Assembly: GCF_029889805.1 (NCBI RefSeq)
Contig: NZ_JARANT010000003.1
Span: 1 to 55,178, forward strand
Reading direction: 5' to 3'
DNA length: 55,178 nt
DNA from: Halorubrum sp. Boch-26
Lineage (GTDB): Archaea > Halobacteriota > Halobacteria > Halobacteriales > Haloferacaceae
Of the stretch, positions 1 through 55,178 are shown piece by piece. The notes beneath the pieces were generated by a model, which searched no databases, was not told the origin of the DNA, and was given only the letters and a program-made list of their open reading frames with translations. A program made the position numbers and the translations under genes. Each line of letters begins with the position of its first letter. Within the stretch, counting starts at the first letter, position 1.

Positions 1-65
1 TCAATCGTCTCGTCGATCTCCTCTTCGGTGAGATGTTTGACGAGCTCCTTCGACGGTCCAGGCAT
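1..65 (-). CDS. Partial helix-turn-helix/IS-type protein, N-terminal 21 residues only
   Basis: Reading leftward from an ATG at 65, the frame stays open to the window edge and gives MPGPSKELVKHLTEEEIDET before it is cut. This start resembles the N-termini of haloarchaeal helix-turn-helix proteins that form the DNA-binding part of IS630-like transposases; that assignment is from memory of the family and rests on few residues. A TATA-like element lies 17-25 bases upstream (82-90), which fits a leaderless transcript. The remainder of the gene is outside the window, so neither domain content nor integrity can be judged. Confidence 0.45.
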   Translation of the reverse strand, partial: MPGPSKELVKHLTEEEIDETI

Positions 66-81
66 ACTTCATACTCTCGCT

Positions 82-90
82 CAAATATTA
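82..90 (-). promoter_or_regulatory. TATA-like element for the left-edge gene
   Basis: On the minus strand this AT-rich stretch reads TAATATTTG, in otherwise GC-rich DNA, ending 17 bases upstream of the ATG at 65. The position fits a haloarchaeal TATA box for a leaderless mRNA. Confidence 0.4.
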
Positions 91-120
91 CAAAGTTTTC
101 GACGGTCACTATCGGCGACC

Positions 121-345
121 GCGAGGAGCCCGCGAGGGAGTCAGTCGTCCGGAGCGAAGCGGAGGACGACTGACGAGGCTGGGGAGGTGTGAGGTGCGGT
201 TGCGGTGCTGTGCGGGTGGGACTCAAAGGGGCAGCCGCGAGGCGGTCACAGGCGACGCAAGCACTAGAAGGAGCGAGCAACGCGAGCGACTGAAGCGCGC
301 AGCGAGCGTGTGACCGCCTCGCGGCTGGGGCTTTGCAGGCATTCA
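121..345. repeat. Non-coding structured repeat, copy A
   Basis: This copy shares a scaffold with the element at 2638-2866: GCGAGG(G)AGCCCGCG, then a hairpin, then GAGGCTGGGGAGG.GTGAGG (175-194), then GGGACTCAAAGGGGC (about 218-232), then a second arm closed by GGCTGGGG.TTTG. The sequence between scaffold blocks differs between copies but still folds. Hairpin 1 here pairs 140-150 with 164-174 (11 perfect pairs). Hairpin 2 pairs 232-250 with 309-327 (19 perfect pairs) around a roughly 58-base loop. No convincing gene overlaps it. It could be a structured RNA, a non-autonomous palindromic mobile element or a chromosomal interspersed repeat. The rest of the gene-free stretch (346-439) holds only the palindrome at 417-432. 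Confidence 0.7.
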
Positions 346-416
346 CCGCCGTTCTGCCACCAGCAGCTGCATATAATTGAGCGGCTGGGGATGTAGAAGT
401 GGACACCGCGGCAGTA

Positions 417-432
417 ATCGATTATAATCGAT
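417..432. promoter_or_regulatory. Perfect 16-base palindrome just past a stop codon
   Basis: ATCGATTATAATCGAT is an exact palindrome lying 8 bases beyond the stop codon of the leftward gene at 440-1369. It is AT-rich in GC-rich surroundings. It could help end transcription or bind a dimeric protein; nothing in the sequence decides between them. Confidence 0.35.
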
Positions 433-439
433 CGCCAAT

Positions 440-1369
440 TCATTCCACGACCGCGAGCGCGACGCCTTCCACGTCTCGCACCCCGACCACCTGGTGTCGC
501 CAGCCGTCGCCGGCGTCGACGCAGAGCGTGCCGGCCGCGGTGACGGCCACGGAGATCCCGGGGCCGTAGCCGAGCGCGACGGTCTCCTCGTCGACCGGGA
601 GGTCGGCCGGTCGCCACGTCTCGTCGTCCCACGCGTCGGTTCCACTCGCAGACGCGTCGGCCGCGTGAACGAGGAGCTCGCCCTCGACGACCGTCATCGC
701 GTGGCCGTCGCCGTCGGCCGCGACCGCCTCGGCCACCCCTTCCAGCGCCGTCATCCAGCCGTTGCCGAGCCAGTAGAGCCCGGAGGCGGTCGCCGCGAGG
801 GGCATCCCCGCGCCGGCGATGTCGCGCGCGTCGTCGAGGCCGACCGCGGTGAGCGCGCGGGCCGCACTCGCGTCGGTCGCGGCGGCGCCGTCGCCTTCGG
901 CGACCCGATACACCCCGTCCGCGGCCGCGACGAGGGGGCCGTCTATCGCGCGCGGCTCCGACACGGACCCTACTCGCGTCGTCTCCGGGTCGGATCCCAC
1001 GTCATCGACCGCGATCCGATCGATCCCGCCCTCCTCTCCGGCGACGAGGAACGCGTCGTCGTGGACGCCCACGGCGACGACGGAGTCGGACGTGACACGG
1101 TCAAAGTCGAGTTCATCGCCGCCGACGCGGCCGACGCGTAGGCCCTCGACGGTCGCGAATCCGACGAGGTCAGCCCCCCGGTCGCGGGGGAGCACCGCGA
1201 CGTCGCGGGCCGACTCGCGGGCGACCATGTCGAACGCGCCGACCTTGTCGGCCGACAGCGCCACCCGGACGACGCCGCTCCCGGTGGCGACGTACGCGTC
1301 GGTGCGACCCGCCGTCCCGGCGTACACGCGCTTCTCCTCGATCGAGATGTCGTCCTCCGCGGGTGCCAT
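440..1369 (-). CDS. Beta-propeller-like protein, resembles the HVO_0234 family
   Basis: This 309-residue acidic protein has no signal peptide or membrane segment. It is built from short beta-strand modules of the type VV.VAL, DGVYRV, SGLYWLGNGW and GTLCVDAGDGW, alternating with small or acidic turns, as in WD/PQQ-like propeller blades. It starts around IEEKRVYAG and ends around EGVALAVVE, which resembles the haloarchaeal HVO_0234 family of predicted beta-propellers of unknown function. No catalytic motif is visible. It is transcribed away from the Gate-domain gene at 1530, with 160 bases between the two starts. Three long overlapping frames on both strands are shadows of this GC-rich gene. 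Confidence 0.65.
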   Translation of the reverse strand: MAPAEDDISIEEKRVYAGTAGRTDAYVATGSGVVRVALSADKVGAFDMVARESARDVAVLPRDRGADLVGFATVEGLRVGRVGGDELDFDRVTSDSVVAVGVHDDAFLVAGEEGGIDRIAVDDVGSDPETTRVGSVSEPRAIDGPLVAAADGVYRVAEGDGAAATDASAARALTAVGLDDARDIAGAGMPLAATASGLYWLGNGWMTALEGVAEAVAADGDGHAMTVVEGELLVHAADASASGTDAWDDETWRPADLPVDEETVALGYGPGISVAVTAAGTLCVDAGDGWRHQVVGVRDVEGVALAVVE

Positions 1370-1529
1370 CGGCCGGGGATTCGAGCGGGGGTCCCATAAG
1401 CCCCGCGCGCCGGGGGCGGGGGAGCCGAGCGGGCGGCGCTACGCAGGTCGCGGGCGCGGGCGCCCCGTGACCCGGCCACTGCACGCCGGTTTCGACGCGC
1501 ATTAGGTCGGCGACCGCGTACCGCCGGCC

Positions 1530-2513
1530 GTGCAACCGGTCGCCGCCGAGGTCGTCGCCCTGCTCGCCGAGGTCGCCCCGCGGCTCGCGCGGATCGCGGC
1601 GTTCATCGCGATCGGCGTCTTCGCCGCCAACGTCGCGGTCGCGTTCGGGCTGATCCGGTACGTCGCCGGGCTGGCCGGGTGGCTCACCCGGCCCGCGAAC
1701 CTCCCCGACGAGGTCGGCACCGCGATCCTCACGACCGCCGCGTCGACGACCGCGGGCTACGCCACGCTCGCCGAGTACCGCGAGTCGGGCCTGCTCGACG
1801 ACCGGGCGACGCTCGTCGCCGTGACCATCAACACGTTCTTCGGCTTCGTCCAGCACGTGTTCACCTACTACGTCCCGGTGATGATCCCGATTCTGGGTGC
1901 CCGGACGGGGACCGTCTACGTCTCCGCGCGGGCCGGGATCGCCCTCGCGATCACCGTCACGGGGGTCCTCGCGGGCGGCGCCCTCCTCACCGAGCGCAAC
2001 GTGGACCGCTCCGCCCTCGCCGATGTCGACGCGAGCGGTCCCGAGGCCGACGATCGGACGAGCCGCGAGCGCGTCCGAGAGGCGGGAGCCAAGTCGTGGT
2101 CCACCCTCCGCCGTATCGTCCCCCGGCTCGCGGTCGTATACACGCTCGTGATCGCGCTCGTCACCAACTACGACGTCGAGGCGCTGACGAGCGTCGCGGA
2201 GCCGATCACCGGGATCCTCGGGCTCCCCGGCGCCGCGGTCCCAGTGATCGCCGTCTACACCCTCGACACGACGGCCGGGGCCGTGACGCTCGCTGGCGCC
2301 GAGGCCGGCGTGTTCACCACCCGGACCGCGGTCGCGAGTCTGCTCATCGGCGGTATCCTCTCGTTCGCCGTCTCCACCTTCCGGCGCTCGATCCCCTTCC
2401 AGTACGGGATCTGGGGCGCCGAGTTCGGCACGAAGGTGATCGCCGTCAACACCGCCCTGAAGCTGGTCTTCATTTCGGCGACCGTCGCGCTGCTCCTCGT
2501 GCCGGTGTGGTGA
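1530..2513 (+). CDS. Nucleoside-recognition (Gate) domain membrane protein
   Basis: This 327-residue integral membrane protein starts at a GTG. About eight hydrophobic segments fall in two halves, each resembling the nucleoside recognition/Gate domain of SpmA/SpmB-type and concentrative nucleoside transporter proteins. The first half carries GTAILTTAASTTAGYATLAE then INTFFGFVQHVFTYYVPVM; the second carries GLPGAAVPVIAVYTLDTTAG and FRRSIPFQYGIWGAEFGTKV. A charged cytoplasmic loop (about residues 155-200) separates them. The family is thought to handle nucleosides or nucleotides or to act as a membrane gate; the substrate here is unknown. The first hydrophobic stretch begins near residue 20, which supports the GTG start. 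Confidence 0.75.
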   Translation: MQPVAAEVVALLAEVAPRLARIAAFIAIGVFAANVAVAFGLIRYVAGLAGWLTRPANLPDEVGTAILTTAASTTAGYATLAEYRESGLLDDRATLVAVTINTFFGFVQHVFTYYVPVMIPILGARTGTVYVSARAGIALAITVTGVLAGGALLTERNVDRSALADVDASGPEADDRTSRERVREAGAKSWSTLRRIVPRLAVVYTLVIALVTNYDVEALTSVAEPITGILGLPGAAVPVIAVYTLDTTAGAVTLAGAEAGVFTTRTAVASLLIGGILSFAVSTFRRSIPFQYGIWGAEFGTKVIAVNTALKLVFISATVALLLVPVW

Positions 2514-2637
2514 GAGGCGGCGGGTGGAATGATACGGATATCACTACGACGGGCGGCCGCGGCCCTCGGACACACTTCATGAGACGACATGCGGTCGGCG
2601 CGCGCCTCTGAGCGCCCATCGGGCGCGAAGAGCGCGT

Positions 2638-2866
2638 GCGAGGGAGCCCGCGGCGGCGTTTATAACGCCGCCGCGGCGAGGCTGGGGAGGCGTGAGGCTG
2701 CGGTGTCGGTGCGGTCTCGCGAGTGAGACGAGCGGGAGCACGGAAGCCGCAGCCCGCGCGGCGAACGGAGTGAGCGAGCAGGACCGTCTTCCGATGATCG
2801 TGGCGGGACTCAAAGGGGCCGTCCTCCCGGCTGGGGTTTTGAAGTGGGTTACCGCCCATCTGCAGG
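2638..2866. repeat. Non-coding structured repeat, copy B
   Basis: This is the second copy of the scaffold seen at 121-345. GCGAGGGAGCCCGCG leads into hairpin 1 (2648-2660 pairs with 2664-2676, 13 pairs, TAT-like loop), then GAGGCTGGGGAGGCGTGAGG (about 2679-2697), a longer central region with its own CTGCGG...CCGCAG pairing, GGGACTCAAAGGGGC at about 2805-2819, and GGCTGGGGTTTTG at 2829-2841, followed by the matching ACCGCC..TCTGC. Hairpin 1 has a wholly different sequence from copy A yet occupies the same place. Hairpin 2 is short or missing. A small GCGCCC-ATC-GGGCGC stem precedes it at 2612-2626. The whole 423-base gap before katG is non-coding as far as can be seen. Confidence 0.7.
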
Positions 2867-2936
2867 TGACGATCTTCTAAAAGCGATCGACACCGCATTT
2901 AAAAACTACATCCGCGACGAACGCAACGACCTCGTT

Positions 2937-5123
<2,187 letters not shown>

Positions 5124-5303
5124 CTACTTCGGAGAGATACACAGAAAGGAGATAACCTACTTTTCAATATTGTGAAGATAGATTTCATTGCGACAAAAAT
5201 GCGGTGACTTCGTTACGTGTATCAGGTGCGTTTCGGGGGTCAGACCGCCGAGATTCCCGGTGAAATCGGCTATGAAAAGTGGCACCGAATCCGGCACGGT
5301 GGT

Positions 5304-5355
5304 GTTGTAGGCACTCCCGAACACAGTCCGTTGTAGGCACTCCCGAACACATTCG
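5304..5355 (+). promoter_or_regulatory. Tandem 22-base repeat ending in a CGAA-N4-TTCG motif
   Basis: Two identical 22-base units (5304-5325 and 5330-5351; core GGCACTCCCGAACACA) are spaced 26 bases start to start. The second unit runs into TTCG, forming CGAA-CACA-TTCG at 5344-5355; the first has only the left half-site. CGAA-N4-TTCG is the element reported for the haloarchaeal anaerobic/denitrification regulator NarO. It sits 41-52 bases upstream of the DUF2249 start, about where an activator would sit just before BRE/TATA. Binding here is inference. The gene-free stretch 5082-5395 otherwise holds only the katG promoter. Confidence 0.5.
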
Positions 5356-5395
5356 TCTCAACACGGATGTGGAGGCGTCGCGAACGCTCGGACGC

Positions 5396-5629
5396 ATGCC
5401 ACGACTGGACGTTCGCGACATTCCGCCGATGAACAGACACGACCGGATTCACGAGGAGTTCGACGGGATGGACCCCGGCGAGACGCTCACCATCGTCAAC
5501 GACCACGAACCGAAACCGCTGTACTACGAGATGGCCGCCGAGGTGCCCGCGTTCGACGAGGCGGGGTACGAGGTCCAGCGGGACGCGCCCGACGAGTTCG
5601 TCGCCGAGTTCCCGAAAGTAGAGGCCTGA
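5396..5629 (+). CDS. DUF2249 domain protein
   Basis: This 77-residue cytoplasmic protein matches the small DUF2249 family: MPRLDVRDIPPMNRHDRIHE, then GETLTIVNDHEPKPLYYEM and EVPAFDEAGYEV. The DHEPKPL motif and the LDVR start are hallmarks. The frame is open upstream to 5279, but the added 39 residues do not resemble the family and would run over the tandem repeat, so the ATG at 5396 was chosen. Family members often occur near denitrification, haemerythrin or anaerobic respiration genes; the biochemical role is not established. The putative NarO-type site directly upstream supports oxygen-responsive control. Confidence 0.8.
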   Translation: MPRLDVRDIPPMNRHDRIHEEFDGMDPGETLTIVNDHEPKPLYYEMAAEVPAFDEAGYEVQRDAPDEFVAEFPKVEA

Positions 5630-5710
5630 CGGCGGTCACTCGTCCGGTGAGACAACCGCCTCTCCGGTCACGTCGAACAACCGTGCGAGGGATCGAACGG
5701 TCACGTCGCC

Positions 5711-5962
5711 CTAACCCGATCGCTCCAGCGCCGCCTCGGGGCGCGCCGCTACCCGACGACGGAGGGCGGCCCCGAGGAGACGGACCGTCTCCCGCTGCTC
5801 GTCGGTGAGGTCGCCGCGCGCCTCGAGCTTGGAGACCGCCTCCTCGACCTCGCGGCGTTCGATGCGCTCGGCTCGGCGCCGGAGCCGCCGTCGGACGCGG
5901 TCCGGATCACACTGTGCGTCGGTCGGCGGGTCCGACCGCGCGTCGGAGCGTTCGAATGCCAC
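5711..5962 (-). CDS. Stand-alone glutamyl-tRNA reductase dimerisation-domain-like protein
   Basis: This 83-residue frame has a helical core, RRRAERIERREVEEAVSKLE followed by ARGDLTDEQRETVRLLGAAL, which closely resembles the C-terminal dimerisation domain of archaeal glutamyl-tRNA reductase (HemA). No catalytic or NADP-binding domain is present within reach. After the TAG stop at 5711-5713 the same frame stays open for 23 more codons (RSLARLFDVTGEAVVSPDE) to a TGA. That added tail looks like the ALxLFD tail of HemA, so the gene may carry a nonsense change or be a decaying fragment. It could also be a real small helical protein. It converges on the DUF2249 gene. Confidence 0.5.
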   Translation of the reverse strand: MAFERSDARSDPPTDAQCDPDRVRRRLRRRAERIERREVEEAVSKLEARGDLTDEQRETVRLLGAALRRRVAARPEAALERSG

Positions 5963-6065
5963 GCTCGTGGCTCAACCCCCACGCGGGTGAGCGTTTCCTC
6001 GAACGTGTTCGGCTTCTATCCTGCGACGGGCACACACTCAAGTTCTCGCCCGGAGACACCGACGT

Positions 6066-7379
6066 ATGGACGCCGCCCGCTTCCTGTTCGTCTCAGCCGA
6101 CGCCGCGCTGATCACCGACCTCGCGTGGCAGGTCCACCGCGAGGGCCACGACGTGAAGTACTACATCGAAGCCGAAAGCGACCGAGAGATTGGCAACGGT
6201 TTCGTCTCGAAGACGGATGACTGGCGCGCAGAAGTCGACTGGGCGGATGTCATCATTTTCGACGATATCTGGGTCGGTTCCGATATCGGCACGGGCGAAC
6301 TCGCCGAGGAGCTCCGTGAGAAAGGGAAAGCGGTCGTCGGCGGGACGCCGAACACCGATCGTCTCGAAGAAGATCGCGGCTACGCGATGGAGATTCTCGA
6401 AGAGCACGGTGTCAACACCGTTGAACACCACATCTTCCACGATTTCGACGCGGGCATTCAGCACGTGCAGGAGAATCCAGCCCCGTACGTCATCAAGCCA
6501 CTCGGGGAAGTTCAGAACGTTAAACGACTGCTGTACGTCGGGAATGAGGACGATGGCAGCGACGTTGTAGAGGTGCTTCACGCCTACAAGAAGGCGTGGG
6601 GACACCGGATGAAGGGCTTCCAACTTCAGCGGAAAGTCGAAGGTGTTGAGATCGCCATCTGCGGGTTCTTCAACGGGAACGAGTTCATTGATCAGGTGAA
6701 TTTCAATTTTGAGCATAAGAAATTATTCCCAGGGAACATCGGTCCTTCGACTGGCGAGATGGGGACCTCGATGTTCTGGGCGGGCCAGAACAAACTCTTC
6801 AAGCAGACCTTCGGGAACATCGAAGATTGGCTCGCGGCCGAGGGCTATGTCGGAAGCATCGACATCAACTGTATCGTGAACGAGAACGACATCTACCCGC
6901 TGGAGTTCACGCCGCGGTTCGGGTACCCGACGATCGCGTTACAGGAGGAGTCGATCGAGTCATCTACCGGGGAATTCTTCTACGATCTCGCGCACGGCAA
7001 CAAGCCAGCGGTAGACGTTCACAATGGGTACCAAATCGCCGTTCGAGTCGTGCTCCCGCCGTTCCCGTTCGACGACGAGAAGACGTACGACGAGAACTCT
7101 CGGAACGCGGCCGTGGTGTTCGAAACGGAGAGCCGCGACGGCATCCACATCGAGGACGCGAAGAAGGTCGACGGTCAGTGGCGGGCCGCCGGCGAGAGCG
7201 GGATGCCGATCGTCGTCACCGGTAAGGGCGAGACGATGCAGGGCGCGCGCGAGCAGGCGTACGACCGCATCGACGACGTCGTCATGCCGAACATGTACTA
7301 CCGCGACGACATCGGCGAACGGTGGGTCAACGGCGACGGCGACCGACTGCTCGCGTGGGGGTACCTCGGGCCGGAGTGA
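6066..7379 (+). CDS. PurD-like ATP-grasp ligase of unknown substrate
   Basis: This 437-residue protein has an N-terminal Rossmann-like region (FLFVSADAALITDLAWQVHR, DWADVIIFDDIW, about 1-95) and an ATP-grasp fold with PYVIKPLGEVQNVKRLLYVG, GFQLQRKVEGVEIAICGFFN, the phosphate-binding FPGNIGPSTGEMGTSMFW, and metal-site IDINCIVNENDIYPLEFTPR. The C-terminal part resembles PurD (glycinamide ribonucleotide synthetase), but it lacks the usual PurD start and is probably a different carboxylate-amine ligase. About 6180-7000 uses many AT-ending codons, unlike its neighbours, which suggests transfer. The gene seems to stand alone; no cognate pathway gene adjoins it. Confidence 0.7.
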   Translation: MDAARFLFVSADAALITDLAWQVHREGHDVKYYIEAESDREIGNGFVSKTDDWRAEVDWADVIIFDDIWVGSDIGTGELAEELREKGKAVVGGTPNTDRLEEDRGYAMEILEEHGVNTVEHHIFHDFDAGIQHVQENPAPYVIKPLGEVQNVKRLLYVGNEDDGSDVVEVLHAYKKAWGHRMKGFQLQRKVEGVEIAICGFFNGNEFIDQVNFNFEHKKLFPGNIGPSTGEMGTSMFWAGQNKLFKQTFGNIEDWLAAEGYVGSIDINCIVNENDIYPLEFTPRFGYPTIALQEESIESSTGEFFYDLAHGNKPAVDVHNGYQIAVRVVLPPFPFDDEKTYDENSRNAAVVFETESRDGIHIEDAKKVDGQWRAAGESGMPIVVTGKGETMQGAREQAYDRIDDVVMPNMYYRDDIGERWVNGDGDRLLAWGYLGPE

Positions 7380-7427
7380 ATCCGGTACCGGCGTCGGGAT
7401 TTGGCGCTGATCTCACCCGGTCGGTCG

Positions 7428-8639
7428 TCAGTTCCCACCGGCACTGATACTCAGGAACTCGAAGTTCGGGCTCCGGCTGTCGAATCGGGAGAGCGAGAAC
7501 GGTTCGGTCGGGAAGGGCGACTCCTCGTCGGCCACGAGACACCGGAGGAGCCGCCCGGCGACTGGCGCGGTCATCACGCCGCGTCCGTGGAACCCCGTGG
7601 CGATGACGAGCCCGTCGGGAGTGTCCGCCGGTGCGTCGATTATCGGTCGGGTGTCGGGGGTCGCCCCGTCGATTCCCGCCCAGCCGTCGACCACACGGAA
7701 GGCGTCATCCGTTCGGAGGACTCGCGGAACGAGCGCCGCGACGTGGTCGCGAAACGCCTCATCGGCGCTCTCGCTCGCTGCCGCGGGGTCGTCCTCGGCG
7801 GACGACCAGCCGCCGACGAGGAGGTCCCCGTTCCCCTCGCGTCGGAAGTAGACGTGTTCCCCGGGGATCCACCCCATCGGGAACGAGTCCGGTATCGGCG
7901 ACTCCGGACGGAGAACCAAACACTGCGTCCGGTACGGTCGAACCGGAGTTTCGAGGGTGGAGCCCAGTAACTCGTTAGCACGCCATCCGGTCGCCACGAC
8001 GACGTCGTCGGCGCGTATCGTCCCGTGGTCCGTCTCGACACCCTCGATCTGCTCGCCGTCAGCCAGGATCTCCGTCACGGTCACGCCGGTCTCGACGCGC
8101 GCGCCGCGCGCCTCGGCGTCGGACTGCAGCGTCGTCGTGAGCGTGTACGGGTCGAGGTGGCCGGTGTCCGTGAACCGAACGGCGCCGACGAACGGTGACG
8201 CGTCGATCCAGGACCACCGACGCTCGACCGCTGACGCTTCCATAAACGCGACCTCAACGCCGCTCTCCCGAAGACGGGTGACACGGGCCCGCGCCGCGTC
8301 CTCGCGGTCGGGCGTGACGAGCTCCACGCTCGGCGTCTCTGTGTACTCGAAGGCGCCCGTCCCGTCGTAGGCCCGGAAGAAGTCGGTCGCGAAGTCGGCG
8401 ATCTCCGGGTGGTCCGTGTAGGACGGCTCCATCGTCACCTCGCCTGCCGCGCGGGCCGTCGCTCCGCTCGCGATCTGGTCGCGTTCGAGCAGGAGCACGC
8501 GGTGGTCGGACGCGAGTTCCCGAGCAGCGGCGCAGCCGATCACGCCGCCGCCGACGACCACGACGGACGGTCGGTCTTCTCGCCCGCTCTCGGGGAGTCC
8601 GAACGGTTCGTCCGTCTCCCCGAGCGTCTCGTTCGTCAT
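7428..8639 (-). CDS. FAD-dependent amino acid/amine oxidoreductase (DAO family)
   Basis: This 403-residue cytoplasmic flavoprotein binds FAD through VVVVGGGVIGCAAARELA (Gly30, Gly32, Gly35) followed by the acidic LLLERD. The C-terminal GWAGIDGATPDTRPIIDA and GLVIATGFHGRGVMTAPV are typical of the DAO fold, shared by sarcosine oxidase, D-amino acid dehydrogenase and gamma-glutamylputrescine oxidase. It should oxidise a C-N bond of an amino acid or amine; the substrate cannot be told. It starts 3 bases after the upstream aminotransferase, so it is the last gene of a three-gene leftward operon that begins with the GSAM-like gene. Confidence 0.8.
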   Translation of the reverse strand: MTNETLGETDEPFGLPESGREDRPSVVVVGGGVIGCAAARELASDHRVLLLERDQIASGATARAAGEVTMEPSYTDHPEIADFATDFFRAYDGTGAFEYTETPSVELVTPDREDAARARVTRLRESGVEVAFMEASAVERRWSWIDASPFVGAVRFTDTGHLDPYTLTTTLQSDAEARGARVETGVTVTEILADGEQIEGVETDHGTIRADDVVVATGWRANELLGSTLETPVRPYRTQCLVLRPESPIPDSFPMGWIPGEHVYFRREGNGDLLVGGWSSAEDDPAAASESADEAFRDHVAALVPRVLRTDDAFRVVDGWAGIDGATPDTRPIIDAPADTPDGLVIATGFHGRGVMTAPVAGRLLRCLVADEESPFPTEPFSLSRFDSRSPNFEFLSISAGGN

Positions 8640-8642
8640 GGG

Positions 8643-9971
8643 TTATTCGGCCGTCCGGAGCCCCGATTCGAGGGCGTCAACTGCGCGTTCGAGCTCCGCT
8701 CTGTCGATGGTGAGCGGCGGCTGGAACCGGAGCACGTTCTTGTGGTAGCCGCCGACGCCGATCAGGACGTTGTGCTCGTCACGCATGTGCTCGCGGACGG
8801 CGGTCGCGGCCTTCTTCGCGGGCGTCCGGTCCGCGTCCGCGAGGAGTTCGACGCCGTACATGAGACCGAGACCGCGCGTCTCGCCGACCGAGTCGTACCG
8901 CTCTTCCAGCTCCGCGAGACGCGGACCGAGCCACGACCCCTGTCGGTTCGCGTTCTCGACGACTCCGTCTTCTAACTGGTCGATGTTGGCGAGCGCGGCC
9001 GCACAACAGACGGGGTTGCCGCCGAACGTGGAGAGGTGGTCGCCCGCCTCGAAGCTGTCGGCGATCGCCGCGGGCGCCGTGAACGCGCCGAGCGGGAGTC
9101 CGTCGGCGATCCCTTTCGCCTGCGGCATGATGTCGGGGACCACGTCGAACTGCTCGCTGGCGAACATCGTGCCCGTTCGGCCGTACCCGGTCTGCACCTC
9201 GTCGACGATCAAAAGCCCGCCGTGGTCGTGGGCGATCTCCTTCGCGCGCTGCAGCCACCCCTCCGGCGGGACGACGATCCCCCCTTCGCCCATGACGGGT
9301 TCGACGACGACGGCGGCCAAGTCCCCCGAGGTGTGCGTGCCGATGACGCGCTCGAGCTCGTCCGCACAGTCGCTCGAACACGTCTCGTCACAGCGGTCAC
9401 ACCGGTACGCGTACGGCGCGGGCGCGTGTGCCACGTCGTTGATGGTCGGTGCCATCCCCTGCTTGTAGGCGCTGTTTCCGGTGAGCGCGAGGCTTCCGAG
9501 CGTCCGCCCGTGGAACGCCATCTCCAGAGCGACGACCTCCTTGTTGCCGGTGTGTTTCCGCGCGAGCTTCACCGCGCCCTCCACCGCCTCGGTGCCCGAG
9601 TTACAGAAGAAGGTCTTCTGGAGATTCCCCGGTGTGATCTCGGCGATGCGTTCGGCGAGCTCGCCGACCGGTGCGTTCCTGTGGACGTACGAACAGGTGT
9701 GAACGAGCCGATCGAGCTGGTCCTTCGCCGCGTCGACGACCGCGGGATCGTTGTGTCCGGCGTTCGTCACCGAGATTCCGGCGAACACGTCGAGGTACTC
9801 CTCGCCCTCCGGCGTCGTCATCGTCGTGTCCGACGCCCGCTCGATCGCGAACGAGTCGTACCCCTTCGCGATCGGCATCACGTAGTCGTCGTACTGCGAT
9901 TTGACCGTTTCACTCGACGGGCTGCCCGCTGTCGACTCTGCCGTCGTCGCGGGATCGGGCTGGTTCGACAT
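8643..9971 (-). CDS. Class III aminotransferase, 4-aminobutyrate aminotransferase type
   Basis: This 442-residue PLP enzyme of fold type I has NSGTEAVEGAVKLAR (124-138), LLIVDEVQTGYGRTGTMFA (Asp257 to ring nitrogen) and the PLP lysine in PQAKGIADGLPLGAF (Lys286). It should transfer the amino group of an omega-amino compound such as GABA, beta-alanine, putrescine or ornithine to 2-oxoglutarate or pyruvate. A small insert, YRCDRCDETCSSDC (Cys191, 194, 198, 202), could bind a metal. It lies 2 bases after the GSAM-like gene and 3 bases before the FAD oxidase in the same operon, which points to one catabolic route. Exact substrate is uncertain. Confidence 0.85.
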   Translation of the reverse strand: MSNQPDPATTAESTAGSPSSETVKSQYDDYVMPIAKGYDSFAIERASDTTMTTPEGEEYLDVFAGISVTNAGHNDPAVVDAAKDQLDRLVHTCSYVHRNAPVGELAERIAEITPGNLQKTFFCNSGTEAVEGAVKLARKHTGNKEVVALEMAFHGRTLGSLALTGNSAYKQGMAPTINDVAHAPAPYAYRCDRCDETCSSDCADELERVIGTHTSGDLAAVVVEPVMGEGGIVVPPEGWLQRAKEIAHDHGGLLIVDEVQTGYGRTGTMFASEQFDVVPDIMPQAKGIADGLPLGAFTAPAAIADSFEAGDHLSTFGGNPVCCAAALANIDQLEDGVVENANRQGSWLGPRLAELEERYDSVGETRGLGLMYGVELLADADRTPAKKAATAVREHMRDEHNVLIGVGGYHKNVLRFQPPLTIDRAELERAVDALESGLRTAE

Positions 9972-9973
9972 GG

Positions 9974-11359
9974 TTAGTCGTACTGGTGGTCGACCGCACG
10001 GAACGCGTCTTCAGCGACCTCTAAGGCGTGATCGACTTGCTCGCCCGTGTGGCTGTAGGTGGTGAAGAACCGCTCGCCCTGCAAGGGGTTCCCGAAGAGG
10101 ACGCCGTCGGCCGCGGCCTCGAGCCACCAGTCGGCGAACCGGTCGGTGTTCGCGTGCCACGTGTCGCGGTACGAGTGGATGTCGTGATCGGTCATGTACA
10201 CCTGCCCCATCGAGCCGACGTGTTCGACGTTGACCGGGAGCCCGACGTCGTCGGCGGCCTCCTGCAGCCCGGTGAACAGCTTCTCGCCGAGGCGATCGAT
10301 GTGTTCGTACACGTCGCGCTCGTCGAGGATCTCCAGCGTCTTCAGGCCGGCCGCGGCCGCGACCGGGTGGCCGTTGTACGTCCCGCCGTGGAACGCCGAG
10401 GAGTTCCACTTGGAGGCCTCCTTCTTTTTCGGCGGAATGATCTCTTCCATGATGTCATCTCGACCGCCGAATCCGGCGACCTGGTAGCCTGCCCCGGCGG
10501 CCTTCGCGAACGTCGTCATGTCCGGCGTGACGCCGAACCGGCCCTGCGCGGACTGCGGGCCCAGCCGGAAGCCGGTCATCACCTCGTCCCAGATGAGGAC
10601 GATGTCGAGCTCCTCCGTCAGCTCGCGGAGGAATTCGTGATAGCCGTCACGCGGCTTGAGACAGCCGCACGAGAACATCACCGGTTCGATGATCACGGCC
10701 GCCATGTCGTCGGCGTGCTTCCGGAGGATCTTCTCGGTCGCCTCCTTGTCGTTGAAGGGGAACGCGACGACCGTCTCGCTCACCGCGTCGGGGATGCCCG
10801 TCCCGTACGACACCGTGTTCGGCTCGTCCTCCGGGCCGAGCGCCTCCTCGCTGGCGTAGACGCTCTGCAGCGCGTAGTCGTGCGCGCCCGCGTATCCTCC
10901 CTCTGGCTTAGCGATCTTCTCTTTCCCGGTGTAGGACCGCGCGACTCGGAGCGCGTGCATCGTCGCCTCCGTGCCGCTGTTCGCCATCCGAACAGATTCG
11001 ATGGACGGGACCATTTCGCAGACCTTCTCCATGAACTCGATGGCGACTGGCTGGGGCGTCGCGGTCAGGTCGCTCTTCTCGACCTGCCGTTTGACGGCGT
11101 CCTGGACCTCGGGGTGGCCGTGTCCGAGGATGATCGGACCGAGCGCTAGGAGGAAGTCCAGATACTCGTTGTCGTCCATGTCGTAGACGTACGAGCCGTC
11201 CGTCTCCTCTATGTAGAACGGGTACGGGTCGAACGAACGAACGTTCGATTCGACCCCGAGCGGCGTTACGTTCGACGCGCGCCGGTGAAACTCCCGGCTC
11301 TTCGACGTCTTCTCTTCCAACGGGCGTGCATGGTCGCGCTCCTTGTCACCGAGGCTCAT
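9974..11359 (-). CDS. Class III aminotransferase, glutamate-1-semialdehyde aminomutase-like
   Basis: This protein is 461 residues from the ATG at 11359. The open frame begins at 11404, but a TATA element overlaps that longer N-terminus, so the inner start (MSLGDKERDHARP) is preferred. PLP-enzyme features are MANSGTEATMHALRVAR, LIWDEVMTGFRLGPQSAQGR and the PLP lysine in TTFAKAAGAGYQVAGFGG (Lys286). It resembles HemL, yet lies in a catabolic operon away from haem genes and more likely acts as a transaminase on an amino acid or beta-amino acid. It is the first gene of the operon with the GABA-AT-like enzyme and the FAD oxidase. Confidence 0.8.
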   Translation of the reverse strand: MSLGDKERDHARPLEEKTSKSREFHRRASNVTPLGVESNVRSFDPYPFYIEETDGSYVYDMDDNEYLDFLLALGPIILGHGHPEVQDAVKRQVEKSDLTATPQPVAIEFMEKVCEMVPSIESVRMANSGTEATMHALRVARSYTGKEKIAKPEGGYAGAHDYALQSVYASEEALGPEDEPNTVSYGTGIPDAVSETVVAFPFNDKEATEKILRKHADDMAAVIIEPVMFSCGCLKPRDGYHEFLRELTEELDIVLIWDEVMTGFRLGPQSAQGRFGVTPDMTTFAKAAGAGYQVAGFGGRDDIMEEIIPPKKKEASKWNSSAFHGGTYNGHPVAAAAGLKTLEILDERDVYEHIDRLGEKLFTGLQEAADDVGLPVNVEHVGSMGQVYMTDHDIHSYRDTWHANTDRFADWWLEAAADGVLFGNPLQGERFFTTYSHTGEQVDHALEVAEDAFRAVDHQYD

Positions 11360-11383
11360 CGGCGTAGCTGACGAACGGGTGGA

Positions 11384-11392
11384 AGATAAATC
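11384..11392 (-). promoter_or_regulatory. TATA element for the aminotransferase-oxidase operon
   Basis: The minus strand reads AGATTTATC 25-33 bases upstream of the ATG at 11359, as expected for a leaderless haloarchaeal transcript. It decides the start in favour of 11359 over 11404. Confidence 0.55.
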
Positions 11393-11437
11393 TTTGGCAA
11401 ACACAATCTGAGGCCGAAATAGATACGGTAATTCGTG

Positions 11438-12328
11438 TTATTCTCCGGCAACAGTTCGAGACAGCGGGAGCACGAGTCCCTTCGGACCGCCGCCCGCCTT
11501 CCTGATCTCTCTGAGGGTCAGCTCAATAACGTGGAAGTCGCGGTCGGTGAGAGCGGCGCGCACCTCGTGGTTTCCGGAGGGGAGGAGCAGGGTCCCGGGA
11601 TCGACGACGATAGCACTGGTCGCTCGATTACGCTGTTCCCGCATCGGTACCGAGACCGTTTCGATGCCCCGGTCGTGGAGCACGTCGAGGAACTCCGGAG
11701 GAACGGCCTCGGAGTAGACGAGCGCGAGATCGGGTGCGACCATGCCGAACACCAAAGCGAGATGCGTCTGGCCGGTACTCTCCGTGCTACCGAAGATCGG
11801 CACCTCGACCACGTCGACCCCGAACGTCTCCAAGACGGTCCGAACCTGTCGGATCCCGGCCGCGTTGGTGGTCTGCGATCGACCGATAGCGACGGTTTCT
11901 TGGTCGATCCACACCATGTTTCCGGCCTCGAAGCCGCCGTCGCCGTGAACGGTGTGATAGATCGGCGCTCCCAGCTCCGTCATGCGCTCGGAGAGCCGAC
12001 GTTCCTCCCCGTGTCGGGTCTCCTCCACCATCTTCCCGATCACGATTCCGCCGCCGATCGCGAACCCGACGTCGCGAACGAAGAGCGATTCCGCGAGGCT
12101 CCCCATCACTCCCTCGAGCGTGAGCACTTCGACGCCGTGTGCCTCCAGTTCCGTCACGAGCGAACGGTGCTCTTTGGCGGCTTTCTCCTGACGCGGCAGC
12201 CCATCCCAGTTCCACGCGTCCGGATCGACGACCGATTTGAACTCCTCGCCAGGCTCGTGGACCAGCACCTGCTCGAGCGAGCCGTACTCCGATCTGACGG
12301 ACGGTTCGAGATCCCAGATGCCGTTCAT
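11438..12328 (-). CDS. Arginine deiminase/DDAH-fold protein lacking the catalytic Cys
   Basis: This 296-residue protein has the pentein fold of arginine deiminases, dimethylargininases and amidinotransferases. Visible landmarks are the substrate-binding SLFVRDVGF (Arg85, Asp86), GGFEAGNMVWID (Glu134), GQTHLALVFG (His189) and the C-terminal GGGPKGLVLPLSR. In active hydrolases the last motif holds the nucleophilic Cys (GGGPxCxxxPL) and the His motif reads HLD. Here the Cys is Gly284 and the Asp is Ala191. It is therefore probably not a classical deiminase: it may bind a guanidino ligand, regulate, or be a pseudoenzyme. Its ATG overlaps the stop of the Lrp gene (ATGA), so the two are co-transcribed. 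Confidence 0.75.
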   Translation of the reverse strand: MNGIWDLEPSVRSEYGSLEQVLVHEPGEEFKSVVDPDAWNWDGLPRQEKAAKEHRSLVTELEAHGVEVLTLEGVMGSLAESLFVRDVGFAIGGGIVIGKMVEETRHGEERRLSERMTELGAPIYHTVHGDGGFEAGNMVWIDQETVAIGRSQTTNAAGIRQVRTVLETFGVDVVEVPIFGSTESTGQTHLALVFGMVAPDLALVYSEAVPPEFLDVLHDRGIETVSVPMREQRNRATSAIVVDPGTLLLPSGNHEVRAALTDRDFHVIELTLREIRKAGGGPKGLVLPLSRTVAGE

Positions 12329-12777
12329 TCGTCTATCCGCAGCGTGTGTTCTTCCTTCACGCTCCGGAGCGCCACGTCGGTCGCGGTGCTCTCGACCCCC
12401 TCGTACTGACCGATCTCCCGCAACAGATCGGTCATCTCCTGGCGGTCGGCGACGCGGACCTTCAACAACAGGTCCGCGTCGCCCGTGAGTTCGTGGATCT
12501 CTTGGATCGCCGTCACCTCGACGAGGCGTTCGGCGACTTCCGACGACCGACCGGCCGTCGCCTCGATCCGGATGAAGCCGACCTCGTTGCGTCCGAGGAG
12601 CTCCGGGTCGAGCACCGCGCGGTAATCGCGGATGTACCCCTCTTCTTCTAACGCCTTCGTTCGCTCGTGGATGGTCGCCGTTCCCATGTCGAGCCGCCTC
12701 GCGATCTCAGAGAGGGCCGCCCTACCGTCGACCTGAAGAATAGCGAGGATCTTCCGATCGACCTCGTCGATGTCCAT
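12325..12777 (-). CDS. Lrp/AsnC family transcriptional regulator
   Basis: This 150-residue regulator starts at ATG 12777 (MDIDEVDRKILAILQVDGRA). The frame is open to 12855, but the extra residues are not family-like and overlap promoter-like DNA. The N-terminal winged helix (about 1-60) has SEIARRLDMGTATIHERTKA as recognition region. The C-terminal RAM effector domain has VGFIRIEATAGRSSEVAERL, IQEIHELTGDADLLLKVRVA and GVESTATDVALRSV. Lrp proteins sense amino acids and often control the adjoining transport and degradation genes. It sits between the leftward catabolic genes and the divergent ABC importer, so it probably controls both. Confidence 0.9.
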   Translation of the reverse strand: MDIDEVDRKILAILQVDGRAALSEIARRLDMGTATIHERTKALEEEGYIRDYRAVLDPELLGRNEVGFIRIEATAGRSSEVAERLVEVTAIQEIHELTGDADLLLKVRVADRQEMTDLLREIGQYEGVESTATDVALRSVKEEHTLRIDE

Positions 12778-12918
12778 GTACGGCGGTTCGACGGCTGGAT
12801 CCCTATGTGTTTTGTTTGGCTGCACGAGTTTATTCGTTGGTACGAGATCGTCCATAATAATATTTCCTCAAGCGCGGATCTTCTCGTAGGTTTGTCTGTA
12901 AGTATCGAGTACGCCCAA

Positions 12919-12927
12919 ACATATTTC
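12919..12927 (+). promoter_or_regulatory. TATA element for the ABC importer operon
   Basis: ACATATTTC, preceded by a purine-rich CCCAAA (BRE-like), is centred 33 bases before the ATG at 12956. It lies in the 178-base divergent region shared with the Lrp gene. Another AT-rich run (about 12856-12868) lies on the Lrp side. Confidence 0.5.
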
Positions 12928-12955
12928 ATGTGGGGTGTGGTACGCCAACGGGAGA

Positions 12956-13966
12956 ATGGGACGCGATAGCAACAATCGGGCGTCGGGCATCGACGCGCAA
13001 CTGGTTCAGCGGGTCCGCCGCAACCAGTGGACCGGTGCGGTCGTCAACCTCGCACCGAGCGCGTTCTGGCTCGGCGTGTTCTTCTTAGCACCGCTCGCCG
13101 TGATGTTCTTCTACAGTTTCGGGGAACGAGGCGCGTTCGGCGAAGTTCTGCTGGCGACCGAAAACCTCGGACTCCAGCAGTACCGCCGGTTCTTCGTTCC
13201 CGAAGGCCTCTCGGTGCTCGGGGCAGTCTGGACGACGACCGCGTGGCTGATCGACACGGTGATTCCCGGAACGCAGTCGCTCGCGTCGACGCAGCCGACG
13301 CCGTACGTCAGGCTGCTGTTCAAGAGTATCGGCTACGGGATCCTTGCGACGGTCGTCTCCTTCGTCGTCGGCTACCCGATGGCCTACTACATCGGTCACA
13401 TCGCGCCCGAGGAGTACCAGAACCTCCTCGTCGTGCTCGTCATCCTCCCCTTCTGGGCCTCCTTCCTCGTCCGCATCTACGCCATCCAGCTGCTGTTGTC
13501 GGCCAACAGCGTGCTGATGAGCGCGTTCGCGCTGCTTCCGTTCGTCGAGCAAGGAGTGACACTGATGAACTCGCGGTTCGCCGTCCTCCTGGGGCTCGTC
13601 TACATCTGGATCCCGTTCATGATCCTCCCGGTGTACTCCAGCATCGAGGAGATCGACTTCACGCTCCAAGAGGCGGCGATGGACCTCGGAGCGGACCGTT
13701 TCGAGGCGTTCTATCACGTCATCTTCCCGCAGTCGAAACCGGGCGTGATGGCGGGGAGCATCCTCGTGTTCATCCCGAGCGCGGGCGCGTACGTGATCCC
13801 CGAACTCCTCGGCGGCACCGACAGTCAGATGATCGGCAACTTCATCGCCGACCAGTTCGGATCCGCCGGCCACTGGCCGCTCGGAGCCGCGGGAGCGTTC
13901 GTTCTCATGGGAGTCATGCTACTCAGCATCGCCGCCTACCAGCGCGGGGGAGGTGATCTCGCATGA
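12956..13966 (+). CDS. ABC transporter permease, PotB type
   Basis: This 336-residue membrane protein is the first permease of a spermidine/putrescine-type importer. A cytoplasmic N-terminus leads to a first helix (LAPSAFWLGVFFLAPLAVMFFYSF), a large external loop, and five further helices. The permease signature, EAAMDLGADRFEAFYHVIFPQSKPG, contacts the ATPase. The ATG at 12956 is preferred to the GTG at 12935 because of TATA spacing. The stop overlaps the next ATG by 4 bases, so translation is coupled with the PotC-type permease. The family also imports opines, putrescine, iron or GABA, so the substrate is not fixed. Confidence 0.88.
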   Translation: MGRDSNNRASGIDAQLVQRVRRNQWTGAVVNLAPSAFWLGVFFLAPLAVMFFYSFGERGAFGEVLLATENLGLQQYRRFFVPEGLSVLGAVWTTTAWLIDTVIPGTQSLASTQPTPYVRLLFKSIGYGILATVVSFVVGYPMAYYIGHIAPEEYQNLLVVLVILPFWASFLVRIYAIQLLLSANSVLMSAFALLPFVEQGVTLMNSRFAVLLGLVYIWIPFMILPVYSSIEEIDFTLQEAAMDLGADRFEAFYHVIFPQSKPGVMAGSILVFIPSAGAYVIPELLGGTDSQMIGNFIADQFGSAGHWPLGAAGAFVLMGVMLLSIAAYQRGGGDLA

Positions 13967-14793
13967 TGAGCGCGTTCCGTCGAGCGCGCGCGTCGCTGTT
14001 CGAGCGCGGTTCCGGGGTCCTCTTGGCCCAGACGGCGTTCGTGTACCTGTTCCTCTACCTGCCGATCGCCGTGCTGATCACCCTCTCGTTCAACGACTCG
14101 CGGTACGCGGTCGTCTGGCAGGGGTTCACGACGAAATGGTACACGGCACTGCTGCAGGGCGAGACGGTCGCTCGGGTCGACCCGACCGCCGCGTGGAACG
14201 CGTTCATGAACTCGGTCGGGATCGCCGCGGCGACGGTCGTCATTAGCACCGTATTCGGGACGATGCTCGCGTTCGCCCTCGACCGCTACGAGTTCCCCGG
14301 CAAGCGGCTGTTCACCGGCGTCGTGTTCATGCCGATCATCATTCCGAGCATCGTGATGGGGATCTCGTTGCTGTTGTTCTTCAACATCATCGGGGTCCAG
14401 TTGGGGATCGGCACGGCGATCATCGGTCACGTCGCGTTCGGGATCAGCTTCGTCGCGGTCGTCGTCGCCGCGCGACTGCAGACCTTCGACCAGACGATGG
14501 AGGAGGCAGCGATGGACCTCGGCGCCAACGAACTGGAGACGTTCCGGTTCGTGACGCTTCCGATGATCAAGCCGGGGATCTTCGCGGGCGCGCTGCTCGC
14601 GTTCGCGATGAGCTTCGACGACTTCGTGGTTACCTTCTTCATTATCGGGCAGGAGAACACGCTCCCGATCTTCTTCTTCGGAATGGTCCGGCAGGGGATC
14701 TCGCCCGGCGTCAACGTCGTCGCGGCGCTGATCATCGTCGTCACCATGGCGCTCGTCGCCGTCGCCCAATGGTTTCAGGGACCGACGTGGTGA
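13963..14793 (+). CDS. ABC transporter permease, PotC type
   Basis: This 276-residue membrane protein has six predicted helices and is the second permease of the importer. The first helix is VYLFLYLPIAVLITLSFN. The coupling motif EEAAMDLGANELETFRFVTLPMIKPG lies near residue 185. DDFVVTFFIIGQENTLPIFFFGMVRQGISPGVN near the end is typical of PotC. It overlaps the PotB-type gene (ATGA) and precedes the binding protein by 91 bases. It should pair with PotB in the membrane to form the channel. Confidence 0.9.
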   Translation: MMSAFRRARASLFERGSGVLLAQTAFVYLFLYLPIAVLITLSFNDSRYAVVWQGFTTKWYTALLQGETVARVDPTAAWNAFMNSVGIAAATVVISTVFGTMLAFALDRYEFPGKRLFTGVVFMPIIIPSIVMGISLLLFFNIIGVQLGIGTAIIGHVAFGISFVAVVVAARLQTFDQTMEEAAMDLGANELETFRFVTLPMIKPGIFAGALLAFAMSFDDFVVTFFIIGQENTLPIFFFGMVRQGISPGVNVVAALIIVVTMALVAVAQWFQGPTW

Positions 14794-14832
14794 ATTATGT
14801 GAAATATATGCGACTGAACGCATGATCTCCCG

Positions 14833-14842
14833 AAATATTTAT
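14833..14842 (+). promoter_or_regulatory. TATA element before the substrate-binding protein
   Basis: AAATATTTAT sits about 43-52 bases before the ATG at 14885, which suggests a separate internal promoter giving extra binding-protein mRNA, as is common for ABC importers. The 91-base gap also holds a second AT-rich run (GAAATATATG, about 14800-14810). Confidence 0.5.
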
Positions 14843-14884
14843 GGTGTGGTGTCGCAGTTGGAGAAAAAGAGACACTGACAACCC

Positions 14885-16087
14885 ATGCCACAACAGCAAT
14901 CCACCAGCGATCGGCGAACGTTCCTCCGGACCACCGGTGCCGTCTCGGCGGCCGGACTCGTAGGACTCGCGGGATGTAGCGGCGGAAGCGACGGCGGCGA
15001 CGGCGGGAGCGGAGACGACGGCAGCGACGGCAGCGACGGCAGCGACGGCGGCGGCAGTGACGGCGGCGGCGGCGGCAGTGACGGCGGCGACGGGGAGATC
15101 GAAGACGAGCTCCGTGTCTTCCAGTGGGGCGACTACTGGCCCGACGGCTTCGTCAGCGGCTTCGAAGAGGAGTACGACGTCTCCGTCTCCGTCTCGCTGT
15201 ACTCCTCGAACGAGGAGATGTTCAACGCGCTGAACGCGGGCGGAACGGGTCAGTACGACCTGATCTTCCCGAGCGACTACATGGTCAACGTCCTGAACGA
15301 GCAGGACATGATCCAATCCCTCAACCTCGACGCCCTGTCGAACTTCGGGAACCTCTCCGAGATGTTCGAAGAGGCGCCGTACGACCCGGGCGAAGAGCGT
15401 TATTCGGTCCCGTACCAGTGGGGCACCTCTGGGATAGCGTACAACGAGGAAATGGTCGGCGACATCGAGGTGACCTCCTGGGAGACGATGTGGAACGAGG
15501 AGTTCGGGGGGCAGATGTCGATGCTTGACGACGTGCGCGAGACGATGGGCGCAGCGCTGAAGTACCTCGGCTACTCGCTCAACACGACCGAGGAGTCCGA
15601 GATCGAGGAGGCGAAGGAGCTGCTCATCGAGCAGAAGGACCTCCTCGCGACGTACGACTCGTCGAACTTCCCGACGAACCTGATCAACGAGCAGCTCAGC
15701 CCACTCCACGCGTGGTCCGGCGGCGCGTTCCAGGCGTACTGGGAGACGTTCGAGGACGGGAGCTCCCCGATCAACTACGTCATTCCGGAGGAAGGCGGCG
15801 TCGTGTGGGTCGACACCGCGGCGATCACGGCGGAGGCGCAGAACGTCAACGCGGCGCACGCGTTCATCGACCACTTCCTCGACGCCGAAGTCGGCGCCGA
15901 GATCACGAACTACACGTACTACGGGAGCCCCAACGAGGCCGCCGAGGAGTACATCCTCGACGACGTCCTCAACAACGAGTCGATCTACCCCGACGACGAG
16001 ACGATGAGCAACCTCGAATACATCGAGAACATCGGTCAGGCGACGACGCTCTACAGCAACGCCTGGCAAGAGATCAAGAGCGCCTGA
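14885..16087 (+). CDS. Substrate-binding lipoprotein, PotD/PotF type
   Basis: This 400-residue protein is a Tat-exported lipoprotein: twin Arg10-Arg11 (SDRRTFLRTTGAV), a short hydrophobic core and a lipobox LAGC with Cys31. A flexible Gly/Ser/Asp linker (about 32-75), encoded by near-perfect GGCAGCGAC triplet repeats, joins the anchor to a type 2 periplasmic-binding fold (LRVFQWGDYWPDGFVSGFEE, YDLIFPSDYMVNVLNEQDMI, YSVPYQWGTSGIAYNEE). The motifs fit the polyamine-binding PotD/PotF branch. It should capture substrate outside the cell and hand it to the two permeases. It is followed 3 bases later by the ATPase. Confidence 0.9.
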   Translation: MPQQQSTSDRRTFLRTTGAVSAAGLVGLAGCSGGSDGGDGGSGDDGSDGSDGSDGGGSDGGGGGSDGGDGEIEDELRVFQWGDYWPDGFVSGFEEEYDVSVSVSLYSSNEEMFNALNAGGTGQYDLIFPSDYMVNVLNEQDMIQSLNLDALSNFGNLSEMFEEAPYDPGEERYSVPYQWGTSGIAYNEEMVGDIEVTSWETMWNEEFGGQMSMLDDVRETMGAALKYLGYSLNTTEESEIEEAKELLIEQKDLLATYDSSNFPTNLINEQLSPLHAWSGGAFQAYWETFEDGSSPINYVIPEEGGVVWVDTAAITAEAQNVNAAHAFIDHFLDAEVGAEITNYTYYGSPNEAAEEYILDDVLNNESIYPDDETMSNLEYIENIGQATTLYSNAWQEIKSA

Positions 16088-16090
16088 GGA

Positions 16091-17224
16091 ATGACGGATT
16101 ACGACGTTCGGCTAGAGGGTGTGACGAAGCGGTTCGACGACGTCGTCGCGGTCGACGACGTCGATCTGGAGGTCGAATCCGGCGAGTTCCTCACCCTGCT
16201 CGGACCGAGCGGGTGCGGGAAGACCACGCTCCTCCGCTGTATCGACGGCTTCGAAACGCCGACGGAGGGCGCGGTGTACATCAAAGACGAGGACGTGACG
16301 CACGTCCCGCCGTTCGAGCGCAACACCAGCATGGTGTTCCAGTCGTACGCGCTGTTCCCGCACATGACCGTCGGCGAGAACGTGGCCTTCGGGCTCCAGA
16401 TGCAGGGAGTCGACGAGAGCGGCGAGGCGGGCCGCGGCGGCGTCGGCCGATCGCTCAAGCGGCTCGTGCGTCGCGGATCCAACGAGGAGATCGAATCGCG
16501 CGTCGAGGAGATGCTCGAACTCGTCGAACTGCCGGAGACCAAAGACCGGCGGGTCAGCGAGCTCTCCGGCGGTCAACAGCAGCGTATCGCGCTGGCGCGG
16601 GCGCTCATCACGGAGCCGGCCGTGCTCCTGCTCGACGAGCCGCTCGGGGCGCTCGATCTGAAGCTCCGACAGAACATGCAGGTCGAGCTGAAAAACCTTC
16701 AGGAGGAGCTGGACACCACGTTCGTCTACGTCACCCACGATCAGGAGGAGGCGCTCACGATGAGCGACCAGATCGCGGTGATGAACGACGGCCAGGTCGA
16801 GCAGCTCGGCACCGCCACCGAGATCTACGAGGAGCCCGCGACGGAGTTCGTCGCGGACTTCATCGGCGAGACGAACCTCGTCCGCGGCGACTACTCGGAA
16901 ACCGCCGAGGGGGCGACCATCCGGCGGAACGGCCGCTCGTATCGCGTTCCGAAGAATCCGGCGGCCGGATCGACTGCCGGGTTCGCCGTCCGACCGGAGA
17001 AGATCCGCATCGGCGACGACGCCGTCGGGCTCGACAACAGCTTCCAGGCGGAGATCATCGACGAGATCTACAAGGGGAACCTCGGCAAGTTCGTCGTTCG
17101 GTTGGACGACGGCGAGCAGTTCACCGTGGACATGCAGATCCGCGATCAGGGGTCGTACCTCCAGCCGGGAGAGACGGTTCAGATCGGCTGGGCGCCCGAG
17201 AACAGCGTCGTACTCACCGAGTAA
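16091..17224 (+). CDS. ABC transporter ATP-binding protein, PotA type
   Basis: This 377-residue ATPase powers the importer. Visible motifs are Walker A GPSGCGKTT (38-46), the Q-loop in MVFQSYALFPHMTVGENVAF, signature LSGGQQQRIALARAL, Walker B VLLLDEPLGALD and the switch His in VYVTHDQEEAL. The C-terminal TOBE-like regulatory domain (about 235-377) includes GFAVRPEKIRIG. An insert of about 35 charged residues between Q-loop and signature (DESGEAGRGGVGRSLKRLVR) is longer than usual for PotA. It starts 3 bases after the lipoprotein and ends the importer operon. Confidence 0.93.
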   Translation: MTDYDVRLEGVTKRFDDVVAVDDVDLEVESGEFLTLLGPSGCGKTTLLRCIDGFETPTEGAVYIKDEDVTHVPPFERNTSMVFQSYALFPHMTVGENVAFGLQMQGVDESGEAGRGGVGRSLKRLVRRGSNEEIESRVEEMLELVELPETKDRRVSELSGGQQQRIALARALITEPAVLLLDEPLGALDLKLRQNMQVELKNLQEELDTTFVYVTHDQEEALTMSDQIAVMNDGQVEQLGTATEIYEEPATEFVADFIGETNLVRGDYSETAEGATIRRNGRSYRVPKNPAAGSTAGFAVRPEKIRIGDDAVGLDNSFQAEIIDEIYKGNLGKFVVRLDDGEQFTVDMQIRDQGSYLQPGETVQIGWAPENSVVLTE

Positions 17225-17350
17225 TCGGGGTGAGCGCGACTCCCGCGTTGGCGGGGACGTGCGGGCCTCGGACGGTAGACGGAACGACACGGCAGACGAT
17301 AACTCCGGAGACCGGTCCGGAGTGACGCGACCGACGACATACACACGATT

Positions 17351-18859
17351 ATGGACTTCACAGGCACGATTCGGGACCGACACGAACAGGCGCACGGTGA
17401 AATCGCTGAGCTCGACTTCGGGGCGTACATCGACGGCGGGACGCGACCGGCGAGTGACGGAGAGACGTTCGAACCGACCGACCCGTCGGTCGACGAGCCG
17501 ATAACGGCCGTCGCGCGGTGCGGCGGCGAGGAGGTCGACGACGCCGTCGCGGCGGCCGACGCCGCGTTCAACGACGGCTGGGGAGCGATGGACGCGGGCG
17601 AGAGAGCCGAACTGCTTCGCACGTGGGTCGACGAACTACGGGACAACGTCGACGAGCTGGCGTTGCTGCAGACGCTGGAGATCGGCAAGCCGCTCGCGTA
17701 CGCGAAGGCAGACATCGAGAACGGGCTCGACTTCTTCGAGTACTACGCGAACGTCTCGGTCGCGCAGGAGGGCGAGTACGTTCCGACCGGGACGGATTCG
17801 CACGCGTACGTCCGGCAGGAGCCGTACGGCGTCACGGGACAGATCCTCCCGTGGAATTACCCGATCCTGCTGATGGGGTGGAAGGTCGGGGCGGCGCTGG
17901 CGGCCGGGAACACGACGGTCGTCAAGCCACCGAGTCCGGCCCCGCTGTCGGTGATCCGGGCCGCGCAGCTGGCCGACGGCGTCCTCCCCGACGGTGTGAT
18001 AAACGTTGTTCCGGGCTCCGGAGCCGACGTGGGCGAACCGATCATCGACCATCCCGACGTGGAGAAGGTGTCGTTCACGGGGTCCGTCCCGGTCGGCCAG
18101 TCGATCATGCGGACCGCCGCGGACAGCGTGACGCCCGTAACGCTCGAACTGGGCGGCAAGAACCCGTTCGTCGTCTTCCCGGACGCCGACATCGAGGAGG
18201 CGGCCGCGAACGCCGCGACCGGCGGGATGTACAACGCGGGCCAGTCCTGCGATTCGGCGACACGGCTCCTCGTCCACGAGGACGTGAAAGACGAGTTCGT
18301 CGACGCGTACCTCGACGAACTCGCCGGCTGGGAACCCGGTGATCCGCTCGAAGACGGAGCGGCGATGGGTCCGCTGGCTTACGAGGGCCACCGTCAGAGC
18401 GTCGACGACTACGTCGAAGTGGGTCGCGACGAGGGAGCGACAGTCCTCAGCGGCGGCGAGGCCCCGGAAGGCGACGAGTACGCCGACGGCGCCTTCTACC
18501 AGCCGACAGTCTTCGACGACGTCGACCCGGACATGCAGATCGCTCAAGAGGAGGTGTTCGGCCCGGTGCAGTTCCTCATGACGTTCTCGGACTACGCGGA
18601 GGCGATCGAGATCGCGAACGGCGTCGACTACGGACTCACGGCGGGAATCGCGACCGAGAACCCGTCCGTGGCCCACCGCGCGGCCGCCGACGTCGAAGCG
18701 GGGAGCGTCTGGGTCAACCAGTACTTCGGAACGGTTCCCGGCACGCCCTTCGGCGGGTTCAAGCAGTCCGGGTTCGGCCGCGAGTGCGCACAACAGGCGC
18801 TCGAAGAGCATACCCGATCGAAGTCGGTCAATCTCGCGCTCGACGAACCGCCGTACTGA
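17351..18859 (+). CDS. NAD(P)-dependent aldehyde dehydrogenase, betaine/aminobutyraldehyde type
   Basis: This 502-residue enzyme of the aldehyde dehydrogenase superfamily oxidises an aldehyde to the acid. Cofactor binding is seen in ILPWNYPILLMGWKVGAALA and FTGSVPVGQSIM; the general base lies in LELGGKNPFVVF and the catalytic Cys in AGQSCDSATR; the end has PFGGFKQSGFGRE. The pattern is closest to betaine-aldehyde and aminobutyraldehyde dehydrogenases. It follows the ABC ATPase by 126 bases. An imported amine turned into an amino-aldehyde by the oxidase or aminotransferases would be a natural substrate; that link is inference. Confidence 0.85.
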   Translation: MDFTGTIRDRHEQAHGEIAELDFGAYIDGGTRPASDGETFEPTDPSVDEPITAVARCGGEEVDDAVAAADAAFNDGWGAMDAGERAELLRTWVDELRDNVDELALLQTLEIGKPLAYAKADIENGLDFFEYYANVSVAQEGEYVPTGTDSHAYVRQEPYGVTGQILPWNYPILLMGWKVGAALAAGNTTVVKPPSPAPLSVIRAAQLADGVLPDGVINVVPGSGADVGEPIIDHPDVEKVSFTGSVPVGQSIMRTAADSVTPVTLELGGKNPFVVFPDADIEEAAANAATGGMYNAGQSCDSATRLLVHEDVKDEFVDAYLDELAGWEPGDPLEDGAAMGPLAYEGHRQSVDDYVEVGRDEGATVLSGGEAPEGDEYADGAFYQPTVFDDVDPDMQIAQEEVFGPVQFLMTFSDYAEAIEIANGVDYGLTAGIATENPSVAHRAAADVEAGSVWVNQYFGTVPGTPFGGFKQSGFGRECAQQALEEHTRSKSVNLALDEPPY

Positions 18860-18933
18860 TCGCGTAGGGCGAGGCCAATTTCAGTCGATAAGCGGTGAAC
18901 ACCCGTTGGTATTCCCCTTTGGATCGCAGATGG

Positions 18934-18948
18934 CCGAATATAATTCGG
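18934..18948. promoter_or_regulatory. Inverted repeat CCGAAT-N3-ATTCGG
   Basis: A perfect 6+6 inverted repeat with an ATA spacer lies 67-81 bases upstream of the aldehyde dehydrogenase at 19015, in a 155-base gap. A TATA-like GATTTTTCAT follows at about 18971-18980. The arrangement fits an operator upstream of the core promoter and may be a site for the Lrp regulator; this is inference. Confidence 0.4.
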
Positions 18949-19014
18949 TGAAATGGGGCGTATCGGGAAAGATTTTTCATGGGTGTTGCTGTATGGCCAC
19001 CGAGGACACGACAC

Positions 19015-20442
19015 ATGCGCCAACTGTACATCGACGGAGAGTGGGTCGACTCGGAATCGTCTGCCGGGATCGACGTCGTCTCTCCCGTCTCGGGAGAGGT
19101 CATCGACACGGTCCCGCAAGCGAACGACCGTGACGTGGCGGCCGCGGTCGAGGCCGCGCGCCGAGCCCAGACGGAACTCGAAGGGATGACCGCGTTCGAG
19201 CGCGCGGAGGTGCTCGACGAGGTGACGGACTACTTCGAGGAACACGAGGACGAGATCGCGGAGGGGATCACCGAGGAAGAGGGGAAACCCCTTCACGAGT
19301 CCTACGAGGAGACCGAGTACGTCATCGACTCCAGCGAGGACTACGCTCACGACGCCATCCGCCTGTTCGGCGACGTCGTCCCCTCCGAGTGGCGCGACCG
19401 GTTCGCGTACACGCAACGTGAGCCCTACGGGCCGTGCGCGGTGATCTCCCCGTGGAACTTCCCGCTGGAAATTCCGGGCGGCAGCATCTACTCCGCAATC
19501 GCGACGGCCAATCCGGTCGTGTTCAAGCCGGCGGAAGAGACGCCGCTGACGGCGTACCACATCGCGGAGGCGTTCGCTCAGTCGAGCCTCCCGGACGGCG
19601 CGTTCAACCTCGTCACCGGCGACGGCGACACCGGTGCGGCGCTCGTCGGTAACCGCGACATTCGCCTGATCGCGTTCACCGGCAGCAGCGCGGTCGGCCA
19701 AGAGATCGCGAAGTCGGCGGCCGAGCGCAACGCCCAGTGTCTGTTGGAGCTCGGCGGGAAGGACCCGATCGTCGTCCTCGACGACGCGGACGTGGAGCAC
19801 GCGGCCGACAGTATCGTCACGGGCAGCAACTGGAACGCGGGACAGGTCTGCTGTGCGACGGAGCGCGTCATCGCGACCGAAGGCGTCCACGACGATCTCG
19901 TCGACGCCATCGTGGAGCGAACTGAAGACCTCGTGCTCGGTGACCCCTTCGAGGACGGGGTCGACGTCGGCCCGATGATCTCCGAGCGAATCCAGTCGAA
20001 GGCCCGCGCTCACTTCGACGACGCCGTGGAGCGCGGCGCGACGGCCCGGACCGGCGGGGAGACGGACGGGCTGTTCTTCACGCCGGCCGTGCTCGACGGC
20101 GTGACCGAGGAGATGGACGTCGCCACCGAGGAGACGTTCGGCCCGGTGACCCCGGTCCTCACCGCGTCGTCGTACGAGGAGGCGATCGAGATCGCGAACC
20201 GCTCGCCGTACGGGCTGCAGGCGGCGGTCTTCACCGATTCGCTGGAACGCGCTCACGACGCCGCGAACCGCATCAAGGCGGGTGGCGTGTTCATCAACGA
20301 GACGAACAACTACTGGGAACGACTGCTCCCGTTCGGCGGCTACGGCGAGAGCGGTTCCGGCGGGCGGTACGGCAGCAAGTGGCACTTAGAAGCTATGACA
20401 CAAGTGAAATCTGTGATGATGAACTACGGAGGCACCGAATGA
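19015..20442 (+). CDS. Aldehyde dehydrogenase, succinate-semialdehyde/lactaldehyde type
   Basis: This protein is 475 residues from the ATG at 19015 (MRQLYIDGEWVDSESS, the usual family start); the frame is open to 18979 but the added residues are not family-like. Motifs are AVISPWNFPLEIPGGSIYSA, FTGSSAVGQEIA, LELGGKDPIVVLDD, AGQVCCATERV (catalytic Cys) and LPFGGYGESGSGGRYG. It should oxidise a semialdehyde to the acid with NAD(P). Its stop overlaps the start of the saccharopine-dehydrogenase-like gene (ATGA), and that gene overlaps the next, so three enzymes are translationally coupled. Confidence 0.85.
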   Translation: MRQLYIDGEWVDSESSAGIDVVSPVSGEVIDTVPQANDRDVAAAVEAARRAQTELEGMTAFERAEVLDEVTDYFEEHEDEIAEGITEEEGKPLHESYEETEYVIDSSEDYAHDAIRLFGDVVPSEWRDRFAYTQREPYGPCAVISPWNFPLEIPGGSIYSAIATANPVVFKPAEETPLTAYHIAEAFAQSSLPDGAFNLVTGDGDTGAALVGNRDIRLIAFTGSSAVGQEIAKSAAERNAQCLLELGGKDPIVVLDDADVEHAADSIVTGSNWNAGQVCCATERVIATEGVHDDLVDAIVERTEDLVLGDPFEDGVDVGPMISERIQSKARAHFDDAVERGATARTGGETDGLFFTPAVLDGVTEEMDVATEETFGPVTPVLTASSYEEAIEIANRSPYGLQAAVFTDSLERAHDAANRIKAGGVFINETNNYWERLLPFGGYGESGSGGRYGSKWHLEAMTQVKSVMMNYGGTE

Positions 20443-21575
20443 GAGTCGTCGCGCTGGGCGGTTGCGGCGCGATGGGTAGAGCGACGTCGTGGGAACTCGC
20501 GGAGAACGAGGCGGTCGACGACCTCCTCATCGCGGACGCGGACATCGACTCCGCAGACGAGTTCGCCACCGAGCTCCCGGGTGACGTCGAGACGGCGCGC
20601 GTCGACGTGACCGATCACGAGAGCGTGGTCGAGACGCTCGCCGACGCCGACGTGGTCGCCAACGCGCTCCCGTACGCGTTCAACGTCGCGGTGATGGAGG
20701 CGTGTCTCGACGCCGACTGTCACTACCTCGACCTCGGCGGGCTGTACCACAAGACGCAGGACCAGCTAGAGTACGACGAGGAGTTCGCCGACGCCGGGCT
20801 GACCGCCGTCCTCGGAATGGGTGCCAGCCCGGGGTTGACGAACATCGCGACCGCGATGGGAGCGAGCCACCTCGACGAGGTCGAATCGATTCACATCCGC
20901 ACCGGCGCGCGCGGCGGCGGCGAGGGGTTCGCCTACTCCGCGAAGACGATCCTCGACGAGCTGACGATGGACCCCGTCGTCTACGAGGACGGCGAGTACC
21001 GGACGCTCGACCCGCTCTCCGGCCGCGAGACGTACACGATGCCGTCGCCGGTCGGCGAGGTCGAGGGGTTCCACAGCATCCACTCGGAGCTGGCGACGAT
21101 GCCGACCACGTTCCCCGGCGTCGACGACGTCGACTTCCGGGTCGCGTTCTCCCCCGACCTCGTCAACATCTGCGACGTGCTGATCGGGCTGAACCTCACC
21201 AGCGAGGAGCCCGTCGAGTACAAGGGCGTCGAGACCTCGCCCCGCGAGTTCCTCGACTGGCACCTCGACCGGCAGCCGAAGCCCGGCCCGGCCGAAGAGT
21301 GGAAGTCCTTCCGCGTCGACGTCGCCGGGACGGAAGACGGCGAACACGCCCAGTACCGGTACTCGACCGTGGTGGAGTCACGCCTCGACGACTGGGGCCT
21401 GAAGGCGACCGCGGTCTGGACCGGCGTCCCGATGGGGATCGCGGCGGTGCTCGTCGGACAGGGTGACGCGACGGCCGCCGGCGCGAAGCCGCCGGAGGAG
21501 CTGTTCGATCCCGAGCAGTTCATCGACGAGCTCGCGGACCGCGAGATCGTCATCGAAGGGGAGCAGATCGAATGA
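20439..21575 (+). CDS. Saccharopine dehydrogenase-like / lysine 6-dehydrogenase-like oxidoreductase
   Basis: This protein is 378 residues from the ATG at 20439, which overlaps the previous stop; the frame extends upstream to 20379 only by chance. The NAD(P)-binding Rossmann fold starts MRVVALGGCGAMGRATSWEL and continues with VVANALPYAFNVAVMEACLD and CHYLDLGGLY. The middle has GMGASPGLTNIATAMGA, shared by saccharopine, lysine 6- and carboxynorspermidine dehydrogenases. Such enzymes deaminate or form secondary amines at a terminal amino group. Its place between two aldehyde dehydrogenases suggests it makes or consumes a semialdehyde. The reaction is unproven. Confidence 0.75.
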   Translation: MRVVALGGCGAMGRATSWELAENEAVDDLLIADADIDSADEFATELPGDVETARVDVTDHESVVETLADADVVANALPYAFNVAVMEACLDADCHYLDLGGLYHKTQDQLEYDEEFADAGLTAVLGMGASPGLTNIATAMGASHLDEVESIHIRTGARGGGEGFAYSAKTILDELTMDPVVYEDGEYRTLDPLSGRETYTMPSPVGEVEGFHSIHSELATMPTTFPGVDDVDFRVAFSPDLVNICDVLIGLNLTSEEPVEYKGVETSPREFLDWHLDRQPKPGPAEEWKSFRVDVAGTEDGEHAQYRYSTVVESRLDDWGLKATAVWTGVPMGIAAVLVGQGDATAAGAKPPEELFDPEQFIDELADREIVIEGEQIE

Positions 21576-23080
21576 GCGTCGAGGGAACCGGCGAACGGGG
21601 CGTCACCGACCTGCACGGCCTCCTCGACCGGCCGATCGCGAACTACGTCGGCGGCGACTGGACGCGCCCGAGCGGCGGCGTCGCCGAGACGGTCGTCGAC
21701 CCGGCGACCGGCGAGACGCTCGGCGAGACGCCGAACAGCACCGAGTCAGACGTCGACGCCGCGGTCGGCGTGGCGGACGAGGCGTTCGAGGAGTGGCGGC
21801 AGGCGCCGGTCGAAGAGCGGATTCAGCCGCTGTTCCAGTTCAAGTCGCTGCTGGAGGAGCACCAGTCGGAGATCGCGGAACTGCTCGTGCGCGAGCATGG
21901 GAAGACGCGGGCAGAGGCCGAGGGCGAGCTCCGCCGCGGGATCGAGAACGTCGAGGTCGCCTGCGGCGCGCCGACGCTGCTGCAGGGCGGGCACCTCCAG
22001 CACGCCGCGCCGGGGATCGACGAGACGGCGGTCCGGCACCCGCTCGGCGTGTTCACCGCGATCACGCCGTTCAACTTCCCCGGCATGATCCCGCTGTGGT
22101 TCCTCCCGTACGCGGTCGCCTGCGGGAACGCGTTCGTCCTCAAGCCGAGCGAGCGGACGCCGTACACGGCGATCGCGCTGTTCGAGCTGCTCGAACGGGC
22201 CGGCTTCCCGGAGGGCGTCGTCTCGCTGGTCCACGGGGGTCCCGACACGGTGAACGCGCTGTTGACGCACGACGACGTGGTCGGGGCCTCGTTCGTCGGG
22301 AGCACGGGCGTCGCGGAACACGTCTACGAGACGGCGGCCGCGAACGGTAAGCGCGTGCAGGCGCAGGGCGGCGCGAAGAACCACGTCATCGTGAGCGACG
22401 CGGCGGACCTGTCGTACGCCGCCGAGAAGACCGTGAGCTCGGCGTTCGCCAACACCGGGCAGCGCTGCCTGGCGAACCCGGTCGCGGTCGTCCACGACGA
22501 CGTGTACGACGAGTTCGCTGAGCTGGTCGTCGACCGAGCCGCGGCACAGACCGTCGGGAACGGCCTCGACGACGGCGTCGACGTGGGGCCGGTCGTCTCC
22601 AGTGAGGCGAAGGCCCGGATCGAGTCCGCCATCGAGACCGGCGTCGAGGAGGGCGCGGAGCTGCTCCTCGACGGGCGCGAGCGGGCCGCCTCCGACGAGG
22701 GGAGCTTCCTCGCGCCGTCGGTGTTCGGCGAGGTGACGCCGGAGATGACGATCGCCACGGAGGAGCTGTTCGGGCCGGTGCTGGCGCTGATCCGCGCCGG
22801 CGACCTGGACGAGGCGATCGACGTCGCCAACCGGAGCCGCTACGGCAACGCCGCGTCCGTCTTCACGAACCGCGGCGACGAGGCGGCGACGTGCCGCCAC
22901 GAGCTGGAGGCGGGGAACGTCGGTATCAACGTCGGGACGGCGGCGCCGATGGCGTTCTTCCACTTCGGGGGACAGAAGGACTCGTTCTTCGGCGACCTCC
23001 ACGCGCAGGCCGAGGACGTCGTCCGGTTCTACACCGACGAGACCGTGTACATCGAGCGCTGGCCGGACCGAGAGGACTGA
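21572..23080 (+). CDS. Methylmalonate-semialdehyde dehydrogenase-like (CoA-acylating) enzyme
   Basis: This 502-residue aldehyde dehydrogenase carries the features of the methylmalonate/malonate-semialdehyde group: FTAITPFNFPGMIPLWFLPY, FVGSTGVAEHVYETAAANGK, the QAQGGAKNHVIV motif replacing the usual ELGGK glutamate, catalytic Cys in NTGQRCLANPVAV and a C-terminal FGGQKDSFFGDLHAQ. These enzymes form acetyl-CoA or propionyl-CoA with loss of CO2. Together with an omega-aminotransferase this is the standard end of beta-alanine breakdown, and beta-alanine is a product of spermidine degradation. The start overlaps the upstream stop by 4 bases. Confidence 0.85.
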   Translation: MSVEGTGERGVTDLHGLLDRPIANYVGGDWTRPSGGVAETVVDPATGETLGETPNSTESDVDAAVGVADEAFEEWRQAPVEERIQPLFQFKSLLEEHQSEIAELLVREHGKTRAEAEGELRRGIENVEVACGAPTLLQGGHLQHAAPGIDETAVRHPLGVFTAITPFNFPGMIPLWFLPYAVACGNAFVLKPSERTPYTAIALFELLERAGFPEGVVSLVHGGPDTVNALLTHDDVVGASFVGSTGVAEHVYETAAANGKRVQAQGGAKNHVIVSDAADLSYAAEKTVSSAFANTGQRCLANPVAVVHDDVYDEFAELVVDRAAAQTVGNGLDDGVDVGPVVSSEAKARIESAIETGVEEGAELLLDGRERAASDEGSFLAPSVFGEVTPEMTIATEELFGPVLALIRAGDLDEAIDVANRSRYGNAASVFTNRGDEAATCRHELEAGNVGINVGTAAPMAFFHFGGQKDSFFGDLHAQAEDVVRFYTDETVYIERWPDRED

Positions 23081-23084
23081 GCCG

Positions 23085-24650
23085 GTGACCGAGCTCCTGC
23101 TGCGCGGCGGCGCCGTGCACGCGTTCGACGACGACCGGACCGTGGCCGAGGCGGTCCTGTTCCGCGACGGTCGCGTCGCCGCCGTCGGCGGCACCGAGAC
23201 CGTCGAGGCGGCCGCGATCGACCCGCGGGTCGTCGACCTGGACGGCCGGACCGTCTTTCCGGGGTTCAACGACGCGCACACCCACCTGCTGTCGGTCGGG
23301 ATCGATCGACTGGAGACCGACCTCGCAGACGCCGCCGACCGCGCGGACGCGCTCTCGATGCTCCGAGAGAACGCGGCGACCACGGATCCCGGCGAGTGGG
23401 TGCTCGGCTACAACTTCGACGAGACGACGTGGCCTGACGGGGACGGACACCTCACCCGAGCCGATCTCGACGCGGTGAGCGATGACCACCCCGTCGCGGC
23501 GATGCGCGTCGACGGCCACGCCGCGGCCGTCAACGGCCTCGCGCTCGACCGAGTCGACCTCGACGGGGTGGAGCGCGACGTGAAGCGCGGCGACGACGGC
23601 GACCCCACGGGCGTGCTCGTGGAGGACGCCGCCGGCCGCGTGAAGCAGGCGACGTACCCGCGCGGGGAAAAGGCCCGCCGCGCGCTCGCGGCGGCGACCG
23701 AGCGGGCGCACGAGCTCGGCGTCACGTCGGTCCAGAACATGTCTGGACTCACCGCGCCGCAGGAGTTCGGGAGCCCGATTCACGCGGCGTTCTTCGGCGC
23801 GTGGCGAGACGGCGATTTGGGGCTTCGCGTGACGTTCTACGTCCATTCCGGGAAGGCGGAGTCGCTGTCGGACCTCGAGATCGCCTCCGGGTTCGGCGAC
23901 GACTGGCTCCGGATCGGCGGGCTCAAGACGTTCTCCGACGGCTCGCTCGGCGCACGGACGGGGAAGATCTCCGGGACGTACGTCGACGACTCCGACAACG
24001 ACGGGACGATGGTGACGACCGAGTCCGAGCTCCGGGAACTGTTCCGGACTGCGGCGCGGGCCGACCAGCAGATCGCCACGCACGCGCTCGGCGACGTGGC
24101 GATCGACACCGTGCTCGACTGCTACGAGGCGGTGCTCGACGACTACCGCGTGCCGGACCCGCGACTCCGGGTCGAACATCTCGAACTGGCCACCGACGCG
24201 GCGATAGCCCGGATGGCCGAGCTCGGAATCGTCGCGAGCATGCAACCGAATTTCCTCCAGTGGGCCGGCGAGGGCGGGATCTACGAGTCCGTCCTCGGGA
24301 GCGAGGCCCGCGGCGCCAACAACCGCTTCCGGAGCGTCACCGACGCTGGCGTCCCGCTCGCGTTCGGCAGCGACACGATGCCGATCGGCCCACTTCGCGG
24401 CATCCACCACGCGGTGAACGCGCCGCACGACGCCCAGCGCCTCTCCGTCGACGAGGCGATCGCAGCGTACACCCGAGACGCGGCGTACGCGGAGTTCACC
24501 GAAGACGAGAAGGGGACGCTCGAACCCGGCAAGCTCGCCGACGCGGTCGTTCTCGACGCTGACCCGTTCGCCGAGCCGGCGTCGATAGCGGATATCGACA
24601 TCGATATCACGATCGTCGACGGTGAAATCGCGCACGGAGACCCGTCGTAG
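23085..24650 (+). CDS. Amidohydrolase family protein, YtcJ-like
   Basis: This protein is 521 residues from a GTG start 4 bases after the dehydrogenase stop, so it closes the catabolic operon. It has the amidohydrolase TIM barrel: GFNDAHTHLLSVG carries the first metal-binding HxH pair, later LATHALGDVA and RVEHLELA carry further His ligands, and AFGSDTMPIGP the final Asp. GTLEPGKLADAVVLDADPF is the beta-sandwich end. YtcJ-like enzymes hydrolyse amide or ring bonds of unknown substrates. A clear paralogue lies at 44589. Its place in this operon suggests it releases an amino compound from an N-acyl or cyclic precursor. Confidence 0.8.
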   Translation: MTELLLRGGAVHAFDDDRTVAEAVLFRDGRVAAVGGTETVEAAAIDPRVVDLDGRTVFPGFNDAHTHLLSVGIDRLETDLADAADRADALSMLRENAATTDPGEWVLGYNFDETTWPDGDGHLTRADLDAVSDDHPVAAMRVDGHAAAVNGLALDRVDLDGVERDVKRGDDGDPTGVLVEDAAGRVKQATYPRGEKARRALAAATERAHELGVTSVQNMSGLTAPQEFGSPIHAAFFGAWRDGDLGLRVTFYVHSGKAESLSDLEIASGFGDDWLRIGGLKTFSDGSLGARTGKISGTYVDDSDNDGTMVTTESELRELFRTAARADQQIATHALGDVAIDTVLDCYEAVLDDYRVPDPRLRVEHLELATDAAIARMAELGIVASMQPNFLQWAGEGGIYESVLGSEARGANNRFRSVTDAGVPLAFGSDTMPIGPLRGIHHAVNAPHDAQRLSVDEAIAAYTRDAAYAEFTEDEKGTLEPGKLADAVVLDADPFAEPASIADIDIDITIVDGEIAHGDPS

Positions 24651-24815
24651 TCGAGCCCGTCCGAGCTGGGTCCGACAGTCGTTCTCGCGGCCCGTTTGCG
24701 TCGGTGGAGCGAGCGGGGGCTTTCGCCCGCGTCCGAAGTCGCGGGGTTCTGCGGTTTATCGCTGTGACGGCACGCGGGAGTACCACGGTTCACGGTCAGG
24801 TCCGCCCCTCCACGG

Positions 24816-24823
24816 CTTTTTAA
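24816..24823 (+). promoter_or_regulatory. TATA element for the aMBF1 gene
   Basis: CTTTTTAA lies 25-32 bases before the ATG at 24848, a standard haloarchaeal core promoter position. It separates this gene from the catabolic block. The rest of the gap 24651-24847 shows nothing further. Confidence 0.55.
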
Positions 24824-24847
24824 CCGTCCGGGTCCACCACTCGCGGT

Positions 24848-25420
24848 ATGGCGAAGTACTCGACGGGCGGTGGCGGCGGCGGCGACGACGGCGACGCCTG
24901 CGAGCTCTGCGGGCGAGAGACCACGGAGCTCCAGCGGGCCACGGTCGCCGGAGCGAAGCTCCTCGTCTGCTCGGACTGTCGTCCCCACGACGACGCCGGC
25001 AACGCTCCCGGGAGATCGGACAAGTCGGGGGGCTCCGGCGGGAGCCGCGGCGGGAGTTCCGGCGAGAGCCCGGGCGGCGCCAGCGCCGAGTCGAGCGGCC
25101 CGGAGAGCCGGAAGAAGGAGCTCGCCCGGAAGCAGGCGAAGATGTACGACTCCGCGACCGGCGACTCCAAGCACTGGGAGGAGGGCGGGACGAACTACGA
25201 GTCCGACCGGCTCCCGTACCTCGTCTCCGGCTACGGCGACGACGTGAGTGCGGCCCGGCAGGCGGCCGGCCTCACCGTCGAAGAGCTCGCCGACGACCTC
25301 GATGTCGACGAGGACGACCTGTTCGCGGTCGAGGACGGCCGCGCAGCGACCGCCGGCGTCGGCGGGTCGGTCGTCCGCGCCGTGGAGGAGCGTCTCGGCG
25401 TCGAGATCGTCGACGAGTGA
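24848..25420 (+). CDS. Archaeal multiprotein bridging factor 1 (aMBF1)
   Basis: This 190-residue protein has an N-terminal zinc ribbon (CELCGRETTELQRATVAGAK..LLVCSDC), a low-complexity Gly/Ser/Pro linker (about 60-85), a short conserved helix (ARKQAKMYDSATG) and a C-terminal Cro-type helix-turn-helix (ARQAAGLTVEELADDLDVDEDDLFAVEDG). This is the standard archaeal MBF1 layout. The eukaryotic counterpart bridges activators to TBP; in archaea it associates with ribosomes and may link transcription and translation. The gene has its own promoter. Confidence 0.9.
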   Translation: MAKYSTGGGGGGDDGDACELCGRETTELQRATVAGAKLLVCSDCRPHDDAGNAPGRSDKSGGSGGSRGGSSGESPGGASAESSGPESRKKELARKQAKMYDSATGDSKHWEEGGTNYESDRLPYLVSGYGDDVSAARQAAGLTVEELADDLDVDEDDLFAVEDGRAATAGVGGSVVRAVEERLGVEIVDE

Positions 25421-25499
25421 CGCGCGTGAGACGACCGCGGTCCCGGCCCCGTATCGCCTCCGAACCGAAACGATCGGTTCTCCGAAGGACGACCCCACC

Positions 25500-26726
25500 A
25501 TGAAGGCGATCAAGGACAGCGTCCACGGTCACGTCCGGCTCGGCGACGTCGCCGCCGAGCTGATCGACACGCCCGCATTCCAGCGGCTGCGCCACATCAA
25601 ACAGCTGTCCACCGTCAGGCTGGTGTACCCCTCCGCGAACCACACCCGCTTCGAGCACAGCCTCGGCGTCTACCACCTCGCACGGAGCGCCGTCGAAGGG
25701 TTCGGCCTCGACGCCGACACGGCCGCCCACGTCCGCGCGGCGGCGCTCCTCCACGACGCCGGCCACGGCCCGTACGGGCACCAGACCGAAGGGGTCATCC
25801 GACGTGCGACCGGGCGCGACCACGACGACATCGAGTGGCTGCTGACCGACGCCGACCGCGAGGTGTGTCAGGTCCTCGAACGCAACGGGCTCGACCCCGG
25901 GCGCGTCGCGTCGCTGATCGCGGGCGAGGGCGGGCTGGGCGCGCTCGTCTCGGGCGAACTCGACGTCGACCGGATGGACTACCTCGTGCGCGACGCCCAC
26001 CACACGGGCGTCCCGTACGGCACGGTCGACACCGGGCGGCTCGTCAACGAGCTCCGGCTCGCGGGCGACGGCGGAGCGGCCGGAAGCGGCGCCGACGGGG
26101 GCGATCCCGAGCGCGCTGAGCTCGTGCTCGCCGAGGGGAACGTCCCCACCGCGGAGAGCCTGCTCGTCGCCCGGTCGCTGATGAACGCGGTCGTCTACCG
26201 CCACCACGTCTCGCGGGTCGCCGGCGCGATGCTTGAGCGCGCCTGCGAGCGCTACCTCGACCGGACCGAGGCCGACGTCGAGACGTTCCGACGGATGGCC
26301 GACCACGACCTCCTCGTCGGGCTCCGCGAGGCCGTCCCCGAGCTCGGCCGGCGCATCGAGCGCCGCGACCTCTACAAGCGGGCGGTGTGGGTCGGGGCGG
26401 AGGACGTACCGGCCGGAACGGTCGACGCCGGTCACGCAGAGGAGCGCACCGCCGAACGCGAGATCGCCGACGCCGTCGGGCTGGACCGCGAGGCGGTCGT
26501 CGTCGACGTCCCCTCCCGGCCCGGGCTGAAGGAGTCCGGCTCGACCGTCGTCGTCGACGGCGTCCCGCAGCGCTTAGAGGACGCCTCCGAGCTCGTCGCC
26601 GGGCTGCGCAGCGCCGAGCGCCGCCGCTGGACGCTCGGCGTCTACTGTCCGGCGACGCACGTCGACGCCGTCGGCGAAGCCGCGCGCGACGTGCTCGGGA
26701 TCAAGACCGTCGGGACGACGGCCTGA
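25500..26726 (+). CDS. HD-domain phosphohydrolase (COG1078/SAMHD1-like), copy 1
   Basis: This protein is 408 residues from the ATG at 25500 (MKAIKDSVHGHVRLGDVAAE). The metal-binding HD domain shows FEHSLGVYHL, ALLHDAGHGPYGH and a later GELDVDRMDYLVRDAHHTGVPYG, the pattern of COG1078 dNTPase-like hydrolases. It should hydrolyse a nucleotide phosphate with a divalent metal; the substrate is unknown. A close paralogue follows at 27285 across a UspA gene on the other strand. A 56-base tract (25626-25681) is identical in both genes, third codon positions included. Confidence 0.85.
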   Translation: MKAIKDSVHGHVRLGDVAAELIDTPAFQRLRHIKQLSTVRLVYPSANHTRFEHSLGVYHLARSAVEGFGLDADTAAHVRAAALLHDAGHGPYGHQTEGVIRRATGRDHDDIEWLLTDADREVCQVLERNGLDPGRVASLIAGEGGLGALVSGELDVDRMDYLVRDAHHTGVPYGTVDTGRLVNELRLAGDGGAAGSGADGGDPERAELVLAEGNVPTAESLLVARSLMNAVVYRHHVSRVAGAMLERACERYLDRTEADVETFRRMADHDLLVGLREAVPELGRRIERRDLYKRAVWVGAEDVPAGTVDAGHAEERTAEREIADAVGLDREAVVVDVPSRPGLKESGSTVVVDGVPQRLEDASELVAGLRSAERRRWTLGVYCPATHVDAVGEAARDVLGIKTVGTTA

Positions 26727-26776
26727 CCGGTGCGACTCGAAACGGCGTCGGAAACGGCTCGGGGCGACGGTCCCCG

Positions 26777-27181
26777 CTACTCTTTGCCCGGCACTGGCAC
26801 CGCGAGCACCGGCCGGTCGCTCCCGAGAATGACGTCTTGGCTCACGCTACCGAAGAAGGCCTTCCCAGTCGGGCGCCGCTTGCGACCGGAAACGCAGATC
26901 ACGTTCGCGTCGATTTCGGCTGCGGCCGTGATCAGTTCGGTGGCCGGGTCGCCGCTGGCCTCGTGGTGGACGCAGTTGACGCCGGCCGATTCGAGCACCT
27001 CCCGGGCGCGGCGCACGGCCGACAGCTGGTGGACCGAGGCACCCTCCGGGTTCTCCTGAAACACGTGACACAGGTGCGCAGTCGTCTCCTCTGCCGCGTG
27101 TGGCAGGTCGGCGATCGCTTCCGCCTGCGCGACCGCACGTTTGTCTTCCACGTTGTCGACCCCCATCAGTACGTCGTACAT
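26777..27181 (-). CDS. UspA-family universal stress protein
   Basis: This protein is 134 residues from the ATG at 27181 (MYDVLMGVDNVEDKRAVAQA); longer frames reach 27355 but lack family features. The fold is a Rossmann-like alpha/beta domain with AHLCHVFQENPEG, AGVNCVHHEASGDPATELITAA, ANVICVSGRKRRPTGKAFFGSVSQDVILGSDRPVLAVPV. The nucleotide-binding G-x2-G-x9-GS pattern is present in altered form. It lies convergent to copy 1 and divergent from copy 2 of the HD proteins. Role in stress tolerance is by family only. Confidence 0.85.
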   Translation of the reverse strand: MYDVLMGVDNVEDKRAVAQAEAIADLPHAAEETTAHLCHVFQENPEGASVHQLSAVRRAREVLESAGVNCVHHEASGDPATELITAAAEIDANVICVSGRKRRPTGKAFFGSVSQDVILGSDRPVLAVPVPGKE

Positions 27182-27254
27182 ACGCACACGTTCGTGGACG
27201 ACCGATATAAACGGTGGCCAAGCTTCCCGCTCGCCGCCACCGTTCCTCCCACTC

Positions 27255-27263
27255 CTTTTATCC
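27255..27263 (+). promoter_or_regulatory. TATA element for HD protein copy 2
   Basis: CTTTTATCC lies 22-30 bases before the ATG at 27285 and supports that start rather than the upstream in-frame ATG at 27141. Confidence 0.55.
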
Positions 27264-27284
27264 GACGCCGACGAACCGACCCGC

Positions 27285-28547
27285 ATGATCACGGTCAAAG
27301 ACACCGTCCACGACCACATCGAGATCGACGGTGTCGCCGCGGCGCTGATCGACACCCCCGTGGTGCAGCGGCTCCGTCACGTGAAACAGCTCGGCACGGT
27401 CCAGCTCGTCTACCCCTCCGCGAACCACACCCGCTTCGAGCACAGCCTCGGCGTCTACCACCTCGCCAGCCGCGCGCTCGACCACCTCGGCATCGGCGGA
27501 AAGCGGGCCGAACGGATCGAGGCGGCGGCGATGCTCCACGACGTCGGGCACGGCCCGTTCAGCCACAACTTGGAGTCGCTTACCCATCGTCGAACCGGGA
27601 AGTATCACGACGACGTGAGCGAACTGCTCGCGAGCGGTGCGGTCGGCGAGGTGCTCCGCGACCGCGACCTCGACCCGGACCGAATCGCCGGGCTCGTCGC
27701 CGGGGAGGGCGCCTACGCCGGGCTCGTTTCGGGCGAACTCGACGTCGACCGCATGGATTACCTCGTGCGCGACGCCTACCACACGGGCGTCCCGTACGGC
27801 ACCATCGACACCGAGCGGTTCGTCCGCGAGCTGACGTTCGTCGAGCGAGACGACGTCGGAGACGGTGACGGTCCGGGCCGCGACGGCCCCGAACTCGTCC
27901 TCGACGAGGGGAACGTCCAGACCGCGGAGAGCCTCCTGCTCGCTCGGGCGCTGATGAACCCCGTCGTCTACACTCACCACGTCGCGCGCATCTCGAAGGC
28001 GATGGTGCGACGGGCCGCGAGCGAGCTGCTGGACGCGACCGGAACGACGGCCGCCGAGCTCAGGCGCATGGACGACCACGACTTCCTCGCCGCGATCCGC
28101 GACTGCCCGGCGACCGCCGAGCTCTCCCGCCGCTACGACGAGCGCGACCTCTACAAGCTGGCGGTGTGGGCCGAGCACGACGACGTCCCCGAGCGTGTCC
28201 ACGAGGCGGACCACGCGGCCGAGATCGCCCTGGAGCGCGAGATCGCCGAGGAGGCCGGCGTCGCCCGCGAGCACGTTGTCCTCGACGTGCCGCCGGAGCC
28301 GTCGATGCGCGAGTCGACCGCCCGGGTGACGGTCAGCGGCGAGGTCCGCCGGCTCGAACGGCAGTCTCCGCTCGTCTCCGCGCTCCGGACCGCGCAGCGC
28401 AACCAGTGGCGCCTCGGCGTGTACGCCCCCGAACCGGCCACCGACCGCGTCGGCCGGGCGGCCGCGGACGTGCTCGGGCTCGACCCGGAGGGACTCGTCG
28501 CGGAGATGCGCGGCGCGATGCCGACGACGCTCGACGAGTTCGAGTAA
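27285..28547 (+). CDS. HD-domain phosphohydrolase (COG1078/SAMHD1-like), copy 2
   Basis: This protein is 420 residues from the ATG at 27285 (MITVKDTVHDHIEIDGVAAA), chosen because a TATA box precedes it. The HD metal site is intact: FEHSLGVYHL, AMLHDVGHGPFSHNLES and GELDVDRMDYLVRDAYHTGVPYG. It is colinear with the protein at 25500 over its whole length. The C-terminal half differs more than the core. Both genes may have arisen by tandem duplication with later gene conversion of the active-site region. Likely a nucleotide phosphohydrolase; substrate unknown. Confidence 0.85.
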   Translation: MITVKDTVHDHIEIDGVAAALIDTPVVQRLRHVKQLGTVQLVYPSANHTRFEHSLGVYHLASRALDHLGIGGKRAERIEAAAMLHDVGHGPFSHNLESLTHRRTGKYHDDVSELLASGAVGEVLRDRDLDPDRIAGLVAGEGAYAGLVSGELDVDRMDYLVRDAYHTGVPYGTIDTERFVRELTFVERDDVGDGDGPGRDGPELVLDEGNVQTAESLLLARALMNPVVYTHHVARISKAMVRRAASELLDATGTTAAELRRMDDHDFLAAIRDCPATAELSRRYDERDLYKLAVWAEHDDVPERVHEADHAAEIALEREIAEEAGVAREHVVLDVPPEPSMRESTARVTVSGEVRRLERQSPLVSALRTAQRNQWRLGVYAPEPATDRVGRAAADVLGLDPEGLVAEMRGAMPTTLDEFE

Positions 28548-28630
28548 GGGAGCGGCGCGGCTCCCACCGTTCCCGTGGCGCACCGATCCGTTCCCGTGAC
28601 GTTTTAACCTCGGGCTGGCGACCGTGAGGT

Positions 28631-29695
28631 ATGCATCTGGAGGGGACGATACTCGCCGGCGACGCGTTCGAACCCGTGGAAGGGCGGGTGGTAGTCGCCG
28701 ACGGGGAAATCGTCCGGATCGAGGAGGCGTCGGTCGAGAGCGACGACGTGATCCTCCCCGCGTTCGTCAACGCCCACACCCACATCGGCGACTCCATCGC
28801 GAAGGAGGCGGGCGAAGGGCTCTCGCTCGACGAACTGGTCGCCCCGCCGGACGGACTCAAACACCGACTGCTCCGGTCGGCGAGCCGCGAGGAGAAGGTG
28901 GCGGCCATGGCGCGGACGCTCCGGTACATGGAGTCGACCGGCACCGGTACGTTCCTGGAGTTCCGCGAGGGCGGCGTCGACGGCGTGGCCGCGCTGCGTG
29001 ACGCGATCGCCGGCGAGGGCGTCGACTTCAGCGAACGCGCGATCGACTCGGTCGTGTTCGGCCGGGACGACCCCGACGTGCTCTCGGTCGCCGACGGCTA
29101 CGGCGCCTCCGGCGCCCGCGACGCCGACTTCGACGCCGTGCGCGCGGAGACCCGCGACGCCGGGAAGCTGTTCGGGATACACGCCGGCGAACGCGACGCC
29201 GACGACATCAACCCCGCGATGGACCTGGACCCGGACTTCCTCGTTCACATGGTCCACGCCGAACCGATCCACCTCGACCGACTCGCGGACCGCAGCGCGC
29301 CGGTCGTCGTCTGCCCGCGCTCGAACCTCGTGACGAACGTCGGCGTCCCGCCGATCCGCGAGCTCGCCGAGCGCACGACCGTCGCGCTCGGCACCGACAA
29401 CGTCATGCTCGACTCGCCGTCGATGTTCCGCGAGATGGAGTTCGCCGCGAAGCTGGCGGACCTCCCCGCCCGCGACGTGCTCCGGATGGCGACCGTCAAC
29501 GGCGCCGAGATCGCCGGGCTGAACCGCGGGGTCGTCGAGCCCGGCGCCGACGCCGACCTGCTCGTGCTCGACGGCGACTCCGACAACCTCGCCGGCGCGC
29601 ACGACCTCGCCCGGGCGATCGTCCGGCGGGCGGGCGCCGCCGACGTCTCGCGGGTCGTGATCGGCGGCGACGAGACCGACTCGTCGGGAGACTGA
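28631..29695 (+). CDS. Amidohydrolase/chlorohydrolase-family metal hydrolase
   Basis: This 354-residue protein is shorter than typical cytosine deaminase/TrzN-type members. It has PAFVNAHTHIGDSIAKEAG (metal-binding HxH), KLFGIHAGERD, FLVHMVHAEPIHLDRLAD, VVCPRSNLVTN and ALGTDNVMLDSPSMFREMEF with the final Asp ligand. The order and motifs match the deaminase branch (S-adenosylhomocysteine, guanine or chlorohydrolase type) of the amidohydrolase superfamily. It should hydrolyse C-N bonds of a nucleobase-like or related molecule. The next gene follows by 27 bases and may be co-transcribed. Confidence 0.8.
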   Translation: MHLEGTILAGDAFEPVEGRVVVADGEIVRIEEASVESDDVILPAFVNAHTHIGDSIAKEAGEGLSLDELVAPPDGLKHRLLRSASREEKVAAMARTLRYMESTGTGTFLEFREGGVDGVAALRDAIAGEGVDFSERAIDSVVFGRDDPDVLSVADGYGASGARDADFDAVRAETRDAGKLFGIHAGERDADDINPAMDLDPDFLVHMVHAEPIHLDRLADRSAPVVVCPRSNLVTNVGVPPIRELAERTTVALGTDNVMLDSPSMFREMEFAAKLADLPARDVLRMATVNGAEIAGLNRGVVEPGADADLLVLDGDSDNLAGAHDLARAIVRRAGAADVSRVVIGGDETDSSGD

Positions 29696-29722
29696 AGCCG
29701 GTCGCGGGCGTAGCGATCGCCG

Positions 29723-30178
29723 ATGGCCACGTTCTCGCTGCTCGCCGGTCTCGCGCTGGGGCCGGTCGTCGGACTGCTCGCGACGCTCGCGATGGACCGC
29801 GTGATGCCCCGGCTCCCTGAGGGGACGACCGCCCCGCGGGTCGCCGCGGGCGTCCTCACGGACACCCAAGTCGACGACGCCCCCGAGCGGCTGGCGACGT
29901 GGGTCCACTACGTCGCCGGCGGCGGCGCGGGGCTCCTCTTCGTCGGCCTCGTCTCCGCGGTTCAACTCGGTCTCGGCGTCGGCGGCACCGTCGCGCTCGC
30001 GGTCGCATCGCCGGTCATGCTCGCGCTGATGGTGGGCTTCTTCGCGCTCGTCCCGCTCCCGCGAGCGCAGGGGCTCCCCCGACAGCGGCTCTCGACGGTC
30101 CGGCGCGACTGGGCGCTCTCGGCCGCGGCGTACGTCGTCGTCGCCGCGGCCCTCGTCGCGGTCGCGGCCGGTCTCTGA
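29723..30178 (+). CDS. Four-helix membrane protein of unknown function
   Basis: This 151-residue protein has about four hydrophobic segments ([80 protein letters not shown]) and basic residues in short loops. No family is recognised. It lies 27 bases after the amidohydrolase and 70 bases before thymidine kinase, so it probably shares the amidohydrolase transcript. Confidence 0.65.
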   Translation: MATFSLLAGLALGPVVGLLATLAMDRVMPRLPEGTTAPRVAAGVLTDTQVDDAPERLATWVHYVAGGGAGLLFVGLVSAVQLGLGVGGTVALAVASPVMLALMVGFFALVPLPRAQGLPRQRLSTVRRDWALSAAAYVVVAAALVAVAAGL

Positions 30179-30248
30179 TCCGGTGTCCGCTCCACTCCGG
30201 CGAACCGGGAGAGAAACGGTTTAGTCGCTGGCACCTGCCCGATCGCTC

Positions 30249-30935
30249 ATGCACGCCATCACTCGATCCGGCTGGATCGAGGTCATCTCCGGCTCGATGT
30301 TTTCGGGAAAGACCGAGGAGCTGCTTCGCCGCCTCCGCCGGTCCGAGATCGCCGGCCAGTCCGTCGCGGTGTACAAGCCCGGGGTCGACGACCGCTACGG
30401 CGAGACGACGATCGGCAGCCACACGGGTCGCCAGTGGGACGCGACCGTCGTCGACAACGAGGGCGACGGCCCCCTCGACATCCTCGACGACGAGCCGTTC
30501 CCCGAGGTCGTCGCGATCGACGAGGCGAACTTCTTCTCCGACGCGCTCGTCGCGGTCTGTAACACGCTCGCTGACGCCGGGACCCGCGTGATCGTCTCCG
30601 GTACCGACCAGACGTTCCGCGGCGAGCCGTTCGAGCCCCTCCCGCAGCTCATGGCGACCGCCGAGTACGTCGACAAGCTCCAGGCGATCTGCTCGCAGTG
30701 CGGCGAGCCCGCCTCGCGGAACCAGCGGCTCATCGAGGGCGAGCCCGCGCACGAGGAGGACCCGACGATCCTCGTCGGCGCCGAGGAGTCGTACGAGGCG
30801 CGGTGTCGCGACTGTCACGTCCTGCGAACGGGCGAGCGCCCGGACGGCGGCCGGTCGTATCTGGCGGACGGGGCGACGGTGTCCGAGGAGTCGACCGACA
30901 CCGCCGAGGGGCCGATGGACGCGAGCGACGACTGA
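30249..30935 (+). CDS. tdk: Thymidine kinase
   Basis: This 228-residue type II thymidine kinase phosphorylates thymidine in nucleoside salvage. The P-loop GSMFSGKT (15-22) is followed by ELLRRLRRSEIAGQSVAVYK, the DEANFF motif, the lasso/substrate loop and two zinc-binding CxxC pairs (CSQCGEPASRNQR and CRDCHVL). The C-terminal 25 residues are an acidic, low-complexity tail. A TATA-like GGTTTAGTC stands about 28 bases before the ATG. Confidence 0.93.
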   Translation: MHAITRSGWIEVISGSMFSGKTEELLRRLRRSEIAGQSVAVYKPGVDDRYGETTIGSHTGRQWDATVVDNEGDGPLDILDDEPFPEVVAIDEANFFSDALVAVCNTLADAGTRVIVSGTDQTFRGEPFEPLPQLMATAEYVDKLQAICSQCGEPASRNQRLIEGEPAHEEDPTILVGAEESYEARCRDCHVLRTGERPDGGRSYLADGATVSEESTDTAEGPMDASDD

Positions 30936-30970
30936 GGATAAAAAGGGAACGCGCGCCGCCGTCCGCCGAA

Positions 30971-31243
30971 CTACTCGTCGATTCGATCGTCGGTTCCCGT
31001 CGCGTCCTCGTCGAGGGTGGTTTCGGGGGCGGTGTCGGCCGTCGCGACGCGGAACAGCCCGACGAGCGAGACGAGCGTGAGGGCGGCTCCCTCGGCCCGC
31101 GCGGCGACGTACGCCCACTCGCGAGGTTCCGCGTCGCCCGCGTCGCGGTACACGACGCGGGTCCACGCCCGCACGACCGGGCGCGGTGCGAGCGTCTGAA
31201 TGAGCCCCACGAGACCGACGACCAACAGCAGCGCTGCTCTCAT
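30971..31243 (-). CDS. Small two-helix membrane protein
   Basis: This 90-residue protein starts at ATG 31243. The open frame extends to 31402, but a TATA element at 31264-31273 (rc of TATTTAAAAG) places the start here. Two hydrophobic helices (MRAALLLVVGLVGLIQTLAP and GAALTLVSLVGLFRVATAD) flank a charged stretch with WTRVVYRDAGDAEPREWAYV. The C-terminus is acidic. No family is recognised; the layout resembles the membrane protein at 38664. Confidence 0.65.
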   Translation of the reverse strand: MRAALLLVVGLVGLIQTLAPRPVVRAWTRVVYRDAGDAEPREWAYVAARAEGAALTLVSLVGLFRVATADTAPETTLDEDATGTDDRIDE

Positions 31244-31320
31244 ACCGACAGGTTCGCCGGGCGTATTTAAAAGCGATGCGCCGCGGACGCTCGGCGTCGG
31301 TGTGGGCGTTCCGACGCCCG

Positions 31321-31836
31321 TCACGCCCGCTCGGCGGCCGCGAGGAACCGCCGACAGGTCGCGGCCGCCCACTCCCGGACCGGCGGCGCGTCCGACCAGC
31401 ACACCGCCGCGATCCCCCGCTCGTCGAACAGCCCGACGACGGCGCGGTCGCCGGCGAGAAGCACTCCGACCGGCGAGTCGCCCTCGTGGCGATACGCCTC
31501 GACGCCGTGGGCAGTGAGGACCGACCGAACTGCGGCTCCTGCGGGACCGCCGAGTCGGTCGACCGCGCTCCCGGTGAACACCAGCCGCGTCTCCCCGTCG
31601 AGGTCGTCCGCGACCCGTCGGGCGAGCGACGAGTCGATCCGCGGGACCACGCCGACGACCGAGTCGTCGCCGTCGACGAGCGCGGCGAGCCGCGCCGCGG
31701 GCCCCGGCTCGTCGTCCCGCCCGACGACGGTGACCGCGGCCTCAGATTCATCGACGTCGACGGCCGCGTCCACGAGCGCGCGGAGCGCGGGTCCGGGCCC
31801 GTCGCCACTCGTCGGTCGGGACCCGTCGTCACTCAC
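31321..31836 (-). CDS. Haloarchaeal protein resembling the effector half of TrmB-like regulators
   Basis: This 171-residue acidic protein has no DNA-binding helix-turn-helix. Its C-terminal half (YRHEGDSPVGVLLAGDRAVV, GLFDERGIAAVCWSDAPPVR, EWAAATCRRFLAAAERA) resembles the C-terminal domain of several haloarchaeal winged-helix regulators, which is related to phospholipase D-like folds. It may be a regulator that lost its HTH, or a partner protein. Its start overlaps the stop of the upstream methyltransferase by 8 bases, so the two form an operon. Confidence 0.55.
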   Translation of the reverse strand: MSDDGSRPTSGDGPGPALRALVDAAVDVDESEAAVTVVGRDDEPGPAARLAALVDGDDSVVGVVPRIDSSLARRVADDLDGETRLVFTGSAVDRLGGPAGAAVRSVLTAHGVEAYRHEGDSPVGVLLAGDRAVVGLFDERGIAAVCWSDAPPVREWAAATCRRFLAAAERA

Positions 31837-32452
31837 CGCCGGGGTCCTCCGGCGACCGCGGGGGGTACGACTGCCGCCCGCCGGTCGACCGCCGGGCGAG
31901 CAGTCGGGCCGTCGCGCGGCGCCGGTCGTCCGGACGCTCCTCGGTCGTCTCGTCGTAGTACAGCACCGTCAGCCCGAGCGCCGCGCGCAGGAGTTCGTTG
32001 GCCGCGAACCGGTACCGGTCGTCGCTCGGGCCGGACGGCGTCGGCGACGCGGACCGGAGGTGGCCCTCGACGAACAGGTAGCCGCCGGGAGCGAGCGCCT
32101 CGGCGAGGTCGGCGAAGCGGTCGAGGGTGTGGAAGAAGCTCATCGTGATCAGCTCGTACGCCTCGGCGGGGAACCCGTACGTGGCGATGTCGCCGTGGAC
32201 CGGTTCGATCCGGTCTCCGATCTCGCGCTCAGCGGCGCGCTCGCCGATGATCCGCAGTCCCTCCCGGGAGGCGTCGAGCGCGTCGACCGCGTAGCCGGCC
32301 TCGGCGAGGAACACCGCGTTGCGGCCGGTGCCCGCGGCGACGTCGAGCGCGCGCCCGTCGGGGATCGAGGGCTCGTACGAGCGCAGTACGGGCGACGGCT
32401 CCGGCTCCCGCGGGTAGTCGCCGGCCGCGAACCGCTCGTCCCAGTCCGTCAT
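31829..32452 (-). CDS. Class I SAM-dependent methyltransferase, TehB-like
   Basis: This 207-residue protein begins MTDWDERFAAGDYPREPEPS and has SAM-binding motif I ALDVAAGTGRNAVFLAEAGY, the acidic VDALDAS, then VHGDIATYGF and LITMSFFHTLDRFADLAEAL followed by APGGYLFVEGH. This matches small soluble methyltransferases of the tellurite-resistance TehB/YbaJ type. The methyl acceptor is unknown. It is the first gene of a two-gene operon and diverges from the CinA-like gene, with 59 bases between starts. Confidence 0.85.
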   Translation of the reverse strand: MTDWDERFAAGDYPREPEPSPVLRSYEPSIPDGRALDVAAGTGRNAVFLAEAGYAVDALDASREGLRIIGERAAEREIGDRIEPVHGDIATYGFPAEAYELITMSFFHTLDRFADLAEALAPGGYLFVEGHLRSASPTPSGPSDDRYRFAANELLRAALGLTVLYYDETTEERPDDRRRATARLLARRSTGGRQSYPPRSPEDPGGE

Positions 32453-32511
32453 GGGTGCGCTTGCGTCCGCCCGAGCGTAAACCCCACGGGCGTGGGGGTC
32501 GCAGTGTGACC

Positions 32512-33030
32512 ATGGACGAGACGGAGTCGACCGCGGCGGTCGTCGGCGACCTGCTGACAGACAGGGACGAGTCGCTCGCGGTCGCGGAGTCGCTGACCGG
32601 CGGCCTGGTCGGGTCGCGCGTGACGGACGTGCCCGGGGCGAGCGCCTACTTCGATCGGGGGTTCGTCACCTACGCGTACGACGCGAAGCGCGAGGTGCTC
32701 GGCGTCTCCCGCGAGTCGCTCGACGCCGAAGGAGCGGTGAGTGCGGCGGTCGCCGAGGAGATGGCGGCCGGCGCGCGGGACCGCGCGGACACGACGTGGG
32801 CGGTCGCCACCACCGGAGTCGCGGGGCCCGGCGGCGGCACCGCGGAGAAGCCCGTCGGCCTCGTGTACGTCGGCGTCGCGCACGCAGCGCCGTGGGGGAC
32901 CGAGGCCTCGTTCGTCCGGAGCGAGCGCGTCGTCCTCGACGGGGACCGCGGCGCCGTGAAACGCGGCGCGGTCGACGCCGCCCTCGACGCGCTCGTTCGG
33001 GCGGTTCGCGGGATCGACGCCGACGAATAA
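32512..33030 (+). CDS. CinA C-terminal-type amidohydrolase (PncC-like)
   Basis: This protein is 172 residues from the ATG at 32512; the upstream extension to 32455 is not family-like. It matches the CinA C-terminal/PncC nicotinamide-nucleotide amidase domain: LAVAESLTGGLVGSRVTDVP, YFDRGFVTYAYDAKREVLGV and ATTGVAGPGGGTAEKPVGLV, with the catalytic Ser in ESLTGG. It would deamidate nicotinamide mononucleotide to recycle NAD. It is a single-domain version lacking the N-terminal MoeA-like domain of full CinA. Confidence 0.88.
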   Translation: MDETESTAAVVGDLLTDRDESLAVAESLTGGLVGSRVTDVPGASAYFDRGFVTYAYDAKREVLGVSRESLDAEGAVSAAVAEEMAAGARDRADTTWAVATTGVAGPGGGTAEKPVGLVYVGVAHAAPWGTEASFVRSERVVLDGDRGAVKRGAVDAALDALVRAVRGIDADE

Positions 33031-33101
33031 GGAAGGAGTCGCCGACGGCCGAGCCGTGCGAATGCGCGAGCGTTTATCCCCGCAGCCCGTGTACGGTCGC
33101 T

Positions 33102-33521
33102 ATGGTCGAACGCGTACTGGTCGCGATGGACGGATCAGAGCTCTCCGAACGGGCGCTACGCTACGCGCTCGACGCGCATCGGGACGCCGACGTCACGGTG
33201 TTACACGTCGTCGGCGAGCCCTCCGGAATGATGGGAGCGGCGACGGGAATCGCGCTCGCGGACGACAGCGAAGAGCGGGTTCAAGAGCTCTCGGAGGAGG
33301 TGTTCGAACAGGCGGGGGAGGTCGCCTCCGAACACGGTGTCACGGTCAACGTGGAGGCCGAGGTCGGGTCGCCGGCGAGCCGAATCGTCGAGCGCGCCGA
33401 GGAGTTCGACGTGGTCGTGATCGGGACCCACAGCGGGTCGCTCGCCGACCGGCTCCTCGTCGGCAACGTGGCGAAGTCGGTGTTTCAGAACGCGCCGGTT
33501 CCCGTGACGGTCGTGCGTTAA
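33102..33521 (+). CDS. UspA-family universal stress protein
   Basis: This protein is 139 residues from the ATG at 33102 (MVERVLVAMDGSELSERALR), preceded by a TATA element GTTTATCC at 33072-33079. The complete ATP-binding motif is visible in FDVVVIGTHSGSLADRLLVG followed by NVAKSVFQNAPVPVTVVR. It is one of three UspA genes in the window. Cytoplasmic, probably dimeric; cellular role unknown. Confidence 0.9.
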   Translation: MVERVLVAMDGSELSERALRYALDAHRDADVTVLHVVGEPSGMMGAATGIALADDSEERVQELSEEVFEQAGEVASEHGVTVNVEAEVGSPASRIVERAEEFDVVVIGTHSGSLADRLLVGNVAKSVFQNAPVPVTVVR

Positions 33522-33561
33522 CTCGGGCGGTGTCGGTTCGGCCGGTTCCCGCTCCGCCCCG

Positions 33562-33768
33562 TCACCCGTCGATGTACGCGTGACCGACGACCGCGACGAT
33601 CAGCGCCGCGACGACGATCCACGCGAACGGCTCAACGGCGAGCAGCCGGAGCGGCCGGACCACCGACTCGTCGAGACCGAACAACGCTCCCGCGGCGAAG
33701 ACGACCGCGAGGACGAGGGCGGCAACGACCCCGGCGACGCCGAGCAGCGCGGTGTCGGTCCGATCCAT
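33562..33768 (-). CDS. Small two-helix membrane protein
   Basis: This 68-residue protein has two hydrophobic helices, LLGVAGVVAALVLAVVFAAG and FAWIVVAALIVAVVGHAYID, joined by a short loop with LDESVVRPLRLL. A TATA-like GTTTATG (minus strand) stands about 25 bases upstream. This is a common architecture among small haloarchaeal membrane proteins without known function. Confidence 0.6.
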   Translation of the reverse strand: MDRTDTALLGVAGVVAALVLAVVFAAGALFGLDESVVRPLRLLAVEPFAWIVVAALIVAVVGHAYIDG

Positions 33769-33849
33769 ACGGCGGATCCGTCTGGGGCGTACATAAACGG
33801 ATCCCGAACGAATCGGAACTCATTCTCAACGAGCCTGCACGGACCGCGC

Positions 33850-36108
33850 TTAGGAGCCTGTCGTTTCGACCGATCGTGTCGCTCGGAACTCGAACCGTGC
33901 GCCGCCTTCGTCGCTGTCCGTCAGCGTCACGTCCCAGTCGTGGGCTTTGGCGATACGTGAGACGATCGTGAGTCCGATGCCGCTTCCGCTGTACCCCGTC
34001 GTGTAGCCGTGATCAAACACGGCGTCGCGCTCGTCAGGGGGAATGCCGTCGCCGGTGTCTTCGACGTAGAAACCGCCTTCGAGGGGACCGACGCGAACGG
34101 TGATGTCGGCGCCGCCGTGTCCGACTGCGTTCCGGAACAGGTTCTCGAAGAGCGCCGTGAGTTGGCTCGCGTCTCCGGTCACTGTGCACGGATCCGTCGA
34201 GAGGGTCGCTGATCGCGTGTCGAGCACTTCCCACGCGTTGCGGGCCACTTCGGACACCGACACCGGTTCGTGTTGTTCCTCAGGGGTGCCGTGACGTGCG
34301 AGCGCGGTGAGGTCCGTGACGAGCTCCTGTATCCGCGTGTGAGAGCGTTCTATTTTTTCGAGGCGTGATTCGTCACCGGTTTTCTGATATAACTCGAGGT
34401 TCCCGGACGCAACTGACAACGGATTGCGTATATCGTGCGAGACCATGCTGGCGAACTGCTCAAGCCGCTCGTTTTTTGCCTCCAATTCTGTTTCTCGCTC
34501 ACGTAACGCCTGTTCCGTGTCGACTTTTGAGAGCGCAGTGGTGAGGTGCGTCGCGAGTAGTTCGCCGATGGTCACGTCTTGCGTGTCGAAGTCCGAATGA
34601 GTCGGTGAGCCGGCTATCAGAACGCCGTACTCGCCCAGCGGAAGATGCAATTCGCTGCGGATCGGTGAGTCCGGGTTGTAGACGTCTGCGTCGGCCAGGA
34701 CGTCGTCGATCGCCGTCGCAGTGCCGTCTTCGAAGACCCGCCACGCGATGCTCTCTCCGTCACGAAACGTCGGCGGGTCACCGATGATATCGAAGACGTC
34801 ATCGGTGTACGCGACGGGGGCCAGTTCGTCGTTCTCCTCGTCGTACAGATGGATCGCGTTCACCTGTAGGTCCAAGATCTCACGGGCGGCGACGACACCG
34901 CGTTCGGCGACTTCCTCGGCCGTCTCAGCGGATAATAACCGTGATATCTCTCGGTTGAGTGCTTCGAGTTGTCGTTCCCGTTCCTTGCGTTCGGTGATCT
35001 CCGTGGACACGCCGAACACTCCCTCAATGTCCCCGGCAGCATCCAGCGCAGGCACTTTCAAGGAGAGATACGTTCGCTCGTCGCCGCGCACGACGATTTG
35101 CTCTTCGACCTCGATCGGTTCGCCCGTTTCGAGGACGCGACGGTCGTTGGCTCGGACGGTCTCCGCCACTTCCGGCGGGTGGATATCCGCATCGTGCTGC
35201 CCGACGAGGTCCTCCGTGTCGAGGTCGAACAAACGCTCGTATTCAGCGTTCGCAAACACGTATCGGCCACCGGTGTCTTTCAGATACATCACCGCAGTCG
35301 TATTTTCGAGGATGAGGTTGAGACGGCGGTCCGCCTCTCCGAGGTCCGCGAGGACGTGTCGCTGATCGAGGTACGCCGTGACGAGCCGAAGGACGGTTGT
35401 GAGCAGCTCTCGTTCTGCGGACAGAAACACGTCGCCGTCCGTCTCGGTCACAGCGCCGGCCGTGTAGCCGATCGTGAGTGTGAGTTCCTCGCCGGCGGTA
35501 GTCACGTCTTGGACGGTGAGTTGATGCACTGGCGGGTCGTACTCCGAAGAGGTGAACTCAGTACCGCCGACGGAGAGCGACGCAACGGCGTGCTCGGGGA
35601 ACCGCAGCGAGCGCGGAAGCGACGTCACGACCTGCCGGAGTTGCCTCGTCAGCTGGTTGTCGCCGTCGATGCGCAGATCGCTGATCGGTTGCGTCGCAGT
35701 GAATTCGCTCTCTCGTTCTCGGGGATCGTGTTTCGTTCGGTACTCAGCAACGGCGTGACGGATGCGCGTGGCAAGCCGGTCGTACTGTTCTGGACCTCGT
35801 TTCCGTAGATAATCGGTCACGCCGGCAGAGATAGCTTCGCTGGCGATCGCTTCTGAGCCGTTCCCGGTAAACAGAACAAACGGCAACTCCGAATGGGTTT
35901 CACGAACCGTTCGTAAGAACGCAACTCCGTTCTGATCCGGCATTTCGTAATCACTCACGACACACGCAATCGGTTCTGTTTCGATGAGTTCGCGCGCGTC
36001 GCCGACGCTTGTCGCAGTGTGAATCGTAGCCGCGGGGAATCTGCGTTGGAGGAATTCGACCGTGGGGTCTAAGAGATCCGGTTCGTTATCAACGCAGAGA
36101 AGATCCAT
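33850..36108 (-). CDS. Hybrid receiver-PAS-GAF-histidine kinase
   Basis: This protein is 752 residues from ATG 36108 (MDLLCVDNEPDLLDPTVEFL), with a TATA element at 36128-36136. The order of domains is: N-terminal CheY-like receiver with phosphoacceptor Asp53 (CVVSDYEMPDQNG); a haloarchaeal sensor-like stretch (about 140-270); PAS (LNLILENTTAVMYLKDTGGR to EITERKERERQ); GAF (REISRLLSAETAEEVAERGV to TTALSK); HisKA with SMVSHDIRNPLSVASGN; HATPase with LFENLFRNAVGHG, DTGDGIPPDER and GSGIGLTIVSR. It is soluble. Its AT content is higher than that of its neighbours. No partner regulator adjoins it. Confidence 0.9.
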   Translation of the reverse strand: MDLLCVDNEPDLLDPTVEFLQRRFPAATIHTATSVGDARELIETEPIACVVSDYEMPDQNGVAFLRTVRETHSELPFVLFTGNGSEAIASEAISAGVTDYLRKRGPEQYDRLATRIRHAVAEYRTKHDPRERESEFTATQPISDLRIDGDNQLTRQLRQVVTSLPRSLRFPEHAVASLSVGGTEFTSSEYDPPVHQLTVQDVTTAGEELTLTIGYTAGAVTETDGDVFLSAERELLTTVLRLVTAYLDQRHVLADLGEADRRLNLILENTTAVMYLKDTGGRYVFANAEYERLFDLDTEDLVGQHDADIHPPEVAETVRANDRRVLETGEPIEVEEQIVVRGDERTYLSLKVPALDAAGDIEGVFGVSTEITERKERERQLEALNREISRLLSAETAEEVAERGVVAAREILDLQVNAIHLYDEENDELAPVAYTDDVFDIIGDPPTFRDGESIAWRVFEDGTATAIDDVLADADVYNPDSPIRSELHLPLGEYGVLIAGSPTHSDFDTQDVTIGELLATHLTTALSKVDTEQALRERETELEAKNERLEQFASMVSHDIRNPLSVASGNLELYQKTGDESRLEKIERSHTRIQELVTDLTALARHGTPEEQHEPVSVSEVARNAWEVLDTRSATLSTDPCTVTGDASQLTALFENLFRNAVGHGGADITVRVGPLEGGFYVEDTGDGIPPDERDAVFDHGYTTGYSGSGIGLTIVSRIAKAHDWDVTLTDSDEGGARFEFRATRSVETTGS

Positions 36109-36127
36109 GCAGGCGTGTCTGTAACCG

Positions 36128-36136
36128 CTAGTAAAG
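36128..36136 (-). promoter_or_regulatory. TATA element for the hybrid histidine kinase
   Basis: The minus strand reads CTTTACTAG, 20-28 bases before the ATG at 36108. It supports that start over the in-frame ATG at 36147. Confidence 0.5.
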
Positions 36137-36255
36137 TTCTTTCTCAAAGTAGATGTTTCAGCGCCTTTGCGGGGGCATATTCGAGGCGCTATCGCCGGTA
36201 CGCTCTGCCGGACTGTGTTTCACCGTCACGGAACGCCTCGAACGAATCGTATCAA

Positions 36256-36328
36256 GCCAGGGCAGGGATTTGAACCCCGGAAGTCTCGATTACAAGTCGA
36301 GTGCATGAACCGCCCATGCTCCCCTGGC
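36256..36328 (-). tRNA. tRNA-Thr (anticodon UGU)
   Basis: This 73-base cloverleaf reads leftward: acceptor GCCAGGG/CCCTGGC (7 perfect pairs), D stem GCAT/ATGC, anticodon stem CTCGA/TCGAG with loop CTTGTAA (anticodon TGT), 5-base variable loop, T stem CGGGG/CCCTG with one G-T pair and T loop TTCAAAT. There is no intron and no encoded CCA. It lies in the gap between the histidine kinase and the GNAT gene. No integrated element or attachment-site duplication is seen beside it. Confidence 0.95.
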
Positions 36329-36396
36329 GCAGGCTGGCGTACTCGGGCCTCGTATGAGTGCGTGTCGCTTTCGGCGAGCCTGACGCTCGCTCGAAG

Positions 36397-36948
36397 TCAC
36401 TCGGTTCCGGTCGCGGTCTCGTCTCCGTTCTCGTCGGTGCCGTCGCTCACCGCCTCCGACAGCGGCTTCGTCAGTTCGACGCGGTGGAGGTCGTACCCCT
36501 GATCGGCGTAGAACGCGCGAGCCCGGTCGTTGTCGGCGAGCGCTTCGAGCGCGACGGTCTCGGCGCCGGTCGCCGCGAGGGCGCGCTCGGCCGCGTCCAG
36601 CAGGTCGGCGCCGATCCCCTCGCCGCGGCGCTCCGGGACGACGTACAGATTACTCACCGTCCCGCGGACCCGGTCGCGCTCGTACCCTTCGCGGTCGATC
36701 GAGAAGCCGACGAATCCGATCGGGCCGCCCTCGTCGTCGGCCGCGGCGTCTCCGTCGCGGGCGACGAGCAGCTCGCCCGTGACGACCGAGCGCGCGACCC
36801 ACTCGCGTACCGCGGCGCGATTCGACTCGGCGAGCAGCGTCGAGCCGTGGCGCCGCTGGCTCTCCGCCAGCGCGACCCAGAGGTCGGTGATATCATCGAC
36901 GTCGTCCACCGTCGCCGGCGCGACCGTCGATCGCTCGCCGTCGGACAT
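36397..36948 (-). CDS. GNAT-family N-acetyltransferase
   Basis: This 183-residue protein has the GNAT fold: IGFVGFSIDREGYERDRVRG, the acetyl-CoA-binding VSNLYVVPERRGEGIGADLL (the R/Q-x-x-G-x-G/A signature as RRGEGIG) and ALADNDRARAFYADQGYDLH. It should acetylate an amine or protein N-terminus. The C-terminus is an acidic tail. No close partner gene is present. Confidence 0.88.
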   Translation of the reverse strand: MSDGERSTVAPATVDDVDDITDLWVALAESQRRHGSTLLAESNRAAVREWVARSVVTGELLVARDGDAAADDEGGPIGFVGFSIDREGYERDRVRGTVSNLYVVPERRGEGIGADLLDAAERALAATGAETVALEALADNDRARAFYADQGYDLHRVELTKPLSEAVSDGTDENGDETATGTE

Positions 36949-37059
36949 TCGGTCGTGGATTCGTTGCGGCGCGCCATGAGGCTACCGGCGGGAGCGAGAG
37001 GGATGAGAAGGCGACGAACGCAGTGAACGCCGAACGTGAGAGGTCTGCGCCTCGCGAGC

Positions 37060-37683
37060 TCACACCTCGCTGCACTCCGGACAGACGGCCTGTCCGTTGG
37101 CGGTCACCAAGTCGGGGACGAGCGCGCCGCAGCTCTCGCAGACGCCCTGCGTCGCCGACCCCGAAACGTCCGTCGTGGCGGCCTCGCTCGCGGGGTCAAC
37201 GCCCCCGTCCGACCCGAGCATCCCCTCGTCGCCGCGCCGTCGGAGGGACTCGTCGCCGACTGGCGCCTCGCGGGCGCCGTCGCCGGTCCGGGGCGCTCCC
37301 GCGGCGAGCGCGTCGCCGGCGGTGACGACGCCGACCGCCTCGCCGCCCTCGACCGCCACGACTCGATCGGCTCCCTCTGCCACGAGCCGCTCCTCGACGG
37401 CGGCGAGCGCGTCGTCCGGCGCCACCGTCGGGAGGGGCGGTCCCATCACCGAGCCGACCGTGGGGCCGTCGGCGTCGCCGGGGCTCCACCCGTCGGCGTC
37501 CAGCAGCACGTCGAGCGCGTTCCGGCAGCCGAGCCGTCCGACCGGCTCGCCGCCGCGGACGACGACGAGACAGTCGGTCTCTTCTTCAACCATCAGCGCC
37601 GCCGCGTCGGCCAGCCCGTCCGACTCGCTCGCGCCGAGGAACTCGCGATGCATCACGTCACGAACCGTGGTGTCTGTTCGCAT
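37060..37683 (-). CDS. CBS-pair protein with C-terminal zinc ribbon
   Basis: This 207-residue protein has two CBS motifs: TVRDVMHREFLGASESDGLA with DCLVVVRGGEPVGRLGCRNA, and SVMGPPLPTVAPDDALAAVE with RVVAVEGGEAVGVVTAGDAL. CBS pairs usually bind adenosine ligands. A polar linker of about 40 residues leads to a zinc ribbon CESCGALVPDLVTANG..AVCPEC. The fusion suggests a nucleotide-responsive protein that contacts nucleic acid or another protein. A TATA-like CTTTTAG (minus strand, 37706-37712) precedes the start. Confidence 0.85.
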   Translation of the reverse strand: MRTDTTVRDVMHREFLGASESDGLADAAALMVEEETDCLVVVRGGEPVGRLGCRNALDVLLDADGWSPGDADGPTVGSVMGPPLPTVAPDDALAAVEERLVAEGADRVVAVEGGEAVGVVTAGDALAAGAPRTGDGAREAPVGDESLRRRGDEGMLGSDGGVDPASEAATTDVSGSATQGVCESCGALVPDLVTANGQAVCPECSEV

Positions 37684-37844
37684 GGAACGTGAATTCGCCG
37701 CGAACGGCTAAAAGCTGCCCCCGGTATCGTTATACGGGTTCCGAACGTAGAATCGCGATCGGTCCGGAACAGAGCGGTCTCGCGGCTTTTCTGGGAGACG
37801 CGGACGGCGCGTCAAGGCTCTCGACGCGGGGGACGGGACGAAGA

Positions 37845-37862
37845 GGAGGGTTCAAACCCTCC
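37845..37862. promoter_or_regulatory. Inverted repeat in the uridine kinase promoter
   Basis: GGAGGGTT-CA-AACCCTCC forms 8 perfect pairs and lies 18-35 bases before the udk ATG, where the TATA box should be. It could be an operator for a dimeric repressor covering the core promoter. Confidence 0.45.
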
Positions 37863-37879
37863 GGCGCTCGAGCGGGCAC

Positions 37880-38578
37880 ATGACCATTCCCTCGTTCGTG
37901 ATCGGGATCGCGGGAGGGACCGGCGCGGGGAAGACGACCGTCTCTCGGCTCGTCACCCGCGACCTCGGCGACAGCGTCACCCGCATCCCGCTGGACAACT
38001 ACTACGAGGACCTCTCGCACCTCGACTTCGAGGAGCGACAGTCCGTCAACTACGACCACCCCTCGGCGTTCGAGTGGGAGCTCCTCCGCGAGCACCTCGA
38101 AGCGCTGCTGGAGGGACAGTCCGTCCAGATGCCGCAGTACGACTTCGAGGTCCACAACCGGAAGGCGGAGCGCGTCGCGGTCGAGCCCACCGACGTCATC
38201 GTGCTCGAAGGGATCCTCTCGCTGTACGACGAGGAGATAAACGCTATGATGGACCTCCGGCTGTTCGTCGAGACCGACGCCGACGTCCGGATCCTGCGCC
38301 GGATCCGCCGGGACGTCATCGAGCGCGGCCGCGACCTGGAGGGCGTCATCGACCAGTACCTCTCGACGGTGAAGCCGATGCACGAGCAGTTCATCGAGCC
38401 CTCGAAGAAGCACGCCGACGTGATCATCCCGGAGGGCGCCAACAGCGTCGCCGTGAACCTCCTCGAAGAGAAGCTCCGCGCCGAGGTCGAGGGCGACGCC
38501 GTCCGGAGCTGGGAGCGCGGGAGCTTAGAGGAGGAGCTCGGCGAGAAGCGCTCGCTCGACATCGACGGCGACGACTGA
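37880..38578 (+). CDS. udk: Uridine kinase
   Basis: This 232-residue P-loop kinase phosphorylates uridine and cytidine in pyrimidine salvage. GGTGAGKT (12-19) is the P-loop; RIPLDNYYEDLSHLDFEERQ and YDHPSAFEWELL bind substrate; PQYDFEVHNRK and IVLEGILSLY are conserved core motifs; RILRRIRRDVIERGRDLEGV forms the lid. The acidic C-terminal tail is a haloarchaeal addition. Thymidine kinase lies 7 kb upstream, but no operon links them. Confidence 0.93.
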   Translation: MTIPSFVIGIAGGTGAGKTTVSRLVTRDLGDSVTRIPLDNYYEDLSHLDFEERQSVNYDHPSAFEWELLREHLEALLEGQSVQMPQYDFEVHNRKAERVAVEPTDVIVLEGILSLYDEEINAMMDLRLFVETDADVRILRRIRRDVIERGRDLEGVIDQYLSTVKPMHEQFIEPSKKHADVIIPEGANSVAVNLLEEKLRAEVEGDAVRSWERGSLEEELGEKRSLDIDGDD

Positions 38579-38663
38579 GACGGGACGGCGACGACTGACG
38601 CGGCGCTCCCGCGAACGGAGAATCGCAGGTGCGACTAACTACCTCGGTCGCGTACCTCCAGCC

Positions 38664-39059
38664 ATGCTCAGAGCGATCATCGGCGTCCTCGGCGGACTCA
38701 CGGCCTTAGTTCCGGACCGGATCGTCGACGCCTTCGAACGCGTCGCCGTCGCGAATCCGGACGAGGTCGAAGCCCGATCGGGGCTCCTCCCGACGCTTCG
38801 AGCCGAAGGCGTGTTCATCGTCGCGATCGCCCTGGCTGGCGGTCGCGTCTACGCGTGGACGGTGTACGTCGCCGGCGCTTTCGGTTCCGTTCTGCTCGCG
38901 TTCCCGCGACTGTACCGCGCGGTCGCAGCGCGGTTCGTCTACGACGACCCGAAGGCGGTCGAATGGAAGGCCGGGGTCGATCGCGTCCTCCGGTTCGTCG
39001 GCGCGCTGTACGTGCTGTGGGGACTCCGGGAGCTCCGCCGGGGAAGAGAAGCGGCGTAG
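38664..39059 (+). CDS. Small membrane protein of unknown function
   Basis: This 131-residue protein has hydrophobic segments MLRAIIGVLGGLTALVPDRI, EGVFIVAIALAGGRVYAWTV..YVAGAFGSVLLAFPRLYRA and VLRFVGALYVLWGLRELRRG. The PRLYRAVAARFVY/WKAGVDR layout resembles the smaller membrane protein at 30971 (VVRAWTRVVY, REWAYVA). No function is known. It converges on the Rad25 gene with an 8-base gap. Confidence 0.65.
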   Translation: MLRAIIGVLGGLTALVPDRIVDAFERVAVANPDEVEARSGLLPTLRAEGVFIVAIALAGGRVYAWTVYVAGAFGSVLLAFPRLYRAVAARFVYDDPKAVEWKAGVDRVLRFVGALYVLWGLRELRRGREAA

Positions 39060-39067
39060 CTCCGCCC

Positions 39068-40504
39068 CTACCGCCGCCGGCTGGCCACCCGCTCTTCGGC
39101 CGTCTCCGCGCTGACCACCTCGTAGAGTATCGCCCGTCCGCCGTCTTCCTTGGGCCGCAACACCCGGCCGAGCCGCTGGGTGAACTCCCGCTCGCTGCCC
39201 GACCCGGAGAGCACGACCGCCACGTTCGCGTCCGGCACGTCGACACCCTCGTCGAGCACGTTCGCGGCGACGACGCGGCCGTAGGTCCCCTCGCGGAACC
39301 GCTCCAGTATCTCGCGGCGCTCCTTCGCGCCCGTCTCGGCGGTGATCGCGGGCAGGAGGAATCGCTCGGAGAGCCGGTAGACGAGGTCGGTGTGGGCGGT
39401 GAACACGATCACGCGGTCCTCGCGGTGGCGGTCGAGGATCGACTCTAAGCGATCCACCTTCCGGCGGGCGTTCATCATGATCTCGCGGGCCTCCTGTTTC
39501 GCCAAGAGGGCCTCGCGGGCGGCCGGGTCGTTCCCGGAGCGCTTGACCAGCTCCCGGTAGTCGCTCCCGCTCGTGAACGTGATCCCCGCCTCGCGGACGT
39601 ACTCGACGAAGGTGCCCTGCTTCTCCTCGTAGCGCTCGCGCTCCGCCGGCGTCAGTTCGACCTCGGTCCGCCGGATGTCGTAGGGCGCGAGGTGGTCGCC
39701 GGCGAGGTCGTCGACGTCGAGCGCGTAGGCGCGGTCGCCGATCAGCTCCGCGACCGTCTCGTGGGCGCCGTCGGGACGCTCGAACGTCGCCGTCAGCCCG
39801 AGCCGCGCGGGCGCCGCGAGCAGCCGCGCCACGTCTTGATACCCCTCCCCGCCGAGGTGGTGGACCTCGTCGAAGATCACGAACTCGAAGGCGTCGCCGA
39901 CGCCGTCGGCCTTGAGGTACGCCGAGTCGTACGTCGACACCGTGATCGCCTCCCGGCGCTGCTCGCCGCCGCCGAACCGACCGATCGGCACGTCGAACTC
40001 CCGTTCTAACTCCCGCTGCCACTGGTCGAGCAGGTCGACCGTGGGGACGACGACGAGCGTCGGGACGCCCAGTTCGACCGTCGCGCGGATCGCGATCACG
40101 GTCTTGCCGGCCCCGGTCGGGAGTTCGAGCACGCCCCGGTCGCCCGCGTCGCGCCACGCGTTGAGCGCCTCGCGCTGGTACTCGCGCAGGTCGTAGTCGG
40201 TCCCGAGCGCGTCCGGAAGCCCCGCCTCGCCCGCGGCGCGGTCGCTCGCGGCTAACACGTGGTCCTCGACGCTCTCGCCCGCGACTTCCAGCGCGCGCCG
40301 GACCGCGGCGTAGCGGTAGGCCGGTGCGCGGCCGGTCCCCGAGCGCGGATCGAACTCGACCCCCGGCAGCGGCGGGAGCGACGCGAGGGGGTCGCCGTCG
40401 GCCGGTCCGGCTCCGTCGCCCGCCGACTCCTCCGCAGCGCCCCCGGCCGACTCTCCGGCGTCGACCCGAATCGTCCCGTCCTCGTAGGTCAGCCGGACGT
40501 TCAT
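39068..40504 (-). CDS. Rad25/XPB-like DEAD/DEAH helicase
   Basis: This 478-residue superfamily 2 helicase of the archaeal XPB type has an N-terminal damage-recognition-like region (about 1-110), then YDLREYQREALNAWRDAGDR (Q motif), ELPTGAGKTVIAIRATVELG (Walker A), VVPTVDLLDQWQRELEREF, VIFDEVHHLGGEGY (DEVH Walker B) and, in the second RecA lobe, VIVFTAHTDLVYRLSERF, VAANVLDEGVDVPDANVAVV and FTQRLGRVLRPKEDGG (motif VI). It probably works in DNA repair or transcription. A larger frame in another register on the same strand (38706-41450) is a shadow. Confidence 0.92.
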   Translation of the reverse strand: MNVRLTYEDGTIRVDAGESAGGAAEESAGDGAGPADGDPLASLPPLPGVEFDPRSGTGRAPAYRYAAVRRALEVAGESVEDHVLAASDRAAGEAGLPDALGTDYDLREYQREALNAWRDAGDRGVLELPTGAGKTVIAIRATVELGVPTLVVVPTVDLLDQWQRELEREFDVPIGRFGGGEQRREAITVSTYDSAYLKADGVGDAFEFVIFDEVHHLGGEGYQDVARLLAAPARLGLTATFERPDGAHETVAELIGDRAYALDVDDLAGDHLAPYDIRRTEVELTPAERERYEEKQGTFVEYVREAGITFTSGSDYRELVKRSGNDPAAREALLAKQEAREIMMNARRKVDRLESILDRHREDRVIVFTAHTDLVYRLSERFLLPAITAETGAKERREILERFREGTYGRVVAANVLDEGVDVPDANVAVVLSGSGSEREFTQRLGRVLRPKEDGGRAILYEVVSAETAEERVASRRR

Positions 40505-40553
40505 CGCCGGACGTTGCCGACCGACTTACAAAGGGGCACCGCCTCCGTCCGCC

Positions 40554-41534
40554 ATGCGCGCGGACGAGTTCGACCCCGAACTGGCGGCCGTCGTCGACGA
40601 GATCGAGGCGCTCGGGCTCCCCGAGTGGCACGCCCTCTCCGTCGGCGCCGCGAGGCGCGTCGAGGACGAGGTGTTCTCCGGCGACCCCGAGCCCGCCGTC
40701 GCCGACGTCCGGGACCTCGCGTTCGACGGGCCCCACGGCGAGGTGCCGGTGCGGGTGTACCGCCCTGAGGCGGCGATCGACGCGGCGGGCTCCCGCGGCG
40801 ACGACGGCGACGACGCGGCCGGCGCCCGCACCCTCGTCCACTTCCACGGCGGGGGCTGGACGCTCGGCACCCTCGACTCGATCGACGGCCCGTGCCGGGA
40901 GCTGGCGACTCGCGCGGGGGCGGTCGTCGTCTCCGTCGACTACCGGCTCGCGCCCGAACACCCGTTCCCCGTCGCGGTCGACGAGGCGGCCGCGGCCGTC
41001 GAATGGGTCGCGGCCAACGCGTCGGCGTTCGGCGGCGATCCGGACCGGCTCGGCGTCTCCGGCACCAGCGCCGGGGCGACGCTCGCGCTCGCGGCCTGTC
41101 TGCACCGTCGGGAACTGGGCGACGGCGCCGTCGACGTCGCCGGCCAGTTCCTCCTCTACCCGATCGCGGGCGACGACTTCGAGACGGACTCGTACCGCGA
41201 GAACGCCGACGGCCCCCTGCTCACCCGCGCGGACATGCGGTGGTTCTACGACCGGTACCTCCGGAGCCCCGTGGACGCGCACAACCCGTTCGCGGTGCCG
41301 CTCCGCGCGCGCGACCTCGGCGGGCTTCCGCCCGCGACCGTCGTCACCGCCGGGTTCGATCCCCTCCGGGACGACGGGGCGGCGCTCGCGGAGCGGTTCG
41401 ACGGGGAGGGGACGCCGGTCGAGCACCGCCACTACCCGGCGATGGCCCACGGGTTCTGCAGCCTCTCGGACCGCGTCGCCGTCGCGGAGGAAGCGCTGTC
41501 GGCGGTCGCGAGCGACGTCGAAGCGAGACTGTGA
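40554..41534 (+). CDS. Alpha/beta hydrolase, hormone-sensitive lipase family
   Basis: This 326-residue esterase shows the oxyanion HGGGW (VHFHGGGWTLGTLD), the nucleophile elbow GTSAGATLALA, the Asp loop TAGFDPLRDDGAALAERF and catalytic His in MAHGFCSLSDR. These are the full catalytic set of the hormone-sensitive-lipase/carboxylesterase family. Cytoplasmic; the natural ester substrate is unknown. It diverges from the Rad25 gene with 49 bases between starts and a TATA-like CTTACAAAG at 40525-40533. Confidence 0.9.
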   Translation: MRADEFDPELAAVVDEIEALGLPEWHALSVGAARRVEDEVFSGDPEPAVADVRDLAFDGPHGEVPVRVYRPEAAIDAAGSRGDDGDDAAGARTLVHFHGGGWTLGTLDSIDGPCRELATRAGAVVVSVDYRLAPEHPFPVAVDEAAAAVEWVAANASAFGGDPDRLGVSGTSAGATLALAACLHRRELGDGAVDVAGQFLLYPIAGDDFETDSYRENADGPLLTRADMRWFYDRYLRSPVDAHNPFAVPLRARDLGGLPPATVVTAGFDPLRDDGAALAERFDGEGTPVEHRHYPAMAHGFCSLSDRVAVAEEALSAVASDVEARL

Positions 41535-41610
41535 CGAACGAGGTCGCTGGGAGACCGACGACGCCCGGGGGCCCCGGGAGAGGCCGTCGGCCGGTAGGTG
41601 GTCGCCGGGG

Positions 41611-42009
41611 TCAGACGAGGTGGATCAGCAGTTCCCAAGCCGCCGGTAGTGTCATCTGGAGGAGTCCGCCGCCGACCCCAAACGCGACGAGACCCAACGC
41701 GATCGACGCGGCCGACCCGTCTTCGTCCCCGGCGTAGAACCGATACAAGAGCAGCGAGCCGGCGGCTTGCACGGTGAAAACGCCGACCAACGCCCCGAGA
41801 GAGAGGAGTACCGGGTCGGACTGGATCGAGAACAGGGGGTACGGTGTCCTCGCTCGCATCGCGTTCGTTAGGAGCCCCCCGACGACGAAGTATAGGAGGA
41901 GACCGCCGCCGAGCACCGCGGCCCCTTCGACGCCGACCTCCACGGACAGTCGGAGTGCCTCTTCCACGAGCGTCGTCCGTTCGTCCGCTCTCAGATGATT
42001 GATGGACAT
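41611..42009 (-). CDS. Three-helix membrane protein of unknown function
   Basis: This protein is 132 residues from ATG 42009 (MSINHLRADERTTLVEEALR). The frame extends to 42126, but the extra residues are basic and unlike haloarchaeal proteins. Hydrophobic segments are VGVEGAAVLGGGLLLYFVVG, DPVLLSLGALVGVFTVQAAG and AASIALGLVAFGVGGGLLQM. No family recognised. An AT-rich run (42128-42145) upstream could serve this gene with a long leader, or the APC permease gene running the other way. Confidence 0.6.
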   Translation of the reverse strand: MSINHLRADERTTLVEEALRLSVEVGVEGAAVLGGGLLLYFVVGGLLTNAMRARTPYPLFSIQSDPVLLSLGALVGVFTVQAAGSLLLYRFYAGDEDGSAASIALGLVAFGVGGGLLQMTLPAAWELLIHLV

Positions 42010-42217
42010 GTGAACACCGTCGTCCGACCGCGGGCCCCGTAGCGTCTCGTCTCGCCCAGGGCGCGGGCGCGGCGTCCGGGGAGCGAGCGAAACGATCCGC
42101 AGATGTCGAGTCGTCGCCGAAACCACAAAAATATTACTGTATTACTTTTCACCGAAATAGCTGCCTCTCTGTTGGGGATACCGAAGAAATAACCCTTTGC
42201 AAAATGGAAATGGCGTA

Positions 42218-43615
42218 ATGAGCGAAGGAGACCTGAAACGGGACCTCGGCCTGTACTCGGCGGTGACGCTGAGCATGGGCGCGATGATCGGTGGCGGGAT
42301 CTTCGTGCTCCCCGCGGTCGGATTTAAGAAGGCGGGGCCGGCGGTCATCGTCGCCTACCTGTTGGCCGGGCTGATCGTCCTTCCGAACGCGCTCTCGAAG
42401 GCGGAGATGGCGACGGCGATGCCGGAAGACGGCGGTACGTATCTCTACATCGACCGCGCCATGGGCCCGCTGTTCGGCACGGTCGCGGGTATCGGTGTCT
42501 GGTTTTCGCTCGTGTTCAAGAGCGCCTTCGCGCTTGTCGGCCTCGGTGCGTACCTGCTGCTACTCGTGAACGTCCCGGCGACCCTCGTGAAGGCGGTCGC
42601 GCTCGGCCTCGGTGGAGTCGTTATTCTACTCAACATGTTCGGGACAGAAAAGAGCGGTCAGGTGCAGGGCGTCCTCGTGAGCCTCGTCGTCCTCGTGCTC
42701 GGCGCATACGTCGTCGGCGGAGTCGGGCCCTCGAACCCGGTTCAGTATTCGCCGTTCGTCAGCCACGGACTCGGTGGGATCGCCACTGCCACCGCCTTCG
42801 TCTTCGTCTCGTACGCCGGGATCGGGGAAGTCGCCTCCGTCGCGGAGGAGATCAGCGACCCCGGACGGAACATCCCGCGCGCGATGCTCATCTCTATCGG
42901 GGTGATGTTGGCCGTTTACACCGCCGTCGTGGGCGTAATCGTCGGCGTCGTCCCGGCCGAGACCCTCGTTCACGGCGGTCCGACCGGCGGCACCTCCCTG
43001 ACCCCGATGGCCGACGGCGCCGAGCGAGTGTTCGGAGGTGTGGGCGTGACGGTCGTCGCCGTCACCGCCGTGCTTGCACTCACCAGCATGGCGAACGCGG
43101 GCGTCTTGGGGACGTCGCGGTTCCTCCTCGCGATGAGCCGTGATTCGCTACTGCCCGAGCGGATCGGCCGGATCAGTCCACGGTTTCTGACGCCGGTGAA
43201 CGCCGTGCTCGTGACCGGTGGGGTGTTGCTCACGCTCATCGCCTTCGTCCCGGTCGTGGACCTCGCGAAGCTGGCCAGCGCCTTTCTCATCCTCGTGTTC
43301 TCCCTGGAGAACGTCTCCGTGATCGTCTTCCGGGAGGTCGGCGGCGATTTCTACGACCCGGAGTTCCGCTCTCCCGGCTACCCCGTGGTACAGGTCCTCG
43401 GCGTGATCGGCGGCGTTCTGTTGATCGCCCAGATGGGGCTGGTTTCGGTCGTCGGAGCCGTCGGGATCAGCGCGGGAAGCGCCGTCTGGTATCTCGCGTA
43501 CGCACGCTCGCGAACCGACCGTACCGGTGCGCTGGGGACGTACTTCGACCGCGAACCGGACGCGTCGGAACCGTTGGACGAGACCGCGGCCGTCTCGAAA
43601 CGGGACGAGGAGTGA
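42218..43615 (+). CDS. APC-family amino acid permease
   Basis: This protein is 465 residues from ATG 42218 (MSEGDLKRDLGLYSAVTLSM), with an in-frame ATG 21 bases upstream. It has twelve predicted helices; the first, SMGAMIGGGIFVLPAVGFK, has the unwound GGG substrate-binding region typical of APC transporters. VFVSYAGIGEVASVAEEISDPGRNIPRA in helix 6 is also characteristic. It imports amino acids or amines by cation symport or exchange. A charged C-terminal tail follows. The gene lacks an operon partner. Confidence 0.88.
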   Translation: MSEGDLKRDLGLYSAVTLSMGAMIGGGIFVLPAVGFKKAGPAVIVAYLLAGLIVLPNALSKAEMATAMPEDGGTYLYIDRAMGPLFGTVAGIGVWFSLVFKSAFALVGLGAYLLLLVNVPATLVKAVALGLGGVVILLNMFGTEKSGQVQGVLVSLVVLVLGAYVVGGVGPSNPVQYSPFVSHGLGGIATATAFVFVSYAGIGEVASVAEEISDPGRNIPRAMLISIGVMLAVYTAVVGVIVGVVPAETLVHGGPTGGTSLTPMADGAERVFGGVGVTVVAVTAVLALTSMANAGVLGTSRFLLAMSRDSLLPERIGRISPRFLTPVNAVLVTGGVLLTLIAFVPVVDLAKLASAFLILVFSLENVSVIVFREVGGDFYDPEFRSPGYPVVQVLGVIGGVLLIAQMGLVSVVGAVGISAGSAVWYLAYARSRTDRTGALGTYFDREPDASEPLDETAAVSKRDEE

Positions 43616-43705
43616 GGGGTCGCGACGGGCGGGGCGCTCGCCGTTGCCCAGCCCGAACCCGTCGAAATGGGAATCGTTATTACGCCGTCCGAGCGAGCGA
43701 GTGAC

Positions 43706-43936
43706 ATGGCGGGACGCTACGGTGAGTTGGACTACTCGAAAGCCACCAAGCGGAGTGTGCTGCTTGGAGTCTCTCTGTTCCTGACCGGCGCGGTCGGGAA
43801 GGCGATCATCCACGCGGGCGGGCTGCAGGTACCCGGATGGGAGGAGACCCTGCTGCTCGATCTGGAGTTCCTCGGGACGGCGGTCGCGCTTCTCTCACCG
43901 TTCGTGTTCGGGATCCTCCTCCCCCTTACCGAGTAG
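43706..43936 (+). CDS. Small two-helix membrane protein
   Basis: This protein is 76 residues from ATG 43706 (MAGRYGELDYSKATKRSVLL). A TATA element (GTTATTACG, 43676-43684) excludes the longer frame from 43667. Two hydrophobic helices are VLLGVSLFLTGAVGKAIIHA and FLGTAVALLSPFVFGILLPL. Function unknown; similar small proteins are common in Halobacteria. Confidence 0.7.
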   Translation: MAGRYGELDYSKATKRSVLLGVSLFLTGAVGKAIIHAGGLQVPGWEETLLLDLEFLGTAVALLSPFVFGILLPLTE

Positions 43937-44014
43937 CGTGACGGCCGAGTCTGAGGGGCCGCGGCGTCGCCGGCTCGAGACTCGTCGCCTTCCGCCGGTG
44001 TCGTCGGGGTCGCC

Positions 44015-44464
44015 TCACTCCTCGACCGTCGTCTTCACGATGCTGACCGGGGCGTTCGACCGGCGCGAGACGCGCTCGGTGACGGAGCCGAGCATCCGCC
44101 GGTAGTCGCCGGAGCGCGTCTTCGAGCCCATCACCGTTAGGTCGATGTCCTCTCTGTCCGCGTACCGGAGGATCTCCTCGTGGGGGACGCCGTACACCAG
44201 ATCGGTGACGACGTCGACGCCGGCGTCGGCGGCGTGGGCCGCCACCGCGTCGAGCGCCTCGCGGCCGCGTTCCTCCAGCGTCTCCTCGGCGCCCTCCGCG
44301 CCGTCGACGAACTCGTCGCCGGAGTAGGCGTTGATCACGTCGCTGTCGACGACGTACAGCACGTGCAGGGTCGCGTCGTACCGGTCCGCGGCGTCGACGG
44401 CGTGGTCGATCGCGCGGTCGACGCCCTCGCTGCCGTCCGTGGGGAGCAGGATGCGGTCGTACAT
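44015..44464 (-). CDS. UspA-family universal stress protein
   Basis: This 149-residue protein starts MYDRILLPTDGSEGVDRAID and carries the ATP-binding motif in IDLTVMGSKTRSGDYRRMLGSVTERVSRRSNAPVSIV. Between them is a DVVTDLVYGVPHEEILRYAD stretch. The minus strand reads GATTTATTCG at 44487-44496, a TATA box 23 bases upstream. Third UspA gene in the window. Confidence 0.92.
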   Translation of the reverse strand: MYDRILLPTDGSEGVDRAIDHAVDAADRYDATLHVLYVVDSDVINAYSGDEFVDGAEGAEETLEERGREALDAVAAHAADAGVDVVTDLVYGVPHEEILRYADREDIDLTVMGSKTRSGDYRRMLGSVTERVSRRSNAPVSIVKTTVEE

Positions 44465-44588
44465 ACGCGAGTATTCGCGCGGTCACCGAATAAATCGATC
44501 GGCGGTTCTCGTGGATCGGTCGCCGTTCGTCGCGAGAACGGTCGCCGTTTCCCGAACGATTAACACGCTGCCACCCGCCGAACCCTCC

Positions 44589-46166
44589 ATGACAGCGGCC
44601 GCGGATCGACTGTTCGTGAACGGGGAGGTCCACACGCTCGCGGCGCCCGACGAGACCCACGAGGCGGTCGCGGTCCGCGGCGGGGCGATCGTTCGCCTCG
44701 GCAGCACCCGCGAGGTCGAGTTCCTCGAAGGGGTCGACACCGACGTCGTCGACCTCGGCGGACGCGTCCTCCTCCCGGGCTTCGTCGACGCGCACACTCA
44801 CCTGACGACGGTCGGGCGCTACCTCGTGCACGCGGACCTCTCGACCGCGGCCTCCCCGGACGAGGCGGTCGACCTACTGGCGGAGCGGGCGACCGAGGTG
44901 GAGGCGGAGTCGGGCTCCGACGCCCCCGCCGACCCAGTCCTCGGCTACGGCTACGACGAGTCGACGTGGAGCGAGGAGCGGTACCTGACGCGGGCGGACC
45001 TCGACCGCGTCTCGACGGACCGGTCCGTCGCCGCCTTCCGCGAGGACATGCACGTCGCCGCGGTCAACGGGGTCGCCCTGGACCGATTTGCGGACGCGAT
45101 CGCCGCGGCGCCCGACGAGGCGGTGCCGACCGGCGCGGACGGCGAGCCGACGGGAGTCCTGTTGGAGAGCGCGATCGATCCGATCTACGAGGCGATCGAG
45201 CCGGGGGCGGCCGAGACGCGAGAGACCGTCGAGGCCGCGCTGGCCGACTGCGCCGCGAAGGGGGTCACCGGCTTTCACGACATGGTACGGAACTCCCACG
45301 CGCCGCGGGCCTACCGCGAGCTGGACGCCGAGGGCGGGCTGACGGCGCGCGTCCGGATCAACTACTGGAGCGACCACCTCGACGCGCTCCGCGAGGTCGG
45401 CCTCGGCACGGGCCACGGGAGCGAGATGGTCGAGACCGGCGCGATCAAGTCGTACACGGACGGGAGCTTCGGCGGTCGGACCGCGAGGCTCTCCGAGCCG
45501 TACGCGGACGCCCCGGACGAGACGGGCCAGTGGGTCGTCGACCCCGAGGAACTGGCGGAGGCGGTCGACGCGGCGACCGCGGCCGGCTACCAGTTCACCG
45601 CCCACGCCATCGGCGACGAGGCGGTCGACGCGGTCCTCGACGCGTACGACGAGGCCACCGACACCGATCCCGGCGAGGCGCGCCACCGGATCGAACACGT
45701 CGAGCTCGCCGACGACGACGCGATCGACCGGCTCGCGGACTCGGGAGTCGTCGCCAGCGTCCAGCCGAACTTCCTCAAGTGGGCGGGCGAAGACGGACTC
45801 TACGAGGCGCGGCTCGGGGCGGATCGAACCGCCGCGACGAACCCCTACCGCGACATGCTCGACGCGGGCGTCCGCCTCGCGTTCGGCTCCGACGGGATGC
45901 CGATGGACCCCCTTCTCGGCGTCGACAACGCGGTCAACGCTCCCGCGGAGGCCCAGCGGCTGACGGTGACCGAGGCGCTGCGCGCGTACACCCGCGGCGC
46001 GGCGTACGCGGGCTTCGACGAGGACCGGCTCGGCACGGTCGCGGTCGGCAAGCGCGCCGACCTCGTCGCGCTCGACGCGTCGCCGTGGGAAGACCCGGAC
46101 GCGATCCGCGACATCGACGTGGCGATGACGGTCGTCGACGGCGAGATCGTGTACGACGAGCGCTGA
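44589..46166 (+). CDS. Amidohydrolase family protein, YtcJ-like (paralogue)
   Basis: This protein is 525 residues from ATG 44589 (MTAAADRLFVNGEVHTLAAP); an upstream open stretch to 44331 is antisense to the UspA gene. Motifs are GFVDAHTHLTTVG (HxH), GAIKSYTDGSFGGRTARLSE, FTAHAIGDEAVDAVLDAYDE, RHRIEHVELADDDAIDRLAD, SVQPNFLKWAGEDGLYEARL and AFGSDGMPMDPLLGVDNAV. It is colinear with the enzyme at 23085. It stands alone here with its own promoter (GATTAAC about 27 bases upstream). Substrate unknown. Confidence 0.85.
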   Translation: MTAAADRLFVNGEVHTLAAPDETHEAVAVRGGAIVRLGSTREVEFLEGVDTDVVDLGGRVLLPGFVDAHTHLTTVGRYLVHADLSTAASPDEAVDLLAERATEVEAESGSDAPADPVLGYGYDESTWSEERYLTRADLDRVSTDRSVAAFREDMHVAAVNGVALDRFADAIAAAPDEAVPTGADGEPTGVLLESAIDPIYEAIEPGAAETRETVEAALADCAAKGVTGFHDMVRNSHAPRAYRELDAEGGLTARVRINYWSDHLDALREVGLGTGHGSEMVETGAIKSYTDGSFGGRTARLSEPYADAPDETGQWVVDPEELAEAVDAATAAGYQFTAHAIGDEAVDAVLDAYDEATDTDPGEARHRIEHVELADDDAIDRLADSGVVASVQPNFLKWAGEDGLYEARLGADRTAATNPYRDMLDAGVRLAFGSDGMPMDPLLGVDNAVNAPAEAQRLTVTEALRAYTRGAAYAGFDEDRLGTVAVGKRADLVALDASPWEDPDAIRDIDVAMTVVDGEIVYDER

Positions 46167-46275
46167 GTCGACCGTGAGCCGGCGCGGCGGCGAGAGAGCC
46201 GAAACCGTTCCCGACAGCGCCGCAAGCGCTGCCAGAAAACAGTAGTTATTAATCATGTAGTTCGTAGCCGGAGGC

Positions 46276-46527
46276 ATGGCAGAGATAGCCATCGAGTACG
46301 CGGCCGGCAGCCGCCTCCAGCCGGAGGCGGAGACCGCCCGACGTCTGATCGACGCCTACCTCGGTGACCGACCGGACGTCGACGGGGTGACCCTCTCGCC
46401 GTCCGCCGATACCGTGTTCTGCGTCAGCATCGAGGGCGACCGCATCTGGTGTACGGATCCGCGCGAGTGGATCGACGCGATGGCGGCCGTCACCGCGGCA
46501 AGACGCCGCCTCTCGGAGCTGTCCTGA
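46276..46527 (+). CDS. Rdx/SelW-like small protein without the CxxC motif
   Basis: This 83-residue protein begins AEIAIEYAAGSRLQPEAETA and continues DAYLGDRPDVDGVTLSPSAD, VFCVSIEGDRIWCTDP. The layout is that of the Rdx (SelW/SelT/SelH) thioredoxin-like family, whose start is normally IEYCxxCxLLPRA. Here the redox pair is replaced by Ala and Ser, so it cannot act as a dithiol. Two other cysteines (in VFCVS and IWCTD) remain. It has its own TATA box (GTTATTAATC, 46245-46254). Assignment is by resemblance and moderate. Confidence 0.5.
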   Translation: MAEIAIEYAAGSRLQPEAETARRLIDAYLGDRPDVDGVTLSPSADTVFCVSIEGDRIWCTDPREWIDAMAAVTAARRRLSELS

Positions 46528-46558
46528 GCGGTCGGCGTCCCCGCCCAACCTCGGAAAA

Positions 46559-47410
46559 TCAGTCGGCGTCCGCCGTCGCGTGCGTCCGCACGAACTCCCG
46601 GAGGAGCTTGCCGGCGACCGCCGCGGCCTGTCCGTCGTCCCGGTCGTTGGCCTCGACGACGTCGAAGCCGTCGGCGTGCGGCGCGACCGCCCGAACGAGG
46701 TCGCGGGCCTCCCGCGGGTCGACCCCGAACGGTTCCATCGTCCCCGTCCCCGGCGCGAAGCCGGGATCGAGCCCGTCGACATCGACCGAGCAGTACACCG
46801 ACTTCCCCGCGAAGGTGTCAGAAGCGTCATCGCGGTCGTCTCCGACGACCTCGTCGAGCCACGCGCGCGTCTCTTCGGGCGGAACCACCTTCACGTCGGC
46901 GTCGGCGGCGCGGTCCCACTCCTCCTCGGAGCCGGTGCGCGCGCCGACGATCACGGCCCGATCGACGCCGAGGTCGTCGAGGCACCGTCGGGTGACGCAG
47001 GCGTGGCTCCACGGGTTGCCGTCGTACGCGTCCCGGAGGTCGAGGTGGGCGTCACAGACGACGAGGACGTCGGGGTCGACCGCCTCGACGCCCGCGTAGG
47101 TGACGGTGTGCTCGCCGCCAAGCGTCAGGGGGACGGCGCCGTCGAGAGTGACGCTCCGGAGTTCGGCGGCGAGGTGGTCGATGTACGCCGCCACGTCGTC
47201 CCACGGGCGGGTGTCGCCGGCGTCGTGGACGCCGAGCGCAGAGAAGTCGCTGTCCGTCCTGCGGTCGTAGTCGTCGTAGGTCTCGGCGAATCGCCGGATC
47301 CGGTCCGGTCCGAACCGGGTACCCGGCTGAAAAGTGGTCGTGGCGTCGAGGGGAGCGCCGACGACCACGTAGGAAGCAGCCTCGCGGTCGGTCGTCGCTC
47401 CGGGAAACAT
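46559..47410 (-). CDS. speB: Agmatinase/ureohydrolase family
   Basis: This 283-residue manganese ureohydrolase has all metal ligands in GGEHTVTY (His101), VCDAHLDLRD (Asp120, His122, Asp124) and SVDVDGLDPGFAPGTG (Asp210, Asp212). It belongs to the agmatinase/guanidino-hydrolase group. In haloarchaea an agmatinase-type enzyme is linked with the agmatine-based pathway that builds deoxyhypusine on aIF5A. Here the gene starts 8 bases after aIF5A and is surely in its operon, which supports that role. General agmatine breakdown is an alternative. Confidence 0.88.
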   Translation of the reverse strand: MFPGATTDREAASYVVVGAPLDATTTFQPGTRFGPDRIRRFAETYDDYDRRTDSDFSALGVHDAGDTRPWDDVAAYIDHLAAELRSVTLDGAVPLTLGGEHTVTYAGVEAVDPDVLVVCDAHLDLRDAYDGNPWSHACVTRRCLDDLGVDRAVIVGARTGSEEEWDRAADADVKVVPPEETRAWLDEVVGDDRDDASDTFAGKSVYCSVDVDGLDPGFAPGTGTMEPFGVDPREARDLVRAVAPHADGFDVVEANDRDDGQAAAVAGKLLREFVRTHATADAD

Positions 47411-47418
47411 GGCCTCGA

Positions 47419-47796
47419 TTACCCGACGACCTTGCGCTGGCCCTCGTATTCGAGGTACTCGATGTTGTCGTCGGAGGTGAAGTCTTCGCCCTCGGGGATG
47501 CGCATCGTGAACGTCTCGTAGGTGTCCAGATCCATGACCTGCGCGTCGTTCCCGGAGACGGAGACGACCTGTCCCTGCTTCCGCTGAATGATCGGGACCC
47601 AGACCTTCGCGTCGACCGGCTGGGAGAGCGAGCGCTTCTTGTCGTCGAAGACGCCCTTCCCCTCAACGCGCGCCTTGGCGCTCCCGTGTTTGCCGGGCTT
47701 TGCTGTGCTGTAATGATTGATCTTGCAGGGCGAACTGTCCATCATCACGTAGCTGCCCTCCTGCAGTTCGCGAACCTGCTTCTGCTCTCGCGGCAT
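47419..47796 (-). CDS. eif5A: Translation factor aIF5A
   Basis: This 125-residue protein has an N-terminal SH3-like domain with the hypusine loop [12 protein letters not shown] (Lys36 is the modified residue) and a C-terminal OB domain with [39 protein letters not shown] and [12 protein letters not shown]. It helps ribosomes through difficult peptide bonds. The minus-strand TATA element ACCGTTTATACC (about 47818-47829) lies 22-33 bases upstream. It heads an operon with the agmatinase gene. Confidence 0.97.
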
Positions 47797-47889
47797 GCCC
47801 GCTACTTCCAGAGGCGCGGGTATAAACGGTTTGGAACGCCGTCGCGGGGGCCGTGATCGGCCGCGGGCCCGACTCAGTCGGCCGATCGC

Positions 47890-48162
47890 TTACGGATCCA
47901 TCTCGTCGACGTACTCGTCCTCGTCCGCGTCCCCGTCCGGCGGGACAAACTGTCCGGTGATCAGGTAGCTGGCGACGAACAGCCCGATGAAGCCGACTCC
48001 GACCGCCGCCGTCGTCCGCACCACGAACGGGAAGTCGACCCACCAGAGGGCGCGGTCGGCGACCGCCATGACGACGACGGCGACGAACAGCGCCTTCTGC
48101 TCGTCGGTCGGGTCGCGGACGAAGCCGATCACGTCCTCCTTGATGTCGCTGAAAAAGCCCAT
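47890..48162 (-). CDS. Small membrane protein of unknown function
   Basis: This protein is 90 residues from ATG 48162 (MGFFSDIKEDVIGFVRDPTD). Two hydrophobic helices, ALFVAVVVMAVADRALWWVD and VRTTAAVGVGFIGLFVASYL, precede an acidic tail (PDGDADEDEYVDEMDP). It starts 1 base after the stop codon of the aminotransferase, so it is co-transcribed with it. No family assigned. Confidence 0.7.
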   Translation of the reverse strand: MGFFSDIKEDVIGFVRDPTDEQKALFVAVVVMAVADRALWWVDFPFVVRTTAAVGVGFIGLFVASYLITGQFVPPDGDADEDEYVDEMDP

Positions 48163-48163
48163 C

Positions 48164-49333
48164 TCAGGCACCCCCCTCCGCGTCAACCTCGCTCGCACTC
48201 GCTCCCTCGGCCTCCCCGTCGCCCTCGATAGCGCGACTCACCCGCCGGAGTCCCTCCTCAAGCTCCCCGGTCGGGAGCCCGAATCCGATCCGGAAGCGGT
48301 CCGGGAAGCCGAACAGCCCGCCGGGCGCGAGCACGACGCTCTCCGTCTCGACGACGGTCCGGCAGAACGACTCGGCGTCGTCGAAGCCGTCGGGCACCGA
48401 CACGAACCCGTTGACGCCGACGGGGTCGTGCCAGTCGAGGCCGTGGCGGTCGATCCAGTCGGCGACGATCGCGCGGTTCGTCGCCGCCAACTCGCGGTTC
48501 TCCTCCAGAATTCGCGGCTCGCGCCGGCCGAGCGCCTGCTTCGCGACGTGTTGACCGAACAGGCTCGGCGAGATGGTGGTGTAATCCTTCCACCGCCAAG
48601 CGCGCTCGACGACCGCCTCGGGGCCGGCGATCCAGCCGAACCGGAGCCCGGCGAGCCCGTACGCCTTCGTGAGGCTCGTCGTCGAAACTCCGTGGGACCC
48701 GAAGCTCGCGACCGGGGGCTGCGGCGCGTCGGCGAGCAACCGGTACACCTCGTCACAGAGGAGGTACGCGTCGTGCTCGACGGCGACGTCGTAGACAGCC
48801 CGCATCGCCGCCTCGTCGTGGTACCGACCGGTGGGGTTGTTCGGGTTGTTCACGACGATCACGGCGGTGTCGTCGCGGGCGGCGTCGGCGATCGCGTCCG
48901 GGTCGAGCTCCCACTCGGGCGGCTCCAACTCGACGCGGGTAACGTCGCCGAACGCCTCGGGGACCGCGTGGAGCGCCTGATACGTCGGCGTGACCACGAC
49001 GGCGTGGGCGCCGGAGCCGACGCCGCGGCCGTCGCTCTCTCCACCGCCCTCCACTGCCCCACCGTCGCCGAGTAACGAGAGGAACGCGAGGAAATTCGCC
49101 TCCTGCGTGCCGCAGGTGAACAGCACCTCGTCGGCGCTCCGTCCGTAGCGGTCGCCGACCGACGCGCGGAACTCGGGGTCGCCGTTCGTCGGGATGACGT
49201 AGTCGAGCCGGCCGGGGTCCAAGTCGAACCGACTCGCGTCCAGCGACCGGATCCCGCTTTCGGCCAACATGATGTCGGCCTCGTGTTCGTACTCCGCGAA
49301 CCAGCGTTCGAGGCCGAACGGGTCGATGCGCAT
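48164..49333 (-). CDS. Class I/II PLP-dependent aminotransferase
   Basis: This 389-residue enzyme shows LDYVIPTNGDPEFRASVGDR, FTCGTQEANFLAFLSLLGDG, VIVVNNPNNPTGRYHDEAAM (Asn of the NPxNPTG motif), YLLCDEVYRLL and the PLP lysine region VSTTSLTKAYGLAGLRFGWI. It resembles valine/alanine and related transaminases of fold type I. The amino donor is not evident. A small membrane protein follows in the same transcript. Confidence 0.88.
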   Translation of the reverse strand: MRIDPFGLERWFAEYEHEADIMLAESGIRSLDASRFDLDPGRLDYVIPTNGDPEFRASVGDRYGRSADEVLFTCGTQEANFLAFLSLLGDGGAVEGGGESDGRGVGSGAHAVVVTPTYQALHAVPEAFGDVTRVELEPPEWELDPDAIADAARDDTAVIVVNNPNNPTGRYHDEAAMRAVYDVAVEHDAYLLCDEVYRLLADAPQPPVASFGSHGVSTTSLTKAYGLAGLRFGWIAGPEAVVERAWRWKDYTTISPSLFGQHVAKQALGRREPRILEENRELAATNRAIVADWIDRHGLDWHDPVGVNGFVSVPDGFDDAESFCRTVVETESVVLAPGGLFGFPDRFRIGFGLPTGELEEGLRRVSRAIEGDGEAEGASASEVDAEGGA

Positions 49334-49457
49334 ACCGGGTCTGGGGGTGGCGCGAGGTTAGGTGCTGCGGTCCCTGACGGCGTGTCCGCCCCGAGCGGTT
49401 CCGCCCGGACCCCTGCACCGTCGGAACGACTTTGACCCGCCATCGCGACGTGGCGGC

Positions 49458-50477
49458 ATGATACTTACACGCTCTCGAGTCCTCGTCGCGCTGCTCGTCG
49501 CGGTAGCCGCGGTCGCGGCGGTCGTGCTGGCGGAAGTGCTCCGGACGGTCGTCTTCGCGATCACGTTCGCGTACGTCCTGTATCCCCTCCGTCGACGGCT
49601 CGTGAGTCGCGGACTGTCTCGTCGGCTCGCCTGCGCCGCGTCCACCGTCGTCGCCTTCCTCGCCGCCGCGCTCCTCGTGGTCCCGCTGCTGTACGTCCTG
49701 TACCGGCAGCGGTCGCGGCTGATCGAGATCCTCGGACAGATCCCCGACGTCGTCGTCGTCAGCGCGCTCGGCTTCCGATACCCGATCGAGGTGGCGCCGC
49801 TGGTGTCGTCGCTCCGGATCGCGCTGCGGGACCTCGCGCTCGCGATCACCGCCGGGGCGCCGCGACTCGCGCTCGAACTGTTCGTGTTCACGATCCTCGT
49901 GTACGGGCTCCTCTACCGACCGGACGCGGTCGGCGGCGTCGTCTTCGGGATCGTCCCCGAGGAGTACCGCGACATCCCGACGCGGCTGCACCGCCGGACG
50001 CGCACGACGCTGTACTCCATCTACATCCTGCAGGCGGCCACGGCCGCCGGGACCTTCGTCCTCGCGTTCGCGCTGTTCGCGGTCCTCGGATACGAGTCGC
50101 CGGTCTTGTTGGCCGTCATCGCCGGCCTCCTCCAGTTCGTCCCCGTCGTCGGGCCCAGCGCCCTCGTCGTCACGCTGGGGGCGGGCGACCTCCTTCTCTG
50201 CGAGACCACGCGAGCGGTCTTCGTGGTGGTGTTCGGCCTCGTCGTCGTCTCGTTCCTCCCGGACGCCGTGATCCGGACGCAGCTAGCCGACTGGACGGGG
50301 AAGATATCGCCCGGCCTCTACCTCGTCGGCTTCGTCGGCGGTATCCTCACCGTCGGGGCTGTCGGTCTCATCGTCGGCCCGCTCGTGGTGTCGCTCCTGC
50401 TGGAGGTCCTCGAAATGCTCGCCGAAGGCGAGGCGGAATTGGGTCCGACCGAGGCGACGATGGACTCGTCGAACTGA
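49458..50477 (+). CDS. AI-2E family transporter/permease
   Basis: This protein is 339 residues from ATG 49458 (MILTRSRVLVALLVAVAAVA). About eight hydrophobic segments include AFAITFAYVLYPLRRRLVSRG-like regions, LLAVIAGLLQFVPVVGPSAL and GLYLVGFVGGILTVGAVGLIVGPLVVSLLLE, the typical AI-2E (UPF0118) end. Members export autoinducer-2 or act as sodium-proton exchangers; the substrate here is unknown. An inverted repeat CCGCCA-N8-TGGCGG (49437-49456) ends 1 base before the start codon and might influence initiation. Confidence 0.85.
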   Translation: MILTRSRVLVALLVAVAAVAAVVLAEVLRTVVFAITFAYVLYPLRRRLVSRGLSRRLACAASTVVAFLAAALLVVPLLYVLYRQRSRLIEILGQIPDVVVVSALGFRYPIEVAPLVSSLRIALRDLALAITAGAPRLALELFVFTILVYGLLYRPDAVGGVVFGIVPEEYRDIPTRLHRRTRTTLYSIYILQAATAAGTFVLAFALFAVLGYESPVLLAVIAGLLQFVPVVGPSALVVTLGAGDLLLCETTRAVFVVVFGLVVVSFLPDAVIRTQLADWTGKISPGLYLVGFVGGILTVGAVGLIVGPLVVSLLLEVLEMLAEGEAELGPTEATMDSSN

Positions 50478-50556
50478 GCGTCGGCGACCACTCGACCGTC
50501 CGGCCGCCGATCCACCGGCACCGCTTTGCCGCTTCCGGCCCTCCATCCGACATCCG

Positions 50557-52245
50557 ATGTCTCCGACGGACCAACCGTCTCCGACGGACCGATCGTCCCC
50601 GACGGATCCGCCCGCAGCGCTCGCGGACGCCCCGCACCTCTCGACGCGACGGCTTGACGACCTCGCCGATCGCGTGCGCCGCGCGAGGGCGGACGAGTCG
50701 GCCGCCGAGAGCGACGCCTCCGGCGAGAGCGACGCCCTCGACGTGGTCGCGCCGGCGACGAGCGAGCGGATCGGTTCGGTGCCGGCCTGCGACGGCAACG
50801 GCGTCGCCGCCGCGGTCGAGCGCGCGCGGTCGGCGCAGGCCGAGTGGGAGGAGGCCCCCGCGACCGAACGCGTCGCCGTCATCGACCGGTTCGGCGACCT
50901 CGTCTTAGAGCACCGCGAGGAGCTCCTCGACCTCCTTCAGCTGGAGACCGGGAAGTCCCGCCGGTCAGCGGTCGAGGAGCTGTTCGACGTGCCGACCGGC
51001 TGCACGTACCTCGCGGACGAGGCGCCCGACGCGCTCGCCGAGGACCCCCGGAGCGGGGTGTTCCCCGGGCTCGCGACCGCGACGGTCACCTACGACCCGG
51101 TCGGCGTCGTCGGCGTCATCTCGCCGTGGAACTACCCGCTGACGCTCTCGATGGCCGACGCGCTCCCGGCGCTGGCCGCGGGGAACGCGGTCGTCTGCAA
51201 GCCCGACGAGAAAACGCCGTACGGGGCGCTCGCGCTCGCGGAGCTGCTGGAGGTCGCCGGCCTCCCGGACGAACTCTTCCAGGTCGTCACCGGCGAGGGG
51301 GCGACGGTCGGGCCCGCGCTGATCGACGCGGTCGACTACGTGGCGTTCACCGGGAGCACCGAGACCGGCCGGATCGTCGCCGAGCGTGCGGGGCGAAACC
51401 TGATCGACTGCTCGCTGGAGCTCGGCGGCAACAACCCGCTCGTCGTGCTCGGCGACGCCGACGTCGACGAGGCGGCCCGCGGCGCGGTCGACGCCTGCTT
51501 CTCGAACGCCGGACAGCTCTGCCTGTCCGCGGAGCGGCTCTACGTCGAGGAGTCCGCCTACGAGCCGTTCCTCGACGCGTTCGTCCGGGAGACGGAGGCG
51601 CTCACTCTCGGGACCGGCTACGACTACGACGACGACCTGGGCTCGCTGATCGACGCCGACCAACTGGATCGCGTTCGGGGCCACGTCGACGCCGCCCGGG
51701 AGGCGGGCGCGACCGTGGAAACGGGCGGCCGACACCGTCCGGACGTTGCCCCGTACTGCTACGAGCCGACCGTCTTGACCGACGTGGAGCCGGACGCGGC
51801 GGTCGCCTGCGAGGAGACGTTCGGCCCGGTCGTCGTCGTGACGCCGGTCCCGGACGCGGCCGCCGCGGTCGACGCCGCCAACGACTCGCCGTACGGACTC
51901 AACGCGAGCGTGTGGACCGCTGACCGCGAGCGCGGCGCGTCGGCCGCCCGCGAGATCGACTGCGGCACCGTCAACGTCAACGACGGCTTCCTCGCGACGT
52001 GGGGCGCGGCCGACGCGCCGATGGGCGGGTTCGGCGACTCGGGGCTCGGCCGCCGCCACGGCCCCGAGGGGATCCGACGGTACACGGAGTCGCGGACGGT
52101 CGGCGTCTCTCGCGTCGGCCCGCTCGGCTTCCCCGACCGGATCCCGACCGACTGGTTCGTCCGCGGCGCGTTCGCCGCGGTCGGGCTCGGTCGGACGGTG
52201 AGCCGGAGCGTGCGGCGGCTGAAACGGCGGGTCCGAAGACGGTAG
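50557..52245 (+). CDS. Aldehyde dehydrogenase, succinate-semialdehyde type, with basic tail
   Basis: This 562-residue protein has an N-terminal low-complexity region (about 1-70, Ser/Pro/Asp) and a full aldehyde dehydrogenase: VVGVISPWNYPLTLSMADAL, FTGSTETGRIVAERAGRN, LELGGNNPLVVLGD, AGQLCLSAERLYV (catalytic Cys) and MGGFGDSGLGRRHGPEG. It resembles NADP-dependent succinate-semialdehyde dehydrogenases. The last 30 residues (FVRGAFAAVGLGRTVSRSVR, then RLKRRVRRR) form a basic, partly hydrophobic tail, unusual in an acidic haloarchaeal proteome, and may bind membrane or nucleic acid. It stands alone. Confidence 0.85.
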   Translation: MSPTDQPSPTDRSSPTDPPAALADAPHLSTRRLDDLADRVRRARADESAAESDASGESDALDVVAPATSERIGSVPACDGNGVAAAVERARSAQAEWEEAPATERVAVIDRFGDLVLEHREELLDLLQLETGKSRRSAVEELFDVPTGCTYLADEAPDALAEDPRSGVFPGLATATVTYDPVGVVGVISPWNYPLTLSMADALPALAAGNAVVCKPDEKTPYGALALAELLEVAGLPDELFQVVTGEGATVGPALIDAVDYVAFTGSTETGRIVAERAGRNLIDCSLELGGNNPLVVLGDADVDEAARGAVDACFSNAGQLCLSAERLYVEESAYEPFLDAFVRETEALTLGTGYDYDDDLGSLIDADQLDRVRGHVDAAREAGATVETGGRHRPDVAPYCYEPTVLTDVEPDAAVACEETFGPVVVVTPVPDAAAAVDAANDSPYGLNASVWTADRERGASAAREIDCGTVNVNDGFLATWGAADAPMGGFGDSGLGRRHGPEGIRRYTESRTVGVSRVGPLGFPDRIPTDWFVRGAFAAVGLGRTVSRSVRRLKRRVRRR

Positions 52246-52288
52246 CCGCGGCGGCGCCGAGACGGGTGTCTACCGACTAGGGTAGCCC

Positions 52289-52356
52289 GCCGCCGATCGG
52301 GTTGCCTCGCCGCCGATCGGATTGCCTCGCCGCCGATCGGATTGCCTCGCCGCCGA
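52289..52356. repeat. Tandem repeat, 20-base unit, about 3.4 copies
   Basis: The unit CGCCGCCGATCGGATTGCCT recurs three times with one A/G change, then a partial unit. It lies in the 225-base gap 52246-52470 after the aldehyde dehydrogenase. The remainder of the gap has an AT-rich run with the palindrome ATATCGATAT (52373-52382) and possible TATA elements for the phosphatase gene. Confidence 0.8.
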
Positions 52357-52470
52357 ACCGGCGTGAATCTATATATCGATATTGCTCCCTATTAGAAACG
52401 ACTTAAACCGGGAAGCACCACGATAACACAACGGCGAAGCCGCGAAACGTCGCCTCAGAGTATCACGCTA

Positions 52471-53157
52471 ATGACGCTCACACCTCAGTTCAGCGACGAC
52501 GTCGAAGCGCTCCACGAACGGTTCGATATCGACGGCTACGGCGATATCTACGTCGTCGGCGATGTCCACGGGAGCCGAGCCGCCCTCGAGACGCTTCTCG
52601 CGAGTCTCGACCTTGCGGACGACGACCTCGTCGTCTTCGTCGGTGATCTGGTGCGCAAGGGTCCGGACAGTCCCGGCGTCCTCGACATCGTCCGCGGCGA
52701 TCCGCGCCTCGTGACCGTCCGCGGGAACAACGAGCAGAAGATCGTGCGCGGCGACAAAGACCCCGACTGGCTCCGCGACGGCGACCGAGCGTACTTCGAG
52801 TCGCTCCCCATCGCGATCTCCTTCGACGACGCGCTCGTCGTCCACGGCGGCGTCGATCCCGAGCGCTCCCTCGAAAGCCATACGATCGAAGAGCTGTTGA
52901 CGATGCGTGCACCCCGCGGCGACGGGTACGACGGCCCGTTCTGGTACGACGACTACGACGGCCCGCACCGCGTGTTTTTCGGCCATACGGTTCACGACGC
53001 TCCGGTGGTACGGAAACACGCCGTCGGCCTCGACACCGGATGCGTCTACGGGGGAACGCTCACGGCCTACGACTACCGCAACGACGAGTTCCTCACCACG
53101 GGCTCAACGACGACGCATCAGGACCGGTCCGACTCGAAGATCGTCACCCCGGTCTGA
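52471..53157 (+). CDS. Calcineurin-like metallophosphoesterase
   Basis: This 228-residue protein has the five phosphoesterase blocks: VVGDVHGSRAALETLL (GDxHG), VVFVGDLVRKGPDS (GDxxxxG), VTVRGNNEQKIVRG (GNxE, usually GNH[E/D]), LVVHGGVDPERS (GGxxP) and VFFGHTVHDAPVV (GHT). This is the bis(5'-nucleosyl)-tetraphosphatase/PP1-like branch. It may split dinucleoside polyphosphates or dephosphorylate proteins. It converges on ppk1 with a 16-base gap, both handling phosphate, but no shared transcript. Confidence 0.88.
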   Translation: MTLTPQFSDDVEALHERFDIDGYGDIYVVGDVHGSRAALETLLASLDLADDDLVVFVGDLVRKGPDSPGVLDIVRGDPRLVTVRGNNEQKIVRGDKDPDWLRDGDRAYFESLPIAISFDDALVVHGGVDPERSLESHTIEELLTMRAPRGDGYDGPFWYDDYDGPHRVFFGHTVHDAPVVRKHAVGLDTGCVYGGTLTAYDYRNDEFLTTGSTTTHQDRSDSKIVTPV

Positions 53158-53173
53158 GCGGCGACGAGGCGAC

Positions 53174-55126
53174 TCACTCGTACTCCGATCGGAGGCGCTC
53201 GCGTGCCCCGTCGCGCGTCTTGAAGTACCGCCGGTCGCCGTCGCTCGTTCGAACCGCCAAGTCGTACGTCTCGCTATCGGGTCGGTACCAGCGGTCGGCG
53301 TGCGCGTCGAACACGGAGGCGCCCCGTCCATCCGAGCGCTCGCGTTCCCCGTCAGTAGCCGCTTCCGACCCTTCAGAGCCATCAACGGCTTCCTTCGTCT
53401 CGTCCGACGCGTCGCTGTCGTCGGCTCCCTTCGTCTCGTCCGACGCGTCCGACTCCGTGACGCGGTCGCCGTCGGAGACGGGTTCGATCAGGAGCTCCTC
53501 GGGGATCAGGTCCGTGTCGATCGCCATCCCCGGTCCGTACCCGCGATCGAGGGCCGCCTTCGTGGCCGTCATCAGTATCTCCTGAACGTCCCGCACGGGC
53601 TCGCCGTCGGAAGACACCTGTTCGTAGCGGCCATCACTCTGCATCACCCACCGGCGGCGGTTGTCCGTCAGCGACGCCTCCAAGATGAACCGAAGCTGTT
53701 TCCGAAGCCGCGGGGCCTCGACGGGCGTGACGGCCTCGACCCGGTAGTCGAGGTTCCGCGTCATCCAGTCTGCCGACCCGATGTACCACCCCGGGTCACC
53801 CGCGTTCTCGAAATAGAAGATCCGAGCGTGTTCGAGGAACCGACCGACGATCGAGTGGACGGTGACGGTCTCGCTCAACCCTTCGATGCCGGGCCGAAGT
53901 CGACAGATGTCCCGGACGATCAGATCGATGTCCACACCCGCTATCGAGGCGCGGTAGAGCTCCGCGACCATCGACGGATCTTCGAGCCCGTTCACCTTCA
54001 CCACGATTCGCCCGCGCCGATCGGCGCGGGCGTGTTCGGCCTCGCGCCTGACCATCTCCGTGAACCGTTCGCGCATCGTCACGGGGGCGATCAGGAGCTT
54101 CCGGAACCGGTCGTCGAGCGTCGGTCCGGTGAAGAAGTTGAACACCTTCGTGAGGTCGAGGCCGATGTCGCGGTCGACGGTCAACAGCCCGAGGTCGGCG
54201 TACCCCTTGGCCGTTCCCGAGTGATAGTTTCCGGTCCCGACGTGCGAGTACAGCTCGACGCCGTCGTCCTCTTGCCGAACGACGAGCGCGGTCTTGGTGT
54301 GGGTCTTCAGACCGACGGTCCCGTACGCGACGTGGATCCCTTCCTCTTCGAGCTGGCGAACCCACTCGAGGTTATTCTTCTCGTCGAACCGGGCCTTGAG
54401 TTCGACCATCACCGCGACCTGCTTGCCGTTGTCGGCGGCGTCGATGAGGCTCTGAATGACCTTCGAGTCGCTCGCCGTCCGATAGATCGCGGCCTTCACG
54501 GCGAGCACGTCGGGATCGTTCGCCGCCGCGTGGAGGAAGCGCTGTACCGTTCCCTCGAAGGAGTGATACGGGTGATGGACGAGGATGTCACCGTTCCGGA
54601 TCTCGTCGAAGATGTCCGCCGACCCGTCCTGCGCGTCGCTCGTCGTCGCCCCCAATCGGGGGTGTTTCTGCGGCGTCCCCGCCGGAAGCTTGAGATCGGG
54701 ACGGTCGAGTTCGGTAAGCTCGAAGAAGTCCTCGTAGTCGATCGGCCCCGTCCGATTGAACACCTCTCTGTCGTCCACCTCGAGCTGTTCTTTGAGGATC
54801 GAGAGCGACTTGTCGGGGATGTCCGCGTCGACCTCCAGCCGGACGACCGTCGCGAAGCGTCGCTGCTCGATGACCTCTTCGACCATGTCGATGAGGTCTT
54901 CCGCGACCTCCTCGTTCCGGCGGACCTCCGCGTTCCGAGTCACCTTGAACTTCGAGACGTCGCGGATATCGAGGTCCGGCAACAGGAGGTCGAGGTTGGC
55001 TTCGATGAGGTCTTCTATGAGGACGTACCCGTCGGTCTGGCCCGGAACCGCGATCAGTCGAGGCTGATTCGGCGGGATTTTGATCCGAGTGAACGTCGGC
55101 TCGTCGGTCTCGTTCGCGGAGAGCAC
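53174..55126 (-). CDS. ppk1: Polyphosphate kinase 1, N-terminally truncated
   Basis: The open frame gives 650 residues from a GTG at 55126. Catalytic features remain: HHPYHSFEGTVQRFLHAAAN, LKARFDEKNNLEWVRQLEEE, the phosphorylated-His site LYSHVGTGNYHSGTAKGYAD, and FFTGPTLDDRF. A Ser/Asp/Glu-rich linker holds a 22-base DNA repeat (53392-53413 and 53428-53449) before a C-terminal DRWYRPDSETYDLAVRTSDG segment. The PPK1-like frame goes back 9 codons past the GTG (ISNLSLSLA, part of the conserved FPFISNLSL block), then similarity ends near 55153 and a TAA follows at 55166. Normally over 100 residues precede this point, so the gene is broken at the window edge. Confidence 0.85.
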   Translation of the reverse strand: MLSANETDEPTFTRIKIPPNQPRLIAVPGQTDGYVLIEDLIEANLDLLLPDLDIRDVSKFKVTRNAEVRRNEEVAEDLIDMVEEVIEQRRFATVVRLEVDADIPDKSLSILKEQLEVDDREVFNRTGPIDYEDFFELTELDRPDLKLPAGTPQKHPRLGATTSDAQDGSADIFDEIRNGDILVHHPYHSFEGTVQRFLHAAANDPDVLAVKAAIYRTASDSKVIQSLIDAADNGKQVAVMVELKARFDEKNNLEWVRQLEEEGIHVAYGTVGLKTHTKTALVVRQEDDGVELYSHVGTGNYHSGTAKGYADLGLLTVDRDIGLDLTKVFNFFTGPTLDDRFRKLLIAPVTMRERFTEMVRREAEHARADRRGRIVVKVNGLEDPSMVAELYRASIAGVDIDLIVRDICRLRPGIEGLSETVTVHSIVGRFLEHARIFYFENAGDPGWYIGSADWMTRNLDYRVEAVTPVEAPRLRKQLRFILEASLTDNRRRWVMQSDGRYEQVSSDGEPVRDVQEILMTATKAALDRGYGPGMAIDTDLIPEELLIEPVSDGDRVTESDASDETKGADDSDASDETKEAVDGSEGSEAATDGERERSDGRGASVFDAHADRWYRPDSETYDLAVRTSDGDRRYFKTRDGARERLRSEYE

Positions 55127-55153
55127 GGCGAGGGAAAGCGAGAGGTTCGAGAT

Positions 55154-55178
55154 GCACGCAGTCTCTTAGACGCGTCTG
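55154..55178. other. Junction where ppk1 similarity ends
   Basis: Reading leftward, the conserved Ppk1 codons start at ATC (55151-55153). The 25 bases before it (GCACGCAGTCTCTTAGACGC in plus orientation, then GTCTG) do not encode the expected PFPF residues in any frame and hold an in-frame stop. This may be the end of an inserted mobile element, a rearrangement or an assembly edge; too little sequence is left to decide. Confidence 0.45.

Follow-up and report, generated by a model that had tools for sequence, protein, structure and literature searches.

Two copies of a repeat in a 55,178-nt stretch of DNA from Halorubrum sp. Boch-26 (the whole stretch that we analyzed, hereafter the window) belong to a large, dispersed, non-coding repeat family that is found in most haloarchaea and is apparently undescribed. 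Members of the family are dispersed in intergenic DNA and are gained or lost between species, and at their core is a foldback, P2, whose structure is maintained by compensatory change over most of Halobacteria. Our best explanation, to which we assign a probability of roughly 55%, is that both copies are non-autonomous, non-coding mobile foldback elements of a haloarchaea-wide family, with a fold that is kept as single-stranded DNA. The surprising part is the class-wide covarying P2; otherwise, the family is a form of dispersed foldback or MITE element.

The family is of interest for its strand-specific fold, which compensatory changes have preserved through the majority of genera in an archaeal class, and as a naturally occurring collection of co-varying hairpins that number in the hundreds. 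It is also a test case for the form, folded DNA or RNA, in which dispersed repeats work where the cytoplasm holds multimolar KCl, and it includes a possible physiological G-quadruplex, as predicted from its G-tracts. Finally, it may account for the fragmentation of haloarchaeal assemblies and for rapidly changing intergenic DNA.

Two copies in the window

The initial annotation described copies A (121 to 345) and B (2638 to 2866) as sharing a set of blocks, and we found the common blocks at those positions. Refolding also recovered its three hairpins: hairpin 1 of copy A has 11 pairs (140-150 with 164-174), hairpin 1 of copy B has 13 pairs (2648-2660 with 2664-2676), and the second hairpin of copy A has 19 pairs (232-250 with 308-326). 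With up to three mismatches allowed, GAGGCTGGGGAGGNGTGAGG occurs in the 55 kb only at 175-194 and 2678-2697 (0.02 occurrences are expected by chance), and GACTCAAAGGGGC is at 220-232 in copy A and 2807-2819 in copy B. Relative to shuffled sequence, the folding of copy A has a z score of -5.4 as RNA and -4.5 as DNA.

The element extends beyond the interval that was first described, with an extra hairpin (P0) on the 5' side and tails with repeated CTGGGGCTTTGG units on the 3' side. The order of its parts is P0, GAGGGA, P1, GAGGCTGGGGAGG.GTGAGG, a linker, GGG[TC]GGGACT[C]AAAGGGGC, the P2 foldback, CTGGGGCTTTGGAGG, and the tail. Copy A lies on the + strand. Compared with full copies in the alignment, it retains the 3' strand of P0 (GGCGACCGCGAGGAGCCCGCGAGGGA, 113-139) without the 5' strand, which was lost. 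This is followed by P1 (140-174; by folding, an 11-bp stem with the loop GGAGCGAAGCGGA), the G-rich scaffold GAGGCTGGGGAGG.GTGAGG ... GGGTGGG with G-tracts 1 and 2 (175-220), and the P2 module (218-338). P2 comprises a helix, CAAAG/CTTTG (224-228 with 331-335), the GGG/GGG internal loop, the 19-bp stem mentioned above, and a distal stem with tandem G.A pairs. The 3' tail (331-410) includes a second, degenerate CTGGGG unit.

Copy B, which is also on the + strand, lies in the spacer between the convergent permease and katG genes (2514-2936). It has the whole P0 hairpin (GGCGCGCGCCTCTGAGCGCCC..GGGCGCGAAGAGCGCGTGCGAGGGA, approximately 2591-2645), P1 (2648-2676; by folding, a 13-bp stem with the loop TAT), and the scaffold GCGAGGCTGGGGAGGCGTGAGG with the start of the linker (2677-2711). 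An extra hairpin module of about 85 nt (epsilon) is inserted at approximately 2712-2796. Copy B has no second hairpin because its P2 was cut down to a 40-nt stump (GGGACTCAAAGGGGCC..GGCTGGGGTTTTG, 2805-2844, 24.4 bits). The orthologue of copy B in another genome, G052, has a full P2 and does not have the ~85-nt insert. Copy B is a damaged member of the family that lost the P2 hairpin and gained an extra hairpin module.

Compensatory change maintains the P2 fold over most of Halobacteria

As grounds for refutation, the initial annotation named an absence of further copies and, together with an absence of transcription, an absence of significant covariation. The searches for copies and for covariation did not refute it: hundreds of copies were found, and covariation is strong across many of them. 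In the draft Halorubrum genome that the window comes from, GACTCAAAGGGGC occurs 44 times (reversed control, 0). The exact word GGGACTCAAAGGGGC is present in 49 of 53 Halorubrum genomes, with up to 145 copies per genome (the reversed controls were all zero), and is nearly missing from other genera. In six Halorubrum genomes (G015, G033, G040, G041, G046, and G047), the variant CTCGAAGGGGC dominates: it outnumbers the usual word by 70 to 4 in G015 and by 95 to 4 in G046. This species-wide switch from CTCAAAG to CTCGAAG shows concerted evolution.

A structure-based search overturned the impression, given by the exact word, that the family is confined to one genus. We used R1, a covariance model of P2; its E-values are rough, and we checked the matched sequences by eye. 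R1 matched 133 of 171 genomes and 21 of 28 genera in the host's family, and 293 of 394 genomes and 71 of 86 genera in Halobacteria. In a sample of the phylum, its matches comprised 42 of 52 haloarchaeal genomes, and the approximately 242 non-haloarchaeal genomes gave no match. In uncapped R1 counts, P2 reaches 82 copies in G111. The P2 consensus outside Halorubrum is GGGTGGGACTGAAAGGGGC ... GGGGGCTTTCG, and in place of the CAAAG/CTTTG of Halorubrum, other genera have GAAAG/CTTTC or GGAAG/CTTCC. These words differ and are still complementary, so the pairing is maintained between genera as well.

The + strand folds into the P0 and P1 hairpins, a G-rich linker, and the ~121-nt P2. Of 51 predicted pairs, 27 have compensatory changes on both sides in a set of 52 full-length copies. 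In P2, pairing holds in 97.3% of cells, versus 84.9% in shuffles, and 212 cells have double-sided changes, versus 65 in shuffles; if the partners are slid by 1 to 3 columns, there are at most 23 such changes. The copies are linked by descent and by gene conversion and are not independent, so fewer events took place than the pair counts suggest. Among the covarying positions, CTC[A/G]AAG is found with CTT[T/C]G as A-TTT 155 times, G-TTC 20 times, G-TTT 12 times, and A-TTC twice; another pair is C-G in 87 copies, T-A in 50, T-G in 37, and C-A in 2; and across all scored pairs, there are 97 G.U and 20 A.C combinations. Similarly, the combinations CACC/GAGGAGCGC, GACC/GAGGACCGC, and CACT/GAAGCGCGC almost never cross.

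At the P2 site of copy A, R1 scores 132 bits on the + strand and 23 bits on the - strand. A fold confined to one strand goes beyond a DNA palindrome. The initial proposal was a structured RNA or else an element under selection for palindromes. Of this, the structure stands, with covariation on one strand, and RNA is not established. A one-strand structure that is supported by covariation fits RNA and single-stranded DNA equally, and in their lack of a sense bias and, in other genera, their MITE ends and 8-bp target duplications, the elements behave like mobile DNA.

In P2, four tandem G.A steps are nearly invariant, occurring in 43 to 52 of the 52 sequences, with covariation in the neighboring pairs, and all 52 have the symmetric GGG/GGG internal loop. 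On the opposite strand, the G.A steps and this loop become C.T and C.C mismatches. Upstream of P2, 214 of 229 copies have GGG-N(1-3)-GGG in front of ACT, versus 34 of 581 control sites. We infer from the sequences that these tracts, together with the pair of G-tracts in the internal loop, make up a four-tract quadruplex motif. Of 120 copies, 98 have a triloop at the tip of P2, and 70 of these are GNA; just 4 of 22 tetraloops are GNRA. Mini-hairpins of the d(GCGAAGC) type, with GNA loops, are exceptionally stable as DNA, while RNA favors GNRA or UUCG. The tip triloops therefore lean toward folded single-stranded DNA over RNA, which is a leaning and not a proof.

Dispersal, exchange of hairpins, and mobility

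According to a home-made gene caller that relies on codon usage, 185 copies are intergenic and 3 are inside predicted genes. Convergent gene pairs are favored: they flank 82 of the 185 intergenic copies, and the background is 61 of 299 spacers. Among the co-directional copies, 30 are sense and 40 are antisense. The intergenic placement and the absence of a sense bias fit tolerated insertions and argue against a sense role in 3' UTRs.

The site of copy B is empty in four genomes (G009, G016, G021, and G039), where the spacer is just 52-72 bp. The empty Halorubrum sites differ by more than the element itself, and the flanks are rearranged at Halorubrum sites in genomes that are 88-92% identical. 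TTATAA-rich sequence borders the Halorubrum copies. We saw no clean target duplication for these copies, and their element boundaries are imprecise.

Whole hairpins are swapped between copies while the scaffold is retained. G022, G049, and G015 (92% and 88% identical) have syntenic regions in which the elements at matching intergenic sites share the scaffold and have unrelated P0, P1, and P2 hairpins. At the permease-katG site, P1 is wholly different in G000, G031, and G019, and it pairs in each. G007 has four copies with near-identical P2 and with different P0 and P1, and one of them has a different tail. When the two arms of P1 are taken from the same copy, they are fully paired (8 of 8 positions) in 50% of cases, versus 6% when the arms are mixed between copies. 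Additional hairpin modules of ~50-85 bp, with constant joints, are nested in P1, P2, or the linker. The simplest reading of the exchange would be recombination through the common scaffold.

In three genomes from other genera (G111, G123, and G140), the P2 elements are bounded by terminal inverted repeats of ~13 bp and by 8-bp target duplications. P2 is found as inverted doublets, ~356 bp across, in G111 and G123, and as single copies in G140. Pairs of STGTTYAGWTWAG ends in these genomes are spaced ~356 bp and 676 bp apart, and the ends that are 676 bp apart enclose an IS6 transposase (NF033587, E = 7.5e-56; Pfam DDE_Tnp_IS240), in an element of ~690 bp. The target duplications are GGTGCGTG (locus L361), CAACGATC (L369), GCCAACGG (L308), GGCGGACC (L381), and CTGTGAAC (L380), and that of the IS itself is CTAGTACC (L375). 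The P2 copies in these three genomes are IS6 MITEs. There were no IS6-type ends in the Halorubrum flanks that we inspected, so we do not class the window copies as IS6 MITEs.

None of the loci that we examined contains an autonomous, long version of the element. We also saw no strand bias by replichore (runs tests, p = 0.15 and 0.41). The same analysis included one run of 12 in G001 (p = 0.014). Plasmids had 3 partial matches to the family and phages had none, which argues against spread via plasmids or phages. By word match alone, the exact 15-mer matches 15 viral contigs.

Single-stranded DNA, RNA, or plain repeat

If the copies are mobile foldback elements that act as single-stranded DNA, then transposases supplied in trans would spread them, with the IS6 family doing so in the genera of G111, G123, and G140, and recombination or gene conversion through the common scaffold would reshuffle them. 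The fold would be kept because the + strand works as folded single-stranded DNA. In a KCl-rich cytoplasm, GGG-N-GGG and the GGG/GGG loop probably form a G-quadruplex, and the predicted fold and quadruplex may help the element persist or move. Several points weigh against this explanation. A functional RNA would likewise show covariation with abundant G.U; the Halorubrum copies are without IS6-type ends in the inspected flanks and without a clean target duplication, and their empty sites differ by more than the element; transposition of single-stranded DNA might leave a replichore-like strand bias, which we did not see; the loci examined include no autonomous version; and the G-quadruplex is a prediction from base sequence. 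Somewhat short of even odds, we also suggest that P2 is an unrecognized class-wide nucleic-acid module, a hairpin with four tandem G.A steps on a G-quadruplex base, which functions as RNA or as single-stranded DNA to the benefit of the element or the host and is moved by different mobile chassis with swappable cassettes.

We also considered whether the element might encode, or serve as the template for, a structured non-coding RNA of haloarchaea, with P2 as the core of this RNA, and might have been multiplied inside mobile elements like HEARO or omega RNAs. The covariation is of the quality expected for RNA, with strand specificity and with G.U exceeding A.C; it is conserved through most of Halobacteria; and sheared tandem G.A pairs are stable in RNA too. 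In 53 of 143 copies, a TTATAA box lies at a preferred distance of 14-16 nt upstream of the core, but a TATA box at -16 would place the start of the transcript within P0. Furthermore, the copies show no sense bias relative to neighboring genes, and the tips are GNA triloops and non-GNRA tetraloops. At the gathering threshold, Rfam identified only a tRNA in the window and nothing on the element, and for seven element loci, there was no match to any Rfam family down to E = 0.1. A maximum of 145 copies, with divergent hairpins, would also be unusual for an RNA gene. Overall, an RNA gene seems unlikely to us.

A plain repeat of the REP or MITE type, in which unselected hairpins arise neutrally from palindromic ends and gene conversion, would account for the MITE-like chassis in other genera, for intergenic placement that looks neutral, and for the concerted switch to CTCGAAG. 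However, the compensatory change is on one strand only, with A.C avoided and G.U tolerated; the invariant tandem G.A pairs would be mismatches in a DNA palindrome; and the P2 fold is maintained over 71 genera. We consider this explanation improbable.

Y1_Tnp (PF01797) is missing from three nearly complete genomes that are rich in copies (79 in G001, 74 in G015, and 78 in G019), so a Y1 transposase is not required, and we rejected a RAYT/IS200 partner. Mobilization of the element in single-stranded form by a Y1 (HUH) transposase, as for REP/REPIN or IS200/IS605 elements, fits the strand-specific hairpins, the inverted doublets of several genera (which resemble REPINs), and the nested hairpins (which recall the insertions of SMR-A into PATEs [PMC3119063]), but given those three genomes and the IS6 (DDE) ends and target duplications of the doublets, it is highly improbable and, for the Halorubrum copies, largely refuted, unless there is a Y1 enzyme too divergent for Pfam to detect.

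The repeat was not described in the open literature that we searched by sequence and by topic, a scope that most subscription journals lie outside. We know of no class-wide covarying module like P2, with tandem G.A and G-tracts, among mitochondrial hairpin elements or GC clusters. Mitochondrial double-hairpin elements, repetitive hairpin-forming elements, and GC clusters are likewise short mobile hairpins with variable stems, but they are from other genomes and have other sizes (PMC2800124, PMC4478555). HEARO, other large mobile-element RNAs, and the STAXI motif (PMC2864571) also have covarying structures that spread with mobile DNA, and whether STAXI is RNA or single-stranded DNA is undecided too; in contrast to these, our family has no Rfam match and no associated protein that we could find. 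Like REP, BIME, and REPIN sequences with their RAYTs (PMC3116915, PMC2817692), the family forms high-copy intergenic hairpins, mosaic arrays, and inverted doublets, but it is Y1 independent and several times longer, and its joints are fixed while its stems vary.

The nearest described haloarchaeal analogue is SMR-A of Haloquadratum walsbyi (HqIRS42/43/55), which is ~110 bp and is without a target duplication; it too has many copies, has no transposase gene, and inserts in the hairpins of other elements (PMC3119063). SMR-A is set apart by this lack of a target duplication and by the R1 search, which found nothing in the Haloquadratum C23 genome (G151; best E = 5.35). As for haloarchaeal IS6-family MITEs, they differ from the family in that such ends were not seen in the inspected Halorubrum flanks and in that the filler here is a class-conserved, strand-specific foldback; their ends and 8-bp duplications are shared by the P2 elements of G111, G123, and G140.

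Concerted change in the scaffold

In six genomes (G015, G033, G040, G041, G046, and G047), the scaffold motif CTCAAAG, on the 5' side of the foldback P2, has switched genome-wide to CTCGAAG, and a matching change from CTTTG to CTTCG accompanies it. Across the whole genome, then, dozens of copies at scattered sites have evolved in concert.

Tail units, nested modules, and insertion sequences

The tails of the element (loci L022 and L029; genomes G049 and G015) carry tandem units of about 57 bp, TTTATAA-n-GCGGCTGGGGCTTTGGAGGTGTTCACCG, which are copies of the 3' strand of P2 without the P2 hairpin. The core seems to have been inserted into the first of these units. Nested within the element are at least five additional hairpin modules of about 50 to 85 bp (loci L383, L047, L052, L060, and L103). 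Most of them are twin hairpins; their joints are constant and their stems vary. At least one module was found in either orientation, and the modules may themselves be small mobile elements. IS6-family insertion sequences of about 690 bp (loci L375, L376, and L377), in three haloarchaeal genera, have ends in common with the P2-bearing MITEs.

The repeat at contig ends

Many contigs of the draft genome G000, including C8, C17, C36, C45, C60, and C101 (the window), have the repeat no more than a few hundred bases from their start or end, so that it probably breaks short-read assemblies. Positions 1 to 111 of the window are identical to positions 1 to 111 of another contig from this draft (C68; locus L015). 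Past these shared bases, the two contigs carry differing versions of the repeat, followed by different genes: the common start reflects either a strain-level rearrangement at the repeat or a branch in the assembly.
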